A stretch of 59,137 bases of DNA, taken from assembly GCF_000731095.1 (NCBI RefSeq), contig NZ_JMTZ01000016.1, forward strand, positions 1 through 59,137, read 5' to 3'. The translations under genes were made by a program, and so were the position numbers. Below, piece by piece: positions 1 through 59,137 of the stretch. Origin of the DNA: Lysobacter antibioticus. Its GTDB lineage: Bacteria > Pseudomonadota > Gammaproteobacteria > Xanthomonadales > Xanthomonadaceae. The notes under the pieces were generated by a model, which did no database searches, was not told the DNA's origin, and saw only the letters and a list, made by a program, of their open reading frames with translations. Numbering within the stretch: the stretch's first letter is position 1; each line of letters starts with the position of its first letter.

Positions 1-102
1 TTTTGGGCTTAGCAAAAGAAAGTAACCCGGCCGCGTCAGCGGACGGAAGCTTTGCTATTGATGTTGCTTCACCGCTCTGTGATAACAAACACCGCAACGG
101 CA

Positions 103-361
103 AGCCACGCGGTCGCGGCTCGCGCCGCTCCTACCCTGTGGAGTTTCACTTCGATCAATAACGGCGTAGTTGCTGTCTCTGCGCGTTCCGTGGTCGCGGC
201 TTACGCCGCTCCTACAGGGACATCCGCCGATACGAGGCGAGACCGCAGCCACGCGGTCGCGGCTCGCGCCGCTCCTACCCTGTGGAGTTTCGCTTCGATC
301 AGTAACGGCGTAATTGCTGTCTCTGCGCGCCCCGTGGTCGCGGCTCCCGCCGCCCCTACCC
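103..361. repeat. Duplicated block of palindromic GTAGGAGCGGC-type repeats
   Basis: Two copies of a block of about 115 bp (103-217 and 247-361, offset 144 bp) lie head to tail with only a few differences. Each block holds two copies of a short element reading GGTCGCGGCTCGCGCCGC then TCCTAC; its reverse complement starts GTAGGAGCGGC. The same element recurs once near 39384-39412 in the opposite orientation. The arms GCGGC and GCCGC can pair, so each unit can form a hairpin. The block sits just downstream of the ankyrin gene stop, so it may also act in transcript termination or stability, but no T-tract is visible. Repeats of this kind are common between genes in Xanthomonadaceae; the function is unknown. 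Confidence 0.8.
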
Positions 362-389
362 CCACAGAAAACCCCTCGCGGCGAACCGC

Positions 390-3300
390 TCAGCCGCCCG
401 GGCCGCGCAGGAAGCGCGCCATCGACACGTTGCTGCCGTTGCCCGGCGCCGGCGGGGTGAACTCGGCGGCGATATCGATGAAGCCGCGCATCACCGCGAT
501 CTCGCGCGGGGTGCGGTTGAGGGCATCGCGCATGTCCGGGTTGGCGCCGTGGCGCATCAGGCGCTGCACCACACGCAACAAGCCGTGCAGCGCCGCCAGG
601 TGCAGCGGACCGAAACCGCGCGGGTCCTGCACGTCGAGCGAGGCGTCGTGATCGAGCAACAGTTCCAGGCCGGCGATCAGCACGTCTTCGTCGGCCGCGG
701 TGCCGGGTTCGGCGCGCGCGCCCAGCAGCAACAGTAACGGCGTCGCGCCGGCCGCGGACTGATCGGCATCGACGCCCGCCAGCAGCAAGGTGTCGAACAA
801 GGCCACCAGGCGGCTGCGCTCGCGCGCGGTGAAGCCGAACATCGCGGCGCAATGCAGGGCCATGCGGCCTTGCGCGTCGCGGGCATGGACGTCGGCGCCG
901 GCGGTCAGCAGACGCGCGGCGAGGTCGGTGAGGCCGAGCGCGCAGGCGACCATCAGCACGGTCAGGTCGCCGGGCAGGCGCTGTTCCAGCGAGGCGCCGG
1001 CGGCGACCAGGCGGTCGACGATTTCGGCATGGCGCATGCTGACCGCGGCCGACAGCGGGGTCGCACCGGAATGCGCGGCGAGCTGCGGGTCGGCGCCGCG
1101 CGCGAGCAGCAGGTCGACGACCGCGCGATGGCCGCCACCGGCGGCGCGCAGCAGCGCAGTGCAGCCCTGGCTGTCGAGCGCATCGACCGGCAGGCCGAGG
1201 TCGAGCAGGCGGCGCACCGCATCGGCGTCGCCGACGATGGCCGCGGCCGGGACGTCCTGCGCGTGCAGAGCGCGGCGCGGCAGGGCCCAGCCACGCCAAT
1301 CCAGCCAGTCGGCCAGATCGCGGCGGCCCGAGGACAGGGCCACGCCGAGCGGGGTCTGGCCGTCGGCGGCGAGCAGGTCGGGCGCGGCGCCGTTGGCGAC
1401 CAGGCGCTTGAGCATGCTCTCGCGGCCCAACGCGGCGGCCAGGTGCAGGGCGCTCATGCCGTGGCTGTCGCGGGTATTGAGGTCGACGCCGGCGGCGAGC
1501 AGGCGTTCGAGCAAACGCGACCAGCCCAAGCGCACCGCGATCGCCAGCGGCGGATCGCCGGCCGGGGTCGGCGAAAACACGTCGGCGCCGCGCTCGATCA
1601 GGTCGAGGGCGAACTGCTCCAGGCCGCGGGTGGCCTGATCGCCGGCCGAACAGGTCGCCAGGAAGCGGCCGAGGCCGCCGCGACCGGCCGGCGAGACGCC
1701 GTGGCGCAGCAAGGCCTGCAAGGCCGGCATCGCGGCCGGGGTCCGGTCGAGCAGGGCGAACACCACGGTGTCGCCGTTCGTGTCGCGCACGTTGACGTCG
1801 GCGCCCTGGCCGAGCAACCAGTCGATGCGTTCGGCCGAGGGGATCTGGCCGTCTTCTTCGTGCAACTGCGCGCCGAGCTCGCTCGGGCTCAGCAACTTGG
1901 CCAGGCCGGTCAGTTCGGCGGCGCGGCCTTCGCGTAGGCCGTCGCGCAGCAGCGCGGCCGGCATGCGGTCGACGATCACCCGCTCGCCCTCGCCGTCCTC
2001 GCTGTCGCCTTCGCCGCTGACCGCGGCCGGCAAGGGATAGGCGCGGTCGAGCGCGGCCACCAACGACCAGCGGCCGGCCTCGGCGGCGCGGTCGACCGCG
2101 CGCTTGCCGTGGCGGTCGCGCAGTTCCGGGTCGATACCGAGGTCGAGCAAGCGCACCACCAGCGGCGGCGAGGCGGTCTCGGCCTGGCAGGCCAGGATCA
2201 GGGCGCTGGCGCCGTCGGCATCGAGCGCCGCGGCTTCGGCCACGCCACCCTGCGGCAGGTGTTCGAGCAGGCGTTCGAGCACCGCCGGGCGCGCACCGCG
2301 CGCGGCTTCGAGCAGCGGCGTGCGCTGTTGGGTGTCGATCGCGCCGGCATCGGCGCCGGCGGCGAGCAAGGCAGTGACGATATCGAGGTGGCCGGCGAAC
2401 GCGGCCACGTGCAGGGCGCTGCGGCGCTGAACGTCGCGGGCGTCGATGCGCGCCTTGTGCTTGAGCAGCAATTGCACGCCGGCCGGATCGTCCTCGTCGC
2501 CGCCGGCCGCGGCCAGCAGCGCCGGGGCGCCGCCGGGCTGTTCGGTCTTGGCGCCGCGTTCGAGCAGGAACTTGGCCAGGCGCCAGTTGCCGCTGGCGCA
2601 GGCCACGCCGAGCGGGGAAAAGCCGTCGTGGTTGACCGGGTCGAGTTCGGCCTGGGCGTCGCGCAACAAGGCGGCGACGCCGGGGTCGGAACTGCGCGCG
2701 GCGTGGTGCAGCGGGGTGTTGCCTTCGTGATCGGCCAGGCGCGGGTCGGCGCCGTTGGCGAGCAGGGTCATGACCGCGTCGGGACGGCCGTGCCAGCTGT
2801 CGCGGGTGGCGGCCAGCAGCGGGGTCATGCCGGCGGTGGCGGCGTTCAGATCGACGCCGGCGCCGATCAGGGCGCGCAGCAGGCGCAGGTCGGGCAGCAC
2901 CGCGGCCAGCACCGGCAGGCTGCGGCGGTCGCGATCCTCGGCGGCCGGCAGCACGTTGACGTCGGCGCCGAGTTCGATCAGCTCCAGCGCGCGCTCGACC
3001 TTGCCGGCGCGCGCGGCCGCGTACAGGGCCGGCTCCAACGCTTCGTCGTCGCCGAGTTCGTCGACCTGGGTGACGGTGTCGAGTTCCGGGTCGAAATCGA
3101 CGCCGGGCAGGTAGTCGGCCGGGGCGATCCGCTGCAACAGCACGTGCAGGGCCGGCGAGACCAGGGCGAACACGACCGCCAGGGTCCAGCGCAGGCCATC
3201 GCTCAACAGGCCCGGCCAGGCCAGCACCAGGATCAGCCCGACCAGGCCGGCGACGATCGCCGCCACGCCGAGGCCGCGCCAGGCGCCGAGATCGAGATCG

Positions 3301-3731
3301 GGCAAGCGCGCCCATTGCGGCGCCAGCGCCGCACCTTCGCGCTCGGCCTCCTGCCACAGCGGCCACAGCCGCCACAGCGCCAGCAGCACCAGCCCGGCGA
3401 CCACGCTCAGGCCCAGCACCGCCAGCAGCGAGCCGCTCTGCAACAACGCGCTCAGCGGCCAGGCCACCAGCACCGCGGTGGCCGCGGTCGCGCCGCCCCA
3501 CAGCGTCGCCAGCACCGGCCATTCGCTGCGCCACTGCGGCGCGGCGTCGCGCCGCTGCCACAGGCGCGCGGCGATCGCGAACGCCGGCTGCGCCAGCGCG
3601 CCGCCGATCAGCGCCGCCAACGCACCGCCGACGCTGCCGCCGAAACCGGTCGCCAGGGCCAGCACCAGGCCGGCGGCGAGCGCAAGGGCGAGATCGCGGG
3701 ACGGGGCGCGCGGAGTCTGGGCGTCAGGCAT
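390..3731 (-). CDS. Membrane-anchored ankyrin-repeat protein (about 1113 aa)
   Basis: The N-terminal fifth (about residues 10-210) has several hydrophobic membrane-spanning segments. The rest is a long run of ankyrin repeats, recognisable by recurring G-x-TPL-x-AA, LL-x-x-GAD and N-x-x-D-x-x-G patterns, through to residue 1100. Ankyrin solenoids bind other proteins; with the membrane anchor this could scaffold a partner at the inner membrane, but no enzymatic domain is visible. The frame is open further upstream, but I chose the ATG at 3731 because it lies inside the end of ycgL (ATGCCTGA overlap, 8 bp), which suggests translational coupling. The gene ends at 390, beside the repeat block. The target is unknown. 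Repeat-rich sequence makes length variation between strains likely. Confidence 0.85.
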
Positions 3732-3981
3732 CGGGTGTCCGCGCCTCCTCGAGGGCCGGCGGGAACTGGAGATGGAAACCGCGCAGGCGCAGATTCTCCC
3801 GGACCGCCGCGGCATCGGCGCGGGCGAGTTTGCGTTCCGGGGTCAGCGCGGTTTCGAGCACGAATTGCAGGGTGCCCAGTTGATCGCGGACAGCGTCGGG
3901 CAAACGGGCGAAATCGTCGCGCTCGCTCAAAAACACATAGGTGTCTGCCTTGCGGAGACTTTTGTAAACGTAGGCTTGCAT
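3724..3981 (-). CDS. ycgL: YcgL domain protein
   Basis: An 85-aa protein that matches the small YcgL family: the start M-Q-A-Y-V-Y-K-S, the central [10 protein letters not shown] segment, and the end L-R[10 protein letters not shown] are typical. The family is conserved in gammaproteobacteria, but its biochemical role is not established. The reading frame continues upstream to an ATG at 4092, but the domain starts at the ATG at 3981, giving the usual length. The gene overlaps the ankyrin gene by 8 bp, so the two are probably co-transcribed. A -10-like TATGCT lies about 55 bases upstream on the minus strand. The linkage with an ankyrin membrane protein is unusual and its meaning is not clear. 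Confidence 0.85.
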
Positions 3982-4188
3982 TAGGGCGGGCGGGTACGGC
4001 CGGGGGACGGGTTTTTCTGCGCCGCAGATGTGATGTACAGCATACCCGCCCGTCCGGGTGTCGCGAACCTGGGCGTTCAGCGCCAGGCGCAAGCCGAAGT
4101 GTTAGGACCGCCCCGTCGACGATCCAGTCGTGCGGACGGCGGCCCCGATGGGCAGCGTCCCGGTCCTATCTGCGAACGCCGGGCCGCA

Positions 4189-5193
4189 TCAATGATACCC
4201 GGCGTCGGCGGCGATCTTGCCGCGGAACACGCGATACGACCAATACGTGTAGCCCAGGATCGCCGGCAGCAGCACCACCAGCCCGGCCAGCACGAAGCCC
4301 TGCGACGACGGCGGCGAGGCCGCATCCCAGATCGACAGCCCCGGCACGATGTTCGGCCAGATCCCCAGCACCAGGCCGAGGAAGCCGAGCACGAAGAACA
4401 ACAAGGCGTAGACGAAAGGCTGGGCGTCGTTGCCCTCGCGCATCACCGCGCGCCACAGGGCATAAGCGTTGCCGATCACCAGCAGCGGCACCGGGAACAG
4501 CCAGTAGAAATTCCCGCCCTCGAACCAGCGCGCCATGATCCGCGAATCCAGGAACGGCAGCCAGGCGCTGACCAGACCGATGAACACCGCCACCACCAAC
4601 ACCAGCGGCCGCGCCAGGGTGCGGGCGATCTGCTGCATGCGGCCGTCGGTCTTGAGGATCAGCCAGGTCGAACCGAGCAGCGCATAACCGAACACCACCG
4701 CCGCGCCGGTCAGCATCGAGAACGGGCTGAACCAGTCGAACACGCCGCCGACGTACTTGCCTTCCTGCATCGGCATGCCCTCGACGATCGCGCCGAGGAT
4801 CAAGCCTTGCGCGAAGGCGCAGAAGATCGAGCCCAGCGCGAACGCCGCGCCCCAGGCCGGCTTGGCGCGCCGCGCCTTGAACCGGAACTCGAAGGCGACG
4901 CCGCGGAACACCAGCGCAATCAGCATCAGCAACACCGGCAAGTACAGCGCCGACAGCACCAGCGCATACGCCTTCGGGAACGCGGCAAGCAGGCCGGCGC
5001 CGCCGAGCACCAGCCAGGTTTCGTTGCCGTCCCAGATCGGCGCGGCGGTATTCATCATGTGATCGAGCTGGCCTTCGTCCTCGGCGAACGGCGCCAGGAT
5101 GCCGAGGCCGAGCACGAAACCGTCGAGCAACACGTACATCAGCACGCCGAAGCCGATCACGCCGAACCAGATCACGGGCAGCCAGTATTCCAT
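4189..5193 (-). CDS. cydB: Cytochrome bd-type quinol oxidase subunit II (CioB/CydB)
   Basis: A 334-aa polytopic membrane protein starting M-E-Y-W-L-P-V-I-W-F with about eight or nine hydrophobic segments. The W-D-G-N-E-T-W motif (residues about 54-60) and the L-D-G-F-V-L-G segment near residue 24 are typical of CydB. It forms the second subunit of a bd-type terminal oxidase that oxidises quinol and reduces oxygen to water in the cytoplasmic membrane. It lies 63 bp downstream of cydA on the same strand and is surely in one operon with it. The length and the partner's short Q-loop fit the cyanide-insensitive (CIO) branch. No small CydX-type gene is recognisable after it. Confidence 0.95.
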   Translation of the reverse strand: MEYWLPVIWFGVIGFGVLMYVLLDGFVLGLGILAPFAEDEGQLDHMMNTAAPIWDGNETWLVLGGAGLLAAFPKAYALVLSALYLPVLLMLIALVFRGVAFEFRFKARRAKPAWGAAFALGSIFCAFAQGLILGAIVEGMPMQEGKYVGGVFDWFSPFSMLTGAAVVFGYALLGSTWLILKTDGRMQQIARTLARPLVLVVAVFIGLVSAWLPFLDSRIMARWFEGGNFYWLFPVPLLVIGNAYALWRAVMREGNDAQPFVYALLFFVLGFLGLVLGIWPNIVPGLSIWDAASPPSSQGFVLAGLVVLLPAILGYTYWSYRVFRGKIAADAGYH

Positions 5194-5256
5194 CGTCCTA
5201 CTCCATCGTGCTTTGCATGAGCGCGCGCGGCCTCGCCGGCGCGCACCGGGCCGCGC

Positions 5257-6672
5257 CTAGGCGCCGGCTTCGCTGGATTCGTCCGGCAACGACAACGGCC
5301 GCGCCGGGGTCTTCTCGCCCTGCTCGCTGCGCGGTGGCGGTTCGTGCGGATGCGGGCCCTTGCGGATCAGCTTGACCAGATAGCCGATGCCGGCGCCGAA
5401 CACGACGAAATAGACCACCGCGAACACGATCAGCGAGGTCATCACGCTGGCCGCCGCGATCGGGCTGACCGCATCGGCGGTGCGCAACAAGCCGTAGATC
5501 ACGTAGGGCTGGCGGCCGATCTCGACCACGTACCAACCCGACAGCAAGGCGACGAAACCGCTCAGGGTCAGCACGCGCCAGCCCCACAGCGCCGCGCGCG
5601 ATTGGTACAAACGCCCGCGCCACCACTGCCACAGCGAGAACAGCACCAGCAGCAGCATCGCCACGCCGAGCCCGACCATGATGCGGAAGGCGTAGAACAC
5701 CGGTTTCACCGGAGGCCGTTCGCTGGCCGGGACCGACTTCAGCGGCTGGATGTCGCCGTCGAGGGTGTGGGTGAGGATCAGGCTGCCGAGCTTCGGCACC
5801 GCGATTTCGAAGTCGTTGCGTTCGGCCTTTTCGTTCGGCACCGCGAACAGGATCAGCGGCACGCCTTCGCCGGGCGCGCCCGACTCCCAGTGCGCCTCCA
5901 TCGCCGCGACCTTGATCGGTTGGTGCTCGCGCACGTTCAAACCGTGCAGGTCGCCGACGAAGACCTGCGCCGGCACGGTGATCGCGGCGAAGATCACCGC
6001 TGCTTTGAGCATGCGCTTGCCGGCTTCGACGTGCACACCGCGCAGCAGATACGACGCGGCGACGCCGCCGATCACGAAGCAGGTGGTGATGAAGGCCGCC
6101 AGCACCATGTGCGCGAGGCGGTACGGGAACGAGGGGTTGAAGACGATCGCCCACCAGCTGTCGGGTTCGAACACGCCTTCGACGATCTTGTAGCCGGCCG
6201 GCGTCTGCATCCAGCTGTTGGCCGAGATGATCCAGAACGTCGAAATCAGCGTGCCCAGCGCGACCATGCAGGTGGCGAGGAAATGCATGCGTTCCTTGAC
6301 CCGGCTCCAGCCGAACAGCATCACGCCGAGGAAGGTCGCTTCGAGGAAGAACGCGGTCAGCACCTCGTAGGACAGCAGCGGACCGAGGATGTTGCCGGCC
6401 TGTTCGCTGAGCACCGCCCAGTTGGTGCCGAACTGGAAGCTCATGACGATGCCCGAGACCACGCCCATGCCGAACGACACAGCGAAGACCTTGGTCCAGA
6501 AGAAATACAGATCGCGCCAGAGCGTGTCGCGGGTGCGCAGCCAACGCCATTCGACGAAGGCCAGCCAACTGGCCAGGCCGATGGTGAAGGCCGGGAACAG
6601 GATGTGGAACGAGATCACGAAGCCGAACTGGATACGCGACAGCAGCAGGGCGTCCACGTGTATTGCCTCCAC
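5257..6672 (-). CDS. cydA: Cytochrome bd-type quinol oxidase subunit I, short Q-loop (CioA/CydA)
   Basis: A 471-aa membrane protein with the expected haem and proton-path residues: H23 (haem b595/d ligand in E. coli numbering H19), E103 and E111, H188 and M332 (haem b558 ligands), and K254 and E259 in the quinol-binding loop. The loop between the relevant helices is short, which places it in the CIO class. The conserved GRQPW segment reads GRQPY at 386-390. A GGAGG ribosome-binding site sits 8 bases before the ATG at 6672. The gene is followed by cydB. Such oxidases support respiration at low oxygen or in the presence of cyanide or other inhibitors of haem-copper oxidases. No convincing FNR/ANR site was found upstream. 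Confidence 0.95.
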   Translation of the reverse strand: MEAIHVDALLLSRIQFGFVISFHILFPAFTIGLASWLAFVEWRWLRTRDTLWRDLYFFWTKVFAVSFGMGVVSGIVMSFQFGTNWAVLSEQAGNILGPLLSYEVLTAFFLEATFLGVMLFGWSRVKERMHFLATCMVALGTLISTFWIISANSWMQTPAGYKIVEGVFEPDSWWAIVFNPSFPYRLAHMVLAAFITTCFVIGGVAASYLLRGVHVEAGKRMLKAAVIFAAITVPAQVFVGDLHGLNVREHQPIKVAAMEAHWESGAPGEGVPLILFAVPNEKAERNDFEIAVPKLGSLILTHTLDGDIQPLKSVPASERPPVKPVFYAFRIMVGLGVAMLLLVLFSLWQWWRGRLYQSRAALWGWRVLTLSGFVALLSGWYVVEIGRQPYVIYGLLRTADAVSPIAAASVMTSLIVFAVVYFVVFGAGIGYLVKLIRKGPHPHEPPPRSEQGEKTPARPLSLPDESSEAGA

Positions 6673-7227
6673 GGCGCCATACAGTGCGCCGGCCTGTTCA
6701 TCTTGCGCCGCAGCGTGGGCGCGGTAAACGCGGATTACGGCGATTTCGTCGAATCACATAAACCGCAAAGACGTGATCGCGACGTGTTGATGCGATCCGG
6801 GTACGGCGGCGCTGGCCACTGGCGACCGCGGCAAGAGCGCGTCGCCTCAAGGCCTCGATGAGATCGCGAACGCGCCTGCCGGGCCCGGGACTGCATCACG
6901 AAACCGCCCGAATCCGGCCGGCCTCGTGCGACAAAATGCGACACGCGGCCATGACGGACGCGTGGCCCCTGCGAAGGGCGATCCGCGCCGGTGCGGCGAC
7001 GCGAACGGCAATCTTTGCCGGCGCGGCGACGCGCCGGGGCCGGTTTCGGCAAAGCCGGCGAGCGGGCTCGGACAAGCCGCGAGAACGGGCCCGCCACGCC
7101 GCCGCCGATTCATCGGCCGCGACCCTCGCCGGACCGGCGATCATAGGCCTGGGCATGACCAACGGCCGGCCCGTCGGACGCTATCCGGCTGCTACCCTGC
7201 GCGGACTTTTGTCCCAGAGCCCGCTCG
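6673..7227. other. 555-bp divergent intergenic region, no gene recognised
   Basis: This stretch separates cydAB from a plus-strand S9 peptidase gene and must contain both promoters. A TACCCT hexamer at 7193-7198 is a possible -10 for the peptidase gene. The middle part holds two imperfect direct copies of a GCCGGYGCGGCGACGCG segment (near 6989 and 7018). Short open frames here are GC-rich shadows without ribosome-binding sites. I see no RNA gene. Confidence 0.5.
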
Positions 7228-9618
7228 ATGCGCCTTTCCTTCGTCACGCTCGCCGCGCTGCCTTGCGCGCTGTTCGCCTCCGCCGCCTTCGCCCAGGCCG
7301 CCGCGCCGCTGACCCTGGCCGACACCATGGCCAACCCGGACTGGATCGGAGCCCCGGTCGAACGCGCCTGGTGGAGTTGGGACGGCCAGCGCGTGCAGTA
7401 CCAGCTCAAGCGCGACGACTCGATCATCCGCGACACCTGGCAGGTCGGCGTCGCCGGCGGCACGCCGCTGCGGCTCGACGGCGCCGCGCGCAACGATCTC
7501 GACGGCGCCAATCCGGCCTACGACGCCCAGCGCACGCGCATGGCCTTCGTGCGTAACGGCGACATCTTCGTGCGCGACCTGCGCAGCGGCGCGCTGACCC
7601 AGGTCACCCGCAGCAACGACACCGAGTCGCGGCCGCAGTGGAGCCGCGACGGCAACCTGGTATTCCGCGTCGACAACCAGTGGTACCAGTGGCGTGCCGG
7701 CCAGGGCCTCAGCCAGACCGCCCAGGTCCGTGCCGAGAACGACCCGGCCAAGGCGCCGAAAGCCGACGACCTGCGCGAACGCCAGCTCGCCATGCTGCAG
7801 ACCCTGCGCGAGGACCGCGCCCAGCGCGAAGCCGCGCGCGAGCAGGACGACGCCTGGCGCCGCAGCGACGGCAGCCGCGCGCCGAAGCCGACCTATCTCG
7901 GCGACGACGTCGAGATCGTCGACAGCGCGCTGTCGCCCGATGCGCGCTGGCTGCTCGTCGTCACCCAGGCCAAGAAGGGCGATGCCGGCGCCGCCGGCAA
8001 GATGCCCAAGTACGTGACCGAGTCGGGCTACGAGGAATTCGAGGAAGTGCGCACCCGCGTCGGCCGCAACGAACCGCTGCCGCAGAAGCTGTGGCTGGTC
8101 GACGTTGCCAACGCCAAGGCCAGCGAACTCAAGTTCGGCGGCCTGCCCGGCATCGGCGAGGACCCGCTCGCGGCGCTGCGCAAGGCCGCCAAGAAGGACC
8201 CGCTGAAGGGCGAGCGCCCGGTCCGCATCGAGACCGACGGCGACGGCAGCGGCGTCTCGATCCGCTGGAGCGACGACGGCCGCCAGGCCGCGGTGCTGGT
8301 GCGCGCGATCGATAACAAGGACCGCTGGCTGGCCTCGGTCGACCTCGGCAAGGCCGCGCTGCAGCCCCGCCACCGCCTCACCGATGCGGCCTGGATCGGC
8401 TGGAACTTCAACGATTTCGGCTGGCTGCCCGACACCGGCAAGGGCGACGACGACCTGTGGCTGCTGTCGGAACAGAGCGGCTACTCGCACCTGTACGTCG
8501 CCAGCGGCGGCGGCGCGCCGCGCGCGATCACCTCCGGCCGCTGGGAAGTCTCCGAGCCGGAATTGAGCGCCGACGGCAAGACCTTCTTCTTCCTGTGCAA
8601 CCGCAAGTGGCCCGGCGACTACGAAGTCTGCGCGGTCGACCGCAACGGCGGCGCGGTGCGCGAAGTGACCGCGCTCGACGGCGTCGAAAACTTCATGCTC
8701 TCGCCCGACGGCCGCAAGGTGCTGGTGCGCCATTCCGACAGCTACACCCCGCCGCAGCTCGCCGTGGTCGACAGCAGCGGCGAGAACACCGTCGCCCTGA
8801 CCGACACGCGCAAGCCGGGCTTTCGCGAACGCGAGTGGATCCAGCCCGAGTACGTGCAGGTGCCGTCCAAGCACGGCGCCGGCACCGTCTGGGGCAAGTT
8901 CTACGGGCCGAAGAATTACGAGCCGGGCAAGAAGTACCCGATCGTGATGTTCGTGCACGGCGCCGGCTACCTGCAGAACGTCAGCGCGCGCTACCCGAAC
9001 TACTTCCGCGAGCAGATGTTCCACAACCTGCTGGTCCAGGAAGGCTATGTCGTGCTCGATCTCGACTACCGCGCCTCCGAAGGCTACGGCCGCGACTGGC
9101 GCACCGCGATCTACCGGCAGATGGGCCACCCGGAACTCGAGGATTATCTGGACGGCCTGGAATGGCTGATCGCCAACAAGCAGGGCGACCGCGACCGCGC
9201 CGGCATCTACGGCGGCTCCTACGGCGGCTTCATGACCTTCATGGCCCTGTTCCGCGAACCCGGCACCTTCAAGGCCGGCGCCGCGTTGCGCCCGGTCGCC
9301 GACTGGTCGCAGTACAACCACGAATACACCTCGAACATCCTCAACACCCCCGAGCTCGACCCGGAGGCCTACAAGAAGTCCTCGCCGATCGAATACGCCA
9401 GCGGCCTCAAGGATCACCTGCTGATCGCCCACGGCATGATCGACGACAACGTGTTCTTCAAGGACTCGGTGATGCTGAGCCAGCGCCTGATCGAGCTGCG
9501 CAAGGACAAGTGGGAACTCGCGCCCTACCCGATGGAGCGCCACAGCTTCGTGCGCGCCGACTCGTGGTACGACGAGTACCGCCGCATCCACGAGCTGTTC
9601 AATCGCACGTTGAAGTAG
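7228..9618 (+). CDS. Secreted S9 family prolyl oligopeptidase (DPP-IV-like)
   Basis: A 796-aa protein with a clear signal peptide (residues 1-22, ending A-F-A). An eight-bladed beta-propeller of the DPP-IV N-terminal type follows (about 40-530), then an alpha/beta-hydrolase domain (about 560-790). The catalytic triad is visible: S664 in GGSYGG, D739 in H-G-M-I-D-D-N, and H772 in M-E-R-H-S-F. Enzymes of this family cut after proline or alanine near the N-terminus of peptides, or act as acylaminoacyl peptidases; the exact specificity cannot be read from sequence. It is probably periplasmic or exported. It stands alone between cydAB and hemF and is followed by a strong hairpin. Two other S9 genes occur in this window. 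Confidence 0.92.
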
Positions 9619-9625
9619 CGCGGCC

Positions 9626-9653
9626 GGCGCGGGTCGTCGCCACGACCCGCGCC
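9626..9653 (+). terminator. Strong hairpin after the S9 peptidase gene
   Basis: A 12-bp perfect stem with a 4-nt loop (arms 9626-9637 and 9642-9653, arm sequence GGCGCGGGTCGT) lies 7 bp after the stop codon. There is no T-tract, so it may slow RNA polymerase or protect the 3' end rather than act as a classical intrinsic terminator. Confidence 0.5.
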
Positions 9654-9742
9654 CGCGCCGGCGGCCGCATCCGACCGTCACGGCCAATGGCCGGCTCGCA
9701 GCCTCGGGCAATCTGTCCAAGGCTTATCGCGCCCGGGCCCAC

Positions 9743-9748
9743 TACAAT
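9743..9748 (+). promoter_or_regulatory. -10 hexamer TACAAT placing hemF transcription start at its ATG
   Basis: TACAAT lies 6 bases before the hemF ATG at 9755, the usual distance from a -10 element to the transcription start. It implies a leaderless mRNA. No Shine-Dalgarno sequence is visible. The hexamer is in the loop of a 7-bp inverted repeat, GGGCCCA (9735-9741) and TGGGCCC (9748-9754). Confidence 0.45.
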
Positions 9749-9754
9749 GGGCCC

Positions 9755-10666
9755 ATGAACGATTTCGACCGCGTACGCGAGTATCTCTCCGGCCTGCAGG
9801 ACCGCCTGTGCGCCGCCATCGAACAAGCCGACGGCGGCGCGCGCTTCGCCGAGGACCTGTGGCAACGCGCCGAGGGCGGCGGCGGACGCACCCGTATCCT
9901 GCGCGGCGGCAAGGTCTTCGAGCAGGCCGGGATCGGCTTCTCCGACGTCTCCGGCACCACCCTGCCGCCGTCGGCGACCGCGGCGCGCCCCGAGCTCGCC
10001 GGCGCCTCGTGGCGTGCGGTCGGGGTGTCGCTGGTGTTCCACCCGCACAACCCCTATCTGCCGACCACCCACGCCAACGTGCGCCACTTCCGCGCCATGC
10101 GCGACGGCGAGACCGTGGCCTGGTGGTTCGGCGGCGGTTTCGACCTGACCCCGTTCTATCCCTTCGACGAAGACGTGCGCCACTGGCATCGCACCGCACG
10201 CGAACTGTGCGAGCCGTTCGGCGGCGACGAACGCTATCGGGCGCACAAGCGCTGGTGCGACGAGTATTTCTTTCTCAAGCACCGCAACGAGACCCGCGGC
10301 GTCGGCGGCTTGTTCTTCGACGACCTGCACGGCGACTTCGAACGCGACTTCGCCTATCAGCGCGCCGTCGGCGACGGTTTCCTCGACGCCTACCTGCCGC
10401 TGGTCGAACGCCGCAAGGACATGGCTTACGGCGAGCGCGAGCGGCAGTTCCAGCTGTATCGCCGCGGCCGCTACGTCGAATTCAACCTGGTGTTCGACCG
10501 CGGCACCTTGTTCGGCCTGCAGTCGGGCGGACGCACCGAGTCGATCCTGATGAGCCTGCCGCCGCTGGTGCGTTGGGAATACGGCTACACGCCGGAAGCC
10601 GAGAGCGACGAAGCGCGGCTGGCCACGTATCTGGTGCCGCGCGATTGGCTTGGGAGCGAGGAGTGA
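9755..10666 (+). CDS. hemF: Oxygen-dependent coproporphyrinogen III oxidase
   Basis: A 303-aa cytosolic enzyme that decarboxylates coproporphyrinogen III to protoporphyrinogen IX using oxygen, in haem synthesis. Family signatures are clear: the [10 protein letters not shown] segment, [11 protein letters not shown] at about residues 126-136, H-K-R-W-C-D-E-Y-F, and the late G-R-Y-V-E-F-N-L-V-x-D-R-G-T segment near 240. Length is standard. The start at 9755 is fixed by the family N-terminus, and the -10-like element just upstream suggests leaderless transcription. The last codons (GAG GAG then TGA) merge into a GAGGAGTGAG-type repeat. Confidence 0.96.
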
Positions 10667-10750
10667 GCGCAAAGGAGTGAGGAGCGAGTAAAACCGCCGC
10701 ACTCTCGCCTCTACCAACTACTCACAACTGGTTACTCGTTCCTCGCTTCA
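10660..10750. repeat. Inverted repeat of GAGGAGCGAG type spanning two convergent gene ends
   Basis: GAGGAGCGAGTAA (10679-10691) is the inverted complement, with one mismatch, of TTACTCGTTCCTC (10733-10745). The left arm continues the AGGAGTGAG series that already contains the hemF stop. The right arm lies inside the DUF421 coding frame and encodes its last residues. A related inverted pair lies at 17060-17203. Its position between convergent genes would allow a large hairpin and mutual termination. Confidence 0.6.
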
Positions 10751-11210
10751 AAATCGTGATGTGGCCGTTGGTCTCCAGCATCGCCACCGCGATGTCGTCG
10801 ATCTGCGCGCAATCGTTCTCGCGCATCGCCTTGTCGAAATCCGCGCGGCTGACCAGTTCGCGGCGCAGCACGTCGCGGAACACGTGGCCGTCGCGCGCGA
10901 GCACCACCGGCACGCCTTCGAGCACGCGTTCGATGCGGTCGTTGCGCGAGGCGATATAGCCCACGCCCCAGTTCAACAGCATCAAGGTCGCCGCCAGGAT
11001 CAGGCCGCCGCCGACCGAGGTGTCGGTGCCGAGCAAGGCGTTCTGCACGGCATTGCCGAGCAACACGATCAGCAGCATGTCGAACGAGGTGAACTGGCCC
11101 ATCGTGCGTTTGCCCGACAGCCGGATCATGGCCAGCAAGACGAAATAGACGATGCAGGCGCGCACCAGGTATTGCCACCAGGGCATCGACAGATCGAAGG
11201 CGTCGGTCAT
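10722..11210 (-). CDS. DUF421 (YetF-like) membrane protein
   Basis: A 162-aa protein with three N-terminal membrane segments (about residues 12-85) and a small cytoplasmic domain containing the conserved R-x-E-L (here R-R-E-L) and a late Met-rich strand, matching the YetF/DUF421 family. The family's function is not established; some members influence spore or envelope properties. I chose the ATG at 11210 because a GGAG motif lies about 10 bases upstream and the membrane segment starts soon after; an upstream ATG at 11309 would add a charged, unrelated tail. The C-terminal residues R-G-T-S-N-Q-L are encoded by one arm of an inverted repeat shared with the hemF end, so the tail may have been acquired from the repeat. 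Confidence 0.85.
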   Translation of the reverse strand: MTDAFDLSMPWWQYLVRACIVYFVLLAMIRLSGKRTMGQFTSFDMLLIVLLGNAVQNALLGTDTSVGGGLILAATLMLLNWGVGYIASRNDRIERVLEGVPVVLARDGHVFRDVLRRELVSRADFDKAMRENDCAQIDDIAVAMLETNGHITILKRGTSNQL

Positions 11211-11316
11211 GAACTCGGCTCCGGCAAGGCGAGGCCCGATTGTGGCCCGACCGGCCGTGCATCGGGCGTCATAGCCGGCGACAGGGCGCGACAGCCGGCG
11301 CGAATCCACACTTGTT

Positions 11317-11335
11317 GATCATGATTCGCATTTGC
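11317..11335. promoter_or_regulatory. Candidate Fur box
   Basis: The 19-bp site GATCATGATTCGCATTTGC matches the palindromic Fur consensus at 14 of 19 positions by my alignment. It is 142 bp before the TonB-dependent receptor start, in the intergenic region with DUF421. This suggests iron-dependent repression of the receptor. Confidence 0.55.
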
Positions 11336-11477
11336 ATCCTGGAGACGAGGACCGCAGAATGCGCAGGCTTCGCCCGCCCGGGGTTCTCCAGCCAGCGCGA
11401 AGCCTTCCCTATCCAGCGTCCGCCTGCGCCGTTCCGGCCGCAGGCGTTTGCGCGCCTATCCGAAGGAACGCCGCCTC

Positions 11478-13460
11478 ATGTCCGCTCCGTCTTCGCGTCT
11501 GCTGTCCGGTCTGGCCCTGTTGGCCTGCGCCCCGCTCGCCCATGCCGCCGAGAGCGGCGACGCGGCGCGCACCCTGGACTCGATCACCGTCGTCGCCGAA
11601 CGCGAGCCGGGCAATTTCGATCTCGATCGCGGCGAGATCGAGCTGAGCCAAGCCTCCGACCTCAGCGACCTGTTGTCGAACGAATCCGGTGTCGCCGTCG
11701 GCGGCGGCTCGCCGGTCGCGCAGAAGATCTACGTGCGCGGCTTCGAAGACACCATGCTCAACGTCACCATCGACGGCGCACAGGAGCCGGCCGAGTTGTA
11801 TCACCACCAGACCCGGGTGCAGATCGAGCCGGAGTTCATCAAGTCGATCGAACTCGATGCCGGCGCCGGTGCGGCCACCGGCGGCGCCGGCGCGCTGACC
11901 GGCGCGTTGCGCGTGCGCACCCGCGACGCCTTCGACCTGCTGCGCCCCGGCCAGGACGCCGGATTCCTGGTCAAGGCCGCGGCCGGCCTCAACGGCGGCA
12001 ACAGCTACAAGGGCGTGATGGCCGGCTACGGCCGCCTGTCCGACGGGCTCGGCGTGCTCGCCACCTACGTCTATCAGGACGGCGGCGATTACGACGACGG
12101 CCACGGCGACCGGGTCAAGCCGACCGCCTACCGGCACGAACGCGCCCAGTTCAAGCTCAGCGGCCTGTTCGATGCGCACAGCTTCGACCTGTCGGCCGAA
12201 CACCTCGACGACACCGGCACGTTTTACGAACGCCCGCACATGACCAACTTCAGCGGTCGTTTCGTCCTGTCGGATCACCAGATGCGCCGCGACACGGTGT
12301 CCTACGAGCACCGTTACGACCCCGACAGCGACGCACTGAACCTGCGCCTCAACGCCTACCGCACCCGCAGCGAATACCAGAACCGCCGCAACACCACCGG
12401 CCTGCTCTACAGCGCCGGCGAACAGACCAGCACCGGCCTGGACCTGCGCAACACCGCGCTGTGGCAGTCGTTATCGCTGACCTACGGCCTGGACTACCGC
12501 AGCGACCGCCTGCATGCGCGCCAGCAGGCCACGCCGCCGCCGTTCTGGGGCCGCACCGAACAGACCGCGCGCGTGTTCGGCGCCTACGCCCAGGGCGACT
12601 GGGACGTGTCGCCGCAATGGAAGCTCTCGGCCGGCCTGCGTTACGACGATTACCGCCACAGGGGCGTGTCCGGCGTCAGCGCCGGCGCCTCCAACGATGC
12701 AGACAAGCTCAGCCCGAACCTGTCGATCGCGTGGACGCCGATCGAACCATTGACCTTCCGCCTGGCCTATTCGGAAGCCTTCCGCGGCGTGACCATCCGC
12801 GAAGCCTTCTTCAGCGCGCTCTACACCCACCGCGGCGATCTCGAAGGCGAACGCGCCGACAACCTCGAATTCGGCGTGTCCTGGGAGCGCAACGGTTACT
12901 TCGCCCGCGCCACCGCCTTCCGCCAGAACATCGAGCACTACATCTCGGCGGTGTATTCGGGCCAGGCCGCCTGGGGCTACTGGGAGAATATCGGCGACGC
13001 CAAGGTCGAAGGCTACGAGGCCGAGATCGGCAAGCGCTGGCAGCGCATGGGCGTGAGCGTCGGCGTGTGGCAGTCGGACAACAGCTTCGAGGACCGCCCG
13101 CTCAACGATGCGGACCTCGGCCTGGGCACCAGCATCGGCCGCACCTGGACCGCGCGCTACGACTGGCAGCCCGCATCCGGACAGGCCGACTACGCGGTGC
13201 GCGCGCGCCTGGTCGAGGACGAACGCAACAGCATCGCCGCCGATGCGCCCGACAAGCCGGGCTACGCCGTGGTCGACCTGATGGCGAACTGGAATCTGCT
13301 CGGCGACGATCGCCTGAAACTCGGCGCGGCGGTCAACAATCTGTTCGATCGTTTTTATTACGACCACGGCACTTACGGTTATCAGGCCGGTTCGAAAAGT
13401 TATATCGGTTTCCCGTCGCCGGGTCGCGAACTGTCGTTGTCGCTGACGTATCGATTCTGA
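11478..13460 (+). CDS. TonB-dependent outer-membrane receptor, probably for an iron compound
   Basis: A 660-aa protein with a signal peptide (residues 1-23, ending A-H-A), a TonB box-like L-D-S-I-T-V-V-A, a plug domain (about 40-160 with the V-R-G-F motif), and a 22-strand type barrel ending in S-L-T-Y-R-F, with the terminal Phe required for outer-membrane assembly. It takes up a substrate across the outer membrane using TonB energy. The Fur-like site upstream suggests iron or a siderophore; the substrate is not identifiable. The ATG at 11478 has a GAAGGAA ribosome-binding site; the open frame extends 10 codons upstream without one. No siderophore synthesis genes are nearby. The final 8 bp of the coding frame (ATCGATTC) recur 17 bp on, past the stop. 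Confidence 0.9.
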   Translation: MSAPSSRLLSGLALLACAPLAHAAESGDAARTLDSITVVAEREPGNFDLDRGEIELSQASDLSDLLSNESGVAVGGGSPVAQKIYVRGFEDTMLNVTIDGAQEPAELYHHQTRVQIEPEFIKSIELDAGAGAATGGAGALTGALRVRTRDAFDLLRPGQDAGFLVKAAAGLNGGNSYKGVMAGYGRLSDGLGVLATYVYQDGGDYDDGHGDRVKPTAYRHERAQFKLSGLFDAHSFDLSAEHLDDTGTFYERPHMTNFSGRFVLSDHQMRRDTVSYEHRYDPDSDALNLRLNAYRTRSEYQNRRNTTGLLYSAGEQTSTGLDLRNTALWQSLSLTYGLDYRSDRLHARQQATPPPFWGRTEQTARVFGAYAQGDWDVSPQWKLSAGLRYDDYRHRGVSGVSAGASNDADKLSPNLSIAWTPIEPLTFRLAYSEAFRGVTIREAFFSALYTHRGDLEGERADNLEFGVSWERNGYFARATAFRQNIEHYISAVYSGQAAWGYWENIGDAKVEGYEAEIGKRWQRMGVSVGVWQSDNSFEDRPLNDADLGLGTSIGRTWTARYDWQPASGQADYAVRARLVEDERNSIAADAPDKPGYAVVDLMANWNLLGDDRLKLGAAVNNLFDRFYYDHGTYGYQAGSKSYIGFPSPGRELSLSLTYRF

Positions 13461-13595
13461 AGATGCATCGATTCCGAGGCGGCGCGCTGCATACACATCG
13501 GTGATTAATAGCGCAGATAGCGACGACGCCCGGCGTCGCCCGCGAAACGCAGGCCTGGCCTACGTTAAGCATGTTCAGTAAACTTTCTGTCGCGC

Positions 13596-13634
13596 AAATA
13601 AAAAGCCCCGCAGGCAGGGGGGGCCGGCGGGGCT
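13596..13634 (-). terminator. Intrinsic terminator after the sRNA/polA unit
   Basis: Arms AGCCCCGC (13634-13627 on the minus strand) and GCGGGGCT (13611-13604) form an 8-bp GC stem, followed by TTTTTATTT. This is the clearest classical terminator in the window apart from the edge one, and serves transcripts read from polA towards lower coordinates. Confidence 0.8.
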
Positions 13635-13722
13635 GGTGGAGCGTGACCTGGGGAGGGGTCGTTCGCTCCGGGGGATCACTCCAGGGGAGGGAGAGATCAG
13701 CGACAGACGTTGCATCTGTCGC
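13597..13722 (-). ncRNA. Candidate sRNA with C-rich loops downstream of polA (sX13-like)
   Basis: On the minus strand, a CATATAGG -10-like element (13732-13725) is followed by a perfect 8-bp hairpin (GCGACAGA 13722-13715, TCTGTCGC 13707-13700). Next comes a stretch with unpaired C-rich runs (CTCCCTCCCC, ATCCCCC, GACCCCTCCCC), and then an intrinsic terminator at 13634-13596. The length would be about 120-126 nt. In Xanthomonas the sRNA sX13 is about 115 nt, has C-rich loops and, as I recall, also lies next to polA; Spot 42 in E. coli and ErsA in Pseudomonas also lie next to polA. C-rich loops would pair with G-rich ribosome-binding sites. Homology is inferred from position and architecture only. 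Confidence 0.65.
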
Positions 13723-13837
13723 GACCTATATGACCATCCCGCACATGGATAGTTCGTGAAGATGGGAGTTAATAAATTGTTGGATTCAGGACTGATTCAT
13801 TAAACCAATTCCAGCAAAATCAATGGTTTCCGCATAA

Positions 13838-16609
13838 TCAATGCGCTTCGTCCCAATTAATTCCGACCCCGCTGTCGACGACCAACGGCACCCTCAGGCT
13901 GGCCGCCCCCGCCATCCGGCGTGAAGCCTCGCCGACCAGGGTGTCGACGAAATCGGCTTCGACCTCGAATACCAGTTCGTCGTGCACCTGCAGGATCATC
14001 TTCGCGCGGGAGGCATGCGACGCCAACCAGGCGTCGATGTCGATCATCGCTCGCTTGATGATGTCGGCCGCGGTGCCCTGCATCGGCGCATTGATCGCCG
14101 CGCGTTCGGCGCCCGCGCGCAAGCCCTGGTTGGTGGCCTTGATGTTCTCCAGATACAGGCGCCGGCCGAACACCGTCTCGACGTAGCCGCGATCGCGCGC
14201 ATCCTGGCGGGTGCGCTCCATGAAGTCGCGCACGCCGGGATAGCGGCTGAAATACAGGGCGATGTAATCCTGCGCTTCGCCGCGGCCGATGCCGAGCTGG
14301 CGCGCCAGACCGAACGCGCTCATGCCGTACATCAGGCCGAAGTTGATCGCCTTGGCGGCGCGGCGTTCGTTGCCGCTGACCTCGTCGAGCGATTTCTTGC
14401 CGAACACTTCGGCCGCGGTCGCGCGGTGCACGTCGGCGCCGGACTCGAACGCGCGCACCAGGCCGACGTCCTCGGACAGGTGCGCCATGATGCGCAGCTC
14501 GATCTGCGAATAGTCGCAGGCGACCAGGCGCCGGCCTTCGGGCGCGACGAAGGCGCGGCGGATGCGGCGGCCGTCGTCGGTGCGGATCGGGATGTTCTGC
14601 AGGTTCGGGTCGCTCGACGCCAGGCGCCCGGTCGCGGCGCCGGCCTGGTGATAGCTGGTGTGCACGCGCCCGGTGTCCGGGTTGACCATCTCCGACAGCT
14701 TGTCGGTGTAGGTGCTGCGCAGTTTCGCCAGGCCGCGGTATTCGAGGATCACCCGCGGCAGCTCGTGCTGGTCGGCGATCGCTTCGAGCGCCTCTTCGTT
14801 CGTGCTCGGCTGCCCGGTCGGCGTCTTCACCAGCACCGGCAGCTTCAACTCGTCGAACAACAAGGCCTGCAACTGCTTCGGCGAATCCAGGTTGAAGGTG
14901 CGCCCGGCCAGCTCGGTGGCCTTGATCTGCGCGTCGAGCATGCGCTTGCCGAGGTCCTGCGATTGCCGGCGCAGCTCGTCGCCGTCGATCATCACGCCGT
15001 TGGCCTCGATGCGTTCGAGCACCGGCACCAGCGGCATTTCGATTTCGCGGTAGACGCGTTCGAGCCCCGGTTCGGCGGCGAGGCGCGCGCCGAGCACGCG
15101 GTGCAGACGCAGGGTCACGTCGGCGTCCTCGGCGGCATAGCGGGTGGCGTCGTCGATGGCGACCTGCGAGAACGCGATCGCCTTGGCGCCCTTGCCGGCG
15201 ACGTCGGCATATTTGATGGTGTCGTAGCCGAGGTAACGCTTGGCCAGCGAATCCATGTCGTGGCGGCTGGCGGTGGCGTTGTAGACGAAGCTCTCGAGCA
15301 TGGTGTCGTCGGCATAGCCGAGCAAGTCGATGCCGTGCCGGCGCAGGATGTGCAGGTCGTACTTGCCGTGCTGGCCGAGCTTGCGCCGCGCCGGATCGGT
15401 CAGCGCAGGCCGCAGCGCGTCGAGCACCGCGGCGCGGTCGAGCTGGGCCGGCGCGCCCGGGTAGTCGTGGCCGAGCGGGATGTAGACCGCGCGGCCGGTC
15501 TCGGTGGCGAAGCTCAGGCCGACCAGGTTGGCGCGCATCGGGTCGAGCGAATCGGTCTCGCTGTCGAAGGCGAACTCGTCGGCCGACTGCAGCGCCGCGA
15601 TCAGCGCGTCGAGCTGCGCTTGGGTGGTCACCGCCTCGTACTCGCCCTTGGCCGACAGGGCCGCATCCGGATTCTCAGCGCTCGCCGAGGCGCGCGCGTG
15701 GCCCGCCGCGGTCGCGCGCAAGCCGGCGCGGTCGGCGGCGAGTTCGTTGGCGGCCGCATTGGCGCCGCCTTCGAGCTCGCGCAGCGCCTGCTTGAAGCCG
15801 TAACGCGCATACAAGGTGCGCAGCGCCTCGGCATCGCGCTCGCGCAGGGCCAACTGCTCGGGGCTGCGGTCGAGTGCGACGTCGGTCTTGATCGTGGTCA
15901 GCTGGCGGTTGAGCGGCAGACGGCCGAGCGCGGCGCGCAGGTTGTCGCCGATCTTGCCCTTGATATCGCCGGCGTGGGCGATGACGTTTTCCAGGGTGCC
16001 GTACTCGCCGAGCCACTTTGCCGCGGTCTTGGGCCCGCATTTGTCGACGCCGGGGACGTTGTCGACGCTGTCGCCCATCAGCGAGAGCAGGTCGATGATC
16101 TGGTTGGGCTGCACGCCGAACTTGGCGAACACCGCCTCGTCCGAATCCATGCGGCTGCCGCTCATGGTGTTGACCAGGGCCACGCCCGGGCGCACCAGTT
16201 GGGCGAAGTCCTTGTCGCCGGTCGAGATGGTCACGTCGATGCCTGCGTTCGCGGCCTGCAGCGCCAGCGTGCCGATCACGTCGTCGGCCTCGACCCCGTC
16301 GACGCGCAGGATCGGCAGGCCCAGCGCTTCGACGATCGCGCACATCGGCAGCACCTGAGCGCGCAGGTCGTCCGGCATCGGCGGGCGGTTGGCCTTGTAC
16401 TGCGGGTCGAGGTCGTCGCGGAAAGTCTTACCCGGCGCGTCGACGACGAAGGCCACGTAGTCGGGCCGTTCGTTCAAGGTCGAGCGCAGCATGTTGACCA
16501 CGCCGAACAATGCGCCGGTGGGTTCGCCGGCGTCGTTGCTCAGCGGCGGCAGCGCATGGAAGGCGCGGTAGAGGTAGCTGGAACCATCGATCAGGACGAG
16601 TCTTTTCAT
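13838..16609 (-). CDS. polA: DNA polymerase I
   Basis: A 923-aa protein with all three domains: the 5'-3' exonuclease (residues 1-290, starting M-K-R-L-V-L-I-D-G-S-S-Y-L-Y-R-A-F), the 3'-5' exonuclease (about 325-515, F-D-S-E-T-D-S-L), and the family A polymerase (about 520-923, with D-Y-S-Q-I-E-L-R as motif A and V-H-D-E-L-V-F as motif C). It fills gaps in repair and replaces RNA primers. The start at 16609 fits the family; upstream in-frame codons are not conserved. A TAGAAT hexamer 7 bases upstream suggests a leaderless transcript. The sRNA candidate and terminator follow it. Confidence 0.97.
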   Translation of the reverse strand: MKRLVLIDGSSYLYRAFHALPPLSNDAGEPTGALFGVVNMLRSTLNERPDYVAFVVDAPGKTFRDDLDPQYKANRPPMPDDLRAQVLPMCAIVEALGLPILRVDGVEADDVIGTLALQAANAGIDVTISTGDKDFAQLVRPGVALVNTMSGSRMDSDEAVFAKFGVQPNQIIDLLSLMGDSVDNVPGVDKCGPKTAAKWLGEYGTLENVIAHAGDIKGKIGDNLRAALGRLPLNRQLTTIKTDVALDRSPEQLALRERDAEALRTLYARYGFKQALRELEGGANAAANELAADRAGLRATAAGHARASASAENPDAALSAKGEYEAVTTQAQLDALIAALQSADEFAFDSETDSLDPMRANLVGLSFATETGRAVYIPLGHDYPGAPAQLDRAAVLDALRPALTDPARRKLGQHGKYDLHILRRHGIDLLGYADDTMLESFVYNATASRHDMDSLAKRYLGYDTIKYADVAGKGAKAIAFSQVAIDDATRYAAEDADVTLRLHRVLGARLAAEPGLERVYREIEMPLVPVLERIEANGVMIDGDELRRQSQDLGKRMLDAQIKATELAGRTFNLDSPKQLQALLFDELKLPVLVKTPTGQPSTNEEALEAIADQHELPRVILEYRGLAKLRSTYTDKLSEMVNPDTGRVHTSYHQAGAATGRLASSDPNLQNIPIRTDDGRRIRRAFVAPEGRRLVACDYSQIELRIMAHLSEDVGLVRAFESGADVHRATAAEVFGKKSLDEVSGNERRAAKAINFGLMYGMSAFGLARQLGIGRGEAQDYIALYFSRYPGVRDFMERTRQDARDRGYVETVFGRRLYLENIKATNQGLRAGAERAAINAPMQGTAADIIKRAMIDIDAWLASHASRAKMILQVHDELVFEVEADFVDTLVGEASRRMAGAASLRVPLVVDSGVGINWDEAH

Positions 16610-16616
16610 GCCGGCG

Positions 16617-16622
16617 ATTCTA
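16617..16622 (-). promoter_or_regulatory. -10-like TAGAAT immediately before polA start
   Basis: On the minus strand TAGAAT is followed by 7 bases and then the polA ATG (16609). The spacing fits transcription starting at or next to the start codon. No ribosome-binding site or good -35 is visible. Confidence 0.4.
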
Positions 16623-16718
16623 CGCTGCCCCATCGCCGGGGCTGCGACCGTGACCGCGGATGCAGCGGCTTAACGGGCGCGCAGCGTATGCTGTCGGCCT
16701 GAGACACGGAGAACCGCC

Positions 16719-17051
16719 ATGCGCGCCCCCACCGCCTCGCCGGCCCGCAAAGCCGCCGGCCTGCTCGTCCCTTCCCTGATCGCCATCCTGCTCGCCGCCT
16801 GCGCCACGACCGGGGGCGCCAACGACGACCCGACCGCCGCCCTGCAGGGGGCCGATGTCCGCACCCGCACCGTCGAGAACGGCGACGTGATCGAGGAATA
16901 CCGCATCGCCGGACAGCTGCGCGCGGTCAAGGTCACCCCCACCCGCGGCCCGACCTATTACCTGGTCGACAACGACGGCGACGGCCGCCTCGACACCAGC
17001 AAGGGCGAAGGCACGGTCTCGCCGGTGTACTACAAGCTCTTCAGTTGGTGA
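16719..17051 (+). CDS. DUF2782 small lipoprotein
   Basis: A 110-aa protein with a hydrophobic signal and a lipobox L-L-A-A-C (lipidated Cys28), so it is probably membrane-anchored in the periplasm. The mature part contains V-E-N-G-D-V-I-E-E-Y-R-I and a C-terminal P-T-Y-Y-L-V-D-N-D-G-D-G segment typical of DUF2782, a family found beside polA in xanthomonads. The D-N-D-G-D-G-R-L-D run resembles a calcium-binding loop but this is only a resemblance. It is divergent from polA, with a GGAG ribosome-binding site before the ATG. The function is unknown. Confidence 0.85.
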   Translation: MRAPTASPARKAAGLLVPSLIAILLAACATTGGANDDPTAALQGADVRTRTVENGDVIEEYRIAGQLRAVKVTPTRGPTYYLVDNDGDGRLDTSKGEGTVSPVYYKLFSW

Positions 17052-17059
17052 CCGGCTGA

Positions 17060-17203
17060 GGAGCGAGTGGAGAGGAGTGAGCAAAGCCTCGTCTCCATCC
17101 TCAGCGGTCCTTCCAACCTGCGCCGAGGCGTGGGGAATGCGCGCGAGCCGAAGCTTGCCCTCAATTCTCTCGTCTAACTCCTCACTTCTGACTCCTCGCC
17201 CCC
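17060..17203. repeat. GAGGAGCGAG/CTCCTCACT inverted repeat pair around a short spacer
   Basis: GAGGAGCGAGTGGAGAGGAGT on the left (from 17060) is matched by CTCCTCACTTCTGACTCCTC on the right (to 17203), separated by about 110 bp that encodes nothing recognisable. It is related to the repeat at 10660-10750. The right arm lies immediately before the GNAT gene start, so it may affect that gene's translation start. Confidence 0.6.
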
Positions 17204-17209
17204 GAACCC

Positions 17210-17635
17210 ATGGACATTCGAACCATAGTCGGAGACACCGAGCTTCGCGCCGTCTGGCCGCTGGTCTCGCAACTGCGCCCGCACTTCGACGAGGCCGGCT
17301 TCGTCGCCCAGATGCACCGCCAGATCGCCGAGGGCTGTCGCGCCACGGTGCTCTACGACGAACAGGGGGTGCCGCGCGCCTTCGCCTGTTGGCGAGTGAT
17401 GGAGATGCTCGCAGTCGGGCTGCACGTCTACGTCGACGACCTGATCACCGACCAGGCCGTGCGCAGCCGCGGCTACGGCAAGACCATGCTGGACTGGCTC
17501 AAGGCCGAGGCCAAGCGCCTGGGCTGCGCGCGCCTGCAACTGGATTCCGGCACCCATCGCCAGGACGCGCACGCCTTCTACCTGCGCGAGCGGCTGCGCA
17601 TCGAGGCCTTCCATTTCGGCGTGAAGCTGGATTGA
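17210..17635 (+). CDS. GNAT family N-acetyltransferase
   Basis: A 141-aa protein with the GNAT fold. The acetyl-CoA loop R-S-R-G-Y-G-K (about residues 84-90) and the following helix L-D-W-L-K-A-E-A are clear, and a late A-F-Y strand-helix supports it. It would transfer an acetyl group to an amine on an unknown small molecule or protein in the cytosol. The start is set by the conserved N-terminal strand; no ribosome-binding site is visible because the inverted repeat ends 6 bp upstream. Neighbours give no hint of the substrate. Confidence 0.88.
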   Translation: MDIRTIVGDTELRAVWPLVSQLRPHFDEAGFVAQMHRQIAEGCRATVLYDEQGVPRAFACWRVMEMLAVGLHVYVDDLITDQAVRSRGYGKTMLDWLKAEAKRLGCARLQLDSGTHRQDAHAFYLRERLRIEAFHFGVKLD

Positions 17636-17752
17636 ACCAAGCCTGCACGAAATATGGGGGCGGCGACGCTGCCTTTTCGACTGCGGCCCATGAAGTTGCA
17701 CAAAGGTTTAGGCGGCGACGAGGCTGTCCTACCAACGCCATCGCGAACTCCT

Positions 17753-17899
17753 GCCCCCTTTGAAGAAGGGGGCGGACGCCCGGCGCAACCGGCTGGGTCG
17801 ATGCGAATCGTAGCGTGGGGGATTTGCTTGGGGCCGCGCTGGCTGTTCGAGTTCACGAGCCAAAGCAAATCCCCCCTGCCCCCCTTTTGCAAAGGGGGG
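17753..17899. repeat. Composite CCCCCTTT/AAAGGGGG palindromic repeats
   Basis: Two hairpins (GCCCCCTT 17753-17760 with AAGGGGGC 17766-17773, and CCCCCCTTTT with AAAGGGGGG ending near 17899) flank a longer inverted pair: GGGGGATTTGCTT near 17820 and AAGCAAATCCCCC near 17868. The same parts recur at 20901, 34113 and three times at 55204-55461, always between genes. The region between GNAT and the next gene (17636-17971) contains nothing else recognisable. Confidence 0.8.
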
Positions 17900-17971
17900 A
17901 ACGGCTTGGGAGATCTCGAAGCGGGAACGGGCTTGAGAGATCTCGAAGGGGAATAGCATGAGGGTGGAATC

Positions 17972-20056
17972 TTAGCGGCCGTTACCGGCTGAGCCTGCGG
18001 CGGTAGCGGCCGCCGCTTTGTCGCGATAGCGCTCGAACCACTCCAGGGTGTTGAGCACCTGCGCCAAGGTCTCGCTCGGGCGCGCACCGATGCCGTGCGA
18101 TGCCCCGGGGATGCGGATCATCGCGCTGTCGACGCGACGCAGCTTCAGCGCCGTGTAGTACTGCTCGGTCTCGGAGATCGGCGTGCGGTAGTCGTTCTCG
18201 CCGGTGATCAGCATGGTCGGGGTGACGACCTTGCCGACGTGGGCCAGCGGCGACAGCTTCCAATACAACTCCTGCGCCTCCCACGGCCCGCTCGGGAACC
18301 AGTGCTGGGTGACGTAAGACGGCCCGTCCGAGGTCAGGGCGAAGCTGGTCCAGTTGATCACCGGCTTGGCGACCACGGCGGCGCGGAAACGGTCGGTGTG
18401 GCCGACGATCCACGCGGTCAGCACGCCGCCGCCGGAACCGCCGGTCACGAACAGCTGCTGCGGGTCGACATAGCCCTTAGCGATGGCCGCGTCGACCGCG
18501 CTCATCAGGTCGTCGTAGTCGTGGCTCGGATAATTCTGGTGGATGTGGTCGGCGAAGGCCTGGCCGTAGCTGGTGCTGCCGCGCGGATTGACGTACAGCA
18601 CGACGTAGCCGGCGGCGGCATACAGTTGGGTTTCGACGGCGAAGCGCGGGCCGTAGTTCTGATAGGGGCCGCCATGGATCTCCAGCAGCAGCGGATAGCG
18701 CTTGCCCGGCTGGAACTGCGGCGGCTTGACGATCCAGCCCTGCACCGCGAGCCCGTCGGCCGAAGACTTCGTCCACAAGGTCTCGACTTCGCCCAGACGC
18801 TTGCGCGCCAGCGAGTCGGCGTTGAGCTCGGTCAGCACGCGTGGCTTGGCGCCGCGTTCGACCACCGCCACGTCGGCCATGCGCGCGGCGGTGCCGTGGG
18901 TGTAGGCGACGCGGCCGGCGGCGACCGAGAAACTGCCGCCGGGATAGGGCCGGCCGACCGCCGTGCCGCTGACGTCGCCGGTCACCGGTTCGACCTTGCC
19001 GCCGCTCGCGGCGATCCAACCCAGGTGGCTGACGCCGTCGCGGTCGTAACCGAAGTAAAGCCCGCGGCCGTTGCGGTCCCATTGCGGGCTTTCGATGTCG
19101 TAGTCGAAGCCCTCGGTCAAAGCGCGCGAAACGCCGCTGTCGAGATCGAGCACATACAGATGCGCGATCTGATAACTGCGCTTGCGGTCGTCGTAGCCGA
19201 GGTAGGCGATCTTGCGCCCGTCCGGCGACAACACCGGCGCGCGGTCGGGGCCCTTGCGGTCGGTCAGCGCGACCGCGGCGCCGGTGGCGACGTCGACGCG
19301 GTAGATCTCGCTCTCGATCGGGTGGTACTCGTAATCGTCGCGGTGATTGGACTCGACGAACAGCGAGCGGCCGTCGTGGCTCCAGGCCAGGGTCGAACCG
19401 TGCTGGAAATCGCCCTGGGTGACCTGGCGCGGCGTGCCGCCGTCGGCCGGCATCACGAACACGTGTTCGTAGCCGGGCTTGAGGTAACCGGCGCCGTCGG
19501 CGCGGTAGTTCATCTTGTCGATGAGCTTGACGTCCTCGGCCCACTCCGCGCCCTTGGGCTTGGCCGGCAACTTCGCCAGCGGCGTAGTGTCGGCGGCGAC
19601 GTGCATGGTGAAGGCCAGCCAGCGCCCGTCCGGCGACCAGGTCAAACCGCTCGGGCCTTCGCTCAGGCGGCTGATCGGCGATTGCTGGCCGCTGTCCATC
19701 CAGCGCACCCAGACCTGGGTCGAACCGTCGCGATCGGACACCCAGGCGATGCGATCGCCCGACGGCGACCACACCGCGGCGCCGTCGCTGGCCGCGCCGC
19801 TGGTCAGCGGCCGCTGCTGGCCGCTGCCGGCATCGACCAGCCACAGATTGCTGCGGCGGCGGTCCTTCATCCGGTCGAAGAACTTGCGCTGATAGACGAT
19901 GCGGCGCCCGTCCGGCGACAGCGCGGGTTGATCGGCCCACTCCAGATCGAACAGATCGGTCGGTTGCAGATTGCGCGGGTCAGCGTGCAGGTCGGCGGCG
20001 GTAGCCGGCAGCGCGCCGACGGCAAGCGCGGCGGCAAGGACGAAACGCAAGGACAT
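17972..20056 (-). CDS. Secreted S9 family peptidase (acylaminoacyl-peptidase type)
   Basis: A 694-aa protein with a signal peptide (residues 1-21, ending A-T-A-A), a beta-propeller of WD40-like/TolB-type blades (about 40-400, repeated S-P-D-G-R), and a catalytic alpha/beta-hydrolase domain (about 430-680). The triad is S541 in GGSGGG, D622 in G-E-N-D-Y-R, and H654 in G-A-S-H-G. The E-T-E-Q-Y-Y segment after the Asp is common in acylaminoacyl-peptidase-like members. It probably processes peptides in the periplasm or outside the cell. An AAGGGG ribosome-binding site precedes the ATG at 20056. It is divergent from a small lipoprotein gene. Confidence 0.92.
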   Translation of the reverse strand: MSLRFVLAAALAVGALPATAADLHADPRNLQPTDLFDLEWADQPALSPDGRRIVYQRKFFDRMKDRRRSNLWLVDAGSGQQRPLTSGAASDGAAVWSPSGDRIAWVSDRDGSTQVWVRWMDSGQQSPISRLSEGPSGLTWSPDGRWLAFTMHVAADTTPLAKLPAKPKGAEWAEDVKLIDKMNYRADGAGYLKPGYEHVFVMPADGGTPRQVTQGDFQHGSTLAWSHDGRSLFVESNHRDDYEYHPIESEIYRVDVATGAAVALTDRKGPDRAPVLSPDGRKIAYLGYDDRKRSYQIAHLYVLDLDSGVSRALTEGFDYDIESPQWDRNGRGLYFGYDRDGVSHLGWIAASGGKVEPVTGDVSGTAVGRPYPGGSFSVAAGRVAYTHGTAARMADVAVVERGAKPRVLTELNADSLARKRLGEVETLWTKSSADGLAVQGWIVKPPQFQPGKRYPLLLEIHGGPYQNYGPRFAVETQLYAAAGYVVLYVNPRGSTSYGQAFADHIHQNYPSHDYDDLMSAVDAAIAKGYVDPQQLFVTGGSGGGVLTAWIVGHTDRFRAAVVAKPVINWTSFALTSDGPSYVTQHWFPSGPWEAQELYWKLSPLAHVGKVVTPTMLITGENDYRTPISETEQYYTALKLRRVDSAMIRIPGASHGIGARPSETLAQVLNTLEWFERYRDKAAAATAAGSAGNGR

Positions 20057-20241
20057 CGGCGGGCCCCTTTCGATAGACGAATGAACCGCAGCCTAGGCCG
20101 GCATCGCGGCCGCCTCCCAGTGTCGTTGGTCGTGTCCGCCGGGCTCTGCGTCGCAAGACCAACGGCAGGCGAGGAATCGGCGGCGAGCTGCTAGGGTGAG
20201 CGCCGTGTCCACAGGGGTGGCGACACTCAGGGAAGATGTCG

Positions 20242-20838
20242 ATGGCTCGCGAATCCGCGCTGCGTTCGTTGTTGTCCCGTTGGTGCTCATATCGTTGGTG
20301 GCTGGCCGGCGCCTGCGCCGTCGCGTTGTGCGCCTGCGGCGAACCCGCCGCCGACGTCTCGCGACCACTCAGCTACGACCGCCTCGGCGTGCACATGAGC
20401 ATCCCCGGCAACTGGAGCATGGCCGAGGACAAGCGCGTCGACGCCGTCCACTACATGATCGTGGAGAGCCCGGGCGCGGCGATGTTCGTCGCCATCGTGC
20501 AGGCCGACACGACCGCGGAACTGGAAGACTTCGCCCGCGACTTCTCCGCCGAGGCCGACAAGGCGACACCGCCGGTAATGAATGGACACAGCCGCTTCGA
20601 CCGCTCTGCCTTCGCCGAGGGCACGATCCGCGAGCACTACACGCTGAGCCTGGGCGGGGTTAAAGTTCCGCACCGGCGCGAGTACCGCAAGATCACCGGC
20701 GCCCACCGCACCGCGTTCCTGATCACCCAGAGCGCCGACGAAGACCTGCCGCAGACCCAGCCCGGTTTCGACCTGCTGCTGAAATCGTTCAAGCTCGCCG
20801 ACGCGCCACGCGCGGCCCCAGGCGACGCCACGCGCTGA
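20242..20838 (+). CDS. Putative lipoprotein of unknown function (198 aa)
   Basis: The N-terminus has basic residues, a hydrophobic stretch and a cysteine that could be lipidated (A-L-C-A-C-G, Cys32), so it is probably an envelope lipoprotein. The mature part starts with S-Y-D-R-L-G-V-H-M-S-I-P-G-N-W and ends with a F-D-L-L-L-K-S-F-K strand, a pattern seen in PsbP/DUF1795-like folds, which is a weak resemblance. I chose the ATG at 20242 because AGGGAAG lies 6 bases before it; an ATG two codons earlier is too close to that site. No neighbour suggests a function. Confidence 0.75.
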   Translation: MARESALRSLLSRWCSYRWWLAGACAVALCACGEPAADVSRPLSYDRLGVHMSIPGNWSMAEDKRVDAVHYMIVESPGAAMFVAIVQADTTAELEDFARDFSAEADKATPPVMNGHSRFDRSAFAEGTIREHYTLSLGGVKVPHRREYRKITGAHRTAFLITQSADEDLPQTQPGFDLLLKSFKLADAPRAAPGDATR

Positions 20839-20900
20839 AGCAGCGCGAGGCTAAGCGGAACCAGGCCGACGATCGCCGACCGGATGCCGTCGCGAGAGCA

Positions 20901-20932
20901 CTCCCCCTGCCCCCCTCTTCAAAGGGGGAACG
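20901..20932. repeat. CCCCCTTT/AAAGGGGG repeat copy
   Basis: CTCCCCCTGCCCCCC followed by TCTTCAAAGGGGGAACG, one unit of the family described at 17753-17899. It lies between two convergent genes. Confidence 0.75.
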
Positions 20933-20950
20933 AAGCTGCGGAGGTTTCGC

Positions 20951-21370
20951 TCAGCGGCTGGACGCTCGCTTCGCCAGCGCGCGCGCGCCGTCGACGATAC
21001 CGCGGACGACGAACAGCATCACCGCCGGGATCAGGCAATGCAGGCCGACCCAGCCGTAGTTGAACAGCAGATTCATCCACAGGCCGGAATGGGCGTGATC
21101 GTTCGAGTAGACGATCAAGACCGGTAGCGGCGCCAGAAAGACGCACTTCGCCAGCGCCGCCGCGACCGACTTCAGACGCTCCGGCATCAGAGCCGCAGGC
21201 GCCAGACACAGTAGGCCGATGAAATCCGACACGCCCAGCCAAGTAGGCAGGAACTGCGCCCAGTCCGGTCGGATCGAGACCTTGGAGAACAGATAGATGT
21301 CGCGGAATACGAACACCGCGATCGACAGCGCCGACAGGCTCAGCAGAAATCCGACCGTGTTTCTTTTCAT
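20951..21370 (-). CDS. Small integral membrane protein (139 aa), unknown function
   Basis: Four predicted membrane helices (about residues 6-24, 38-58, 68-90 and 100-125) with short loops and a basic C-terminus. I do not recognise a family. The start at 21370 is chosen because GGAG lies 6 bases upstream of ATG AAA AGA; the open frame extends much further upstream, but that part is repeat DNA and lacks hydrophobic or conserved character. Both flanks hold palindromic repeats. Confidence 0.7.
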   Translation of the reverse strand: MKRNTVGFLLSLSALSIAVFVFRDIYLFSKVSIRPDWAQFLPTWLGVSDFIGLLCLAPAALMPERLKSVAAALAKCVFLAPLPVLIVYSNDHAHSGLWMNLLFNYGWVGLHCLIPAVMLFVVRGIVDGARALAKRASSR

Positions 21371-21491
21371 CGTGCACTCCATTGCTTGAGCGGTTGCTCG
21401 GTGGGACGGCGGTTTTGAACCGTCATCCCCGCATCCGAACTGTACGCCCTGGCCGGGGCGCAAAGACTTCGGAGTCATTCGGCGGAAAACC

Positions 21492-21583
21492 CTGGATCCC
21501 CGCCTTCGCGGGGATGACGATCTGAAGGAATCGCGGCGATCTTGCCTGCCGTCATCCCCGCGAAGGCGGGGATCCAGAGACTT
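21492..21583. repeat. Inverted pair of GTCATCCCCGC palindromic repeats
   Basis: CTGGATCCCCGCCTTCGCGG continuing to GATGACG (21492-21519) faces GTCATCCCCGCGAAGGCGGG continuing to GATCCAGAG (21551-21579). Each unit is itself a hairpin, and the two units are reverse complements, so a larger stem is possible. A partial copy (GTCATCCCCGC) is at 21422. The same pair occurs at 39474-39557. The region 21371-21711 otherwise holds no gene. Confidence 0.85.
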
Positions 21584-21711
21584 CAGAGTAATGCCTCGGT
21601 GAAGCCGTGGGTATTCGGCTGCGCCGAAACGAAGACTCCGGGCCGGCAACTCATCGTGGGGGATGCGGCCTGAGAGAGTCTCGCTTCTTTATTGGCGCGT
21701 CGAACGTTTAG

Positions 21712-23892
21712 CTAGAGTGGCTGCAGGTTCGCATAGGCCAACACCAGCCACTTGCTGCCGGCGTCGTCGAAGTTGACCTGCACCCGCGCATGCGTGCCGG
21801 TGCCTTCGTAGTCGGTCACTGTGCCGGTGCCGAAGTTGGCATGGCGCACCTGCGAGCCGAGCTTGACCGGCGGCGCCTCGATCGCGGCATGGCCGTAGTC
21901 GGCACGGCGCGGGCCGGCGCCGTACACCGGACGCGACACCTGCACCTTCGGCCGCACTTCGTTGAGCAGGGCCGGCGGAATCTCGCGCAGGAAGCGCGAG
22001 GGCACCCCGAACATGTCCATGCCGTGGATACGCCGGGTCTCGGCATAGCTGAGCACCAGCTTCTCGCGTGCACGGGTGATGCCGACATAGGCCAGGCGGC
22101 GCTCTTCCTCCAAGCGGCCGGACTCCTCGGTCGAACGCCCGCTCGGGAACAGGCCTTCTTCCAGGCCGCCGAGGAACACCAACGGAAACTCAAGGCCCTT
22201 GGCGCTGTGCAGGGTCATCAACTGCACGCCGTCCTCGCCGGCCTGGGCCTGGCCTTCGCCGGCCTCGAGCGCGGCGTAGCTGAGGAAAGCGATCAGCTCC
22301 GGCATCGCCGCGGCTTCGTCTTCGTCGGTGCGGGTGAAGCGCGAGGCCACCGAGACCAGTTCGTCGAGGTTGTCGGTGCGCGAATCGAGCTGGCCGCGCG
22401 ATTCGTTGGCGTAGTGCTCGCGCAGACCCGAACGCTGCAGGATGTGATCGATCTTCTCCGGCAGCGGCATCTCGACCACATTGCTTTCGAGCGTGTCGAT
22501 CAACAGCGCGAACCCGGCCAGGGCGTTGCGGGCGCGCGCGGCGAGCCCGTTCTCCTGCGAGATTCGCCGCGCCGCCTCCCACAGCGAGACCGCATCGGCG
22601 CGGGCGCGCTTGCGCACCTCGTCGAGGGTGCGCTCGCCGATGCCGCGGGTCGGCGTGTTGACCGCGCGCTCGAACGCCGCGTCGTCGGCGCGGTTGGCGA
22701 TCATGCGCAGATAAGCCAGGGTGTCCTTGATTTCGGCGCGCTCGAAGAAGCGCTGGCCGCCGTAGACCCGGTACGGCACTTGTTCGGACAGCAGGGCTTC
22801 TTCGTAGGCACGCGATTGCGCGTTGCTGCGGTAGAGCACGGCGACGTCGCCGTAGCTGCCGCCGTCGCGCACCCACTGGCGCAGGCGCTCGACCACGAAA
22901 CGCGCCTCGTCCATCTCGTTGTAGGCCGCGTACAGGTCGATCGCTTCGCCGTGGCCGGTATCGGTCCACAGCTTTTTGCCGAGGCGGTCGGGGTTGTGGG
23001 CGATGACCGCGTTGGCGGCGTCGAGGATGTTGGCGCTGGAGCGGTAGTTCTGCTCCAGGCGGATGGTGCTGGCGCCGGGGAAATCGCGCAGGAAGCGCTG
23101 CACGTTCTCGACCTTGGCGCCGCGCCAGCCGTAGATGGCCTGGTCGTCGTCGCCGACCACGAACACGCGGCCGGAGTCGCCGGCGAGCACGCGCACGAAG
23201 GCGTACTGGATCGCGTTGGTGTCCTGGAACTCGTCGACCAGGATCTCGCGGAAACGGTTGCGGTAATGCGCGAGCAGCGCGGCGTTGTCGCGCAGCAGTT
23301 CGTGCGCGCGCAGGAGCAGTTCGGCGAAGTCGACCAGGCCCGCGCGTTCGCAGCGCTCCTGGTAGGCCTCGTAGCAGCGCAGCATCACGTCGGCCCACTC
23401 GTCGCCGGCCGGCTGGATGTTGCGCGGCCGCCGGCCTTCGTCCTTCTGGGCGTTGATCCACCACACGATCTGGCGCGGCGGGAAGCGGGTCTCGTCGAGC
23501 TCCAGCGCCTGCACCACGCGCTTGACCAGACGCAGTTGGTCGTCGCTGTCGAGCACCTGGAAGCCTTCCGGCAGTTTGGCCTCCTGCCAGTGCAGGCGCA
23601 GCAGGCGGTGGGCCAGGCCGTGGAAGGTGCCGATCCACATGCCGCGCGCGCCGTGGCGCAACTGCGCATCGACGCGGCCGCGCATTTCGCCGGCGGCCTT
23701 ATTGGTGAAGGTCACCGCGAGGATGCCGTGGGTCGGCACGCCGAAGACTTCGTTGATCCAGGCGATGCGGTGGGTCAGCACGCGGGTCTTGCCGCTGCCG
23801 GCGCCGGCGAGCACGAGGTAATGACCGGGAGGTGCCGAAACGGCTTCGCGCTGGGCGGGATTGAGTGCGTCGAGCAAATGCGATACGTCCAT
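21712..23892 (-). CDS. uvrD: DNA helicase II (UvrD)
   Basis: A 726-aa superfamily 1 helicase. Walker A is G-A-G-S-G-K-T at about residues 29-35, Walker B is V-D-E-F-Q-D-T, motif III is G-D-D-D-Q-A-I-Y-G-W-R-G, motif IV is Q-N-Y-R-S, and motifs V-VI are T-L-H-S-A-K-G-L-E-F and V-G-I-T-R-A. The C-terminal tail has a Tudor-like V-R-H-A-N-F-G-T-G-T-V segment typical of UvrD/PcrA, which binds RNA polymerase in known cases. It unwinds DNA in nucleotide-excision and mismatch repair. The ATG at 23892 begins the family N-terminus M-D-V-S-H-L-L. A TACAAT hexamer 7 bases upstream suggests leaderless transcription. Rep is less likely because of the C-terminal motif. Confidence 0.93.
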   Translation of the reverse strand: MDVSHLLDALNPAQREAVSAPPGHYLVLAGAGSGKTRVLTHRIAWINEVFGVPTHGILAVTFTNKAAGEMRGRVDAQLRHGARGMWIGTFHGLAHRLLRLHWQEAKLPEGFQVLDSDDQLRLVKRVVQALELDETRFPPRQIVWWINAQKDEGRRPRNIQPAGDEWADVMLRCYEAYQERCERAGLVDFAELLLRAHELLRDNAALLAHYRNRFREILVDEFQDTNAIQYAFVRVLAGDSGRVFVVGDDDQAIYGWRGAKVENVQRFLRDFPGASTIRLEQNYRSSANILDAANAVIAHNPDRLGKKLWTDTGHGEAIDLYAAYNEMDEARFVVERLRQWVRDGGSYGDVAVLYRSNAQSRAYEEALLSEQVPYRVYGGQRFFERAEIKDTLAYLRMIANRADDAAFERAVNTPTRGIGERTLDEVRKRARADAVSLWEAARRISQENGLAARARNALAGFALLIDTLESNVVEMPLPEKIDHILQRSGLREHYANESRGQLDSRTDNLDELVSVASRFTRTDEDEAAAMPELIAFLSYAALEAGEGQAQAGEDGVQLMTLHSAKGLEFPLVFLGGLEEGLFPSGRSTEESGRLEEERRLAYVGITRAREKLVLSYAETRRIHGMDMFGVPSRFLREIPPALLNEVRPKVQVSRPVYGAGPRRADYGHAAIEAPPVKLGSQVRHANFGTGTVTDYEGTGTHARVQVNFDDAGSKWLVLAYANLQPL

Positions 23893-23899
23893 GCCGGCT

Positions 23900-23905
23900 A
23901 TTGTA
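23900..23905 (-). promoter_or_regulatory. -10-like TACAAT immediately before uvrD start
   Basis: TACAAT on the minus strand is followed by AGCCGGC and then the uvrD ATG at 23892. The 7-base gap matches the polA arrangement and no ribosome-binding site is present. The divergent peptidase-like gene starts at 23948, so both promoters share about 55 bp. Confidence 0.45.
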
Positions 23906-23947
23906 GCTGCGATGGATTCGGGAACCTTCGCAGCGCATCGCGTTCCA

Positions 23948-24964
23948 ATGCAGGCCATGGCCGCCCACCTGCCGTCGTTGCCGACCCTGCTCGTCTGCGC
24001 CCTGCTCGCTTGCGGGACGGGCGCGGCGCCGGCCGTTGCTCAAGACGTTGCTCAAGACAATGAACGGGTGATCCGCGTCGGCGATGCGCGCCTGCGGGTG
24101 ATCGTCGAGGGCGTGGCCGACCGCGAGCGCGTCGACGAGCTTCAGCGCTGGATCGCCGAATGCGCCGACGCCGCCCTGACCGCCTACGGCCGCCTGCCGC
24201 TGCGAGAGGCCAAAGTGCTGATCCGGCAAAGTCGCGGCACGGGTCGAGGCAGCCCCGGCCAGAGCGGCCGCCGAGGCGATCCCAGCCCGGTGCCCTGGGG
24301 CCAGACCCGGCGCGACGACGGCGTCTCGGTGCTGCTGTACGTGCGCCCGGACGCCGGCATCGACGAGCTGCGCGACGACTGGACCGCCGTGCACGAGCTC
24401 TCGCACCTGTTCCATCCTTATCTCGGCGAAGACGGCCGCTGGCTCGCCGAGGGCTTGGCGAGCTATTACCAGAACGTGTTGCGCGCCCGCGCCGGCCAGC
24501 TCGACGGCGACGAAGCCTGGCGCCGGCTCGATGCCGGCTTCGCGCGCGGCCGCAACAGCGGTGCCGGCATGCCGCTGGGCGAGATCGGCTGGAGCCGCGC
24601 CAGCACCATGCGCATCTATTGGGGCGGGGCGATGTTCTGGCTCGAAGCCGACCTGGCGCTGCGGCGCGAACGCCGCCTCGACCTGGATACGGTGCTGTCG
24701 CGCTATTCGCGCTGTTGCCTGGGCAGCAACAGCGAGGCCACGCCGGAAGAATTCGTCGCCGAACTCGACCGGCTCGGCGGCGGCAAAGTGTTCACGGCGC
24801 AGTTCCGCCGTTATGCGGCGATGCGCGAGTTCCCACCGACACAGAACGCGTATCGCGCGCTCGGGCTGGACAAACAGGACGGCCGCCTGCGTTTTTCCGA
24901 TCGCGCCGACGCGGTGCGGCTGCGGCGCGCGATCATGCAACCGCGAGCGGCCGCCGCGCGCTGA
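23948..24964 (+). CDS. Exported peptidase MA-like (gluzincin) protein
   Basis: A 338-aa protein with a signal peptide (about residues 1-28, ending A-V-A-Q) and a zinc-binding H-E-L-S-H motif at 149-153, followed by E168 in W-L-A-E-G-L-A-S-Y-Y. This is the HExxH plus downstream Glu arrangement of gluzincin metallopeptidases of the MA clan. A protease role in the periplasm is likely but the substrate is unknown. ATGs at 23948 and 23957 are both possible; upstream codons overlap uvrD and are not a signal peptide. It is divergent from uvrD. Confidence 0.75.
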   Translation: MQAMAAHLPSLPTLLVCALLACGTGAAPAVAQDVAQDNERVIRVGDARLRVIVEGVADRERVDELQRWIAECADAALTAYGRLPLREAKVLIRQSRGTGRGSPGQSGRRGDPSPVPWGQTRRDDGVSVLLYVRPDAGIDELRDDWTAVHELSHLFHPYLGEDGRWLAEGLASYYQNVLRARAGQLDGDEAWRRLDAGFARGRNSGAGMPLGEIGWSRASTMRIYWGGAMFWLEADLALRRERRLDLDTVLSRYSRCCLGSNSEATPEEFVAELDRLGGGKVFTAQFRRYAAMREFPPTQNAYRALGLDKQDGRLRFSDRADAVRLRRAIMQPRAAAAR

Positions 24965-24989
24965 GCGGGCGGCCGCGTCGTCGCCGGGC

Positions 24990-25634
24990 TCAGTGCGCGG
25001 ACTTGCCCGGCTTCTGCACCGTGGTGCTCATGAGCTTGTCGGTCCAGGCGATGCCGATCGCCGAGACGATGAACAGGAAGTGGATCAGCGCCTGCCACAT
25101 CACGCCTTCGGAGGTCAGGTCCGAGCAACGCGCGGTCGCGTTGGCCACGCCGTTGGCGGTCGCGAGCGCGGCGGCCTGCGCGGCTGCGAAGGCTTCGGGC
25201 GTGCCGCACAAGGGCAGGCCGAGGCTGCCGGCACCGATGAAGGTCTTGAGCAGATGGATCGAGGAGATGCCGATGATCGCCATCGCCAACTTGACCTTGA
25301 GCACGCTCGCATTGACGTGGCTCAGCCATTCCGGTTGGTCGGGATGCCCTTCCAGGCGCAGGCGCGATACGAAGGTCTCGTAGCCGCCGACGATCACCAT
25401 CACCAGCAGGTTGGAGATCATCACCACGTCGATCAGGCCTAGCACGATCAGCATGATCCCCTGCTCGGTCAGCGTCGCCGCGTCGTGGACCAGGTGGATC
25501 AGTTCCTTGACGAACTGGAAGACGTACACGCCCTGGGCGACGATCAGGCCCAGATAGAGCGGCAGCTGCAGCCAGCGCGAGCTGAAGATCAGCGCCGGCA
25601 GGGGATTGAGGCGGTTGCTCTTTGGATCGGTCAT
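24990..25634 (-). CDS. YqhA family inner-membrane protein
   Basis: A 214-aa protein with four membrane helices. The S-R-W-L-Q-L-P-L-Y-L-G-L segment (about 19-30), the E-L-I-H-L stretch, and L-V-M-V-I-V-G-G-Y-E-T-F-V-S-R-L are typical of the YqhA/UPF0114 family, whose function is unknown. The usual family length is about 165-200 aa; this one has an Ala-rich insertion with two cysteines between helices 3 and 4 (about residues 140-170). The ATG at 25634 begins M-T-D-P-K-S-N; the open frame upstream is not conserved. It converges with the peptidase MA-like gene, leaving only 25 bp between stops. Confidence 0.85.
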   Translation of the reverse strand: MTDPKSNRLNPLPALIFSSRWLQLPLYLGLIVAQGVYVFQFVKELIHLVHDAATLTEQGIMLIVLGLIDVVMISNLLVMVIVGGYETFVSRLRLEGHPDQPEWLSHVNASVLKVKLAMAIIGISSIHLLKTFIGAGSLGLPLCGTPEAFAAAQAAALATANGVANATARCSDLTSEGVMWQALIHFLFIVSAIGIAWTDKLMSTTVQKPGKSAH

Positions 25635-25840
25635 GCGAAGCCCGTAACTGATGCGATATAGGGGGCCAAGAGTAGCCGGGCGCGGATGACGCCGCCACGT
25701 CGGGCCGGCCCGAGGGTTCAGCTGCAGTGGGCGCAGGCCTTGCCGCGACTGGGCGCGGCCGGCACACGCCATTCCATCGGCAAGGCCGCCGCGGCCGCGG
25801 GGCCACGCTTACACTGCGGCCTTTCGACGCGGAGTTGCCG

Positions 25841-28859
<3,019 letters not shown>

Positions 28860-28892
28860 GCGCACTGACGCCCACCGAATGGATGCCCTGCC

Positions 28893-29309
28893 ATGAATGC
28901 CTCCCGCCCCGCCGCGCCCTACCGCAAGCCCTGGGTACAGCGTCACTGGATCCTGACCCTGCTGCTGGCCTTGGGCGTGTTGTTCACGCTGAGCGTGGCG
29001 ATCGGCGCATGGATGACGTATTCGGTCATGGATTCGATGAGATACACGCCGCCCTTCATGGAGGCGATGGAGCGGGCCCGTGCGAATCCCGAGGTGAAAG
29101 CCGCGCTCGGCGAACCGCTCGAGGACAGGTTCGTGCTCGGCGCGGTCGAGCCGAAGGATCAGGGCGTGGCCAAGCTGTTCATCTTCGTGCAAGGCCCGAA
29201 GGGCAAGGGCGACGTTCAGATCGAAGCCGTCAACGAGCAGGGCGCCTGGCGCTATGAAGTGATGCGCGTGAACCTCGACGCGAACAAGACCTCGATCGAT
29301 CTGCTGTGA
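28893..29309 (+). CDS. Coa1/Tim21-like membrane protein
   Basis: A 138-aa protein with one N-terminal membrane helix (about residues 21-44) and a periplasmic or cytosolic domain. That domain contains N-P-E-V-K-A-A-L-G-E-P-L and later G-K-G-D-V-Q-I-E-A-V-N-E-Q-G-A-W, the pattern of the cytochrome oxidase assembly protein Coa1 family in bacteria. An oxidase-assembly role is inferred from the family name only; no oxidase genes are adjacent. It lies 33 bp after the DPP-IV gene and may be co-transcribed. A long hairpin follows. Confidence 0.75.
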   Translation: MNASRPAAPYRKPWVQRHWILTLLLALGVLFTLSVAIGAWMTYSVMDSMRYTPPFMEAMERARANPEVKAALGEPLEDRFVLGAVEPKDQGVAKLFIFVQGPKGKGDVQIEAVNEQGAWRYEVMRVNLDANKTSIDLL

Positions 29310-29317
29310 CCGCCGTG

Positions 29318-29353
29318 TCGAAGTGCCGCCGCCATCGGGCGGCGGCGCTTCGA
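29318..29353 (+). terminator. 16-bp hairpin after the Coa1-like gene
   Basis: Arms TCGAAGTGCCGCCGCC (29318-29333) and GGCGGCGGCGCTTCGA (29338-29353) pair along their full length with one G-U wobble and a 4-nt loop. No T-tract follows. It starts 8 bp after the stop codon, so a termination or 3'-end protection role is likely. Confidence 0.6.
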
Positions 29354-29484
29354 TGCCGAGCCCCTCGCAAGGCGCTGCATTCGAGATGCCTCATTCAAGG
29401 CATTCGCGCGCCGCATGACCTTCGGCGCTTGGCCGCGGGGGCCGTCGCGCCGATGCTGGCCGCTTCAACCCAGTGAGCCACCTC

Positions 29485-31314
29485 ATGAAGCTGCTCGTTC
29501 TCGCCGTCGCCCTGGCGCTGTCCGCGCCCACTCTCGCTTTCGCCGGCTCCGCCCCGCAAGGCGCAGCCAAGCCGGTCCCGGCCTCCGCGCCGCAAACCGC
29601 GGCCAAACCGGTACCGGCCTGGGTCGCGCAGAGCAACGAATACGCCAAGATCCTGATCCAGGCGCAGGGGCAATTCGCGCCCGAGCAGATGTCGTTCTTC
29701 GGCGTGCCCGGCTACGACGACAAGGTCAGCGACCTCAAGCCCGAGGTCGGCAAGCGCTTCCGCGCGGCGATGGCCGAGGCCAAGCGCGGGTTGCAGGGCA
29801 AGCTCGAAGTCGAGCGCAACGCCGACGTGCGCCAGGACCTGCAGATCATGATCCAGGCAGCCGAGGACAACATCGAAGGCAGCGCGCTCAACGAGCGCCT
29901 GGTGCTGCCGTGGTTCGATGCGCCGCAAACGGTGTTCTCGGGCATGCAGGCGCTGCTATCCGACCAGGCGCCGGCCGAGCGCCGCGCCAGCGCGCTCGCG
30001 CGCCTGAACGCCTATGTCGGCCTGGCGCCGGGCAGCGAACCGCTGACCGTGCTCGCGCGCCAGCGCTACGAGGAGCGCCTCGGCGACACGAATCTATTGC
30101 AGCCGACCAAGCTCGAAGTCGAGCAGGCGCTCGGCAACGTCGATACCTACGCCGCCGGCATCCGCAAGCTGTTCGAGAAGTACCAGATCAAAGGCGCCGA
30201 GCCGGCGCTGAAGGCGATGGAAACCCAGTTGCGCGAGTACGGCCAGTGGACCCGCAGCACGGTGTTGCCGAAGGCGCGCAGCGACGCGCGCCTGCCGCCC
30301 GAGCTTTACGCCTATTCGCTCAAGCAATTCGGCATCGACGTCGATCCGCAATTGCTGATCCGCCGCGCCCAGGTCGAGTTCATGGAAACGCGGGCGGCGA
30401 TGGCCCAGCTCGCGCCGCTGGTGGCACAGGCCAAGGGCCTCAAGGTCGCCGACCCGCAGGACTATGTGCAGGTGATGCGCGCGCTCAAGCGCGACACCAT
30501 CCCCAACGATCAGCTCGAACCGCGCTACCGCAAGGTCATCGACGCGATCGACCCGATCATCCGCAAGCAGCAGATCGTCGACGTGCCGCAGCGGCCGATG
30601 GTGATGCGCCTGGGCAGCGAGGCCGAGTCAGCGGCGCAGCCGGCGCCGCACTTCCTGCCGGCGCCGTTGGTCGGCAATACCGGTCAGCAAGGCCAGTTCG
30701 TGCTGCCGCTGTCGGTGCCGAGCCCGGACGGCAAGTCCCTGCAGTACGACGACTTCAACTACGAGTCGGTGGCCTGGACCCTGTCCGCGCATGAGGGCCG
30801 CCCGGGCCATGAGCTGCAGTTCACCGCCATGGTCGAACGCGGCATCTCGCTGGCGCGTTCGATGTTCGCCTTCAACTCGGTCAACGTCGAAGGCTGGGCG
30901 CTGTACGCCGAAGCCGAGATGGTGCCGTACGAGCCGCTCGACGGGCAGTTGATCGCGCTGCAGTTCCGCCTGCTGCGCGCAGCGCGCGCGATCCTCGACC
31001 CGATGCTCAACCTCGGCCTCACCGACCGCGCCAGCGCCGGCCGCGTGCTGTCCGAACAGGTCGGCCTGTCGGAAGCTATGACCAAGCAGGAACTCGACCG
31101 CTACATGTTCCGCGCGCCGGGCCAGGCCGGCAGCTATTTCTACGGCTACAGCCGCATCCTGGAACTGCGCATGGAAACCGAACTGGCGCTCGGCGATCGC
31201 TTCGACCGGCTCAAGTTCAACAACTACCTGCTCGACCAGGGCCTGCTGCCGCCAGACTTGCTCGGCAAGGCGGTGCGCGAAGACTTCGTGCCGGCGCAGA
31301 AAGACAAGCGCTGA
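29485..31314 (+). CDS. DUF885 family exported protein (putative metallopeptidase-like)
   Basis: A 609-aa protein with a signal peptide (residues 1-21, ending A-F-A). It shows the DUF885 landmarks: H-E-G-R-P-G-H (436-442) and E-G-W-A-L-Y-A-E (from E469). The His-Glu...His...Glu layout resembles a zinc metallopeptidase site, but the catalytic activity of this family is not generally established. A GTG four codons upstream (29473) is possible; I chose the ATG at 29485 because the signal peptide then starts with M-K-L-L. It is followed by a bidirectional terminator shared with the beta-lactamase-like gene. Confidence 0.85.
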   Translation: MKLLVLAVALALSAPTLAFAGSAPQGAAKPVPASAPQTAAKPVPAWVAQSNEYAKILIQAQGQFAPEQMSFFGVPGYDDKVSDLKPEVGKRFRAAMAEAKRGLQGKLEVERNADVRQDLQIMIQAAEDNIEGSALNERLVLPWFDAPQTVFSGMQALLSDQAPAERRASALARLNAYVGLAPGSEPLTVLARQRYEERLGDTNLLQPTKLEVEQALGNVDTYAAGIRKLFEKYQIKGAEPALKAMETQLREYGQWTRSTVLPKARSDARLPPELYAYSLKQFGIDVDPQLLIRRAQVEFMETRAAMAQLAPLVAQAKGLKVADPQDYVQVMRALKRDTIPNDQLEPRYRKVIDAIDPIIRKQQIVDVPQRPMVMRLGSEAESAAQPAPHFLPAPLVGNTGQQGQFVLPLSVPSPDGKSLQYDDFNYESVAWTLSAHEGRPGHELQFTAMVERGISLARSMFAFNSVNVEGWALYAEAEMVPYEPLDGQLIALQFRLLRAARAILDPMLNLGLTDRASAGRVLSEQVGLSEAMTKQELDRYMFRAPGQAGSYFYGYSRILELRMETELALGDRFDRLKFNNYLLDQGLLPPDLLGKAVREDFVPAQKDKR

Positions 31315-31358
31315 GGCGAAACCGCGTTATCCGGCGCTGCACCGGTCGCCTTCGCAAC

Positions 31359-31398
31359 AAACGACGAGGCCGCGGATCGCTCCGCGGCCTCGTCGTTT
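31359..31398. terminator. Bidirectional hairpin terminator
   Basis: Perfect 18-bp inverted repeat, arms 31359-31376 and 31381-31398 around the loop TCGC. The outer ends are AAACGACG and CGTCGTTT, giving T-rich 3' ends in both directions. It lies between two convergent genes (DUF885 and the beta-lactamase-like gene). Confidence 0.8.
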
Positions 31399-31421
31399 CA
31401 ACCGGTGCTCGCCGCCGCGAT

Positions 31422-33983
31422 TCAATACACCAGCGACCAGCTCATCGTCCGCAGCGCGAACACGTACCAGACCATCGCCACGCAGGCCGCGGCGACCGCG
31501 ATCGCGCAGACGCGGCGCAGACGCTGCGGCGACGAACGCCACACCGCGCGCGCGTTGAGCACGGCGACCACCGCGGTCGCCACGCTCGCCAGCCCCAGCA
31601 ACTGGGCGACGCGAACCCACGGATCGAGCGCGCCGTCGAGCATGCGCACCGACGCGTCGATGCGGGTGATGATCCACAGCCACAGCAGGGCCAGGACCAG
31701 ATTGCCGATCGGGCCGAGGAAACTCAGCAGGCGCAGGCGGCGATCGCGTTCGCTCAACAGCAATCGCCGTTGGGTGTAGCGGCGCACCAAGGCCGCGACC
31801 GGCCACAGCAACACCGCCAACGCCTGCACCGCGAGCGCAAGGCACAGCAGCGGCAGCATCCAGCCCGGCGAACGCCAGCCGGGCACCGGCTGCAGCCACA
31901 TCGCCGCCGGCACGTCGTCGCTGCTGACCGCGATCACCTGGTTGCCGTCGAGCTTGGCCGCGAGCAGGCTGTCGCCGCCGACCTCGCGCCACACATAGGG
32001 TTCGACTTCGCGCCAGCGCTTGGGCCGGCCGTCGGGCGTGCGGAATGCCGACACGCTCAGGGTGTCGTCGTCGTTGACCTCGATCTTGGCGCTGCCTAGC
32101 AGTCGCGCGATGGCAAGGAAGTTGCTGCTCGAAGCTCGGCTGTTCTCGTAACGGCCGACGAGTTGCTCGGCGTGCAGGCGCGCCGTCGGCAGAGTCGGCT
32201 GCTGCGCCGCGCGCACCGGGAAATAGCGCTGGATCACGCCCTTGATCAGGTCGCGATGCAGCGCGCGCCCGGCGCTGCCGGGACCGTCGGCGGACACGAA
32301 CAAACCGAGCCCGTGCGCCGGCAGCAACACCAGATTGCTCTGGAAGGCTTCGGTCGCGCCGCCGTGGCCGATCACCACCGGCCCGCGCGTGTCGCGACGG
32401 AAGAACCCCAGCGCCATCGCATCCAGGCCCGGGATCGGCCGCGACGCGGTCGCATGCAGGGTCTGCAGGCTGTGCGGTTGCAAGATCCTTACAGCGCCGG
32501 CACCGCGCTCGTCGAGCTGCGCGATCATGAAACGCGCCATGTCCAGGCCGGTCGCCGACAGGCTGCCGGCCGGCGCCGGGTTGACCAGTTCGAACGGAAT
32601 CGGTGCGCCGCCTGCGCTGCTGTAGCTCTTGGCCATATCGCCGGCCAGGCCCTTCGGCAGCGGCTGGCGGAAGCTCGACTGGCGCATGCGCAGCGGCACG
32701 AGCACGTTGGCTTCGATGTAGTCGTCGAAGGGTTGCTTGCTGATGCGTTGGACGATGTAGGCGGCGAGCGCGGCGCCGTAGTTGGAATACGCCGGCACCT
32801 TGCCGGGCGCATACACGCGCTCGGGCTGCACCTGTTTGAGATAGCGCTCGAGCGGCAGCAGGCGCGATTCGTCGGCGGCGAACAAATGCTTGGCCGATTC
32901 CTCGAAACCCGCGGTGTGGGTCATCAGTTGGCGCATCGTCGCCGGCTGGCCGGCGTAGTCGCGGATCTTGAAGTCGAGGTAGCGGTTGACGTCGGCGTCG
33001 AGGTCGAGGTCGAGCTTGCCCTGCTCGACCAACTGCATCGCCGCGGTCCAGACGAACAACTTGGAGATCGAACCCGGACGCACCAGGGTACGCGCGGCGT
33101 CCATCGGTTTGCGCTTTTCCACATCGGCGTAGCCATAGCCTTTCGCCAACAGCACCTGGCCGTCGCGAACCACCACCACGACCGCGCCGGCGAGTCCGCC
33201 GCGCGCGATCGCCAGCGGCACCAGGCCGTCGACATAGGCCTCCAGATCCGGCGCGCTGAGCATCGGGATCGGTGCGGCCGCGCCGGGCTCGACCAGGATT
33301 TCGCTCAATGCTTCGTTATCGCGAACGAGCGAGGCTTCGACCGGGTAGCCGGCGGCCGCCGTCGCCTGCGCCACCGGCGCTGGGTCGACGGCATCGGCGA
33401 TCGCGTCCGGCAGGGGTGTGGGCAAGGGCGCGAAGCTGGCCGGTGCGTTCGCGTTCGCTGCGGCAGCCGCGACCGGCTGCGCCGGTTTGCTTGCGACGGC
33501 CGGCTTGGCCGGCGCAGCCTTCACCGCGATGGCCGCCACATCGGTGTCGGCGGCGGCCGGCGTCTTCGCCGGCAGCTTCGAAGGCACCGGCGAAACGCGC
33601 GTAGGCAGGGCCGTGCTTGTGGGCGCAGCTTGCCCGGCGTCGATCGCGGGTGCCGCGTTCGACAGCGGCAAGGCACGGGTAGTGGCCGGAAACGCCGACG
33701 AAGCGGCCGGCTTGACCGGGGCCGGCATGGGCGCCGGAGTCGGCGCGGCTTTGACCGGCTCGGCTTTTGCGGGCTCGGCTTTCGCGGGCTCGGCTTTGGC
33801 CGGCGCGGGTTTGGGCGGGGTTTGGGTCGGCTCCGGCTTGACCGCCTCGGGCTGGTCCGGTCGAGGCGAGGCGCCGGTCGCAGCCTCGGCCGGCGGCGGC
33901 GACTGCGCCCACAGGGAACCGGCCAACATCATCACCGCGACGCCGGACATCGCGATGCCGCGCATCGAACGCTTGGACTTCAT
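31422..33983 (-). CDS. Large beta-lactamase-fold serine hydrolase with Pro/Ala linker and C-terminal membrane segments
   Basis: An 853-aa protein in four parts: a signal peptide (about 1-26); a low-complexity Pro/Ala/Lys linker (about 30-210) with tandem A-K-A-E-P units; a class C beta-lactamase/D-Ala-D-Ala-peptidase-like domain (about 240-660); and several membrane helices (about 700-853). The nucleophile motif S-I-S-K (S305, K308), the Y-S-N triad (Y399) and H-G-G (540-542) are present, so the site looks intact. Members act on cell-wall peptides, as esterases, or on D-amino peptides; true beta-lactam resistance cannot be assumed. The linker could span the periplasm. It is divergent from the XRE-cupin regulator. 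Confidence 0.88.
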   Translation of the reverse strand: MKSKRSMRGIAMSGVAVMMLAGSLWAQSPPPAEAATGASPRPDQPEAVKPEPTQTPPKPAPAKAEPAKAEPAKAEPVKAAPTPAPMPAPVKPAASSAFPATTRALPLSNAAPAIDAGQAAPTSTALPTRVSPVPSKLPAKTPAAADTDVAAIAVKAAPAKPAVASKPAQPVAAAAANANAPASFAPLPTPLPDAIADAVDPAPVAQATAAAGYPVEASLVRDNEALSEILVEPGAAAPIPMLSAPDLEAYVDGLVPLAIARGGLAGAVVVVVRDGQVLLAKGYGYADVEKRKPMDAARTLVRPGSISKLFVWTAAMQLVEQGKLDLDLDADVNRYLDFKIRDYAGQPATMRQLMTHTAGFEESAKHLFAADESRLLPLERYLKQVQPERVYAPGKVPAYSNYGAALAAYIVQRISKQPFDDYIEANVLVPLRMRQSSFRQPLPKGLAGDMAKSYSSAGGAPIPFELVNPAPAGSLSATGLDMARFMIAQLDERGAGAVRILQPHSLQTLHATASRPIPGLDAMALGFFRRDTRGPVVIGHGGATEAFQSNLVLLPAHGLGLFVSADGPGSAGRALHRDLIKGVIQRYFPVRAAQQPTLPTARLHAEQLVGRYENSRASSSNFLAIARLLGSAKIEVNDDDTLSVSAFRTPDGRPKRWREVEPYVWREVGGDSLLAAKLDGNQVIAVSSDDVPAAMWLQPVPGWRSPGWMLPLLCLALAVQALAVLLWPVAALVRRYTQRRLLLSERDRRLRLLSFLGPIGNLVLALLWLWIITRIDASVRMLDGALDPWVRVAQLLGLASVATAVVAVLNARAVWRSSPQRLRRVCAIAVAAACVAMVWYVFALRTMSWSLVY

Positions 33984-34112
33984 CTAACCCCCGAAAGCAG
34001 CTGCACCGTCGCCGGGTATTCCGCCGGCATGCGTTGCCGGTCGCTCCAGGCGCGGACGTTCGCGGCGAGTGTACGCGTTCGGGCCCGGGGTTCATTCGCG
34101 CAGGAGCTGGAG

Positions 34113-34142
34113 CAAATCCCCCTACCCCCTTCAAAGGGGGAT
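34113..34142. repeat. CCCCCTTT/AAAGGGGG repeat copy
   Basis: GCAAATCCCCCTACCCCC followed by TTTCAAAGGGGGA. One unit of the dispersed family, lying in the 517-bp region between the divergent beta-lactamase-like and XRE genes. The rest of that region (33984-34500) shows only the operator candidate and possible promoters. Confidence 0.75.
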
Positions 34143-34406
34143 CGTCTGGGGAGTCGCGCGCTTGAACGGGAGGGTCGCTCGGACGGTTGAAGGAGGAGGC
34201 GCTCGGCCGCGAGATTCGTCGGTCGGCGCGCCAACGCCGCCACCGATGATGTGCAGGTCTTGCGAGTGCCGGAAACCGCGACGGTGGTCGCGCCCGAATC
34301 CGCCCGGCATGGCCGATTCGGCGGCCGCTTACCGCAGCGGCGGCAACGGCCCGGGCCTGCTTCGACCGGCTGCCGGATTCCGGGATCGTTTTTCCGAATC
34401 GGCAAA

Positions 34407-34423
34407 TTACTTTCAATAAGTAA
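34407..34423. promoter_or_regulatory. Palindromic operator candidate upstream of the XRE regulator
   Basis: TTACTT and AAGTAA arms separated by TCAAT, inside an AT-rich island in otherwise GC-rich DNA. It ends 77 bp before the regulator start. A short symmetric site here fits autoregulation by a dimeric helix-turn-helix protein, and possible control of the divergent gene. Confidence 0.5.
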
Positions 34424-34500
34424 ACAACGGTTGGCTTTCGCGGCTTGGCAAGGCCCGGGGGGCCGCCTAGAGTCGTCCGTGACCCCTCTCGGCCGCCTTC

Positions 34501-35208
34501 ATGCCCGCCAAGCGCAGCCAGAACGTAACCACGGCCGCACCCGCGGTCCCGAATCCCGGGATCGCGCTGCGGATGCTGCGTCGTCAGCGGGGCTGGACCC
34601 TGGCCGAGATCGGCGCGCGCACCGGCCTGCCGATTTCGACCTTGTCGAAGATCGAGAACGGCAAGATGTCGTTGAGTTTCGACAAGCTCACGCGCATCGC
34701 CCAGGGCCTGGAAGTCGACATCGGCGAGTTGTTCTCGTCGCCGCCGGCGGGCGTCAACGAAAACTTCAGCGGACGCCGCAGCATCACCCGCGCCGGCGAG
34801 GGCTATGCGATCCGCACCGAGCACTACCACCACTTCTATCCGGCCTCGGAACTGCTCAACAAGCGCCTGGTGCCGATCATCGCCGAGGTCCACGCGCGTT
34901 CGCTGGAAGAGTTCGGCGACCTGATCCGCCACACCGGCGAAGAGTTCGCCCTGGTCCTGGAAGGCACGATCGAACTGCACAGCGAGCTGTATGCGCCGGC
35001 GCGCCTGGACGTCGGCGATTCGATCTATTTCGACAGCGCGATGGGCCATGCCTACATCGCCGCATCGGCGAGTCCGTGCCGCGTGCTCGCCGTGTGTTCG
35101 GGCAACGAAGCGCATTTGCGCGAAGCGCTGTCGCGCAAGATCGCGTCCGAGCCGATCCGCGTGTCCGCTGCGCGGCCGCCTAAAATCCGGCGCAGCGCCA
35201 GCCTCTGA
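34501..35208 (+). CDS. XRE-family regulator with cupin sensor domain
   Basis: A 235-aa cytosolic protein. Residues about 20-80 form an XRE helix-turn-helix (M-L-R-R-Q-R-G-W-T-L-A-E-I, then I-S-T-L-S-K-I-E-N-G-K), and residues about 140-210 a cupin domain (H-T-G-E-E-F-A-L-V-L-E-G, then D-S-I-Y-F-D-S). Regulators of this type sense amino acids, polyamines or other small ligands through the cupin. A TAGAGT -10-like element lies about 30 bp upstream. A symmetric TTACTT-N5-AAGTAA site is nearby. It stands alone and is divergent from the beta-lactamase-like gene; PsdR and SutR are relatives by architecture only. Confidence 0.9.
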   Translation: MPAKRSQNVTTAAPAVPNPGIALRMLRRQRGWTLAEIGARTGLPISTLSKIENGKMSLSFDKLTRIAQGLEVDIGELFSSPPAGVNENFSGRRSITRAGEGYAIRTEHYHHFYPASELLNKRLVPIIAEVHARSLEEFGDLIRHTGEEFALVLEGTIELHSELYAPARLDVGDSIYFDSAMGHAYIAASASPCRVLAVCSGNEAHLREALSRKIASEPIRVSAARPPKIRRSASL

Positions 35209-35322
35209 GCGCTGCGGATAGGGCATGGCCCCGGCGGCGAACGCTCGCGCGCAAGGGCCTTTCGTCCAGGCAACTGCGGATAACGGTCACATGGGCCGCA
35301 AACGCCGGTCACGACGTCGGAT

Positions 35323-35337
35323 TTTCGCATTGCGAAA
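35323..35337. promoter_or_regulatory. Perfect 15-bp palindrome TTTCGCA-T-TGCGAAA
   Basis: Seven-base arms around one base, between the XRE gene and the end of the YdcF-like gene. It is not followed by a T-tract and is short for a terminator, so a protein-binding site is possible. No function can be assigned. Confidence 0.3.
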
Positions 35338-35438
35338 CTGCCCGGCCCACCCCGCCCGGACCAAGCGGGCCCGGACGAAGCCGGCCCGGACCCAACCCGC
35401 TCGAAGCCGGCGCGCCGGATGCGCGCGGCCCGGTCGCT

Positions 35439-36143
35439 TCAGCTGACGCGAGCGAGCATGCGCCGGTTGCCGGTCAGCCGCGCCCAGCGCGCGCCGATGT
35501 CGCTCATGCACACGTAGGCCGCTTCGCCGGCCAGGCGCCACAGCATGCGCGGGCTCAGGTTCAGGCGCGGCTCGGCGGCGCACAGCTCCCAGTCGTAACC
35601 GAGCTGGCGCGCGAACAAGGCGCAACGCGCGAGGTGGTAGCGGCTGCTCAGCAGGGTGACGCGCGAGCGCATGCCCTCGCCGAGCATCGCCCGAGCATTG
35701 CGCAGGTTCTGCAAGGTGTCGCGCGATTCCGATTCCAGTTGCATCGGCGCATCCGAAGCGAAGCCGCGCGCGAGCAAGCCGTGACGCGCGAGCTCGGCTT
35801 CGCTGGGTTCGTTGGCGGCGCCGCCGCCGAGCAACACGACGTTGCGCGGCGGACGTTCGCGCCACAGCGACACCGCGCGATCCAGGCGCGCCTCGAAGTC
35901 CTGGTCCAGCCGCCCACCCGGCGCATGCTTGCCGAACAACAACACGCATTCGCCGCGTTCGGGCTGGCAGGGCGCATTGCGCGCGACCCGCAGCACGTGC
36001 ACGAAATAACCGACATAGACCAGCCCGGCGCTGAGCACGCACGCGGCCGAGGCGACCACGGCCACATGCAGCACGTCGCGATCGCCCAACAGGGACAGGC
36101 GGTGGCCGAGGCGATTGGACATGGAAGCGGGCGCGACCTGCAT
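35439..36143 (-). CDS. YdcF/SanA-like (DUF218) membrane protein
   Basis: A 234-aa protein with one N-terminal membrane helix (about residues 27-50) and a DUF218 domain. Typical segments are V-L-L-F-G-K-H, L-L-G-G-G-A-A-N-E-P-S-E-A, E-S-E-S-R-D-T-L-Q-N, and L-L-S-S-R-Y-H-L-A-R. The conserved acidic and histidine residues suggest an envelope enzyme or binding protein; roles in wall or lipid metabolism are proposed for relatives. The start is uncertain: ATGs at 36143 and 36122 are both in frame and neither has a good ribosome-binding site. It is divergent from the pigment ketosynthase, so it may or may not belong to that locus. Confidence 0.75.
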   Translation of the reverse strand: MQVAPASMSNRLGHRLSLLGDRDVLHVAVVASAACVLSAGLVYVGYFVHVLRVARNAPCQPERGECVLLFGKHAPGGRLDQDFEARLDRAVSLWRERPPRNVVLLGGGAANEPSEAELARHGLLARGFASDAPMQLESESRDTLQNLRNARAMLGEGMRSRVTLLSSRYHLARCALFARQLGYDWELCAAEPRLNLSPRMLWRLAGEAAYVCMSDIGARWARLTGNRRMLARVS

Positions 36144-36338
36144 GGGAAGGAAAACGGGGACGGAGGTACGACAGCGGTATGAGGGCGCAGCGCGGCGAGC
36201 GCAAGCACGACGCCGCGGCACAGCCTCCGGCGCAGACGTATTCGATCGCCCGCGCATGAAGCATTCAGCCTCGCAGCGCCTGCGGCCGCCGCCCTGGCCC
36301 GTGCGGCCCGCCCCCGGCGGTGCCCGAGCGCCCCTCGC

Positions 36339-36344
36339 TATACT
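36339..36344 (+). promoter_or_regulatory. -10-like TATACT upstream of the pigment ketosynthase
   Basis: TATACT is the best -10 match between the divergent YdcF-like and ketosynthase genes, giving a leader of about 50 nt. No good -35 is visible. Confidence 0.35.
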
Positions 36345-36400
36345 GCGGGCGTTCCCCACCGCGCGATTCTACCGACTACGTGACGTCCCCACCTTTACCG

Positions 36401-37603
36401 ATGCCGCCGCTGGCGATCCGCGCCTACACCGCGACCACCGCGCTCGGCCGCGGCCTGGACGCCCAGGCGAGCGCCTTGCGCGAACGGCGCAGCGGCCTGC
36501 GACGCAACGATTTCGCCCCGCTCGCCGCCGGCGAGGCGCCGCTGGACTGCTGGATCGGCCGCGTCGACGGGCTCGAACAGGCCGCCCTGCCGGCCGAGCT
36601 GAGCCAGTGGGAGTGCCGCAACAACCGCCTGGCCTGGCTGAGCCTGCAGCACGACGGCGTGCGCGAGGCACTGGACGCGGTGGTCGCGCGCCATGGCGCC
36701 GAGCGGGTCGCGGTGATCCTCGGCACTTCGACCTCGAGCATCGGCGCGACCGAAGAGGCCTATAGCCGCCTGCGCAACGACGGACGCGAATTCCCCGAAG
36801 ACCTGGCCCGGCCGACCCTGCATACGCCGCACTCGCTCGGCGCCTTCGTCGCCGCCGCGACCGGCCTGCGCGGCCCCTGCGTGACCGTCGCCACCGCCTG
36901 CTCGTCGAGCGCCAAGGTGTTCGCCCAGGCCGCCCGCCTGATCGCCGCGGGCGTCGCCGACGCGGCCCTGGTCGGCGGCGTCGACACCCTGTGCGGCAGC
37001 GTGTTGTTCGGCTTCAACTCGCTGCAACTGGTCTCCAACGCACCCTGCCGCCCCTTCGATGCCGAACGCGTCGGGCTGTCGCTCGGCGAAGCCGGCGGAT
37101 ACGCCGTGCTCGAACGCCTCGACGCCGGCGAACGCGCCGCACTGGAACTGCGCGGCTACGGCGAATCCAGCGATGCCCACCACATGTCCTCGCCGCATCC
37201 CGAAGGCCTGGGCGCGCGCCTGGCGATGGGCGATGCGATGACCCGCGCCGGCATCGACGCGGCCGAGGTCGGTTATCTGAACCTGCACGGCACCGCCACC
37301 CCGGCCAACGACAAGATCGAGGCGCTGGCGATCGCCGCGCTGTTCCCCGCCACCCTGCACGCCTCCTCGACCAAAGGCTGGACCGGGCATACGCTCGGCG
37401 CCGCCGGCATCGTCGAGTCGGCCTTCGCCTTGCTCGCACTCGAACGCGAGCATCTGCCGGGCACGCTCAACAGCGTGCTGCCCGACCCGGCCAACGGCCC
37501 GCAGATCCGCTTCGATTCGGCCGACACCCGGATCCGTTATGCCATGAACAATTCCTTCGGCTTCGGCGGCAACAACTGCTCGCTCGTGTTCGCGCGCCCA
37601 TGA
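36401..37603 (+). CDS. Aryl-polyene/xanthomonadin beta-ketoacyl-ACP synthase (FabF-like)
   Basis: A 400-aa condensing enzyme with the full Cys-His-His triad: C167 in T-A-C-S-S-S, H296 in L-H-G-T-A-T, and H330 in G-W-T-G-H-T-L-G. It would extend an aryl starter on ACP with malonyl units. The next gene is a chain-length-factor-like partner that overlaps it by four bases (ATGA), so the two likely form a heterodimer, as in type II polyketide systems. The ATG at 36401 starts the conserved P-L-A-I-R-A-Y strand; longer starts are in GC-rich sequence without homology. It begins the plus-strand arm of the pigment locus. Confidence 0.92.
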   Translation: MPPLAIRAYTATTALGRGLDAQASALRERRSGLRRNDFAPLAAGEAPLDCWIGRVDGLEQAALPAELSQWECRNNRLAWLSLQHDGVREALDAVVARHGAERVAVILGTSTSSIGATEEAYSRLRNDGREFPEDLARPTLHTPHSLGAFVAAATGLRGPCVTVATACSSSAKVFAQAARLIAAGVADAALVGGVDTLCGSVLFGFNSLQLVSNAPCRPFDAERVGLSLGEAGGYAVLERLDAGERAALELRGYGESSDAHHMSSPHPEGLGARLAMGDAMTRAGIDAAEVGYLNLHGTATPANDKIEALAIAALFPATLHASSTKGWTGHTLGAAGIVESAFALLALEREHLPGTLNSVLPDPANGPQIRFDSADTRIRYAMNNSFGFGGNNCSLVFARP

Positions 37604-38430
37604 CCGCCTCCGACTTCGCCCAACCGGCGACACGCTCGCCGGTGCTCACCGCCGTCGTCGAAAGCGTCGGCTACTGGAGCCGCGGCCTGCCCTCGTGGGA
37701 AGCCGCGCGCGCCTACGCCGTGCACGGCGATCTCCCCGCCGACGCGCCGTCGCGGCCGTCGCCGCAATTGCTGGCGCCGAACGAACGCCGGCGCGCACCG
37801 GAAACGGTGGCGGTGGCGCTCGAAGTCGCACTCGCCGCCTGCCAGGCCGCGAACCGCGATCCGGCCGGCCTGCCGTCGGTGTTCGTGTCCTGCCACGGCG
37901 ACATGGCGATCACCGACTACATGTGCGCCACCCTGGCCAGCGAACCGCGCACGATCTCGCCGACCCGCTTCCACAATTCGGTGCACAACGCCGCCGCCGG
38001 CTACTGGACCATCGGCGCCGGCGCGATGCAGCCGGCGACCGCGCTGAGCGCGCTCGACGCCAGCTTCGCCCAGGGCCTGATCGAAGCGCTGGCCCAGATC
38101 GCCGCCGGCGACGAGGCGGTGCTGCTGGTCGGCTACGACGGTACCGCGACCGGCCCGCTGCAGACGATGTGGGGCAGCGACGGCCTGCTCGGTGCGGCGC
38201 TGGTGCTCGCGCGCGCGCCGGCCGATCGCCGCGCGACCGGCCCGCTGTTGCGCGCCTGGCTCGGCGACGAGCCGCCGTCGCCGCTCGAAGGCAAGCTGTC
38301 TCGCCGCGAAACCGGCAACGCCAGCGCCGCGATGCTGCCCTTGTTCGACGCCTTGGCCTCGGGCCATGATCGGCTCGCATTACCGGCCGGTGGCGGCCGA
38401 ACCCTGCGGGTGGAGCTCGTCCATGACTGA
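37600..38430 (+). CDS. Ketosynthase-like chain-length factor of the pigment system
   Basis: A 276-aa protein related to the N-terminal half of ketosynthases, with the F-H-N-S-V-H-N-A-A-A-G-Y-W segment that marks the chain-length-factor-like subunit of aryl-polyene clusters. It has no active-site Cys in the expected place, fitting a non-catalytic partner that pairs with the preceding ketosynthase and sets polyene length. The start is set by the ATGA overlap with the ketosynthase stop. Longer frames upstream overlap the ketosynthase and are shadows. It overlaps the glycosyltransferase gene by 8 bp. Confidence 0.88.
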   Translation: MTASDFAQPATRSPVLTAVVESVGYWSRGLPSWEAARAYAVHGDLPADAPSRPSPQLLAPNERRRAPETVAVALEVALAACQAANRDPAGLPSVFVSCHGDMAITDYMCATLASEPRTISPTRFHNSVHNAAAGYWTIGAGAMQPATALSALDASFAQGLIEALAQIAAGDEAVLLVGYDGTATGPLQTMWGSDGLLGAALVLARAPADRRATGPLLRAWLGDEPPSPLEGKLSRRETGNASAAMLPLFDALASGHDRLALPAGGGRTLRVELVHD

Positions 38431-39313
38431 AAGACCCGTTTCGCCAGGACGCGACGGCCAGACGCCAGGTAAGGCAACCGCGCACAGGACCCGTCCGCTG
38501 CGCCTGGATCGCGATAACGTCGCGGTGATCATTCCGGCGCTCAACGAGGCGCTGCGCATCCGCGGCGTGGTCGAAGGCGCGCTGGCCCAGTGCGCGCACG
38601 TGATCGTCATCGACGACGGCTCCGACGACGGCACCGCCGAACGCATCGCCGACCTGCCGGTGACCTTGCTGCGCCATGCGCAACGCCAGGGCAAGGGCGC
38701 CAGCCTGCGCGACGGCTTCGCCGAAGCCCTGCGCCGCGGTTTTCTCGCCGTGCTGACCATGGACGGCGACGGCCAGCACGCCGCCGAAGACATCCCGCGC
38801 CTGATCGACAGCGCCAACCGTCATCCCGGCCACATCGTGATCGGCGCGCGCCTGCGCAAGCGCGCCTCGCAACCGACCTATCGGCGCCTGGCCAACAATT
38901 TCGGCGACTGGGGCGTGGCCTGGGGCACCGGCTACCAGATCGCCGACAGCCAGAGCGGCCAGCGCCTGTACCCGGCCGCGGTGATCGCCCTCGACGACGT
39001 ACCCGGCGAAGACTTCGTGTTCGAGGCGCAGATCTTGATGTCGGCGGCGCAGCAACTGGGCACGCGCTGCGTCTCGGTGCCGATCGAATCGCGCTACCAG
39101 AACGAAGACTCGCAGGAAGAATTCCGCGCCAGCCATTTCAAACCCTTGCGCGATTTCACCCGCATCACCAGCCACATCGTCGGCCAATGCCTGCGTCGCG
39201 GCGGCATCCCCGCGGTCTATCGCAGCATCCGCGCCAACCCGCCGTTGATCGACGACCCGAGCGGCGAGTTTTCCGGCGAGGCCGCGCACAAGGCGCAGAC
39301 GCATACGCGTTGA
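38423..39313 (+). CDS. Family 2 glycosyltransferase of the pigment locus
   Basis: A 296-aa GT-A fold enzyme: V-I-I-P-A-L-N-E-A at about 35-43, I-D-D-G-S-D-D-G at 63-70, the DxD motif D-G-D-G-Q-H at 114-119, and an acceptor-side E-D-F-V-F-E-A. There are no strong membrane helices, so it is probably a cytosolic or peripheral enzyme. It would add a sugar or related group to the pigment, its lipid carrier or another envelope molecule. It overlaps the chain-length factor by 8 bp (ATGACTGA) and ends the plus-strand arm. A weak hairpin lies right after its stop. Confidence 0.87.
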   Translation: MTERPVSPGRDGQTPGKATAHRTRPLRLDRDNVAVIIPALNEALRIRGVVEGALAQCAHVIVIDDGSDDGTAERIADLPVTLLRHAQRQGKGASLRDGFAEALRRGFLAVLTMDGDGQHAAEDIPRLIDSANRHPGHIVIGARLRKRASQPTYRRLANNFGDWGVAWGTGYQIADSQSGQRLYPAAVIALDDVPGEDFVFEAQILMSAAQQLGTRCVSVPIESRYQNEDSQEEFRASHFKPLRDFTRITSHIVGQCLRRGGIPAVYRSIRANPPLIDDPSGEFSGEAAHKAQTHTR

Positions 39314-39383
39314 TGTTGCGCTGATGCAGCAACACCTTCGCAGGCACCGGGCGAAGCTTCGATGCCTCAGCCCCGACAATCCA

Positions 39384-39700
39384 GGGTAGGAGCGGCGCAA
39401 GCCGCGACCGCGTTCCGACAGATCACCGCGCTGGCGGGCTCACTGAGTGACCGAGCCGCGTCGCCCACCCGATGTCATCCCCGCGAAGGCGGGGATCCAG
39501 AGACCTCAAGCGTTCTCGCCCGAATGGCCCTGGATCCCCGCCTTCGCGGGGATGACGATTGCTGGCTGTCTTAGTCCCGGCTGCAGGGCGCGCTAAAGCT
39601 GACTTGCGCGATCTGAGAGATCTCGGCCGGCGCAGGTTTGTCGAGTAATCGAGCCGAGTCGTCTACCCGAACGTTATTCCCGCGAAGGCGGGGATGACGG
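39384..39700. repeat. Array of three palindromic repeat types
   Basis: In order: one GTAGGAGCGGC element (39384-39412); an inverted pair of GTCATCCCCGC elements (39474-39507 and 39530-39557) arranged as at 21492-21583; and a third GTCATCCCC-like hairpin (39672-39700). They fill most of the 420-bp gap after the glycosyltransferase gene. No gene is visible in 39314-39733. Confidence 0.85.
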
Positions 39701-39733
39701 CTGGAGGTGTTCGTGCCGACCCTACGCGCCGCC

Positions 39734-40213
39734 TCAGTTGCGTGGCGGGTTGACCGGAGGCGCCTGCGGGCCCGGGTCGTTCATCGGCGGCGGATTCAGC
39801 ACGTAGATCGCCACGCCGCGCGCGAACTTCTGCCGAGGGCTGATGCTGACCCCCACGCCGCCACCGCTGTAGTGGCGCCCGCCGAAACTGCCGCCGCCGG
39901 CACCGACGCTGACGCCGCTGCCGCCGTAACCGTCCTGGGTGCCCTGGAACAGCACGCCGTTGGCGCCGAGCTTGGCCGCTTCGGCGCGCAGCTTGCCGAC
40001 CACCGAATCCATCTTGTTCTGCTCGCCGTAGGTGAACGCGCCGCTGTTGCTTTCGAGCAGGGCGATCTCTTCGTAGCGGCTCGGCGGCGGCGCGAAATAC
40101 ACCCGCACCTGCGACACCGGCACCGGCGGGCGCGGCCGCCCGGTGATCACGTGGGAACTGGCGCAGGCCGACAGGGCGAGCGCGAACAAAGCGATGAACA
40201 GGGTGCGCGACAT
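39734..40213 (-). CDS. Small lipoprotein, DUF4156-like
   Basis: A 159-aa protein with a signal peptide and lipobox A-L-S-A-C (Cys17), so it is likely anchored in the envelope. The middle (A-E-A-A-K-L-G-A-N-G-V-L) resembles the helix-strand pattern of DUF4156-type lipoproteins. Next come a Gly/Ser-rich stretch (about 96-125) and a Pro/Asn-rich tail. Function is unknown. It has the opposite strand to the pigment arm beside it and is bracketed by repeats, so it is probably not a pigment gene. Confidence 0.7.
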   Translation of the reverse strand: MSRTLFIALFALALSACASSHVITGRPRPPVPVSQVRVYFAPPPSRYEEIALLESNSGAFTYGEQNKMDSVVGKLRAEAAKLGANGVLFQGTQDGYGGSGVSVGAGGGSFGGRHYSGGGVGVSISPRQKFARGVAIYVLNPPPMNDPGPQAPPVNPPRN

Positions 40214-40621
40214 CGGAGGTCTCCCGTACGGCCTTCGCGGCGGATCGGCTCATGCTACGCCCGCCGGCCCGGCATCGGGTGAGCGCCCGGTGAGCGGTCG
40301 CCGGCCGGCGACGACCGGGCCGCGACGCTGCCGGGCCGTACTCGACCGCGCCGGAACGAGCCTCGCATCGGCGAGCGCGCCGCCGCCCGAACCGCCGCCC
40401 GGGTAAATCTTGTCCGCATCCGGACGCCTGTCACCCACGTTCCGCTGCGAGCGTGATCTGATGCGCGCGCGAGCCCGGGCGCGCCTCATCGGCCCAGCGA
40501 TCGTCGACGGCCAGCCTCTTGCGCCAGCCGCCCTCAACATCGAGCGCCGCCCGCTTACCGACGGCGTACGGCGCCTTGGTCCGCACTCATCGATATCCCA
40601 CGCGTCTCAATGGAGTGAACC
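40214..40621. other. 408-bp intergenic region, only promoter expected
   Basis: It lies between the divergent lipoprotein and secreted-protein genes. A GGAG ribosome-binding site precedes the ATG at 40622. I see no RNA gene, repeat or convincing operator; the short open frames lack ribosome-binding sites and family resemblance. Confidence 0.5.
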
Positions 40622-41875
40622 ATGCGTATCAGGAATGCATTGCTGCTGTCCCTGCTGGCCTGCGCGCCGGCCACCGCAGCGATCTACGCGCCGCCCCCGG
40701 CCTACTACCCGCTGTACCAGACCTACAACCCGACCATCACCGATTACTTCTACACGCTCAATTACTACGAGGCCTACGGCGCCGCCGGCTATCAGGGACC
40801 GAGCGTGTTCACCTACGTCGAGAAGACCCCGCAGCCGTCCACCGTTGCGCTCAGGCGCTACTGGAAGGGATCGCCGCAGAACGACCACATTTATCTGACC
40901 GACCAGTTCCCGGAAGAGATCAGCTACGTCCTCAACAACGGCTTCGTCTACGAAGGCATCGAGGGCTATATCTACACCCAGCAAGTGCCCGGCTCGCTGC
41001 CGGTGCATCGGCTCAACTACAACTACGGCAACGGCGATCTGATGCACAAATACGTGACCAGCGAGGCCGAACGCCAGGCGCTGGTGCAGCAGGGCTGGGG
41101 CTACGATCGCGTGCAGGGTTACGTCCCGTCGCAGAGCGCGCTGTTGCAGCCTAACGGCACCGTGCTCAGCGGCTACCCCGCTCTCCCCGGCGGCGCCGTC
41201 GTGGCGCGGCGCTGCGATCCGGTCAGCACACCGAACTTCTGTTCCAACCCGCAGCATCCGGGCCGCGAACCGCACTACCGCAACAACTTCTATGGTTATC
41301 GCGGCGTATCCAGCACGGTCAAGCCGGCCGGCAGCAACGTGCAGAAAATCCAGTTCGACGTGTGGTCGCCGGACTTCTTCATCGGCTCCGACGAGCACAT
41401 CGTGATCGGCGTGCACGGCGGGCTCACCGTCGGCACCGATCAGATCACTCTCGAAGGTCTCGGCATCACCCTGGGGCAGTCGCAGATGTGCGGCGACGGC
41501 GTGTCGCAGGTCGAAGGCTTCTGGCTCGCGCCGGGCACGCCCGCGGGCTACGGCGGTTTCCTGGCGTCGACCTGTCCGGCCCGCACGGCCGATCCGAACG
41601 GCAAATACTTCGCGCCGATCCCGATGGAGAACCATCATCCGTATCGCGTGGTGATCAAGGTCTCCGACGCGGGCACGATCCAGTACTCGGTGCTCGACGG
41701 CTACACCCTGGCCTCGATCCAGGGCCAGACCTTCAACGCCGTCAACCAGTATCCCGGCGGCATCGGCGGCTTTCCGAACAAGACCGGTTACTACATCGCA
41801 CCGTCGACCACCTCCAACCGCGACTACACCTTGTACCTCAGCAACCTCAGCGTGAGCTGGCAGAACGGGTTTTGA
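40622..41875 (+). CDS. Secreted protein with DUF5648-like repeats and a beta-rich C-terminal domain
   Basis: A 417-aa protein with a signal peptide (residues 1-19, ending A-T-A-A). Three repeats of about 45 residues follow (about 27-75, 76-128 and 129-170), each with a Y-or-H/F-Y-T/L-T core, a Glu-rich helix and G-W/G-F-x-Y-E-G/D-x-V-x-G-Y-V; this is the pattern of DUF5648-type domains in secreted proteins. The second half (about 215-417) looks like a beta-sandwich with C-D-P-V-S/C-S-N cysteines, reminiscent of binding modules, but I do not recognise a family. It may bind a surface polymer. It sits between the two arms of the pigment locus and is not an expected member. Confidence 0.7.
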   Translation: MRIRNALLLSLLACAPATAAIYAPPPAYYPLYQTYNPTITDYFYTLNYYEAYGAAGYQGPSVFTYVEKTPQPSTVALRRYWKGSPQNDHIYLTDQFPEEISYVLNNGFVYEGIEGYIYTQQVPGSLPVHRLNYNYGNGDLMHKYVTSEAERQALVQQGWGYDRVQGYVPSQSALLQPNGTVLSGYPALPGGAVVARRCDPVSTPNFCSNPQHPGREPHYRNNFYGYRGVSSTVKPAGSNVQKIQFDVWSPDFFIGSDEHIVIGVHGGLTVGTDQITLEGLGITLGQSQMCGDGVSQVEGFWLAPGTPAGYGGFLASTCPARTADPNGKYFAPIPMENHHPYRVVIKVSDAGTIQYSVLDGYTLASIQGQTFNAVNQYPGGIGGFPNKTGYYIAPSTTSNRDYTLYLSNLSVSWQNGF

Positions 41876-41936
41876 TCGCAGCGTTTCGATCGCAACCCGG
41901 GTTCGGATCGCAAGCGGTCCGAACCACCGGCACGCC

Positions 41937-42031
41937 TCAGCCCATGCCGCACGCTTCAGCCCATGCCGCACGCTTCAGCCCATGCCGCACGCTTCAGCCC
42001 ATGCCGCAGGCTTCAGCCCATGCCGCCATTA
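41937..42031. repeat. Five-copy 19-bp tandem repeat starting at the fabG stop
   Basis: The 19-bp unit TCAGCCCATGCCGCACGCT repeats from 41937 with exact 19-bp spacing (41937, 41956, 41975, 41994, 42013). The copy at 42013 contains the true stop and last codons (Gly-Met-Gly) of the FabG-type gene on the minus strand, and the others are near-identical extensions beyond it. Because 19 is not a multiple of 3, each copy moves the frame. Confidence 0.9.
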
Positions 42032-42753
42032 ATCCCGATCACCTGGCCGTTGATGTAGCCGGCCGCATCCGAACACAGGAACGCGACCAACGCGGCGACT
42101 TCATCGGCGCGGCCGGCACGGCCGGCCGGGACCATCTGCTTGATCGCCTCCGCAGTGAACGTGCCGTCGGCCATGCGCCCTTCGATGACGCCGGGCGCGA
42201 CCACGTTGACGGTGATGCCGCGGCTGGCCATTTCGCGCGCCAGCGATTTGGAGGCGCCGTGCAGCGCCGCCTTGGCCGCGGCGTAGTTGGTCTGGCCGCG
42301 GTTGCCGAGCACCGCCGCCACCGAAGACACGTTGACGATGCGCCCCCAGCGCGTGCGCGCCATCGGCAACAACAGCGGTTGGGTGACGTGGAAGAAGCCG
42401 TGCAGCGACACGTCGATCACCCGCTTCCACTGCGCCAGGCTCATGCCGGCCATCGGCGCGTCGTCGTGGATGCCGGCGTTGTTGATCACGCCCTGGATCG
42501 GCCCGGCTTCGAGCAGGCCTTCCAGCGCGGTGCGCGCCGCCTGGTCGTCGGCGACGTCGAAGGCGATCGCCGAGGCCTGGCCGCCGGCCGCCTCGATCTG
42601 CGCGACCACTGCCTGGGCGCGTTCGAGGTTGTGGTTGGCGTGCACGATCACCTGCCAACCGGCCGCCGCCAGTGCGAGACAGATCGCCTGGCCGAGGTCG
42701 CCGCTGCCGCCGGTGACGAGGGCGCGGCGCGGCGAAGGGTGCGAAATGGACAT
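42013..42753 (-). CDS. FabG-type 3-oxoacyl-ACP reductase of the pigment locus
   Basis: A 246-aa short-chain dehydrogenase/reductase with cofactor motif T-G-G-S-G-D-L-G (14-21), N-N-A-G (91-94), and the catalytic S144, Y157 and K161 (N-Y-A-A-A-K). It reduces the beta-keto group during each extension cycle, using NADPH. The ATG at 42753 gives the standard length; the frame upstream is unrelated. It is the last gene of the minus-strand pigment operon, 118 bp after the unrecognised 169-aa gene, and its 3' end runs into a tandem repeat that copies its final codons. Confidence 0.92.
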   Translation of the reverse strand: MSISHPSPRRALVTGGSGDLGQAICLALAAAGWQVIVHANHNLERAQAVVAQIEAAGGQASAIAFDVADDQAARTALEGLLEAGPIQGVINNAGIHDDAPMAGMSLAQWKRVIDVSLHGFFHVTQPLLLPMARTRWGRIVNVSSVAAVLGNRGQTNYAAAKAALHGASKSLAREMASRGITVNVVAPGVIEGRMADGTFTAEAIKQMVPAGRAGRADEVAALVAFLCSDAAGYINGQVIGINGGMG

Positions 42754-42871
42754 GCGGACGACTCCGAGCGGCAAAGCCCGATTGTCCCCGCCCCGCCGCC
42801 GTGGCGAAAGCCACGCGGCGGAGCGGGGAGTCGCCGCTCCTGGCCAGCCGGTCTGTGGCACGGCTTCCGGC

Positions 42872-43381
42872 TCAGGTCGAAACGCGGAAACCGTCCGGGT
42901 ACGGCGGGTCGCCCTCGCGGCCGTGCAGGTTGTCGATCTGCACCAGGCTGTGCTCGATCGCCTGCCCCTGCCCGTCGCAACGCAGGCGTTGCTCGCCGCG
43001 CCAGACCGCCCAGGCGCGCTCGTCGCCGTCCTCGTCCTCGCCGTCGACGGCAACCACCCACCATTCCAGGGTGCGCTGCGCATCCGGCGCCAACCGCATC
43101 GTCGCTAGCGCGTCGAAATCGAGTTCGATCCGGCCTTCGTCGGTAGCGGTGCCGAGCCATTGCGCGAAGATCGCCGAACGCCCGCCGGCGATGCGGAACA
43201 TATCGACCCAGGTATTGGCCGGCATGTCTTCGTCGTAGGGCCGGTCGCAACGTTCGAGCCAGTGCAGGCGCGCGCCTTCGCGGCGGCCGAGAGCGATGCG
43301 CAGGCGCAAGCGATGGCCGATGCGGCCCTCGTCGATGGCGCGATGCGGGCCAAGGTCCTCGAAATGGAACTGCAGCGACAT
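42872..43381 (-). CDS. Unrecognised 169-aa protein in the pigment operon
   Basis: A soluble, acidic protein without signal peptide or membrane helix. It opens M-S-L-Q-F-H-F-E-D-L, has many Trp and acidic residues (L-E-W-W-V-V-A-V-D-G-E-D-E-D-G), and ends G-D-P-P-Y-P-D-G-F-R-V-S-T. I see no known domain. It lies between the hotdog dehydratase and the FabG-type reductase on the same strand, and codon use is like its neighbours, so it probably belongs to the pigment operon. The ATG at 43381 is the first of the frame. Confidence 0.65.
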   Translation of the reverse strand: MSLQFHFEDLGPHRAIDEGRIGHRLRLRIALGRREGARLHWLERCDRPYDEDMPANTWVDMFRIAGGRSAIFAQWLGTATDEGRIELDFDALATMRLAPDAQRTLEWWVVAVDGEDEDGDERAWAVWRGEQRLRCDGQGQAIEHSLVQIDNLHGREGDPPYPDGFRVST

Positions 43382-43477
43382 GCGCGACGCTCCCGGGCGC
43401 GATGCGGCACGGCCGCCGCATCTGCACTAGGAAACGCCGGCGCCGGCAGGGTGTGAATGCAGACGGCGCGATGCGCC

Positions 43478-43533
43478 GCAGCGCAGATTCGGTAGCGCGG
43501 ACTCAGTGGAGCGGATTCAATGGCGCGGACTCA
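43478..43533. repeat. Four-copy 14-bp degenerate tandem repeat ending at a stop codon
   Basis: Units GCAGCGCAGATTCG, GTAGCGCGGACTCA, GTGGAGCGGATTCA and ATGGCGCGGACTCA follow each other without gaps. The last TCA (43531-43533) is the minus-strand stop of the ApeP-like dehydratase. It is the second stop-anchored tandem repeat in this operon. Confidence 0.8.
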
Positions 43534-43962
43534 GTCCGGCCGCGCCATCACCGCGGCACGCCCCTGCGCGATCGGCACGCCGGCGTGGTGCAGCTCGAAC
43601 TCGTACTGCCAGCTCTGGCCGGTGTCGATCAGCTTGTGCGCGCGGCCTTCGATCGCACCGGGCAGGTCGTCGAAACGCGCCAGGTGCAACTGCACGCCGC
43701 GCAGCGCCACCAGCACGCCGGGCTTGGCCACGCCGCCGTCACGGCGCGCGAGCAAACCGCCGTGCACGGCCATGGTCTGTGCGCCGTATTCGCACAGATG
43801 CACAGCGTGCAGGCGCCCGTCGCGACGCAGCGGATGGGCGGGGTCGCGATGCCCGTTCGTGCGCAGCACGATGCGCTCCTCGTCCCATTCGACGACTTCT
43901 TGCCACAGGCACATCAGGCCCTGGTGCGGGATCAGCGCGGCGATGGCCTCACGCGTGCGCAT
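43531..43962 (-). CDS. ApeP-like hotdog 3-hydroxyacyl-ACP dehydratase
   Basis: A 143-aa hotdog-fold protein starting M-R-T-R-E-A-I-A-A-L-I-P-H-Q-G. The P-H at 12-13 and the H-L-C-E-Y-G-A-Q-T-M-A-V-H-G-G segment (55-69) match the ApeP-type dehydratase of aryl-polyene clusters, where His and the Glu/Asp near the helix form the active site. It would remove water from the beta-hydroxy intermediate to form each double bond. It overlaps the exporter gene by 14 bp, so translation is probably coupled. Confidence 0.85.
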   Translation of the reverse strand: MRTREAIAALIPHQGLMCLWQEVVEWDEERIVLRTNGHRDPAHPLRRDGRLHAVHLCEYGAQTMAVHGGLLARRDGGVAKPGVLVALRGVQLHLARFDDLPGAIEGRAHKLIDTGQSWQYEFELHHAGVPIAQGRAAVMARPD

Positions 43963-46291
43963 CGCCGGCCTCCATCGCCGCCGGTTCGCGCACGATCAAC
44001 AAGGCCAGCACGAAGTTGAAAACGACGCCGAGCGCGACCGTGCTGCCGATCGCGCGCAACACCGGAATCGACGACAAACCCAGCAGCGCGAACACCAGCA
44101 GCGTGGTCAGGCTGCACACGATCACCGCGTGCAGGGTGCGCAGCTGTTCGGCGCGGTCGTCGCCGGCATGATCGAAGAACAGCGCGTAATCCAGGCCCAG
44201 GCCGGCGGCGAGGATCAGCGAGACCAGATGGAACAGGTTGAGTTCGATGCCCAGGCCGCGCAGCACCGCCAGGATCAGCAGGCTGCTCAAGGCCATCGGC
44301 GCCAGCACACGCAGCACCCGCCGCGGCGAGCGCAGGGCCACCCATACCGCAGCCGCGAGCAGCACGCCGGCCAGGCCCAAGGCCATCAGCACGCGGCCGC
44401 GGTAGTCGGCGACCAGCGATTCGGAAGCCTGCTTGAGATCGAGCAACTGGCCGCCGTGACGGCGCACCACGCTCGCGACCGCGGCCGGATCGTTGAGCCC
44501 GGTCAGCGACACCAGCGCGGTGGCATGGTCGCCGCGTTGCAACAGCAGGCCCTCGACGCTGACCGCGAGCGGCGTGCCGGCGAGGTCGCGCGGGGTCAGC
44601 GGCGGCGCCTGCCGCGCGCGTTCGACGTCGGCGAGGAAATCGGCGAAGGCATCGCTGCGGAACGGCGTCGCCGCGACGGCGGTGTCGAGCGCCGTGCGCA
44701 GGCTGGCCGCATCGGGCAGGCGCTGCTGGCGTTCGCGCTGGGTCTTGGCGCTCGGCAGATAACGCGCGGCGAGGTCGTAGCCGGCGATCGCGCCGCGCCG
44801 GCGCAGCGCCGGCAGCTCGGTCAGCAAGGCTTCCGAGGACTGCAAAGCGGCCTCGGCATCGCGGCCCTCGATGGCGATGACGTAACGCACGTCGGGCGCG
44901 CCGAGTTCGTCGCGCAACTGCGCATCGCGGGCGAGCGCGGCCGGCGGCACCGGGGTCAGCTTGGCCAGGTCGTTCTGCCAGAACGCGCCGGGCACGAACA
45001 GGATCACCGCCAGCGCCAGCGCGGCGATCAGCGACACGCCGGCCACGCCGAGCCGCGGCCAGCGCGCCAGCCGCGTCCACAGCCGCGCCAGCGCCGGCGA
45101 GCCGGCGGCGTCGCGCGGCGCCGGATCGATCAGCGCCGGCAGCACGAAACGCGTGGCGAGCGCGGCGGTGGCAAGGCCGACGATGGTGAACACCGCGAGT
45201 TGCTGCAGGCCGTCGACGCCGGAGACGAAGAAGGTCAGGTAGGCGATGCAGGTCGAGGTCACGCCGGTGCCGAGCGTCGGCCACAGGCTGCGCGCGCTCG
45301 CCCACGGCGACAGGCCAGGGCGTTGGTGACTGAACAAATGGATCGGATAGTCCTGGACCACGCCGATCAAAGTGAAACCGAAGGCGACGGTGATGCCGTG
45401 CACGCCGTCGAAGAGTGCGGCGACTGCACCGAGCCCGGCCAGGCCCGCGGTCGCCAGCGGCAGGCCGCCGAGCAGCGGCGCCTTCCAACTGCGGTAGGCC
45501 AGCCACAGCAACAGTACGAACACCAGGCTGTCGATGGTGCCGATCAGGCTCGCTTCGCGTTGGGTGCGCCCACCGATTTCGACCGAGAACGCACCCGGGC
45601 CGCTGATCGTCAGCCGCGCCGGGCTGGCGCCGCGCGCTTGCGCGAACGCGGCCTGGATCGCATCGAGCGCGCCTTGCTGGCCGGTCGGGTCGAAGCCGGC
45701 CGCGCGCGTCTCGATCGCCAGCAAGGCCTGCTTGCCGGCGCGGTCGAACCACACGCCGTGCTCGGTCTGCGGCGCCTGCGCCGGCTGCCAGGCCTCGGCC
45801 AGGCGCAGCATCTCCAGGGTGGGATCGCTCGGCAGCAGCGGCTCGATCAGCTCGCCGGCCGGCGAGCCGAGGTCCTGCACGCGGCTGTCGAGTTGCTCGC
45901 GCAAATAGGCGCTGTCGAGCGGCTGTTCGTCGAAGCTCGGCGTCAGCAGATAGCGGTACGGACGCAGGCGTTCCGGCACCGCCTCCAGCCCCTGCCCGGC
46001 GCCGTTGGCGACCAGCTTGAACTGCGGCTGCGCGGTCAGGCGTTCGCGCATCGCCGCCGATTGCGCGGCGAGAGTGGCCGGCTCATCGCCTTCGATCGCC
46101 AACAACAACAGACGCGAGCCCGGGCCTTCGCCGAGTTCGTCGATCAGCAGTTTCTGCGCCGGCGTCTGCGCGCTCGGCATGAAGCGGCGCAGATCGCCGC
46201 TGAGCTGCAGGCGGCTGCCGATCGCCCAGCCGGCGACCGCGAGCAGGGCCAGCCACAGCAGGGCGAGGGCGAGACGGCGCGCGGGCGTCAT
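43949..46291 (-). CDS. MMPL-family (RND) exporter of the pigment locus
   Basis: A 780-aa protein with about twelve membrane helices in two blocks (residues about 10-30 and 225-400, then about 425-445 and 615-770) and two large periplasmic loops. It belongs to the MMPL/RND family, which uses the proton gradient to extract or export lipids and polyketide-type products; in aryl-polyene clusters it pairs with a LolA-like carrier. The ATG at 46291 shares one base with the stop of the LolA-like gene (TGATG). It probably moves the acylated pigment towards the outer membrane. Confidence 0.9.
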   Translation of the reverse strand: MTPARRLALALLWLALLAVAGWAIGSRLQLSGDLRRFMPSAQTPAQKLLIDELGEGPGSRLLLLAIEGDEPATLAAQSAAMRERLTAQPQFKLVANGAGQGLEAVPERLRPYRYLLTPSFDEQPLDSAYLREQLDSRVQDLGSPAGELIEPLLPSDPTLEMLRLAEAWQPAQAPQTEHGVWFDRAGKQALLAIETRAAGFDPTGQQGALDAIQAAFAQARGASPARLTISGPGAFSVEIGGRTQREASLIGTIDSLVFVLLLWLAYRSWKAPLLGGLPLATAGLAGLGAVAALFDGVHGITVAFGFTLIGVVQDYPIHLFSHQRPGLSPWASARSLWPTLGTGVTSTCIAYLTFFVSGVDGLQQLAVFTIVGLATAALATRFVLPALIDPAPRDAAGSPALARLWTRLARWPRLGVAGVSLIAALALAVILFVPGAFWQNDLAKLTPVPPAALARDAQLRDELGAPDVRYVIAIEGRDAEAALQSSEALLTELPALRRRGAIAGYDLAARYLPSAKTQRERQQRLPDAASLRTALDTAVAATPFRSDAFADFLADVERARQAPPLTPRDLAGTPLAVSVEGLLLQRGDHATALVSLTGLNDPAAVASVVRRHGGQLLDLKQASESLVADYRGRVLMALGLAGVLLAAAVWVALRSPRRVLRVLAPMALSSLLILAVLRGLGIELNLFHLVSLILAAGLGLDYALFFDHAGDDRAEQLRTLHAVIVCSLTTLLVFALLGLSSIPVLRAIGSTVALGVVFNFVLALLIVREPAAMEAGDAHA

Positions 46292-47019
46292 CAACGCGCC
46301 GCGCCGTGGCCGCGGCACAGCGCCGCCAACTGGCTCGCGTCGGCGACGCCGGCGGCGGCGCGCGCAGCGCTGGCCAACAAGGTGCGCTGTTGCTCGTTGC
46401 CGCGCGCCGGCCGGGTCTCGATGCAACGCAGCTCATCGTCGCGGCCGAGCAGGACGATCTCGCGCACGCGTGCGGCCAGACTGGCGTCCTTCGGGATCAG
46501 GCTGATCGTCCACTGCCGGCGCGTGCCCTCGGCGACCAGCCGGTAATGCTGTTCGAGCAAGGCGCGGTCGCCGCCGAGCAAGGCGCCGAAGCTGGCCTGC
46601 AAGGCGACCAGCTCGGGCGCGCGCGCCAGCGAGAAACGCCTGGGCGGCTTGCCGGGGCGGACGATGGCGACCTCGCCCTGGCCGGGCTTGGCGCCGGTGC
46701 GGATGCTGGTGGTCTCGGCGTAGGGCGCGCGCACTTCGCGCACCAGGGTGGTCGCGTCGGGACGACGGTACTCGCCGGACAGGCGCAACGGTGCTTTGAG
46801 CAGGGCCGAGCCGCGCACTTCGACGAAGTCGGTGCGGGCCGGGACCGGCTGCGCCAGGCGCGGCAGGATCCAGTCGGGATCGGCCGCGACCGCGGCTTCG
46901 GCGGCCGATGCCCCGGCCGGCACGCCCTGGGCGGCGGCCTCAGTAACCGGAGCGGCGCGCAGCGACCCGGCGCCGAGCATCAGCGCCAGGGTCCACGTGC
47001 AAGGCTTGATCAGCGTCAT
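46291..47019 (-). CDS. LolA-like outer-membrane carrier protein of the pigment locus
   Basis: A 242-aa protein with a signal peptide (about residues 1-22, ending L-R-A-A) and a LolA-like half-barrel pattern (F-V-E-V-R-G-S-A-L-L-K-A-P-L-R-L-S-G-E-Y-R-R-P, then E-I-V-L-L-G-R-D-D-E). It would carry the lipid-linked pigment through the periplasm. The start at 47019, or two codons earlier at 47025, lies about 80 bp inside the 3' end of the acyltransferase gene in a different frame. That is a long overlap but it is required to keep the signal peptide. It abuts the exporter gene. Confidence 0.85.
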   Translation of the reverse strand: MTLIKPCTWTLALMLGAGSLRAAPVTEAAAQGVPAGASAAEAAVAADPDWILPRLAQPVPARTDFVEVRGSALLKAPLRLSGEYRRPDATTLVREVRAPYAETTSIRTGAKPGQGEVAIVRPGKPPRRFSLARAPELVALQASFGALLGGDRALLEQHYRLVAEGTRRQWTISLIPKDASLAARVREIVLLGRDDELRCIETRPARGNEQQRTLLASAARAAAGVADASQLAALCRGHGAAR

Positions 47020-47917
47020 CGGCATGCCAGAAATCGTAGAAGTTGAACCAGTTGTAGGGGGCGCTGCGGGCTTGGGCCTGCAGGCGCTCGGCGTAACGCT
47101 GGACCAGTGCGGCAAGGATCGCCGGGCGGTTATGCCGCTCGATCGCCACACCCTCGCTGAACGTCTCGAACACCAGGTCGTAGCGCGCCCCCCCACGGTA
47201 CAGGCCGAAGGCCAGCACCACCGGCACTTTCAGTGCCGCCGCGATCAGCCACGGCGCGCTCGGGAACTCGGCCGGCGCGCCGAGGAAGGAGGCGGTGGTA
47301 TGCGGCTCGTGCGGCGCGGCGCGGTCGACCAGCAAGGCGACGATCGCGCCTTCGTCGGTGGCCTGCTTGATCGCGAACACGATCGAGGGGCCGTCCTGGC
47401 CGGCATCGATGACGGTGCGCGCGATCTGCGGATCCAGCGCGTCGAGCATCTCGGTCAGGGCCGGGTTATGGCCGCGGTCGAACACCACCCGCAGCTTCAG
47501 GCCGGGCCGACTGCGCGACAGCACCCGCAAGGCCTCGAAGCTGCCCAGGTGCGAGCCGAACAGCAGCAGGCCTTGGCCGCGGTCGAGATAGGGTTCGAGC
47601 TTGTCCAGGCCGTCCACGCGCACGTCGAACGGCGCCATGCGGCCGCTGAGCATGTACAGGCGATCGAGGATGGTCGCGGCGAAGGTGTGGATGTGGCGGG
47701 CGATGTCGAGCAAGCGCGGCGGACGGTCGAGCACCCGCGCCAGATAGTCGCGCGAGGCGCGCCGCTCCGGGCCGCGCACGATCAGGAAGTAGGCGACGAT
47801 CGGATACAGGGTCAGGCGCGCGATCGAGCGCCCGCCGCGACGGGCGATGAAGCCGATCAGGCGGAAGGCGAGGCGGCCGCCGCCTTCGGGGCGTTGCTTC
47901 CAGTGCTCGCCGCTCAT
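46940..47917 (-). CDS. LpxL/HtrB-like acyltransferase of the pigment locus
   Basis: A 325-aa protein with the lysophospholipid acyltransferase fold. The N-terminal membrane-associated helix contains L-Y-P-I-V-A-Y-F-L-I-V-R-G-P-E-R-R; motif G-S-H-L-G-S-F-E is the HX4D/E catalytic motif, and the end A-P-Y-N-W-F-N-F-Y-D-F-W resembles the conserved YNFYxxW tail of this pigment-cluster class. It probably attaches the polyene acid to a lipid or glycerol head group at the membrane. The ATG at 47917 overlaps the stop of the preceding dehydratase (ATGA). Longer upstream frames have no similarity. Confidence 0.86.
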   Translation of the reverse strand: MSGEHWKQRPEGGGRLAFRLIGFIARRGGRSIARLTLYPIVAYFLIVRGPERRASRDYLARVLDRPPRLLDIARHIHTFAATILDRLYMLSGRMAPFDVRVDGLDKLEPYLDRGQGLLLFGSHLGSFEALRVLSRSRPGLKLRVVFDRGHNPALTEMLDALDPQIARTVIDAGQDGPSIVFAIKQATDEGAIVALLVDRAAPHEPHTTASFLGAPAEFPSAPWLIAAALKVPVVLAFGLYRGGARYDLVFETFSEGVAIERHNRPAILAALVQRYAERLQAQARSAPYNWFNFYDFWHADDADQALHVDPGADARRRVAARRSGY

Positions 47918-48219
47918 GCCGAAGCCTCGGTGATGGGCAGATCGGCGACGACTTCGCCGCTGGCGAGCAGGTCGTCGCCGCGGCGCACGCGAAAGCGCCA
48001 ACGCGCCGCGCCCAGCGCGTCCAGTTCGACCTGCGCCGATTGCTCCGGCAACAAGGGCTGCAAGAACTTCACCTGCGGCAGACGCAATCCGTTCAGCGGC
48101 CCGTGCGCGGCTTCGACCGCGGCGATCACCTGCTCCAGCAGGACCACGCCAGGCACCAGCGGGCGCCCCGGGAAATGGCCGGGCAGGCAGGGATGATCGG
48201 ACGGGATCGAGAACGGCAT
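47914..48219 (-). CDS. ApeI-like hotdog dehydratase
   Basis: A 101-aa single hotdog domain: H-P-C-L-P-G-H-F-P-G-R-P-L-V-P-G-V (9-25) is the FabA/FabZ-type active-site segment with catalytic H15, and E29 lies on the central helix. With the second dehydratase it would form the polyene double bonds. It overlaps the acyltransferase start. The 163-bp gap upstream (48220-48382) is where an AMP-ligase gene lies in many related clusters but not here; a TATCCT -10-like element is in that gap on the minus strand. Confidence 0.85.
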   Translation of the reverse strand: MPFSIPSDHPCLPGHFPGRPLVPGVVLLEQVIAAVEAAHGPLNGLRLPQVKFLQPLLPEQSAQVELDALGAARWRFRVRRGDDLLASGEVVADLPITEASA

Positions 48220-48382
48220 ACAGGCGGGCGGCGGGGTCGGCGGTTGCGGCGAGGGTCACAGGATAAAGCACGCGCATTCAGCGGGGCGTCGAAATGCGAC
48301 GGCGGCCCTTGAATTACTGGAATTCGCAGTGTGCGACGGTGCCCAAACGCAGCGCCTGCGCGGTATCGGCCAACGGCTCCGT

Positions 48383-49111
48383 TCAGGAGAACAGCTCGCG
48401 CCAGAAGCCCGGGCCGAGCTTGGCCATGCGGTGCATGAAGTCGAAGAAGCCGCTCTCCGGGCGCACCGGGAAACGGCGCTGCCGCACCAGGTATTCGCCG
48501 GCGAACATGCCGACGACGACGCCGTAGTTGATCAGGTTGGCGAACCAGGACCATTGCTCCTGGCTGATCGCGACCGGCGGCACCTGTCCCAGGCGCGCCA
48601 GCACGCCGTCGGGCACGGCGATCATCGCCAGGGCGCCGTTGACCAGCGCCAGCACCGTCAACACCACCGCCCACAGCGCGGTCAGGCGGCGGGTATAGCG
48701 ATACAGCTCGGGCGACAAGGCCGACACCGGGCCTTCGTGCAGGGCCGCGACGATGCGCGTGATCAGGGCCTCGCGCGGCGCGCGCAGGCTGCGCCCGAAC
48801 CACCACGCCAGCCAGCCGTTGAACAGCATCGGCGGCGCCAGCAACAACATCTGCGCGTAGGGGGTGAAGGCCGACGCGGCCAGGGCCGCGAGCAGGACCA
48901 CGGTCGCCGCCCAGGCACGCCAGCGCAGGCCCAGCAAGCCGTCGATGGTCACGAACACGACCAGATCGGCCAGGGCCAATGCCGCCAGCGCGCCGCCGCC
49001 GTCGTGGCTGGCCCAATGCGCCAGCACCGGGTAGGCGATCGCCAGCAACAGGCGCGCGAGGGCGCTGGACGAAGGAGGGTTCACGTCGGCTCCGGGAACG
49101 GGCGCATGCAC
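48383..49111 (-). CDS. Polytopic membrane protein of the pigment locus (COG4648-like)
   Basis: A 242-aa protein with about five or six membrane helices in the first 175 residues (A-R-L-L-L-A-I-A-Y-P-V-L, L-A-L-A-D-L-V-V-F-V-T-I, A-W-W-F, L-T-A-L-W-A-V-V-L-T-V-L-A-L). The charged C-terminus (E-Y-L-V-R-Q-R-R-F and F-D-F-M-H-R-M-A-K-L) resembles the membrane protein that follows ACP in aryl-polyene clusters. The biochemical role is unknown; some authors treat it as part of the pigment machinery. It starts 32 bp after the ACP stop on the same strand. Confidence 0.75.
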   Translation of the reverse strand: MHAPVPGADVNPPSSSALARLLLAIAYPVLAHWASHDGGGALAALALADLVVFVTIDGLLGLRWRAWAATVVLLAALAASAFTPYAQMLLLAPPMLFNGWLAWWFGRSLRAPREALITRIVAALHEGPVSALSPELYRYTRRLTALWAVVLTVLALVNGALAMIAVPDGVLARLGQVPPVAISQEQWSWFANLINYGVVVGMFAGEYLVRQRRFPVRPESGFFDFMHRMAKLGPGFWRELFS

Positions 49112-49143
49112 TGGCGGTTCGACGCCGCGCCGGCCGCCGGCGT

Positions 49144-49413
49144 TCAGGCGGCCCGCTGCTGCTCGATATGCGCCGACAGCGCGCGCAGCGAAGCGAAGAT
49201 GCGGCGGTTCTCGTCGCTGTCGGAGCGCAGCTGGAAGCCGTAGCGCTTGGTGATCGCCAGGGCGAGTTCCAGTGCGTCGATCGAGTCCAGGCCGAGGCCT
49301 TCGTTGAACAGCGCCGCTTCCGGATCGATCTGCTCCGGTGCCACGTCTTCCAGGTTCAGGCTCTCGACCAGCAGCTGCGCCAGTTCGCGTTCGGCGGGGC
49401 TTTGTTCAGACAT
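49144..49413 (-). CDS. Acyl carrier protein of the pigment locus
   Basis: An 89-aa acidic helical protein with L-G-L-D-S-I-D-A-L-E-L, where S44 is the site for the phosphopantetheine arm. It carries the growing aryl-polyene chain and the starter. It is first in the minus-strand operon; its promoter region (49414-49642) is shared with the divergent halogenase-like gene. The long plus-strand frames here are shadows of it. Confidence 0.93.
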   Translation of the reverse strand: MSEQSPAERELAQLLVESLNLEDVAPEQIDPEAALFNEGLGLDSIDALELALAITKRYGFQLRSDSDENRRIFASLRALSAHIEQQRAA

Positions 49414-49630
49414 CGGGCGATCCGGTCACGGTGGGACAAGGGGCGCAACGATCCGCCATCGGCGCCGCAGGCGCAACCGCCGGGTGCGGCGAGCCCGCTG
49501 TTCGGCCCCACCCGGCAGCCGCTTCGGCCTGCGGCGGACCTGCGTTATCAGGCACTTGAGGCGTTGTGCCGAAGCGGCGCGACGACGCCGGCGCCCCGCC
49601 GCCGCTGCGCAGCGGGCCGAGGCGGCAGGC

Positions 49631-49636
49631 TATCAT
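49631..49636 (+). promoter_or_regulatory. -10-like TATCAT immediately before the halogenase start
   Basis: TATCAT is followed by six bases and the ATG at 49643, matching the leaderless layout seen at hemF, polA and uvrD. No ribosome-binding site is present. Confidence 0.4.
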
Positions 49637-49642
49637 TTGCGC

Positions 49643-51043
49643 ATGAATCCGCCCGACTCCGCGCCCGACGCGGCCGCACCGACGGCCACCGCTGCTTCCA
49701 GCACGGCCAGCCCCTCCCACGCCGCGCAGACCATCGACACCGATGTCCTGGTGATCGGCGGCGGCCCGGCCGGCACCACCGCGGCGACCCTGCTCGCCCG
49801 CAAGGGCTGGAAGGTGTTGCTGCTGGAAAAAGGCAGCCACCCGCGCTTCCACATCGGCGAGTCGCTGCTGCCGATGAACCTGGCCATCCTCGAGCGCCTC
49901 GGCGTGCTCGAACAGGTGCGCGCGATCGGCATCCACAAGCCCGGCGCCGAGTTCCCGATCGACGCCGAGCGCTACAACACCTTCCGCTTCGAGCGCGCGC
50001 TCAACCCGGTCTACGGCTACGCCTTCCAGGTCAAGCGCGAGGAATTCGACGAACTGCTGTTCCGCCACGCCCAGGCCAACGGCGTCGACGCCCGCGAACG
50101 GGTCAAGGTCGAGAAGATCGAGTTCGGCGCCGACGGCCGCCCGTCGATGGTTCACGCCCGCGGCGACGACGGCCGCGAGCTGCGGGTGCGCCCGCGCTAC
50201 CTCGTCGACGGCAGCGGCCGCGACACCTTCCTCGGCGGCCAGCTCAAGCTCAAGCAGAAGAATCAGCTGCACCAGTCGGCGGCGATCTTCAGCCACTTCA
50301 CCGGCGTGCAGCGCCGCGACGGCGAGGACGCCGGCAACATCACCGTGCAGCGTTTCGCCCACGGCTGGATGTGGCTGATCCCGCTGCAGCGCGACGTCAT
50401 GAGCGTCGGCGCGGTGTGTTTCCCCGAATACCTCAAGCAACGCCGCGGCGACAGCGAAGGCTTCCTGATGCAGACGCTGGAGTCCGAGCCGTCGGTATGG
50501 CGGCGCATGCAGGGCGCACAGCGCTGCGGCGACGTCCATGTGACCGGCAACTATTCCTACACCTGCTCGCGTATGACCGGCCCGGGCTGGGTCATGGTCG
50601 GCGACGCCTACGCCTTCGTCGATCCGGTGTTCTCCTCCGGCGTCTACCTCGGCATGAACAGCGGCGAACAAGCCGCCTCGGTGGTCGACGGCGCCCTGCG
50701 CGAGCCGGCGCGCGAGACCGAACTGCAGGCGGCGATGGTCAAACGCCTCAAGCGCGGCCTGCGTCATTTCCAATGGTTCATCTATCGCTTCACCACGCCG
50801 GTGATGCGCGAGCTGTTCAACGCCCCGCGCAACTATTGGCAGATCGAGCAGGCGGTGATCTCGATGCTGGCCGGCGACGTGTTCGACAACCGCGAGGTGC
50901 TGCGCCGCCTGCGCGTGTTCCGCTTCGTCTATGCGATGACGGCGCTGCGCATGGCGCCGCAGGCGCTGCGCGGCTGGTGGCGGCGCAAGCGCCAGGTCGG
51001 CGTCGATTTCCGCGGCGACACCCTGCAACGGGGCAATCCGTGA
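49643..51043 (+). CDS. Flavin-dependent halogenase-like oxidoreductase of the pigment locus
   Basis: A 466-aa FAD enzyme. G-G-G-P-A-G (39-44) binds FAD; the halogenase signature W-x-W-x-I-P is present at 242-247 (W-M-W-L-I-P); K99 in H-K-P-G-A-E-F stands where the catalytic lysine of flavin-dependent halogenases lies. Xanthomonadins are brominated aryl polyenes, so a ring halogenation role fits, although some cluster members of this family act as ring hydroxylases or oxidases. The start is chosen at 49643, just after a -10 element; the frame before it overlaps ACP. Its stop overlaps the chorismatase start (GTGA). Confidence 0.87.
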   Translation: MNPPDSAPDAAAPTATAASSTASPSHAAQTIDTDVLVIGGGPAGTTAATLLARKGWKVLLLEKGSHPRFHIGESLLPMNLAILERLGVLEQVRAIGIHKPGAEFPIDAERYNTFRFERALNPVYGYAFQVKREEFDELLFRHAQANGVDARERVKVEKIEFGADGRPSMVHARGDDGRELRVRPRYLVDGSGRDTFLGGQLKLKQKNQLHQSAAIFSHFTGVQRRDGEDAGNITVQRFAHGWMWLIPLQRDVMSVGAVCFPEYLKQRRGDSEGFLMQTLESEPSVWRRMQGAQRCGDVHVTGNYSYTCSRMTGPGWVMVGDAYAFVDPVFSSGVYLGMNSGEQAASVVDGALREPARETELQAAMVKRLKRGLRHFQWFIYRFTTPVMRELFNAPRNYWQIEQAVISMLAGDVFDNREVLRRLRVFRFVYAMTALRMAPQALRGWWRRKRQVGVDFRGDTLQRGNP

Positions 51044-52059
51044 GCGCGGCCGAAGCCATGTTGGCGATGCCGCCGCAACTGCAGGTCGACTACGTCGCGG
51101 CCACGCCGGCCGAGTTGCTCGCCCAGGACGACACCCTGGCGGTATTCGGCTTCGGCGCGCAGGCGCCGCAGCACGACGACCCGCGTTATCTGCGCGTGGC
51201 CCTGGAACCGTTCGGCGACCGGCGCCTGGAGCGCTGGCGCGGCCGCGGCCCGGTGATCAAGGGCCGCGACGGCGACCTGGCCTGGTCGGAAGACGGCGCG
51301 CTGCAGTTCGGCGTGATCGAATTCGACGAGCCCGAACCGCTGCCGGGCGAAGCCACCAACGGCGAGATCGCGCGCGCCGCCGAATACCTGTACCGCAAGT
51401 TGCTCGCCTTCACGCAAGCGCGCGGCTATCCGCATTTGTTGCGGATCTGGAACTACCTCGACGGCATCACCCTCGGCCACGGCGACGAAGAGCGCTACCG
51501 CGTGTTCTGCGTCGGCCGCGCCAAGGGCCTGGGCGATTTCGACATCGCGCGCCTGCCGGCGGCGACCGCGATCGGCCGCGTCGACGGCGCGCGCCGCTTG
51601 CAGGTGTATTGGCTGGCCTCGCGCACGCCCGGCACGCCGCTGGAAAACCCGCGCCAGGTCAGCGCCTATCGCTACCCGCGCCAGTACGGCCCGCAGCCGC
51701 CGAGCTTCGCCCGCGCCATGCTGCCGCCGCAGCCGGCGGCGATGCCGCTGCTGTTGTCGGGCACCGCGGCAGTGGTCGGCCACGAGTCCAGGCATGCCGA
51801 TTCGGTGCTGGCCCAGCTCGACGAAACCCTGGCCAACTTCGACAGCCTGCTCGGCGTCGCCCGCCAGCGCCAGCCGCAGTTGTCGAGCGCGTTCGGCGGC
51901 GGCTCCTGCCTGAAGGTGTACGTGCGCGACGTCGAGGAGATCGACAACGTCGCCGCCGCGCTCGACCGCCGCTTCGGCGATCGGGTGCCGCGCATCCTGC
52001 TGCACGCGGCGATCTGCCGCTACGAACTGCGCGTGGAGATCGACGGCTCGCACGGCTGA
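51040..52059 (+). CDS. xanB2: XanB2-like chorismatase (3-/4-hydroxybenzoate synthase)
   Basis: A 339-aa protein of the chorismatase family (FkbO/Hyg5/XanB2), which cleaves chorismate to hydroxybenzoates; in Xanthomonas XanB2 supplies 3-hydroxybenzoate for xanthomonadin and 4-hydroxybenzoate for ubiquinone. Landmarks include Y-L-Y-R-K-L-L-A-F, L-R-I-W-N-Y-L-D-G-I, A-Y-R-Y-P-R-Q-Y-G-P-Q-P-P-S-F-A-R-A, and the C-terminal C-R-Y-E-L-R-V-E-I with the conserved Glu. The GTG at 51040 overlaps the halogenase stop and suggests coupling; an ATG at 51058 is an alternative. It is cytosolic and provides the pigment starter. Confidence 0.9.
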   Translation: MSAAEAMLAMPPQLQVDYVAATPAELLAQDDTLAVFGFGAQAPQHDDPRYLRVALEPFGDRRLERWRGRGPVIKGRDGDLAWSEDGALQFGVIEFDEPEPLPGEATNGEIARAAEYLYRKLLAFTQARGYPHLLRIWNYLDGITLGHGDEERYRVFCVGRAKGLGDFDIARLPAATAIGRVDGARRLQVYWLASRTPGTPLENPRQVSAYRYPRQYGPQPPSFARAMLPPQPAAMPLLLSGTAAVVGHESRHADSVLAQLDETLANFDSLLGVARQRQPQLSSAFGGGSCLKVYVRDVEEIDNVAAALDRRFGDRVPRILLHAAICRYELRVEIDGSHG

Positions 52060-52251
52060 CGCGCCGCCGTGCAAACGCCGCCGGGCTTGTTCGCGGCCGG
52101 CAACCTCGATGCAGCGGCGCCTCAGGGCGCCGTTTGCGCCTGAATTCGCGCCGACGCCCATCGGTCCCGGCCACCTGTGGCACTTGAAATCGGCCCGCCA
52201 GACGCTACGTTGCGCATGTGGCCAAACGGGCCGACTGCGGAGTACGACACG

Positions 52252-52500
52252 ATGGGATTGATCAGCCTGCTCTGGGGCATCGTCGCGCTGCTGTGGATGA
52301 TCCTCGCCCTGATCCCGCTGCTGGGCTGGGGCAACTGGTTCCTGATCCCGTTCGCCGCGGTCGGCGCGATCATCGCCGCGATCGGAGTGCTGTTCACCAG
52401 CTCGGAAAAGAACGGCCGCGCCAAGACCGGCCTGCTGCTCAACGCCATCGTGATCGTGGTCGGCGTGGTCCGCCTGGGCATCGGCGGCGGCATCGTCTGA
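52252..52500 (+). CDS. Small two-or-three-helix membrane protein (82 aa)
   Basis: A hydrophobic protein beginning M-G-L-I-S-L-L-W-G-I with three membrane segments (about 3-25, 30-50 and 60-80) separated by a basic S-S-E-K-N-G-R-A-K loop. I do not recognise a family. The frame opens upstream at 52177, but the ATG at 52252 begins the membrane segment and is preferred. It lies 192 bp after xanB2 and could be a distal pigment gene, but nothing shows this. Stop-anchored repeats follow it. Confidence 0.6.
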   Translation: MGLISLLWGIVALLWMILALIPLLGWGNWFLIPFAAVGAIIAAIGVLFTSSEKNGRAKTGLLLNAIVIVVGVVRLGIGGGIV

Positions 52501-52590
52501 GCGCGACCGCCTGAGCGGAGGCTTCATTCGAGAGCGATCGCCTGAGCGGCGACCGCATTCGAATCCGTTCGCTGAGCCGCGACCGCGCCG
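52497..52590. repeat. Degenerate tandem repeats after a stop codon (TGAGCG-type)
   Basis: CTGAGCGCGACCGC begins at the stop (TGA 52498-52500), and related units recur at 52511, 52541 and 52572. The middle copies also share a CATTCGA segment, giving a period near 31 bp. The sequence between the small membrane gene and the ABC gene (52501-52699) holds nothing else. Confidence 0.55.
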
Positions 52591-52699
52591 CTCAGCCCGA
52601 TACGGCGATGCAGTGGCGCGATCGTCGCGCCCGATCCTGCGCTATCGATGCTCCGGGCCGAAATCCGGTTCGGACGGTTCGTGAGCGCGAAGCTCGGGC

Positions 52700-54262
52700 T
52701 CAGGCCTGGTCGAGCGCGGTTTTCGGACGCGCGGCGAGCAAGGCCTGCGTGTGCGCGTGTTGCGGCGCGCGCAGCACCTGCGCGGTCGGCCCGGTCTCGA
52801 CGATGCGGCCGGCTTCGAGCACGGCGATGCGTTCGGCCACCGCCGCCGCCGCGGCGAGGTCGTGAGTCACGAACAACAAGGCCAGGCCGCGTTCGCGCTT
52901 GAGCCGCGCGAGCAGAGCCAAAATCGCCGCGCGGTGATGCGCGTCCAGGGCCGACACCGCTTCGTCGCAGACCAACAGTTCGGGATCGGTCGCCAGTGCG
53001 CGCGCGATCGCGATGCGCTGGCGCTGGCCGCCGGAGAACTGGTGCGGATAGCGATCCAGCATGGCCTCGTCCAGCCCGACCGCCTGCATCAATGCGGCGG
53101 CATGACGGCGACGCGCGGCGGCATCGCCGCGAGCGTGGATGCGCAAGGGTTCGGCCACGATCTCGCCGATGCGCAGGCGCGGATCGAGCGAGGCGTAGGG
53201 GTCCTGGAACACGACCCCGGTGCGTGCGCGCAAGCGGCGCAAGGCGCGCGCGTCGAGACCGCCGAGATCGGTGCCGTCGATCGACACCCGGCCCTGCGCG
53301 CCGCGCAACAGGCGCAGCAACACGCGGCCGAGCGTGCTCTTGCCGCTGCCGCTCTCGCCGACCAGGGCCAGGCCCTCGCCGCGGCGCAGCTCGATGTCGA
53401 CACCGTCGAGCGCGCTGTGCGCGGCGCGCGGATAGCGCATGCGCAGGCCTTCGCCGCGCAGCAACACCGGCTCCTCCGACGCACGCTCCGGTAAAGCCTC
53501 GATGCGGTCGGCGGCGAGCAGTTCGCGCGTATAGGCCTGGGTCGGCGCGGCGAACACCGCGGCGGTGTCGCCGCGTTCGACCACCGCACCGCGCTGCAGC
53601 ACCAGCAATTGCTGCGCGTAGGCGCCGACCAGCGGCAAGTCGTGACTGATCAGCAACAACGCCAGGCGATCCTCGCGACGCAGGCGGTCGAGCAGGTCGA
53701 GGATGTCGCGGGCGATGCGCGCATCCAAGGCCGAGGTCGGTTCGTCGGCGATCAACACCCGCGGCTGGGTCGCCAAGGCCAAAGCGATCGCGATGCGCTG
53801 GCGCTGGCCGCCGGAAAACTGGTGCGGATAGCGCCGCAGCGCGTTCGCCGGGTCCGGCAATTGCACGCGCTCGAACAAGGCCAGCGCACGTTCGCGCGCG
53901 GCCGCCGCCGACAAGCCGCAGACCGCGCGCAGGGTTTCGTCGAGTTGCGCACCGACGCGACGCAGCGGATGCAGGGCCGCAAGCGGGTCCTGCGGCACCC
54001 AGGCCAGGCTGCGGCCGCGCAGGCGCGCGTGCGCGGCGCCGCCGAGGGCGATGCTTTCGCCGTCGACCTGCAGGCGCCCTTCGCCGCGCAGCTCCGGCGG
54101 CAACAGGCCGAGCAGCGCGAGCGCGGTCAGGCTCTTGCCGCTGCCGCTTTCGCCGACCACGCCGAGGCATTCGCCGGCGTGCAGTTGCAGATCGAGCGGC
54201 CCGAGCAAGCCGTGCGCGCGCGTCGCCACCGTCAGCGCCTGCAAACGCAACAACGCGCTCAT
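52700..54262 (-). CDS. Double ABC ATPase of peptide-importer type (OppDF/YejF-like)
   Basis: A 520-aa protein with two ABC domains: Walker A G-E-S-G-S-G-K-S in each half, the signature F-S-G-G-Q-R-Q-R in each, and Walker B D-E-P-T-S-A-L-D and D-E-A-V-S-A-L-D. The halves resemble OppD and OppF, as in YejF. It would power uptake of peptides or another solute by a membrane permease. It overlaps the permease gene by 4 bp. The ATG at 54262 is chosen because the upstream frame lies inside the permease gene. No partner permease of OppB type or binding protein is nearby. Confidence 0.92.
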
Positions 54263-55119
54263 GCGGCCGCCGCCCCGACCTTGGCGCCGCCGTCGCCGGC
54301 GTCGCCGCGCACGTCGAGCCAATCACGCAGGCCGTCGCCGAGAAACTGGAACGCCGCCAGGGTCGCGACCAGGAACCCGGCCGGGAACAACAAGGTCCAC
54401 GGTGCGCTGTCGAGCTCCTGCACGCCTTCGGCGAGCAGGCCGCCCCAACTCGACGAGGGCTCGTCGATCGACAGGCCGAGGAAGCCGAGGAAGCTTTCGA
54501 CCAGGATCGCCTGCGGCAGGATCAGGCCGAGATACACGAACGCCAGCGGCAACAGATTCGGCAGCACATGCCAGCGCAGGCGCTGGCCGAAACTCGCCCC
54601 GGTCGCTTGCGCGGCGAGCACGAACGGCGCCTCGCGCAGGCGCGCGGCCTCGGCGCGCATCACCCGCGCCAGGTCGATCCAGACATACCCGCCGATCGCC
54701 GCGAGCAGCAGCAACAGCGAGCGCTCGAACAGGGTCAGCAACAGGATCACCACCAGCAGGAACGGCAGCGCCGAGAACACGTCGAGCACCCGCAGCATCG
54801 CGCGCTCGACGCGGCCGCCGGCGAGCCCGGCGATGGCGCCGTAGCCCAAGCCGATGACCAGGGCGACCACGCTGGCGAGCAAGCCGATGCCGAGCGAGAG
54901 GCGGCCGCCGGCGAGCGTGCGCGCGAACACGTCGCGGCCGATCGCGTCGGTGCCGAACCAGTGCCCGGCCGTGCCCGGCCGCACCGACAGCGCGTCCCAG
55001 TCGGGCAGGATCGGCCCGTAGCGACCCAGCGCCGGCGCGAGCCAGCAGGCGGTGGCGAGCGCGGCGAGCACCAGCAAGCAGGTGCGGGCGAGCGGCGGAA
55101 GCGAGGCGAGAGAACGCAT
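54259..55119 (-). CDS. ABC permease of OppC/YejE type
   Basis: A 286-aa permease with five or six membrane helices. The N-terminal W-F-G-T-D-A-I-G-R-D-V-F motif (about 54-65) and the EAA-type loop (A-A-Q-A-T-G-A-S-F) with W-H-V-L-P-N-L mark it as the C-type subunit of peptide importers. It normally pairs with an OppB-type subunit, which is absent here. It is first of the two-gene unit; the upstream region is full of repeats. Either its partner is encoded elsewhere or the system is reduced. Confidence 0.9.
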   Translation of the reverse strand: MRSLASLPPLARTCLLVLAALATACWLAPALGRYGPILPDWDALSVRPGTAGHWFGTDAIGRDVFARTLAGGRLSLGIGLLASVVALVIGLGYGAIAGLAGGRVERAMLRVLDVFSALPFLLVVILLLTLFERSLLLLLAAIGGYVWIDLARVMRAEAARLREAPFVLAAQATGASFGQRLRWHVLPNLLPLAFVYLGLILPQAILVESFLGFLGLSIDEPSSSWGGLLAEGVQELDSAPWTLLFPAGFLVATLAAFQFLGDGLRDWLDVRGDAGDGGAKVGAAAA

Positions 55120-55203
55120 GGGCGCTCATCCTAACGGCTTCGTGGGCGAACCGGTCCGGCAGAGCGGCGGTGTATCCGCGCCTTACTTCCTATCGACCTA
55201 CTC

Positions 55204-55461
55204 CATTCCCCACTTTGAAAAAGGGAGTTAAGGGGGATTTGCCTTTGGCCTTGCTCCCGCTTCGACCGGATCACCGCGACCTGCCCGCAAATCCCCCGGC
55301 GCAGCCGCAACCTAGTTTCGCCATGCAACGCAGGCGCCAGCCCCCTTTTGCAAAGGGGGCGAATCATCTGCGCGCCCCAGATCGACCGCGCCCCTCGGAT
55401 CGTCCGTATCCGGCCGAAGCATTCCCCCTTTTGGAAAAGGGGGGAGGGGGGATTTGCCTTT
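55204..55461. repeat. Three CCCCCTTT/AAAGGGGG repeat copies in a 460-bp gene-free region
   Basis: Copies at 55204-55242, 55340-55360 and 55421-55461. Two include the GGGGGATTTGC part that also appears at 17820, and its inverse GCAAATCCCCC follows near 55290. The region 55120-55583 has no gene; the open frames there are repeat sequence. It separates the ABC genes from the sulfur genes. Confidence 0.8.
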
Positions 55462-55583
55462 AGCTTTTGCCTCGCCCCCATCGCGACCTGCCCCCACATA
55501 GCCCCAGGTCATAAGCAGATGAGGCAATACCTTTTCCCCTGGGCCACCGGTCGCGGCCACATTCCCTACATGGTGAATGGGAA

Positions 55584-56048
55584 ATGCTGACGATGAAGGC
55601 CAAGTACGCACTGCGCGCGATGTGCGCGCTGGCGCGTGCCGACGGCGGCCGGCTCCGGGGCGGACGGCTGCAGGCGCGCACGATCGCCGAACACAGCCGC
55701 GCACCCGGCAAGTTCCTCGAGACCATCCTGGTCGATCTGCGCCAGGCCGGTTTCATCGACAGCCGGCGCGGCCAGAAAGGCGGCCACGCCCTGGCCCGCC
55801 CGGCCGATCAGATCATGATCGGCGACCTGATCCGCGCCATCGACGGCCCCCTGGCGCCGGTGCGTTGCGCCAGTGTCAGCGCCTACCAGCCCTGCTCCGA
55901 CTGTCCCGACCCCGACGCCTGCAGCCTGCGTTCGCTGATGCGCGAGGCGCGCGACGCGATCTCCGACGTGCTCGACCGGCGCAGCCTGCACGAGCTGGCC
56001 CTGGCGCCCGGTTCGAGCCTGGCCGCGCTGGCCGGAGACGGCCCGTGA
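55584..56048 (+). CDS. Rrf2-family regulator with Cys cluster
   Basis: A 154-aa protein. M-L-T-M-K-A-K-Y-A-L-R-A-M begins the winged helix typical of Rrf2, with the wing at S-R-R-G-Q-K-G-G. Four cysteines, C95, C104, C107 and C113, are placed as for an iron-sulfur cluster or a redox sensor. In other bacteria Rrf2 proteins (IscR, CymR) control Fe-S or sulfur metabolism; the adjacent YezD-like gene and sulfate-binding protein suggest a sulfur role. A second start at 55593 has a better GGGA spacing. The following gene starts inside its stop (GTGA). An imperfect TTCCC/GGGAA inverted repeat (55562-55583) overlaps its start. Confidence 0.87.
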   Translation: MLTMKAKYALRAMCALARADGGRLRGGRLQARTIAEHSRAPGKFLETILVDLRQAGFIDSRRGQKGGHALARPADQIMIGDLIRAIDGPLAPVRCASVSAYQPCSDCPDPDACSLRSLMREARDAISDVLDRRSLHELALAPGSSLAALAGDGP

Positions 56049-56359
56049 GCCGGCATGTGCCGGGCGAGCGCGGCGCCGGCCGCCGGGTCCGCACGCCGGC
56101 CGAACCGCGCCAGCACGATCAGCGCCAGCCCGAACGCGCCGCCGCGCGCCGGGCCGATGCCGCCGCCGACCGGCCGGCACCGACCGTCGAACCCGAGATC
56201 AACATCGTCAACCTCAGCGACAGCGAGTACCAGTTGCTGACCGCGGTGCGCGAACTCGGCCAGGGCCAGATCGAAGTCGTCGTGCACAGCTCGCGCATCG
56301 TCCAGATCACCCGCAGCCAACGCCTGCCGGTGGCGCCGACACGGGCCCCGCGTCCGTGA
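56045..56359 (+). CDS. YezD-like DUF2292 protein
   Basis: A 104-aa protein with a basic, low-complexity N-terminus (about 1-50) and a DUF2292 core (about 55-95): E-Y-Q-L-L-T-A-V-R-E-L-G-Q-G-Q-I-E then V-V-V-H-S-S-R-I-V-Q-I-T-R. These small proteins often lie beside sulfate-uptake genes; their function is unknown. Its GTG start overlaps the Rrf2 stop by 4 bp, so it is translationally coupled. The N-terminal extension is longer than in typical YezD proteins (about 55 aa). Confidence 0.8.
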   Translation: MSRHVPGERGAGRRVRTPAEPRQHDQRQPERAAARRADAAADRPAPTVEPEINIVNLSDSEYQLLTAVRELGQGQIEVVVHSSRIVQITRSQRLPVAPTRAPRP

Positions 56360-56489
56360 GCCGCACGCGCTGTCGACGCCGCTAATCCATCTCCGCCGCC
56401 GTCGCCGCGGCCGCTCGACCTCCACCCACCCGCTATCGGCCCGATCGATGGGCCCGCCGACTGTCCAGTCACCGCTGAAGGAGCACGAC

Positions 56490-57950
56490 ATGCAAACCCG
56501 GGTTCGACTTGCGAACGCAACGCCTACCGCGACCCCTTGGCTGTGGGGCGCGCTGGCGTGTGCGCTCGCCTTGCCGGCCCAGGCGCAAACCGCTCCGCCC
56601 ACGGTCGAAGAGCTGGCCCAGCGTCTGCGCGAGATCGAACGACGCCTGGGCGGCGGCGAGGCCGTCGCCGGCGCCGCCGCCGACAGCGGCAACCTGAGCG
56701 ATCTCGATCAACGCCTGCGGGTGATCGAACGCCGCCTGGAACTGCAAGCCGAGGAAAGCGCGGCCAAGGCCGCGAGCACGCCGACGGTGACGCTCAGCGC
56801 GAGCAAGGGGCTGGCGGTGAAATCGCCGCCGCCGGGCGACGTCGAACTGAAGTTCAAGGCGCTGGTCCAGGCCGATGGCCGCTTCTTCATCGGCGACGAC
56901 ACGGTGCCGCAGAACGACACGTTTCTGTTCCGCCGGATCATGCCGACCATCGAAGGCAGTTGGGGTTCGCTGGTCGGCTTCCGCCTGACCCCGGAATTCG
57001 CCGGCGACAGCGCGACCATCGCCGACGCTTACCTGGATCTGAAGTTCGACCCGCGCGCGACCGTGCGCATCGGCAAGTTCAAGAGCCCGGTCGGGCTGGA
57101 ACGCCTGCAGTCCAGCGGTTCGACCGCCTTGATCGAACTCGGCCTGGCTTCGGAACTCACGCCCAACCGCGACCTCGGCGTGCAATTGCAAGGCGAGTTC
57201 GCGCAGTCGACGGTGTCGTACGCGCTCGGCGTCTACAACGGCGCGGTCGACGGCCGCGACAGCCCGACGGTGAACCCCGACAACGACTTCGAGCTCGCCG
57301 GACGCCTGTTCTTCGAGCCGTGGAAGAACGACAGCAACGCACTCTCGGGCCTGGGCTTCGGCCTCGCCGGCAGCCGCGGCGACAAGCAGGGCAGCGGCAA
57401 TAACTTCCTGCCGCGCTACCGCACCCCGGGGCAGACGCAGTTCTTCAACTACCGCGGCACCGCGCTGGCCGACGGCGCGCACACGCGTTGGTCGCCGCAG
57501 GTCTGGTACTACCGCAACGCCTTCAGCGTGCTCGGCGAATATGTGAGCTCCAGCCAGGAAGTGCGCATCGGCGCGGTCGCCGACGAACTCGACCATCGCG
57601 CCTGGCAAGTCACCACCGGCTACGTGCTGACCGGCGAGGACGCCGGCTACAAGGGCGTGGCCCGGCCTAACCATCCGTTTACGGTCGGTGGTGCAGGCTG
57701 GGGCGCGTTCGAACTGGTCGCACGCTACGGGCGCCTGGAGATCGACGACGCCGCTTTCCCGCGCTTCGCCGATCGCAACGCCGTCGCCGCCGCGGCGCGT
57801 TCGTGGGGCCTGGGCCTGAATTGGTACCTGACCGGCAACCTCAAGCTGGTCGCCAACTACACCCAGACCGAATTCGACGGCGGTGCCGCCGCCGGCCGCG
57901 ATCGCGAAGACGAAAAGGCCTTCTTCACCCGCGCCCAGCTCGCCTTCTGA
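56490..57950 (+). CDS. OprO/OprP-like outer-membrane porin
   Basis: A 486-aa protein with a signal peptide (about 1-28, ending A-Q-A-Q), a coiled-coil-like segment (about 32-90, [13 protein letters not shown] twice), and a beta-barrel ending T-R-A-Q-L-A-F, with the C-terminal Phe needed for assembly. The [11 protein letters not shown] segment is typical of phosphate-selective porins. Between YezD and the sulfate-binding protein, it may admit sulfate or related anions. A strong GAAGGAG ribosome-binding site precedes the ATG at 56490. Selectivity cannot be read from sequence. Confidence 0.88.
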
Positions 57951-58029
57951 CGCCGGCGATCGCAAGACCCCGGTTTCGAATTCCCATATCCCGTTCGCCC
58001 CCAGTTCGCCCCACGCACAGGACTTACCG

Positions 58030-59031
58030 ATGAAAACCACCCTCCGCCTGATGTTGCTCGGCCTGGCCCTCTCCGCCGCCTGCGCGTCGGCCAAAGACGT
58101 CGAATTGCTCAACGTGTCCTACGACCCCACCCGCGAGTTCTACGCCGAGGTCAACCAGGTCTTCGCCGCGCAGTGGAAACAGCAGACCGGCGAGATCCTC
58201 AACCTGCGCGCCTCGCACGGCGGCTCGGGCAAGCAGGCGCGCTCGGTCGTCGATGGCCTCGAAGCCGACGTGGTGACCCTGGCGCTGGCCGGCGACATCG
58301 ACACCATCGCCAACGCCAAGCAGTTGCCGGCCAATTGGCAGACGCGTCTGCCGCACCAGAGCTCGCCTTACACCTCGACCATCGTGTTCCTGGTGCGCAA
58401 GGGCAACCCGAAGCGCATCAAGGACTGGGGCGACCTGACCCAGGCCGGCCTCGGCGTGATCACCCCGAACCCGAAGACCTCCGGCGGTGCGCGCTGGAAT
58501 TACCTGGCCGCCTGGGCCTGGGCCTCGACCAAATATCGCGATGGCGACAAAGTCGTCGACTACCTCACCCAGTTGTTCAAGAACGTACCCGTGCTCGACA
58601 CCGGCGCGCGCGGCTCGACCACGACCTTCGTCGATCGCGGCATCGGCGACGTATTGCTGGCCTGGGAGAACGAGGCCTTGTTGACCTTGGAGCAGCCGGC
58701 CAACCGCGGCAAGTACGAAATCGTCGTGCCGAGCCTGAGCATCAAGGCCGAACCGCCGGTGGCCTGGGTCGACAAGAACGTCGACAAGCACGGCACCCGC
58801 AAGCAGGCCGAGGCCTATCTGCGCTTCCTGTACACCCCCGAAGGCCAACGCCTCGCCGCCAAGCACGGCTACCGTCCGGCCGAGCCCGACAAGGTGTCGG
58901 CCGCCGACCTCGCCAAGTTCCCGGCGGTGAAGCAGGTCACCATCGACAGCGCGTTCGGCGGTTGGAAGAAAGCCCAGGCCGCGCATTTCTCCGACGGCGG
59001 CTTCTTCGACAAGATCTATCTGCCGAAGTAA
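58030..59031 (+). CDS. sbp: Periplasmic sulfate-binding protein
   Basis: A 333-aa protein with a signal peptide (1-21, ending A-S-A). It shows family segments: [13 protein letters not shown] (about 26-38), H-G-G-S-G-K-Q-A-R (about 63-71), [12 protein letters not shown] (about 155-166), and [11 protein letters not shown] (about 193-203). It binds sulfate or thiosulfate in the periplasm for an ABC importer (CysTWA), whose genes are not in this window. It lies 79 bp after the porin gene and is followed by a terminator, so the unit ends here. Confidence 0.95.
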
Positions 59032-59104
59032 ACCGTACACGACGGGACATGGCTTGCCTTCGCAAAGGGCAAGCGGCCGGCCTCGCGCATCGCGACGCCG
59101 GCAC

Positions 59105-59137
59105 GAGCCGCGACACCGAACGGTGCCGCGGCTCTTT
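59105..59137 (+). terminator. Hairpin terminator after sbp, at window edge
   Basis: GAGCCGCG (59105-59112) pairs with CGCGGCTC (59127-59134), and CACCG with CGGTG inside, with one mismatch, around an AA loop. It is followed by TTT at the window end, so the T-tract may continue. Confidence 0.7.

Follow-up and report, generated by a model that had tools for sequence, protein, structure and literature searches.

The window, by which we mean the whole 59,137-nt stretch of Lysobacter antibioticus DNA that was analysed, carries polA on the minus strand and, directly behind it, a small RNA gene whose features are collected in Table 1. Read on the minus strand, the hairpin GCGACAGA-TGCAACG-TCTGTCGC is followed by C-rich stretches and then by the terminator CCCTGCCTGCGGGG-CTTTTT, whose T run extends to 13600. 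The sequence therefore agrees with the layout described in the earlier note. The -10-like element which that note had placed at the right distance is also present, as the TCATA of the region TCATATAG, six bases ahead of the hairpin.

Table 1. Features of the polA-sX13 region of the window
Feature	Positions	Strand	Evidence or remark
polA, DNA polymerase I, 931 aa	13838..16633	-	Pfam DNA_pol_A 9.6e-155 and exonuclease domains; upstream neighbour of the sX13 RNA on the same strand, stop codon ending at 13838
-35-like GAACTA, putative sigmaE/ECF-type promoter	13750..13755	-	shuffle score
-10-like TCATA, putative	13729..13733	-	occupies the place of TCTAA/TCTGA-like elements in relatives
sX13 small RNA, predicted primary transcript of ~123 nt	13600..13722	-	model R1 and fold
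Rfam RF02232 (sX13) match, model positions 1-115	13599..13711	-	63.8 bits, gathering cut-off 50
5′ stem-loop, GCAAC in the loop region	13700..13722	-	covariation of helix 1
Stem-loop 1, C-rich loop CUCCCCU at 13689-13683	13674..13698	-	fold, Rfam alignment
Stem-loop 2, C-rich loop CCUCCCCA at 13656-13649	13638..13669	-	fold, covariation
Stem-loop 3, intrinsic terminator, loop CCCCCCU at 13622-13616	13604..13634	-	fold, terminator scan, covariation

A single hairpin of this kind is unremarkable, since the window contains 46 exact 8-bp hairpins with loop lengths of 3-10. The terminator scan of 12500-14500 returned one site versus 1.2 expected, which is chance level when taken alone. The predicted RNA (13722-13600) folded at -63.5 kcal/mol versus -35.2 ± 3.5 kcal/mol for 200 dinucleotide shuffles, none of which was as good (z -8.2; z -5.7 when the first 11 nt were removed). 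This fold, the Rfam match and the compensatory pair changes described below indicate that the feature set as a whole is not due to chance.

The covariance search with the Rfam sX13 model, proposed as a check in the earlier note, was positive and exceeded the cut-off over all 115 model positions. It was the only gathering-level Rfam match in the window, and the genome (5.5 Mb, 168 contigs) contained one RF02232 copy. With a score over the curated cut-off, a place directly behind polA and three stem-loops with 4C/5C apical loops, the sX13 likeness of this polA-adjacent RNA with C-rich loops had been named correctly. The model match identifies 13722-13600 (minus strand) as the sX13 gene of its host, a Lysobacter-like member of the Xanthomonadaceae/Lysobacteraceae. 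Because the match is full length, the RNA is of an already known kind, and the value of recognising it lies in the wider family to which it points. sX13 was reportedly mapped in a 2012 study.

The distribution of sX13 was examined with RF02232 in 60 genomes. Matches were found in 39 of them, 32 over the cut-off, covering 20/20 genomes of the genus, 15/16 other members of the family and 4/24 genomes of other families, the last four below the cut-off. The sole miss in the family was an 82% complete genome. At E ≤ 0.001 one unrelated control genome was also matched, below the cut-off. In 2013 sX13 was described as confined to the Xanthomonadaceae (PMC3771888, in the part available); with below-cut-off matches in other families, it is not. 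In 29 of the 30 sX13 loci returned by this search and by the search of the own genome, the match was preceded by polA on the same strand, at a distance of 128-361 nt. The nearest named match of the PolA end was Lysobacter niastensis (86% over 200 residues, in a collection that may omit very near records). In Xylella, sX13 is among the RNAs observed in cells (PMC12189769, excerpt). Another locus of the window's own family (G266, L177:574-950) showed two tandem sX13-like copies behind polA.

A covariance model of the RNA only, without promoter, was built from 37 sequences and termed R1. It matched the window at 13725-13600 with 119.2 bits, the window copy being among R1's own sequences. R1 matches were obtained in 129 of 250 genomes of the order and in 22 of 370 genomes of the class, 5 of those 22 coming from the order. 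Of 22 R1 matches of at least 30 bits in the class, 18 adjoin polA downstream; the class-level match L224 was discarded as false, resembling a tRNA followed by a terminator. A second model, R2, also without promoter, was built from 81 R1 hits, so that drift is possible, and matched 120 of the 370 class genomes. We examined 76 R2 hits outside the building set. None contains an exact row of the R2 alignment, one pair among them (L282, L295) is more than 90% alike, and for 48 of the 76 polA is found within 1.5 kb upstream in the same orientation. All three models, R1, R2 and the ErsA-based R3 described below, may be attracted by C-rich hairpins with T tails. At phylum level R2 matched 23 of 397 genomes, 7 of them outside the class. 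Four of these seven (L316, L317, L318 and L320) resemble ordinary terminators and were rejected as members of the family beyond the class; their fetched stretches showed no polA match, and no promoter was seen by eye. When Rfam was run on 20 wider loci, only three ErsA loci were named; on 20 other loci, 7 reached the sX13 cut-off, two of which (L053, L186) have the same RNA sequence.

Tandem arrangements were seen among the wider hits. Four and three tandem sX13-like RNAs lie behind polA in L210:552-1306 and L218:257-896, respectively, both from one genus, and these copies have promoters of their own (GGAACT/GGAACC...TCTGA- or TCTCA-like). A second, related RNA group with a 5′ stem around ATCGCC...GGCGAC and TCCCC loops was found in L175:590-1306, where three stand in tandem, and in L171, L172, L173, L187 and L188, with no polA match in the fetched stretch. 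Its hosts belong to another family of the order (f12, probably Rhodanobacteraceae).

The promoter region was then compared. In the window the element is GAACTA-N16-TCATA, a weaker form of GGAACTT-N16-TCTAA, and elements like the latter lie just 5′ of the 5′ stem in many R1 hits outside the window's family. The score of the window element was reached by 7 of 5000 shuffles at the fixed position and at 3 of 118274 window positions with spacer 16. For the comparison, a sigmaE consensus with our own weights was used, spacers other than 15 and 16 were penalised, and each locus was judged against 200 dinucleotide shuffles at p ≤ 0.05. A sigmaE-like element passed in 19/37 loci of the named set, 35/43 of the order set, 19/22 of the class set and 7/7 tested Pseudomonadaceae loci. 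Within the order set, 5 hits come from the window's family (L177 twice, L178, L183, L184), and 2 loci repeat R1 sequences (L168 = L066, L186 = L053). Among the 76 R2 hits outside the building set, 65 carry the element, with spacer 16 in 60 of the 65 and a place within -2 to 7 bases of the R2 model start in 56. At the anchored site of 60 R2 hits the core bases A, A and C were counted 57, 59 and 58 times, and the T and C of TC 52 and 53 times; these are upper values, since anchoring picks the best match. The genome itself encodes RpoE (340.1 bits versus a cut-off of 236.15), with TGAACTT upstream of rpoE. Such putative sigmaE-type promoters upstream of polA-linked RNAs far outside the family go beyond what we found in print.

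Another reading is a plain sX13 with a house-keeping promoter (-10 TATAG), no role for sigmaE in this family of bacteria, and a likeness to ErsA due to convergence of RNAs that share a locus. In favour of it, the distance of TATAG is a usable one, TGTTATAT is present in Xanthomonas, and in the window's own family the sigmaE test was passed by only 8 of 22 named loci (L031-L049, L051, L054, L056). The two named Xanthomonas loci carry GATCCA and TGTTATA, in which both GAAC and TC are absent, while GAAC and TC..A are retained in the putative window promoter; GAAC is missing from three Pseudoxanthomonas loci (L039, L041, L042), and three Stenotrophomonas loci (L044, L046, L049) have kept GAAC and lost TC. 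In Xanthomonas the RNA is described as constitutively expressed, yet more abundant at high salt and 37 °C (PMC3771888, in part). On the other hand, a sigma-70 consensus scan found no promoter pair, and the rare window element stands at the place that GGAACTT-N16-TCTAA takes in relatives. The block ATCTTCACGAACTATCCATG (window 13763-13744, minus strand), which surrounds the -35 element and is kept whole across the window's family (40 sequences), is longer than a -35 element and is perhaps the site of a second regulator; its conservation exceeds the needs of sigmaE and counts against the sigmaE reading. From these sequence comparisons we predict sigmaE control for the window copy, with about equal chances of being right or wrong.

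The other part of this alternative, convergence, concerns ErsA (Pseudomon-1, RF01719) of Pseudomonas, which lies in the polA-engB intergenic region (PMC8575079, partial text), as the window RNA lies behind polA. No RF01719 match over the cut-off was found in the window. We fetched 14 Pseudomonadaceae polA loci. R1 matched 7 of them at the expected place (17-21 bits) and R2 matched 9 (E 9e-5 to 0.03); three R2-matched loci were scanned with Rfam, and all were named Pseudomon-1/ErsA (124-134 bits). The seven tested loci have a GAACTT/GAACCT-N16/17-TC..A promoter, of which the window element would be a weaker form, and ErsA shares with the window RNA the predicted 5′ stem-loop and a C-rich terminator loop. 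It differs in its U-rich middle domain and its Hfq role (PMC8575079, partial text) and in reaching only modest model scores. ErsA is described as strictly sigma22-dependent and raised by temperature and envelope stress (passages of PMC7565897 and PMC8575079).

For the reverse comparison, the model R3 was built from the nine R2-matched Pseudomonadaceae loci, with a structure that leaves out the 5′ stem. With E up to 3, R3 gave 57 hits in the 76 class loci; 53 of these coincided in place with the R2 hit, as did 29 of the 32 with E ≤ 0.05. In 45 control loci, most of them polA loci that R2 does not match at E ≤ 0.05, R3 gave nothing up to E 3. The coincidence in 53 loci together with the silence in the controls argues against convergence, although the 76 loci had been chosen by R2 and part of the agreement may therefore reflect generic C-rich terminators. 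Nor did R3 match the window, L070, L074 or L109 at E values up to 3, as convergence would suggest, and ErsA and the window RNA are thus linked only via R1/R2 and intermediates. The parallel to ErsA drawn in the earlier note accordingly extends beyond position, to a similar putative promoter and modest E-values in both directions through intermediates, and stops short of a direct match of R3 to the window. ErsA probably belongs to the same polA-linked sRNA family as sX13, and reaching it with R1/R2, if only at modest E-values, goes beyond what we found in print.

Taken as a whole, we consider the reading with a house-keeping promoter and convergence rather unlikely. The evidence slightly favours one ancient, Gammaproteobacteria-wide family comprising sX13, ErsA and many RNAs without an Rfam name, driven by sigmaE and placed behind polA, with a stem-loop at +1 followed by hairpins with anti-Shine-Dalgarno-like C-rich loops. 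In the Xanthomonas line the promoter would have decayed and the stress RNA become constitutive, with the window's genus intermediate. A literature search for a polA-downstream small RNA and a sigma factor yielded the sX13 paper alone (PMC3771888), and titles and abstract starts gave nothing further pertinent. None of the papers searched combines sX13 with ErsA or sX13 with RpoE, and excerpts of PMC5559785 added nothing here.

Compensatory changes in the stems of relatives, which the earlier note had suggested looking for, were found: 27 of the 34 pairs of the whole structure showed double changes in 37 sequences. The structure used in R1, including the 5′ hairpin, was assigned by hand; RNAalifold, run on the MAFFT alignment, did not recover this hairpin. 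In the 37 sequences 88.4% of cells were paired, versus 46.5-47.0% after sliding by one column. For helix 1, double changes were seen in 7/9 pairs with 82.7% of cells pairing, and in 81 sequences fitted to the model in 9/9 pairs with 88.3%. None of 500 shuffles, which ignore relatedness, reached any of five covariation measures in either set. The arms of the 5′ hairpin change from GCGACAGAT-GCAAC-GTCTGTCGC to GGATGC-ACGCAACG-GCATCC in Rhodanobacter-like genomes, covarying around a constant middle. This compensatory conservation goes beyond what we found in print.

The Rfam sX13 model begins inside the loop of this stem-loop, and Xanthomonas sX13 is described as a 115-nt RNA that is unstructured at the 5′ end and does not require its first 14 nt (PMC3771888, in part). 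The comparative data instead predict that the RNA forms a 5′ stem-loop and, compared with Xanthomonas sX13, starts about 11 nt earlier, 11 nt ahead of the first base of the Rfam model. This leaves three explanations: a difference in Xanthomonas, cleavage of the RNA within the loop, or a mapped end other than the start. It could also be argued that the inverted repeat works in the DNA, as an operator at the start site, with the RNA starting inside the repeat as in Rfam; the first Rfam position and the published 115-nt length (PMC3771888, in part) do fall inside it, and arms lying over +1 would suit a repressor site. We regard this as improbable, because the arms change together while the middle GCAA is kept in 37/37 sequences (alignment A1), where an operator would keep its arms, and because the -10 element lies mostly just 5′ of the stem in the order, class and Pseudomonas hits. 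In L203:2222-2249, the Rfam Pseudomon-1/ErsA model starts ~27 nt past the R1 match start and omits the 5′ stem-loop. The comparison suggests that the Rfam models of sX13 and ErsA both start too far downstream. Finally, the chance-level terminator scan would suit a mere polA 3′ end with its terminator and no independent RNA, but this is next to impossible given the Rfam match, the covariation, the conserved promoter, and the copies that stand in tandem or away from polA and have their own promoters.

Other polA-linked or C-rich RNAs were compared as well. The resemblance to Spot 42 noted earlier stands for the position behind polA and does not extend to sequence models: Rfam found Spot 42 in 12 of 13 enterobacterial polA loci, and R2 matched none of these 13 loci at E ≤ 0.05. 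Spot 42 (RF00021) gave no gathering-level match in the window and was absent from the E ≤ 5 matches of 13500-13850. It also differs in being Hfq-dependent and concerned with carbon metabolism (PMC3771888, excerpts). The alphaproteobacterial alpha-r7 is similar by description only, with its place at polA and three C-rich stem-loops (PMC3771888, excerpts). alpha-r14, which has C-rich loops, reached 19.5 bits on the window RNA, far under its model's cut-off of 58.8. Xanthomonas sX13 shares the same full-length model, the polA place and the three hairpins with C-rich loops (PMC3771888, excerpts).

The C-rich motifs point to how the RNA may act. CCTCC or CTCCC was present in 60/60 class RNAs counted and CTCCCT in 52, although the model itself favours such loops. 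In Xanthomonas, sX13 represses G-rich targets without Hfq, and both its C-rich loops and the G-rich target motifs are needed (PMC3771888, in part). These motifs and that reporter work make masking of G-rich translation-initiation regions likely. The strong ribosome-binding sites pointed out in the earlier note exist, with GTGGAGG before cydA (6657) and GAAGGAG before the porin gene (56490), but neither gene was retained as a target. In a hand-picked set of 15 starts, their loop duplex energies were no more favourable than those of mononucleotide-shuffled leaders (p 0.60 for the porin and 0.94 for cydA). The hfq gene of the own genome (L227) begins ATGTCTAAGGGG, with GGGG some nine bases past its start, which matches what is reported for Xanthomonas. 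The same codons occur in E. coli hfq; the GGGG may thus reflect codon conservation only and was not counted as target evidence.

The whole is, in our judgement, quite probably best explained by a trans-acting sX13 representing one branch of a gammaproteobacterial family that is linked to polA and had sigmaE as its ancestral driver. Transcription of the RNA would begin near 13722, driven by a separate promoter behind polA, and, judging from the sequence, would end at the RNA's own terminator. It is predicted, from computed folding with covariation, to form the 5′ stem-loop and three hairpins with C-rich loops. By analogy with Xanthomonas sX13, the loops would act in trans, base-pairing with G-rich segments at translation starts or close to them, and would repress translation. 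Its promoter would be a derived form of the sigmaE-type promoter that is textbook in relatives across Gammaproteobacteria, which would place the RNA as one branch within an ancient, polA-linked family of envelope-stress sRNAs. The comparison names a shared regulator, sigmaE, that is testable, and may tie together two separately studied virulence-related sRNAs. Many genomes could then be annotated with a candidate envelope-stress sRNA.
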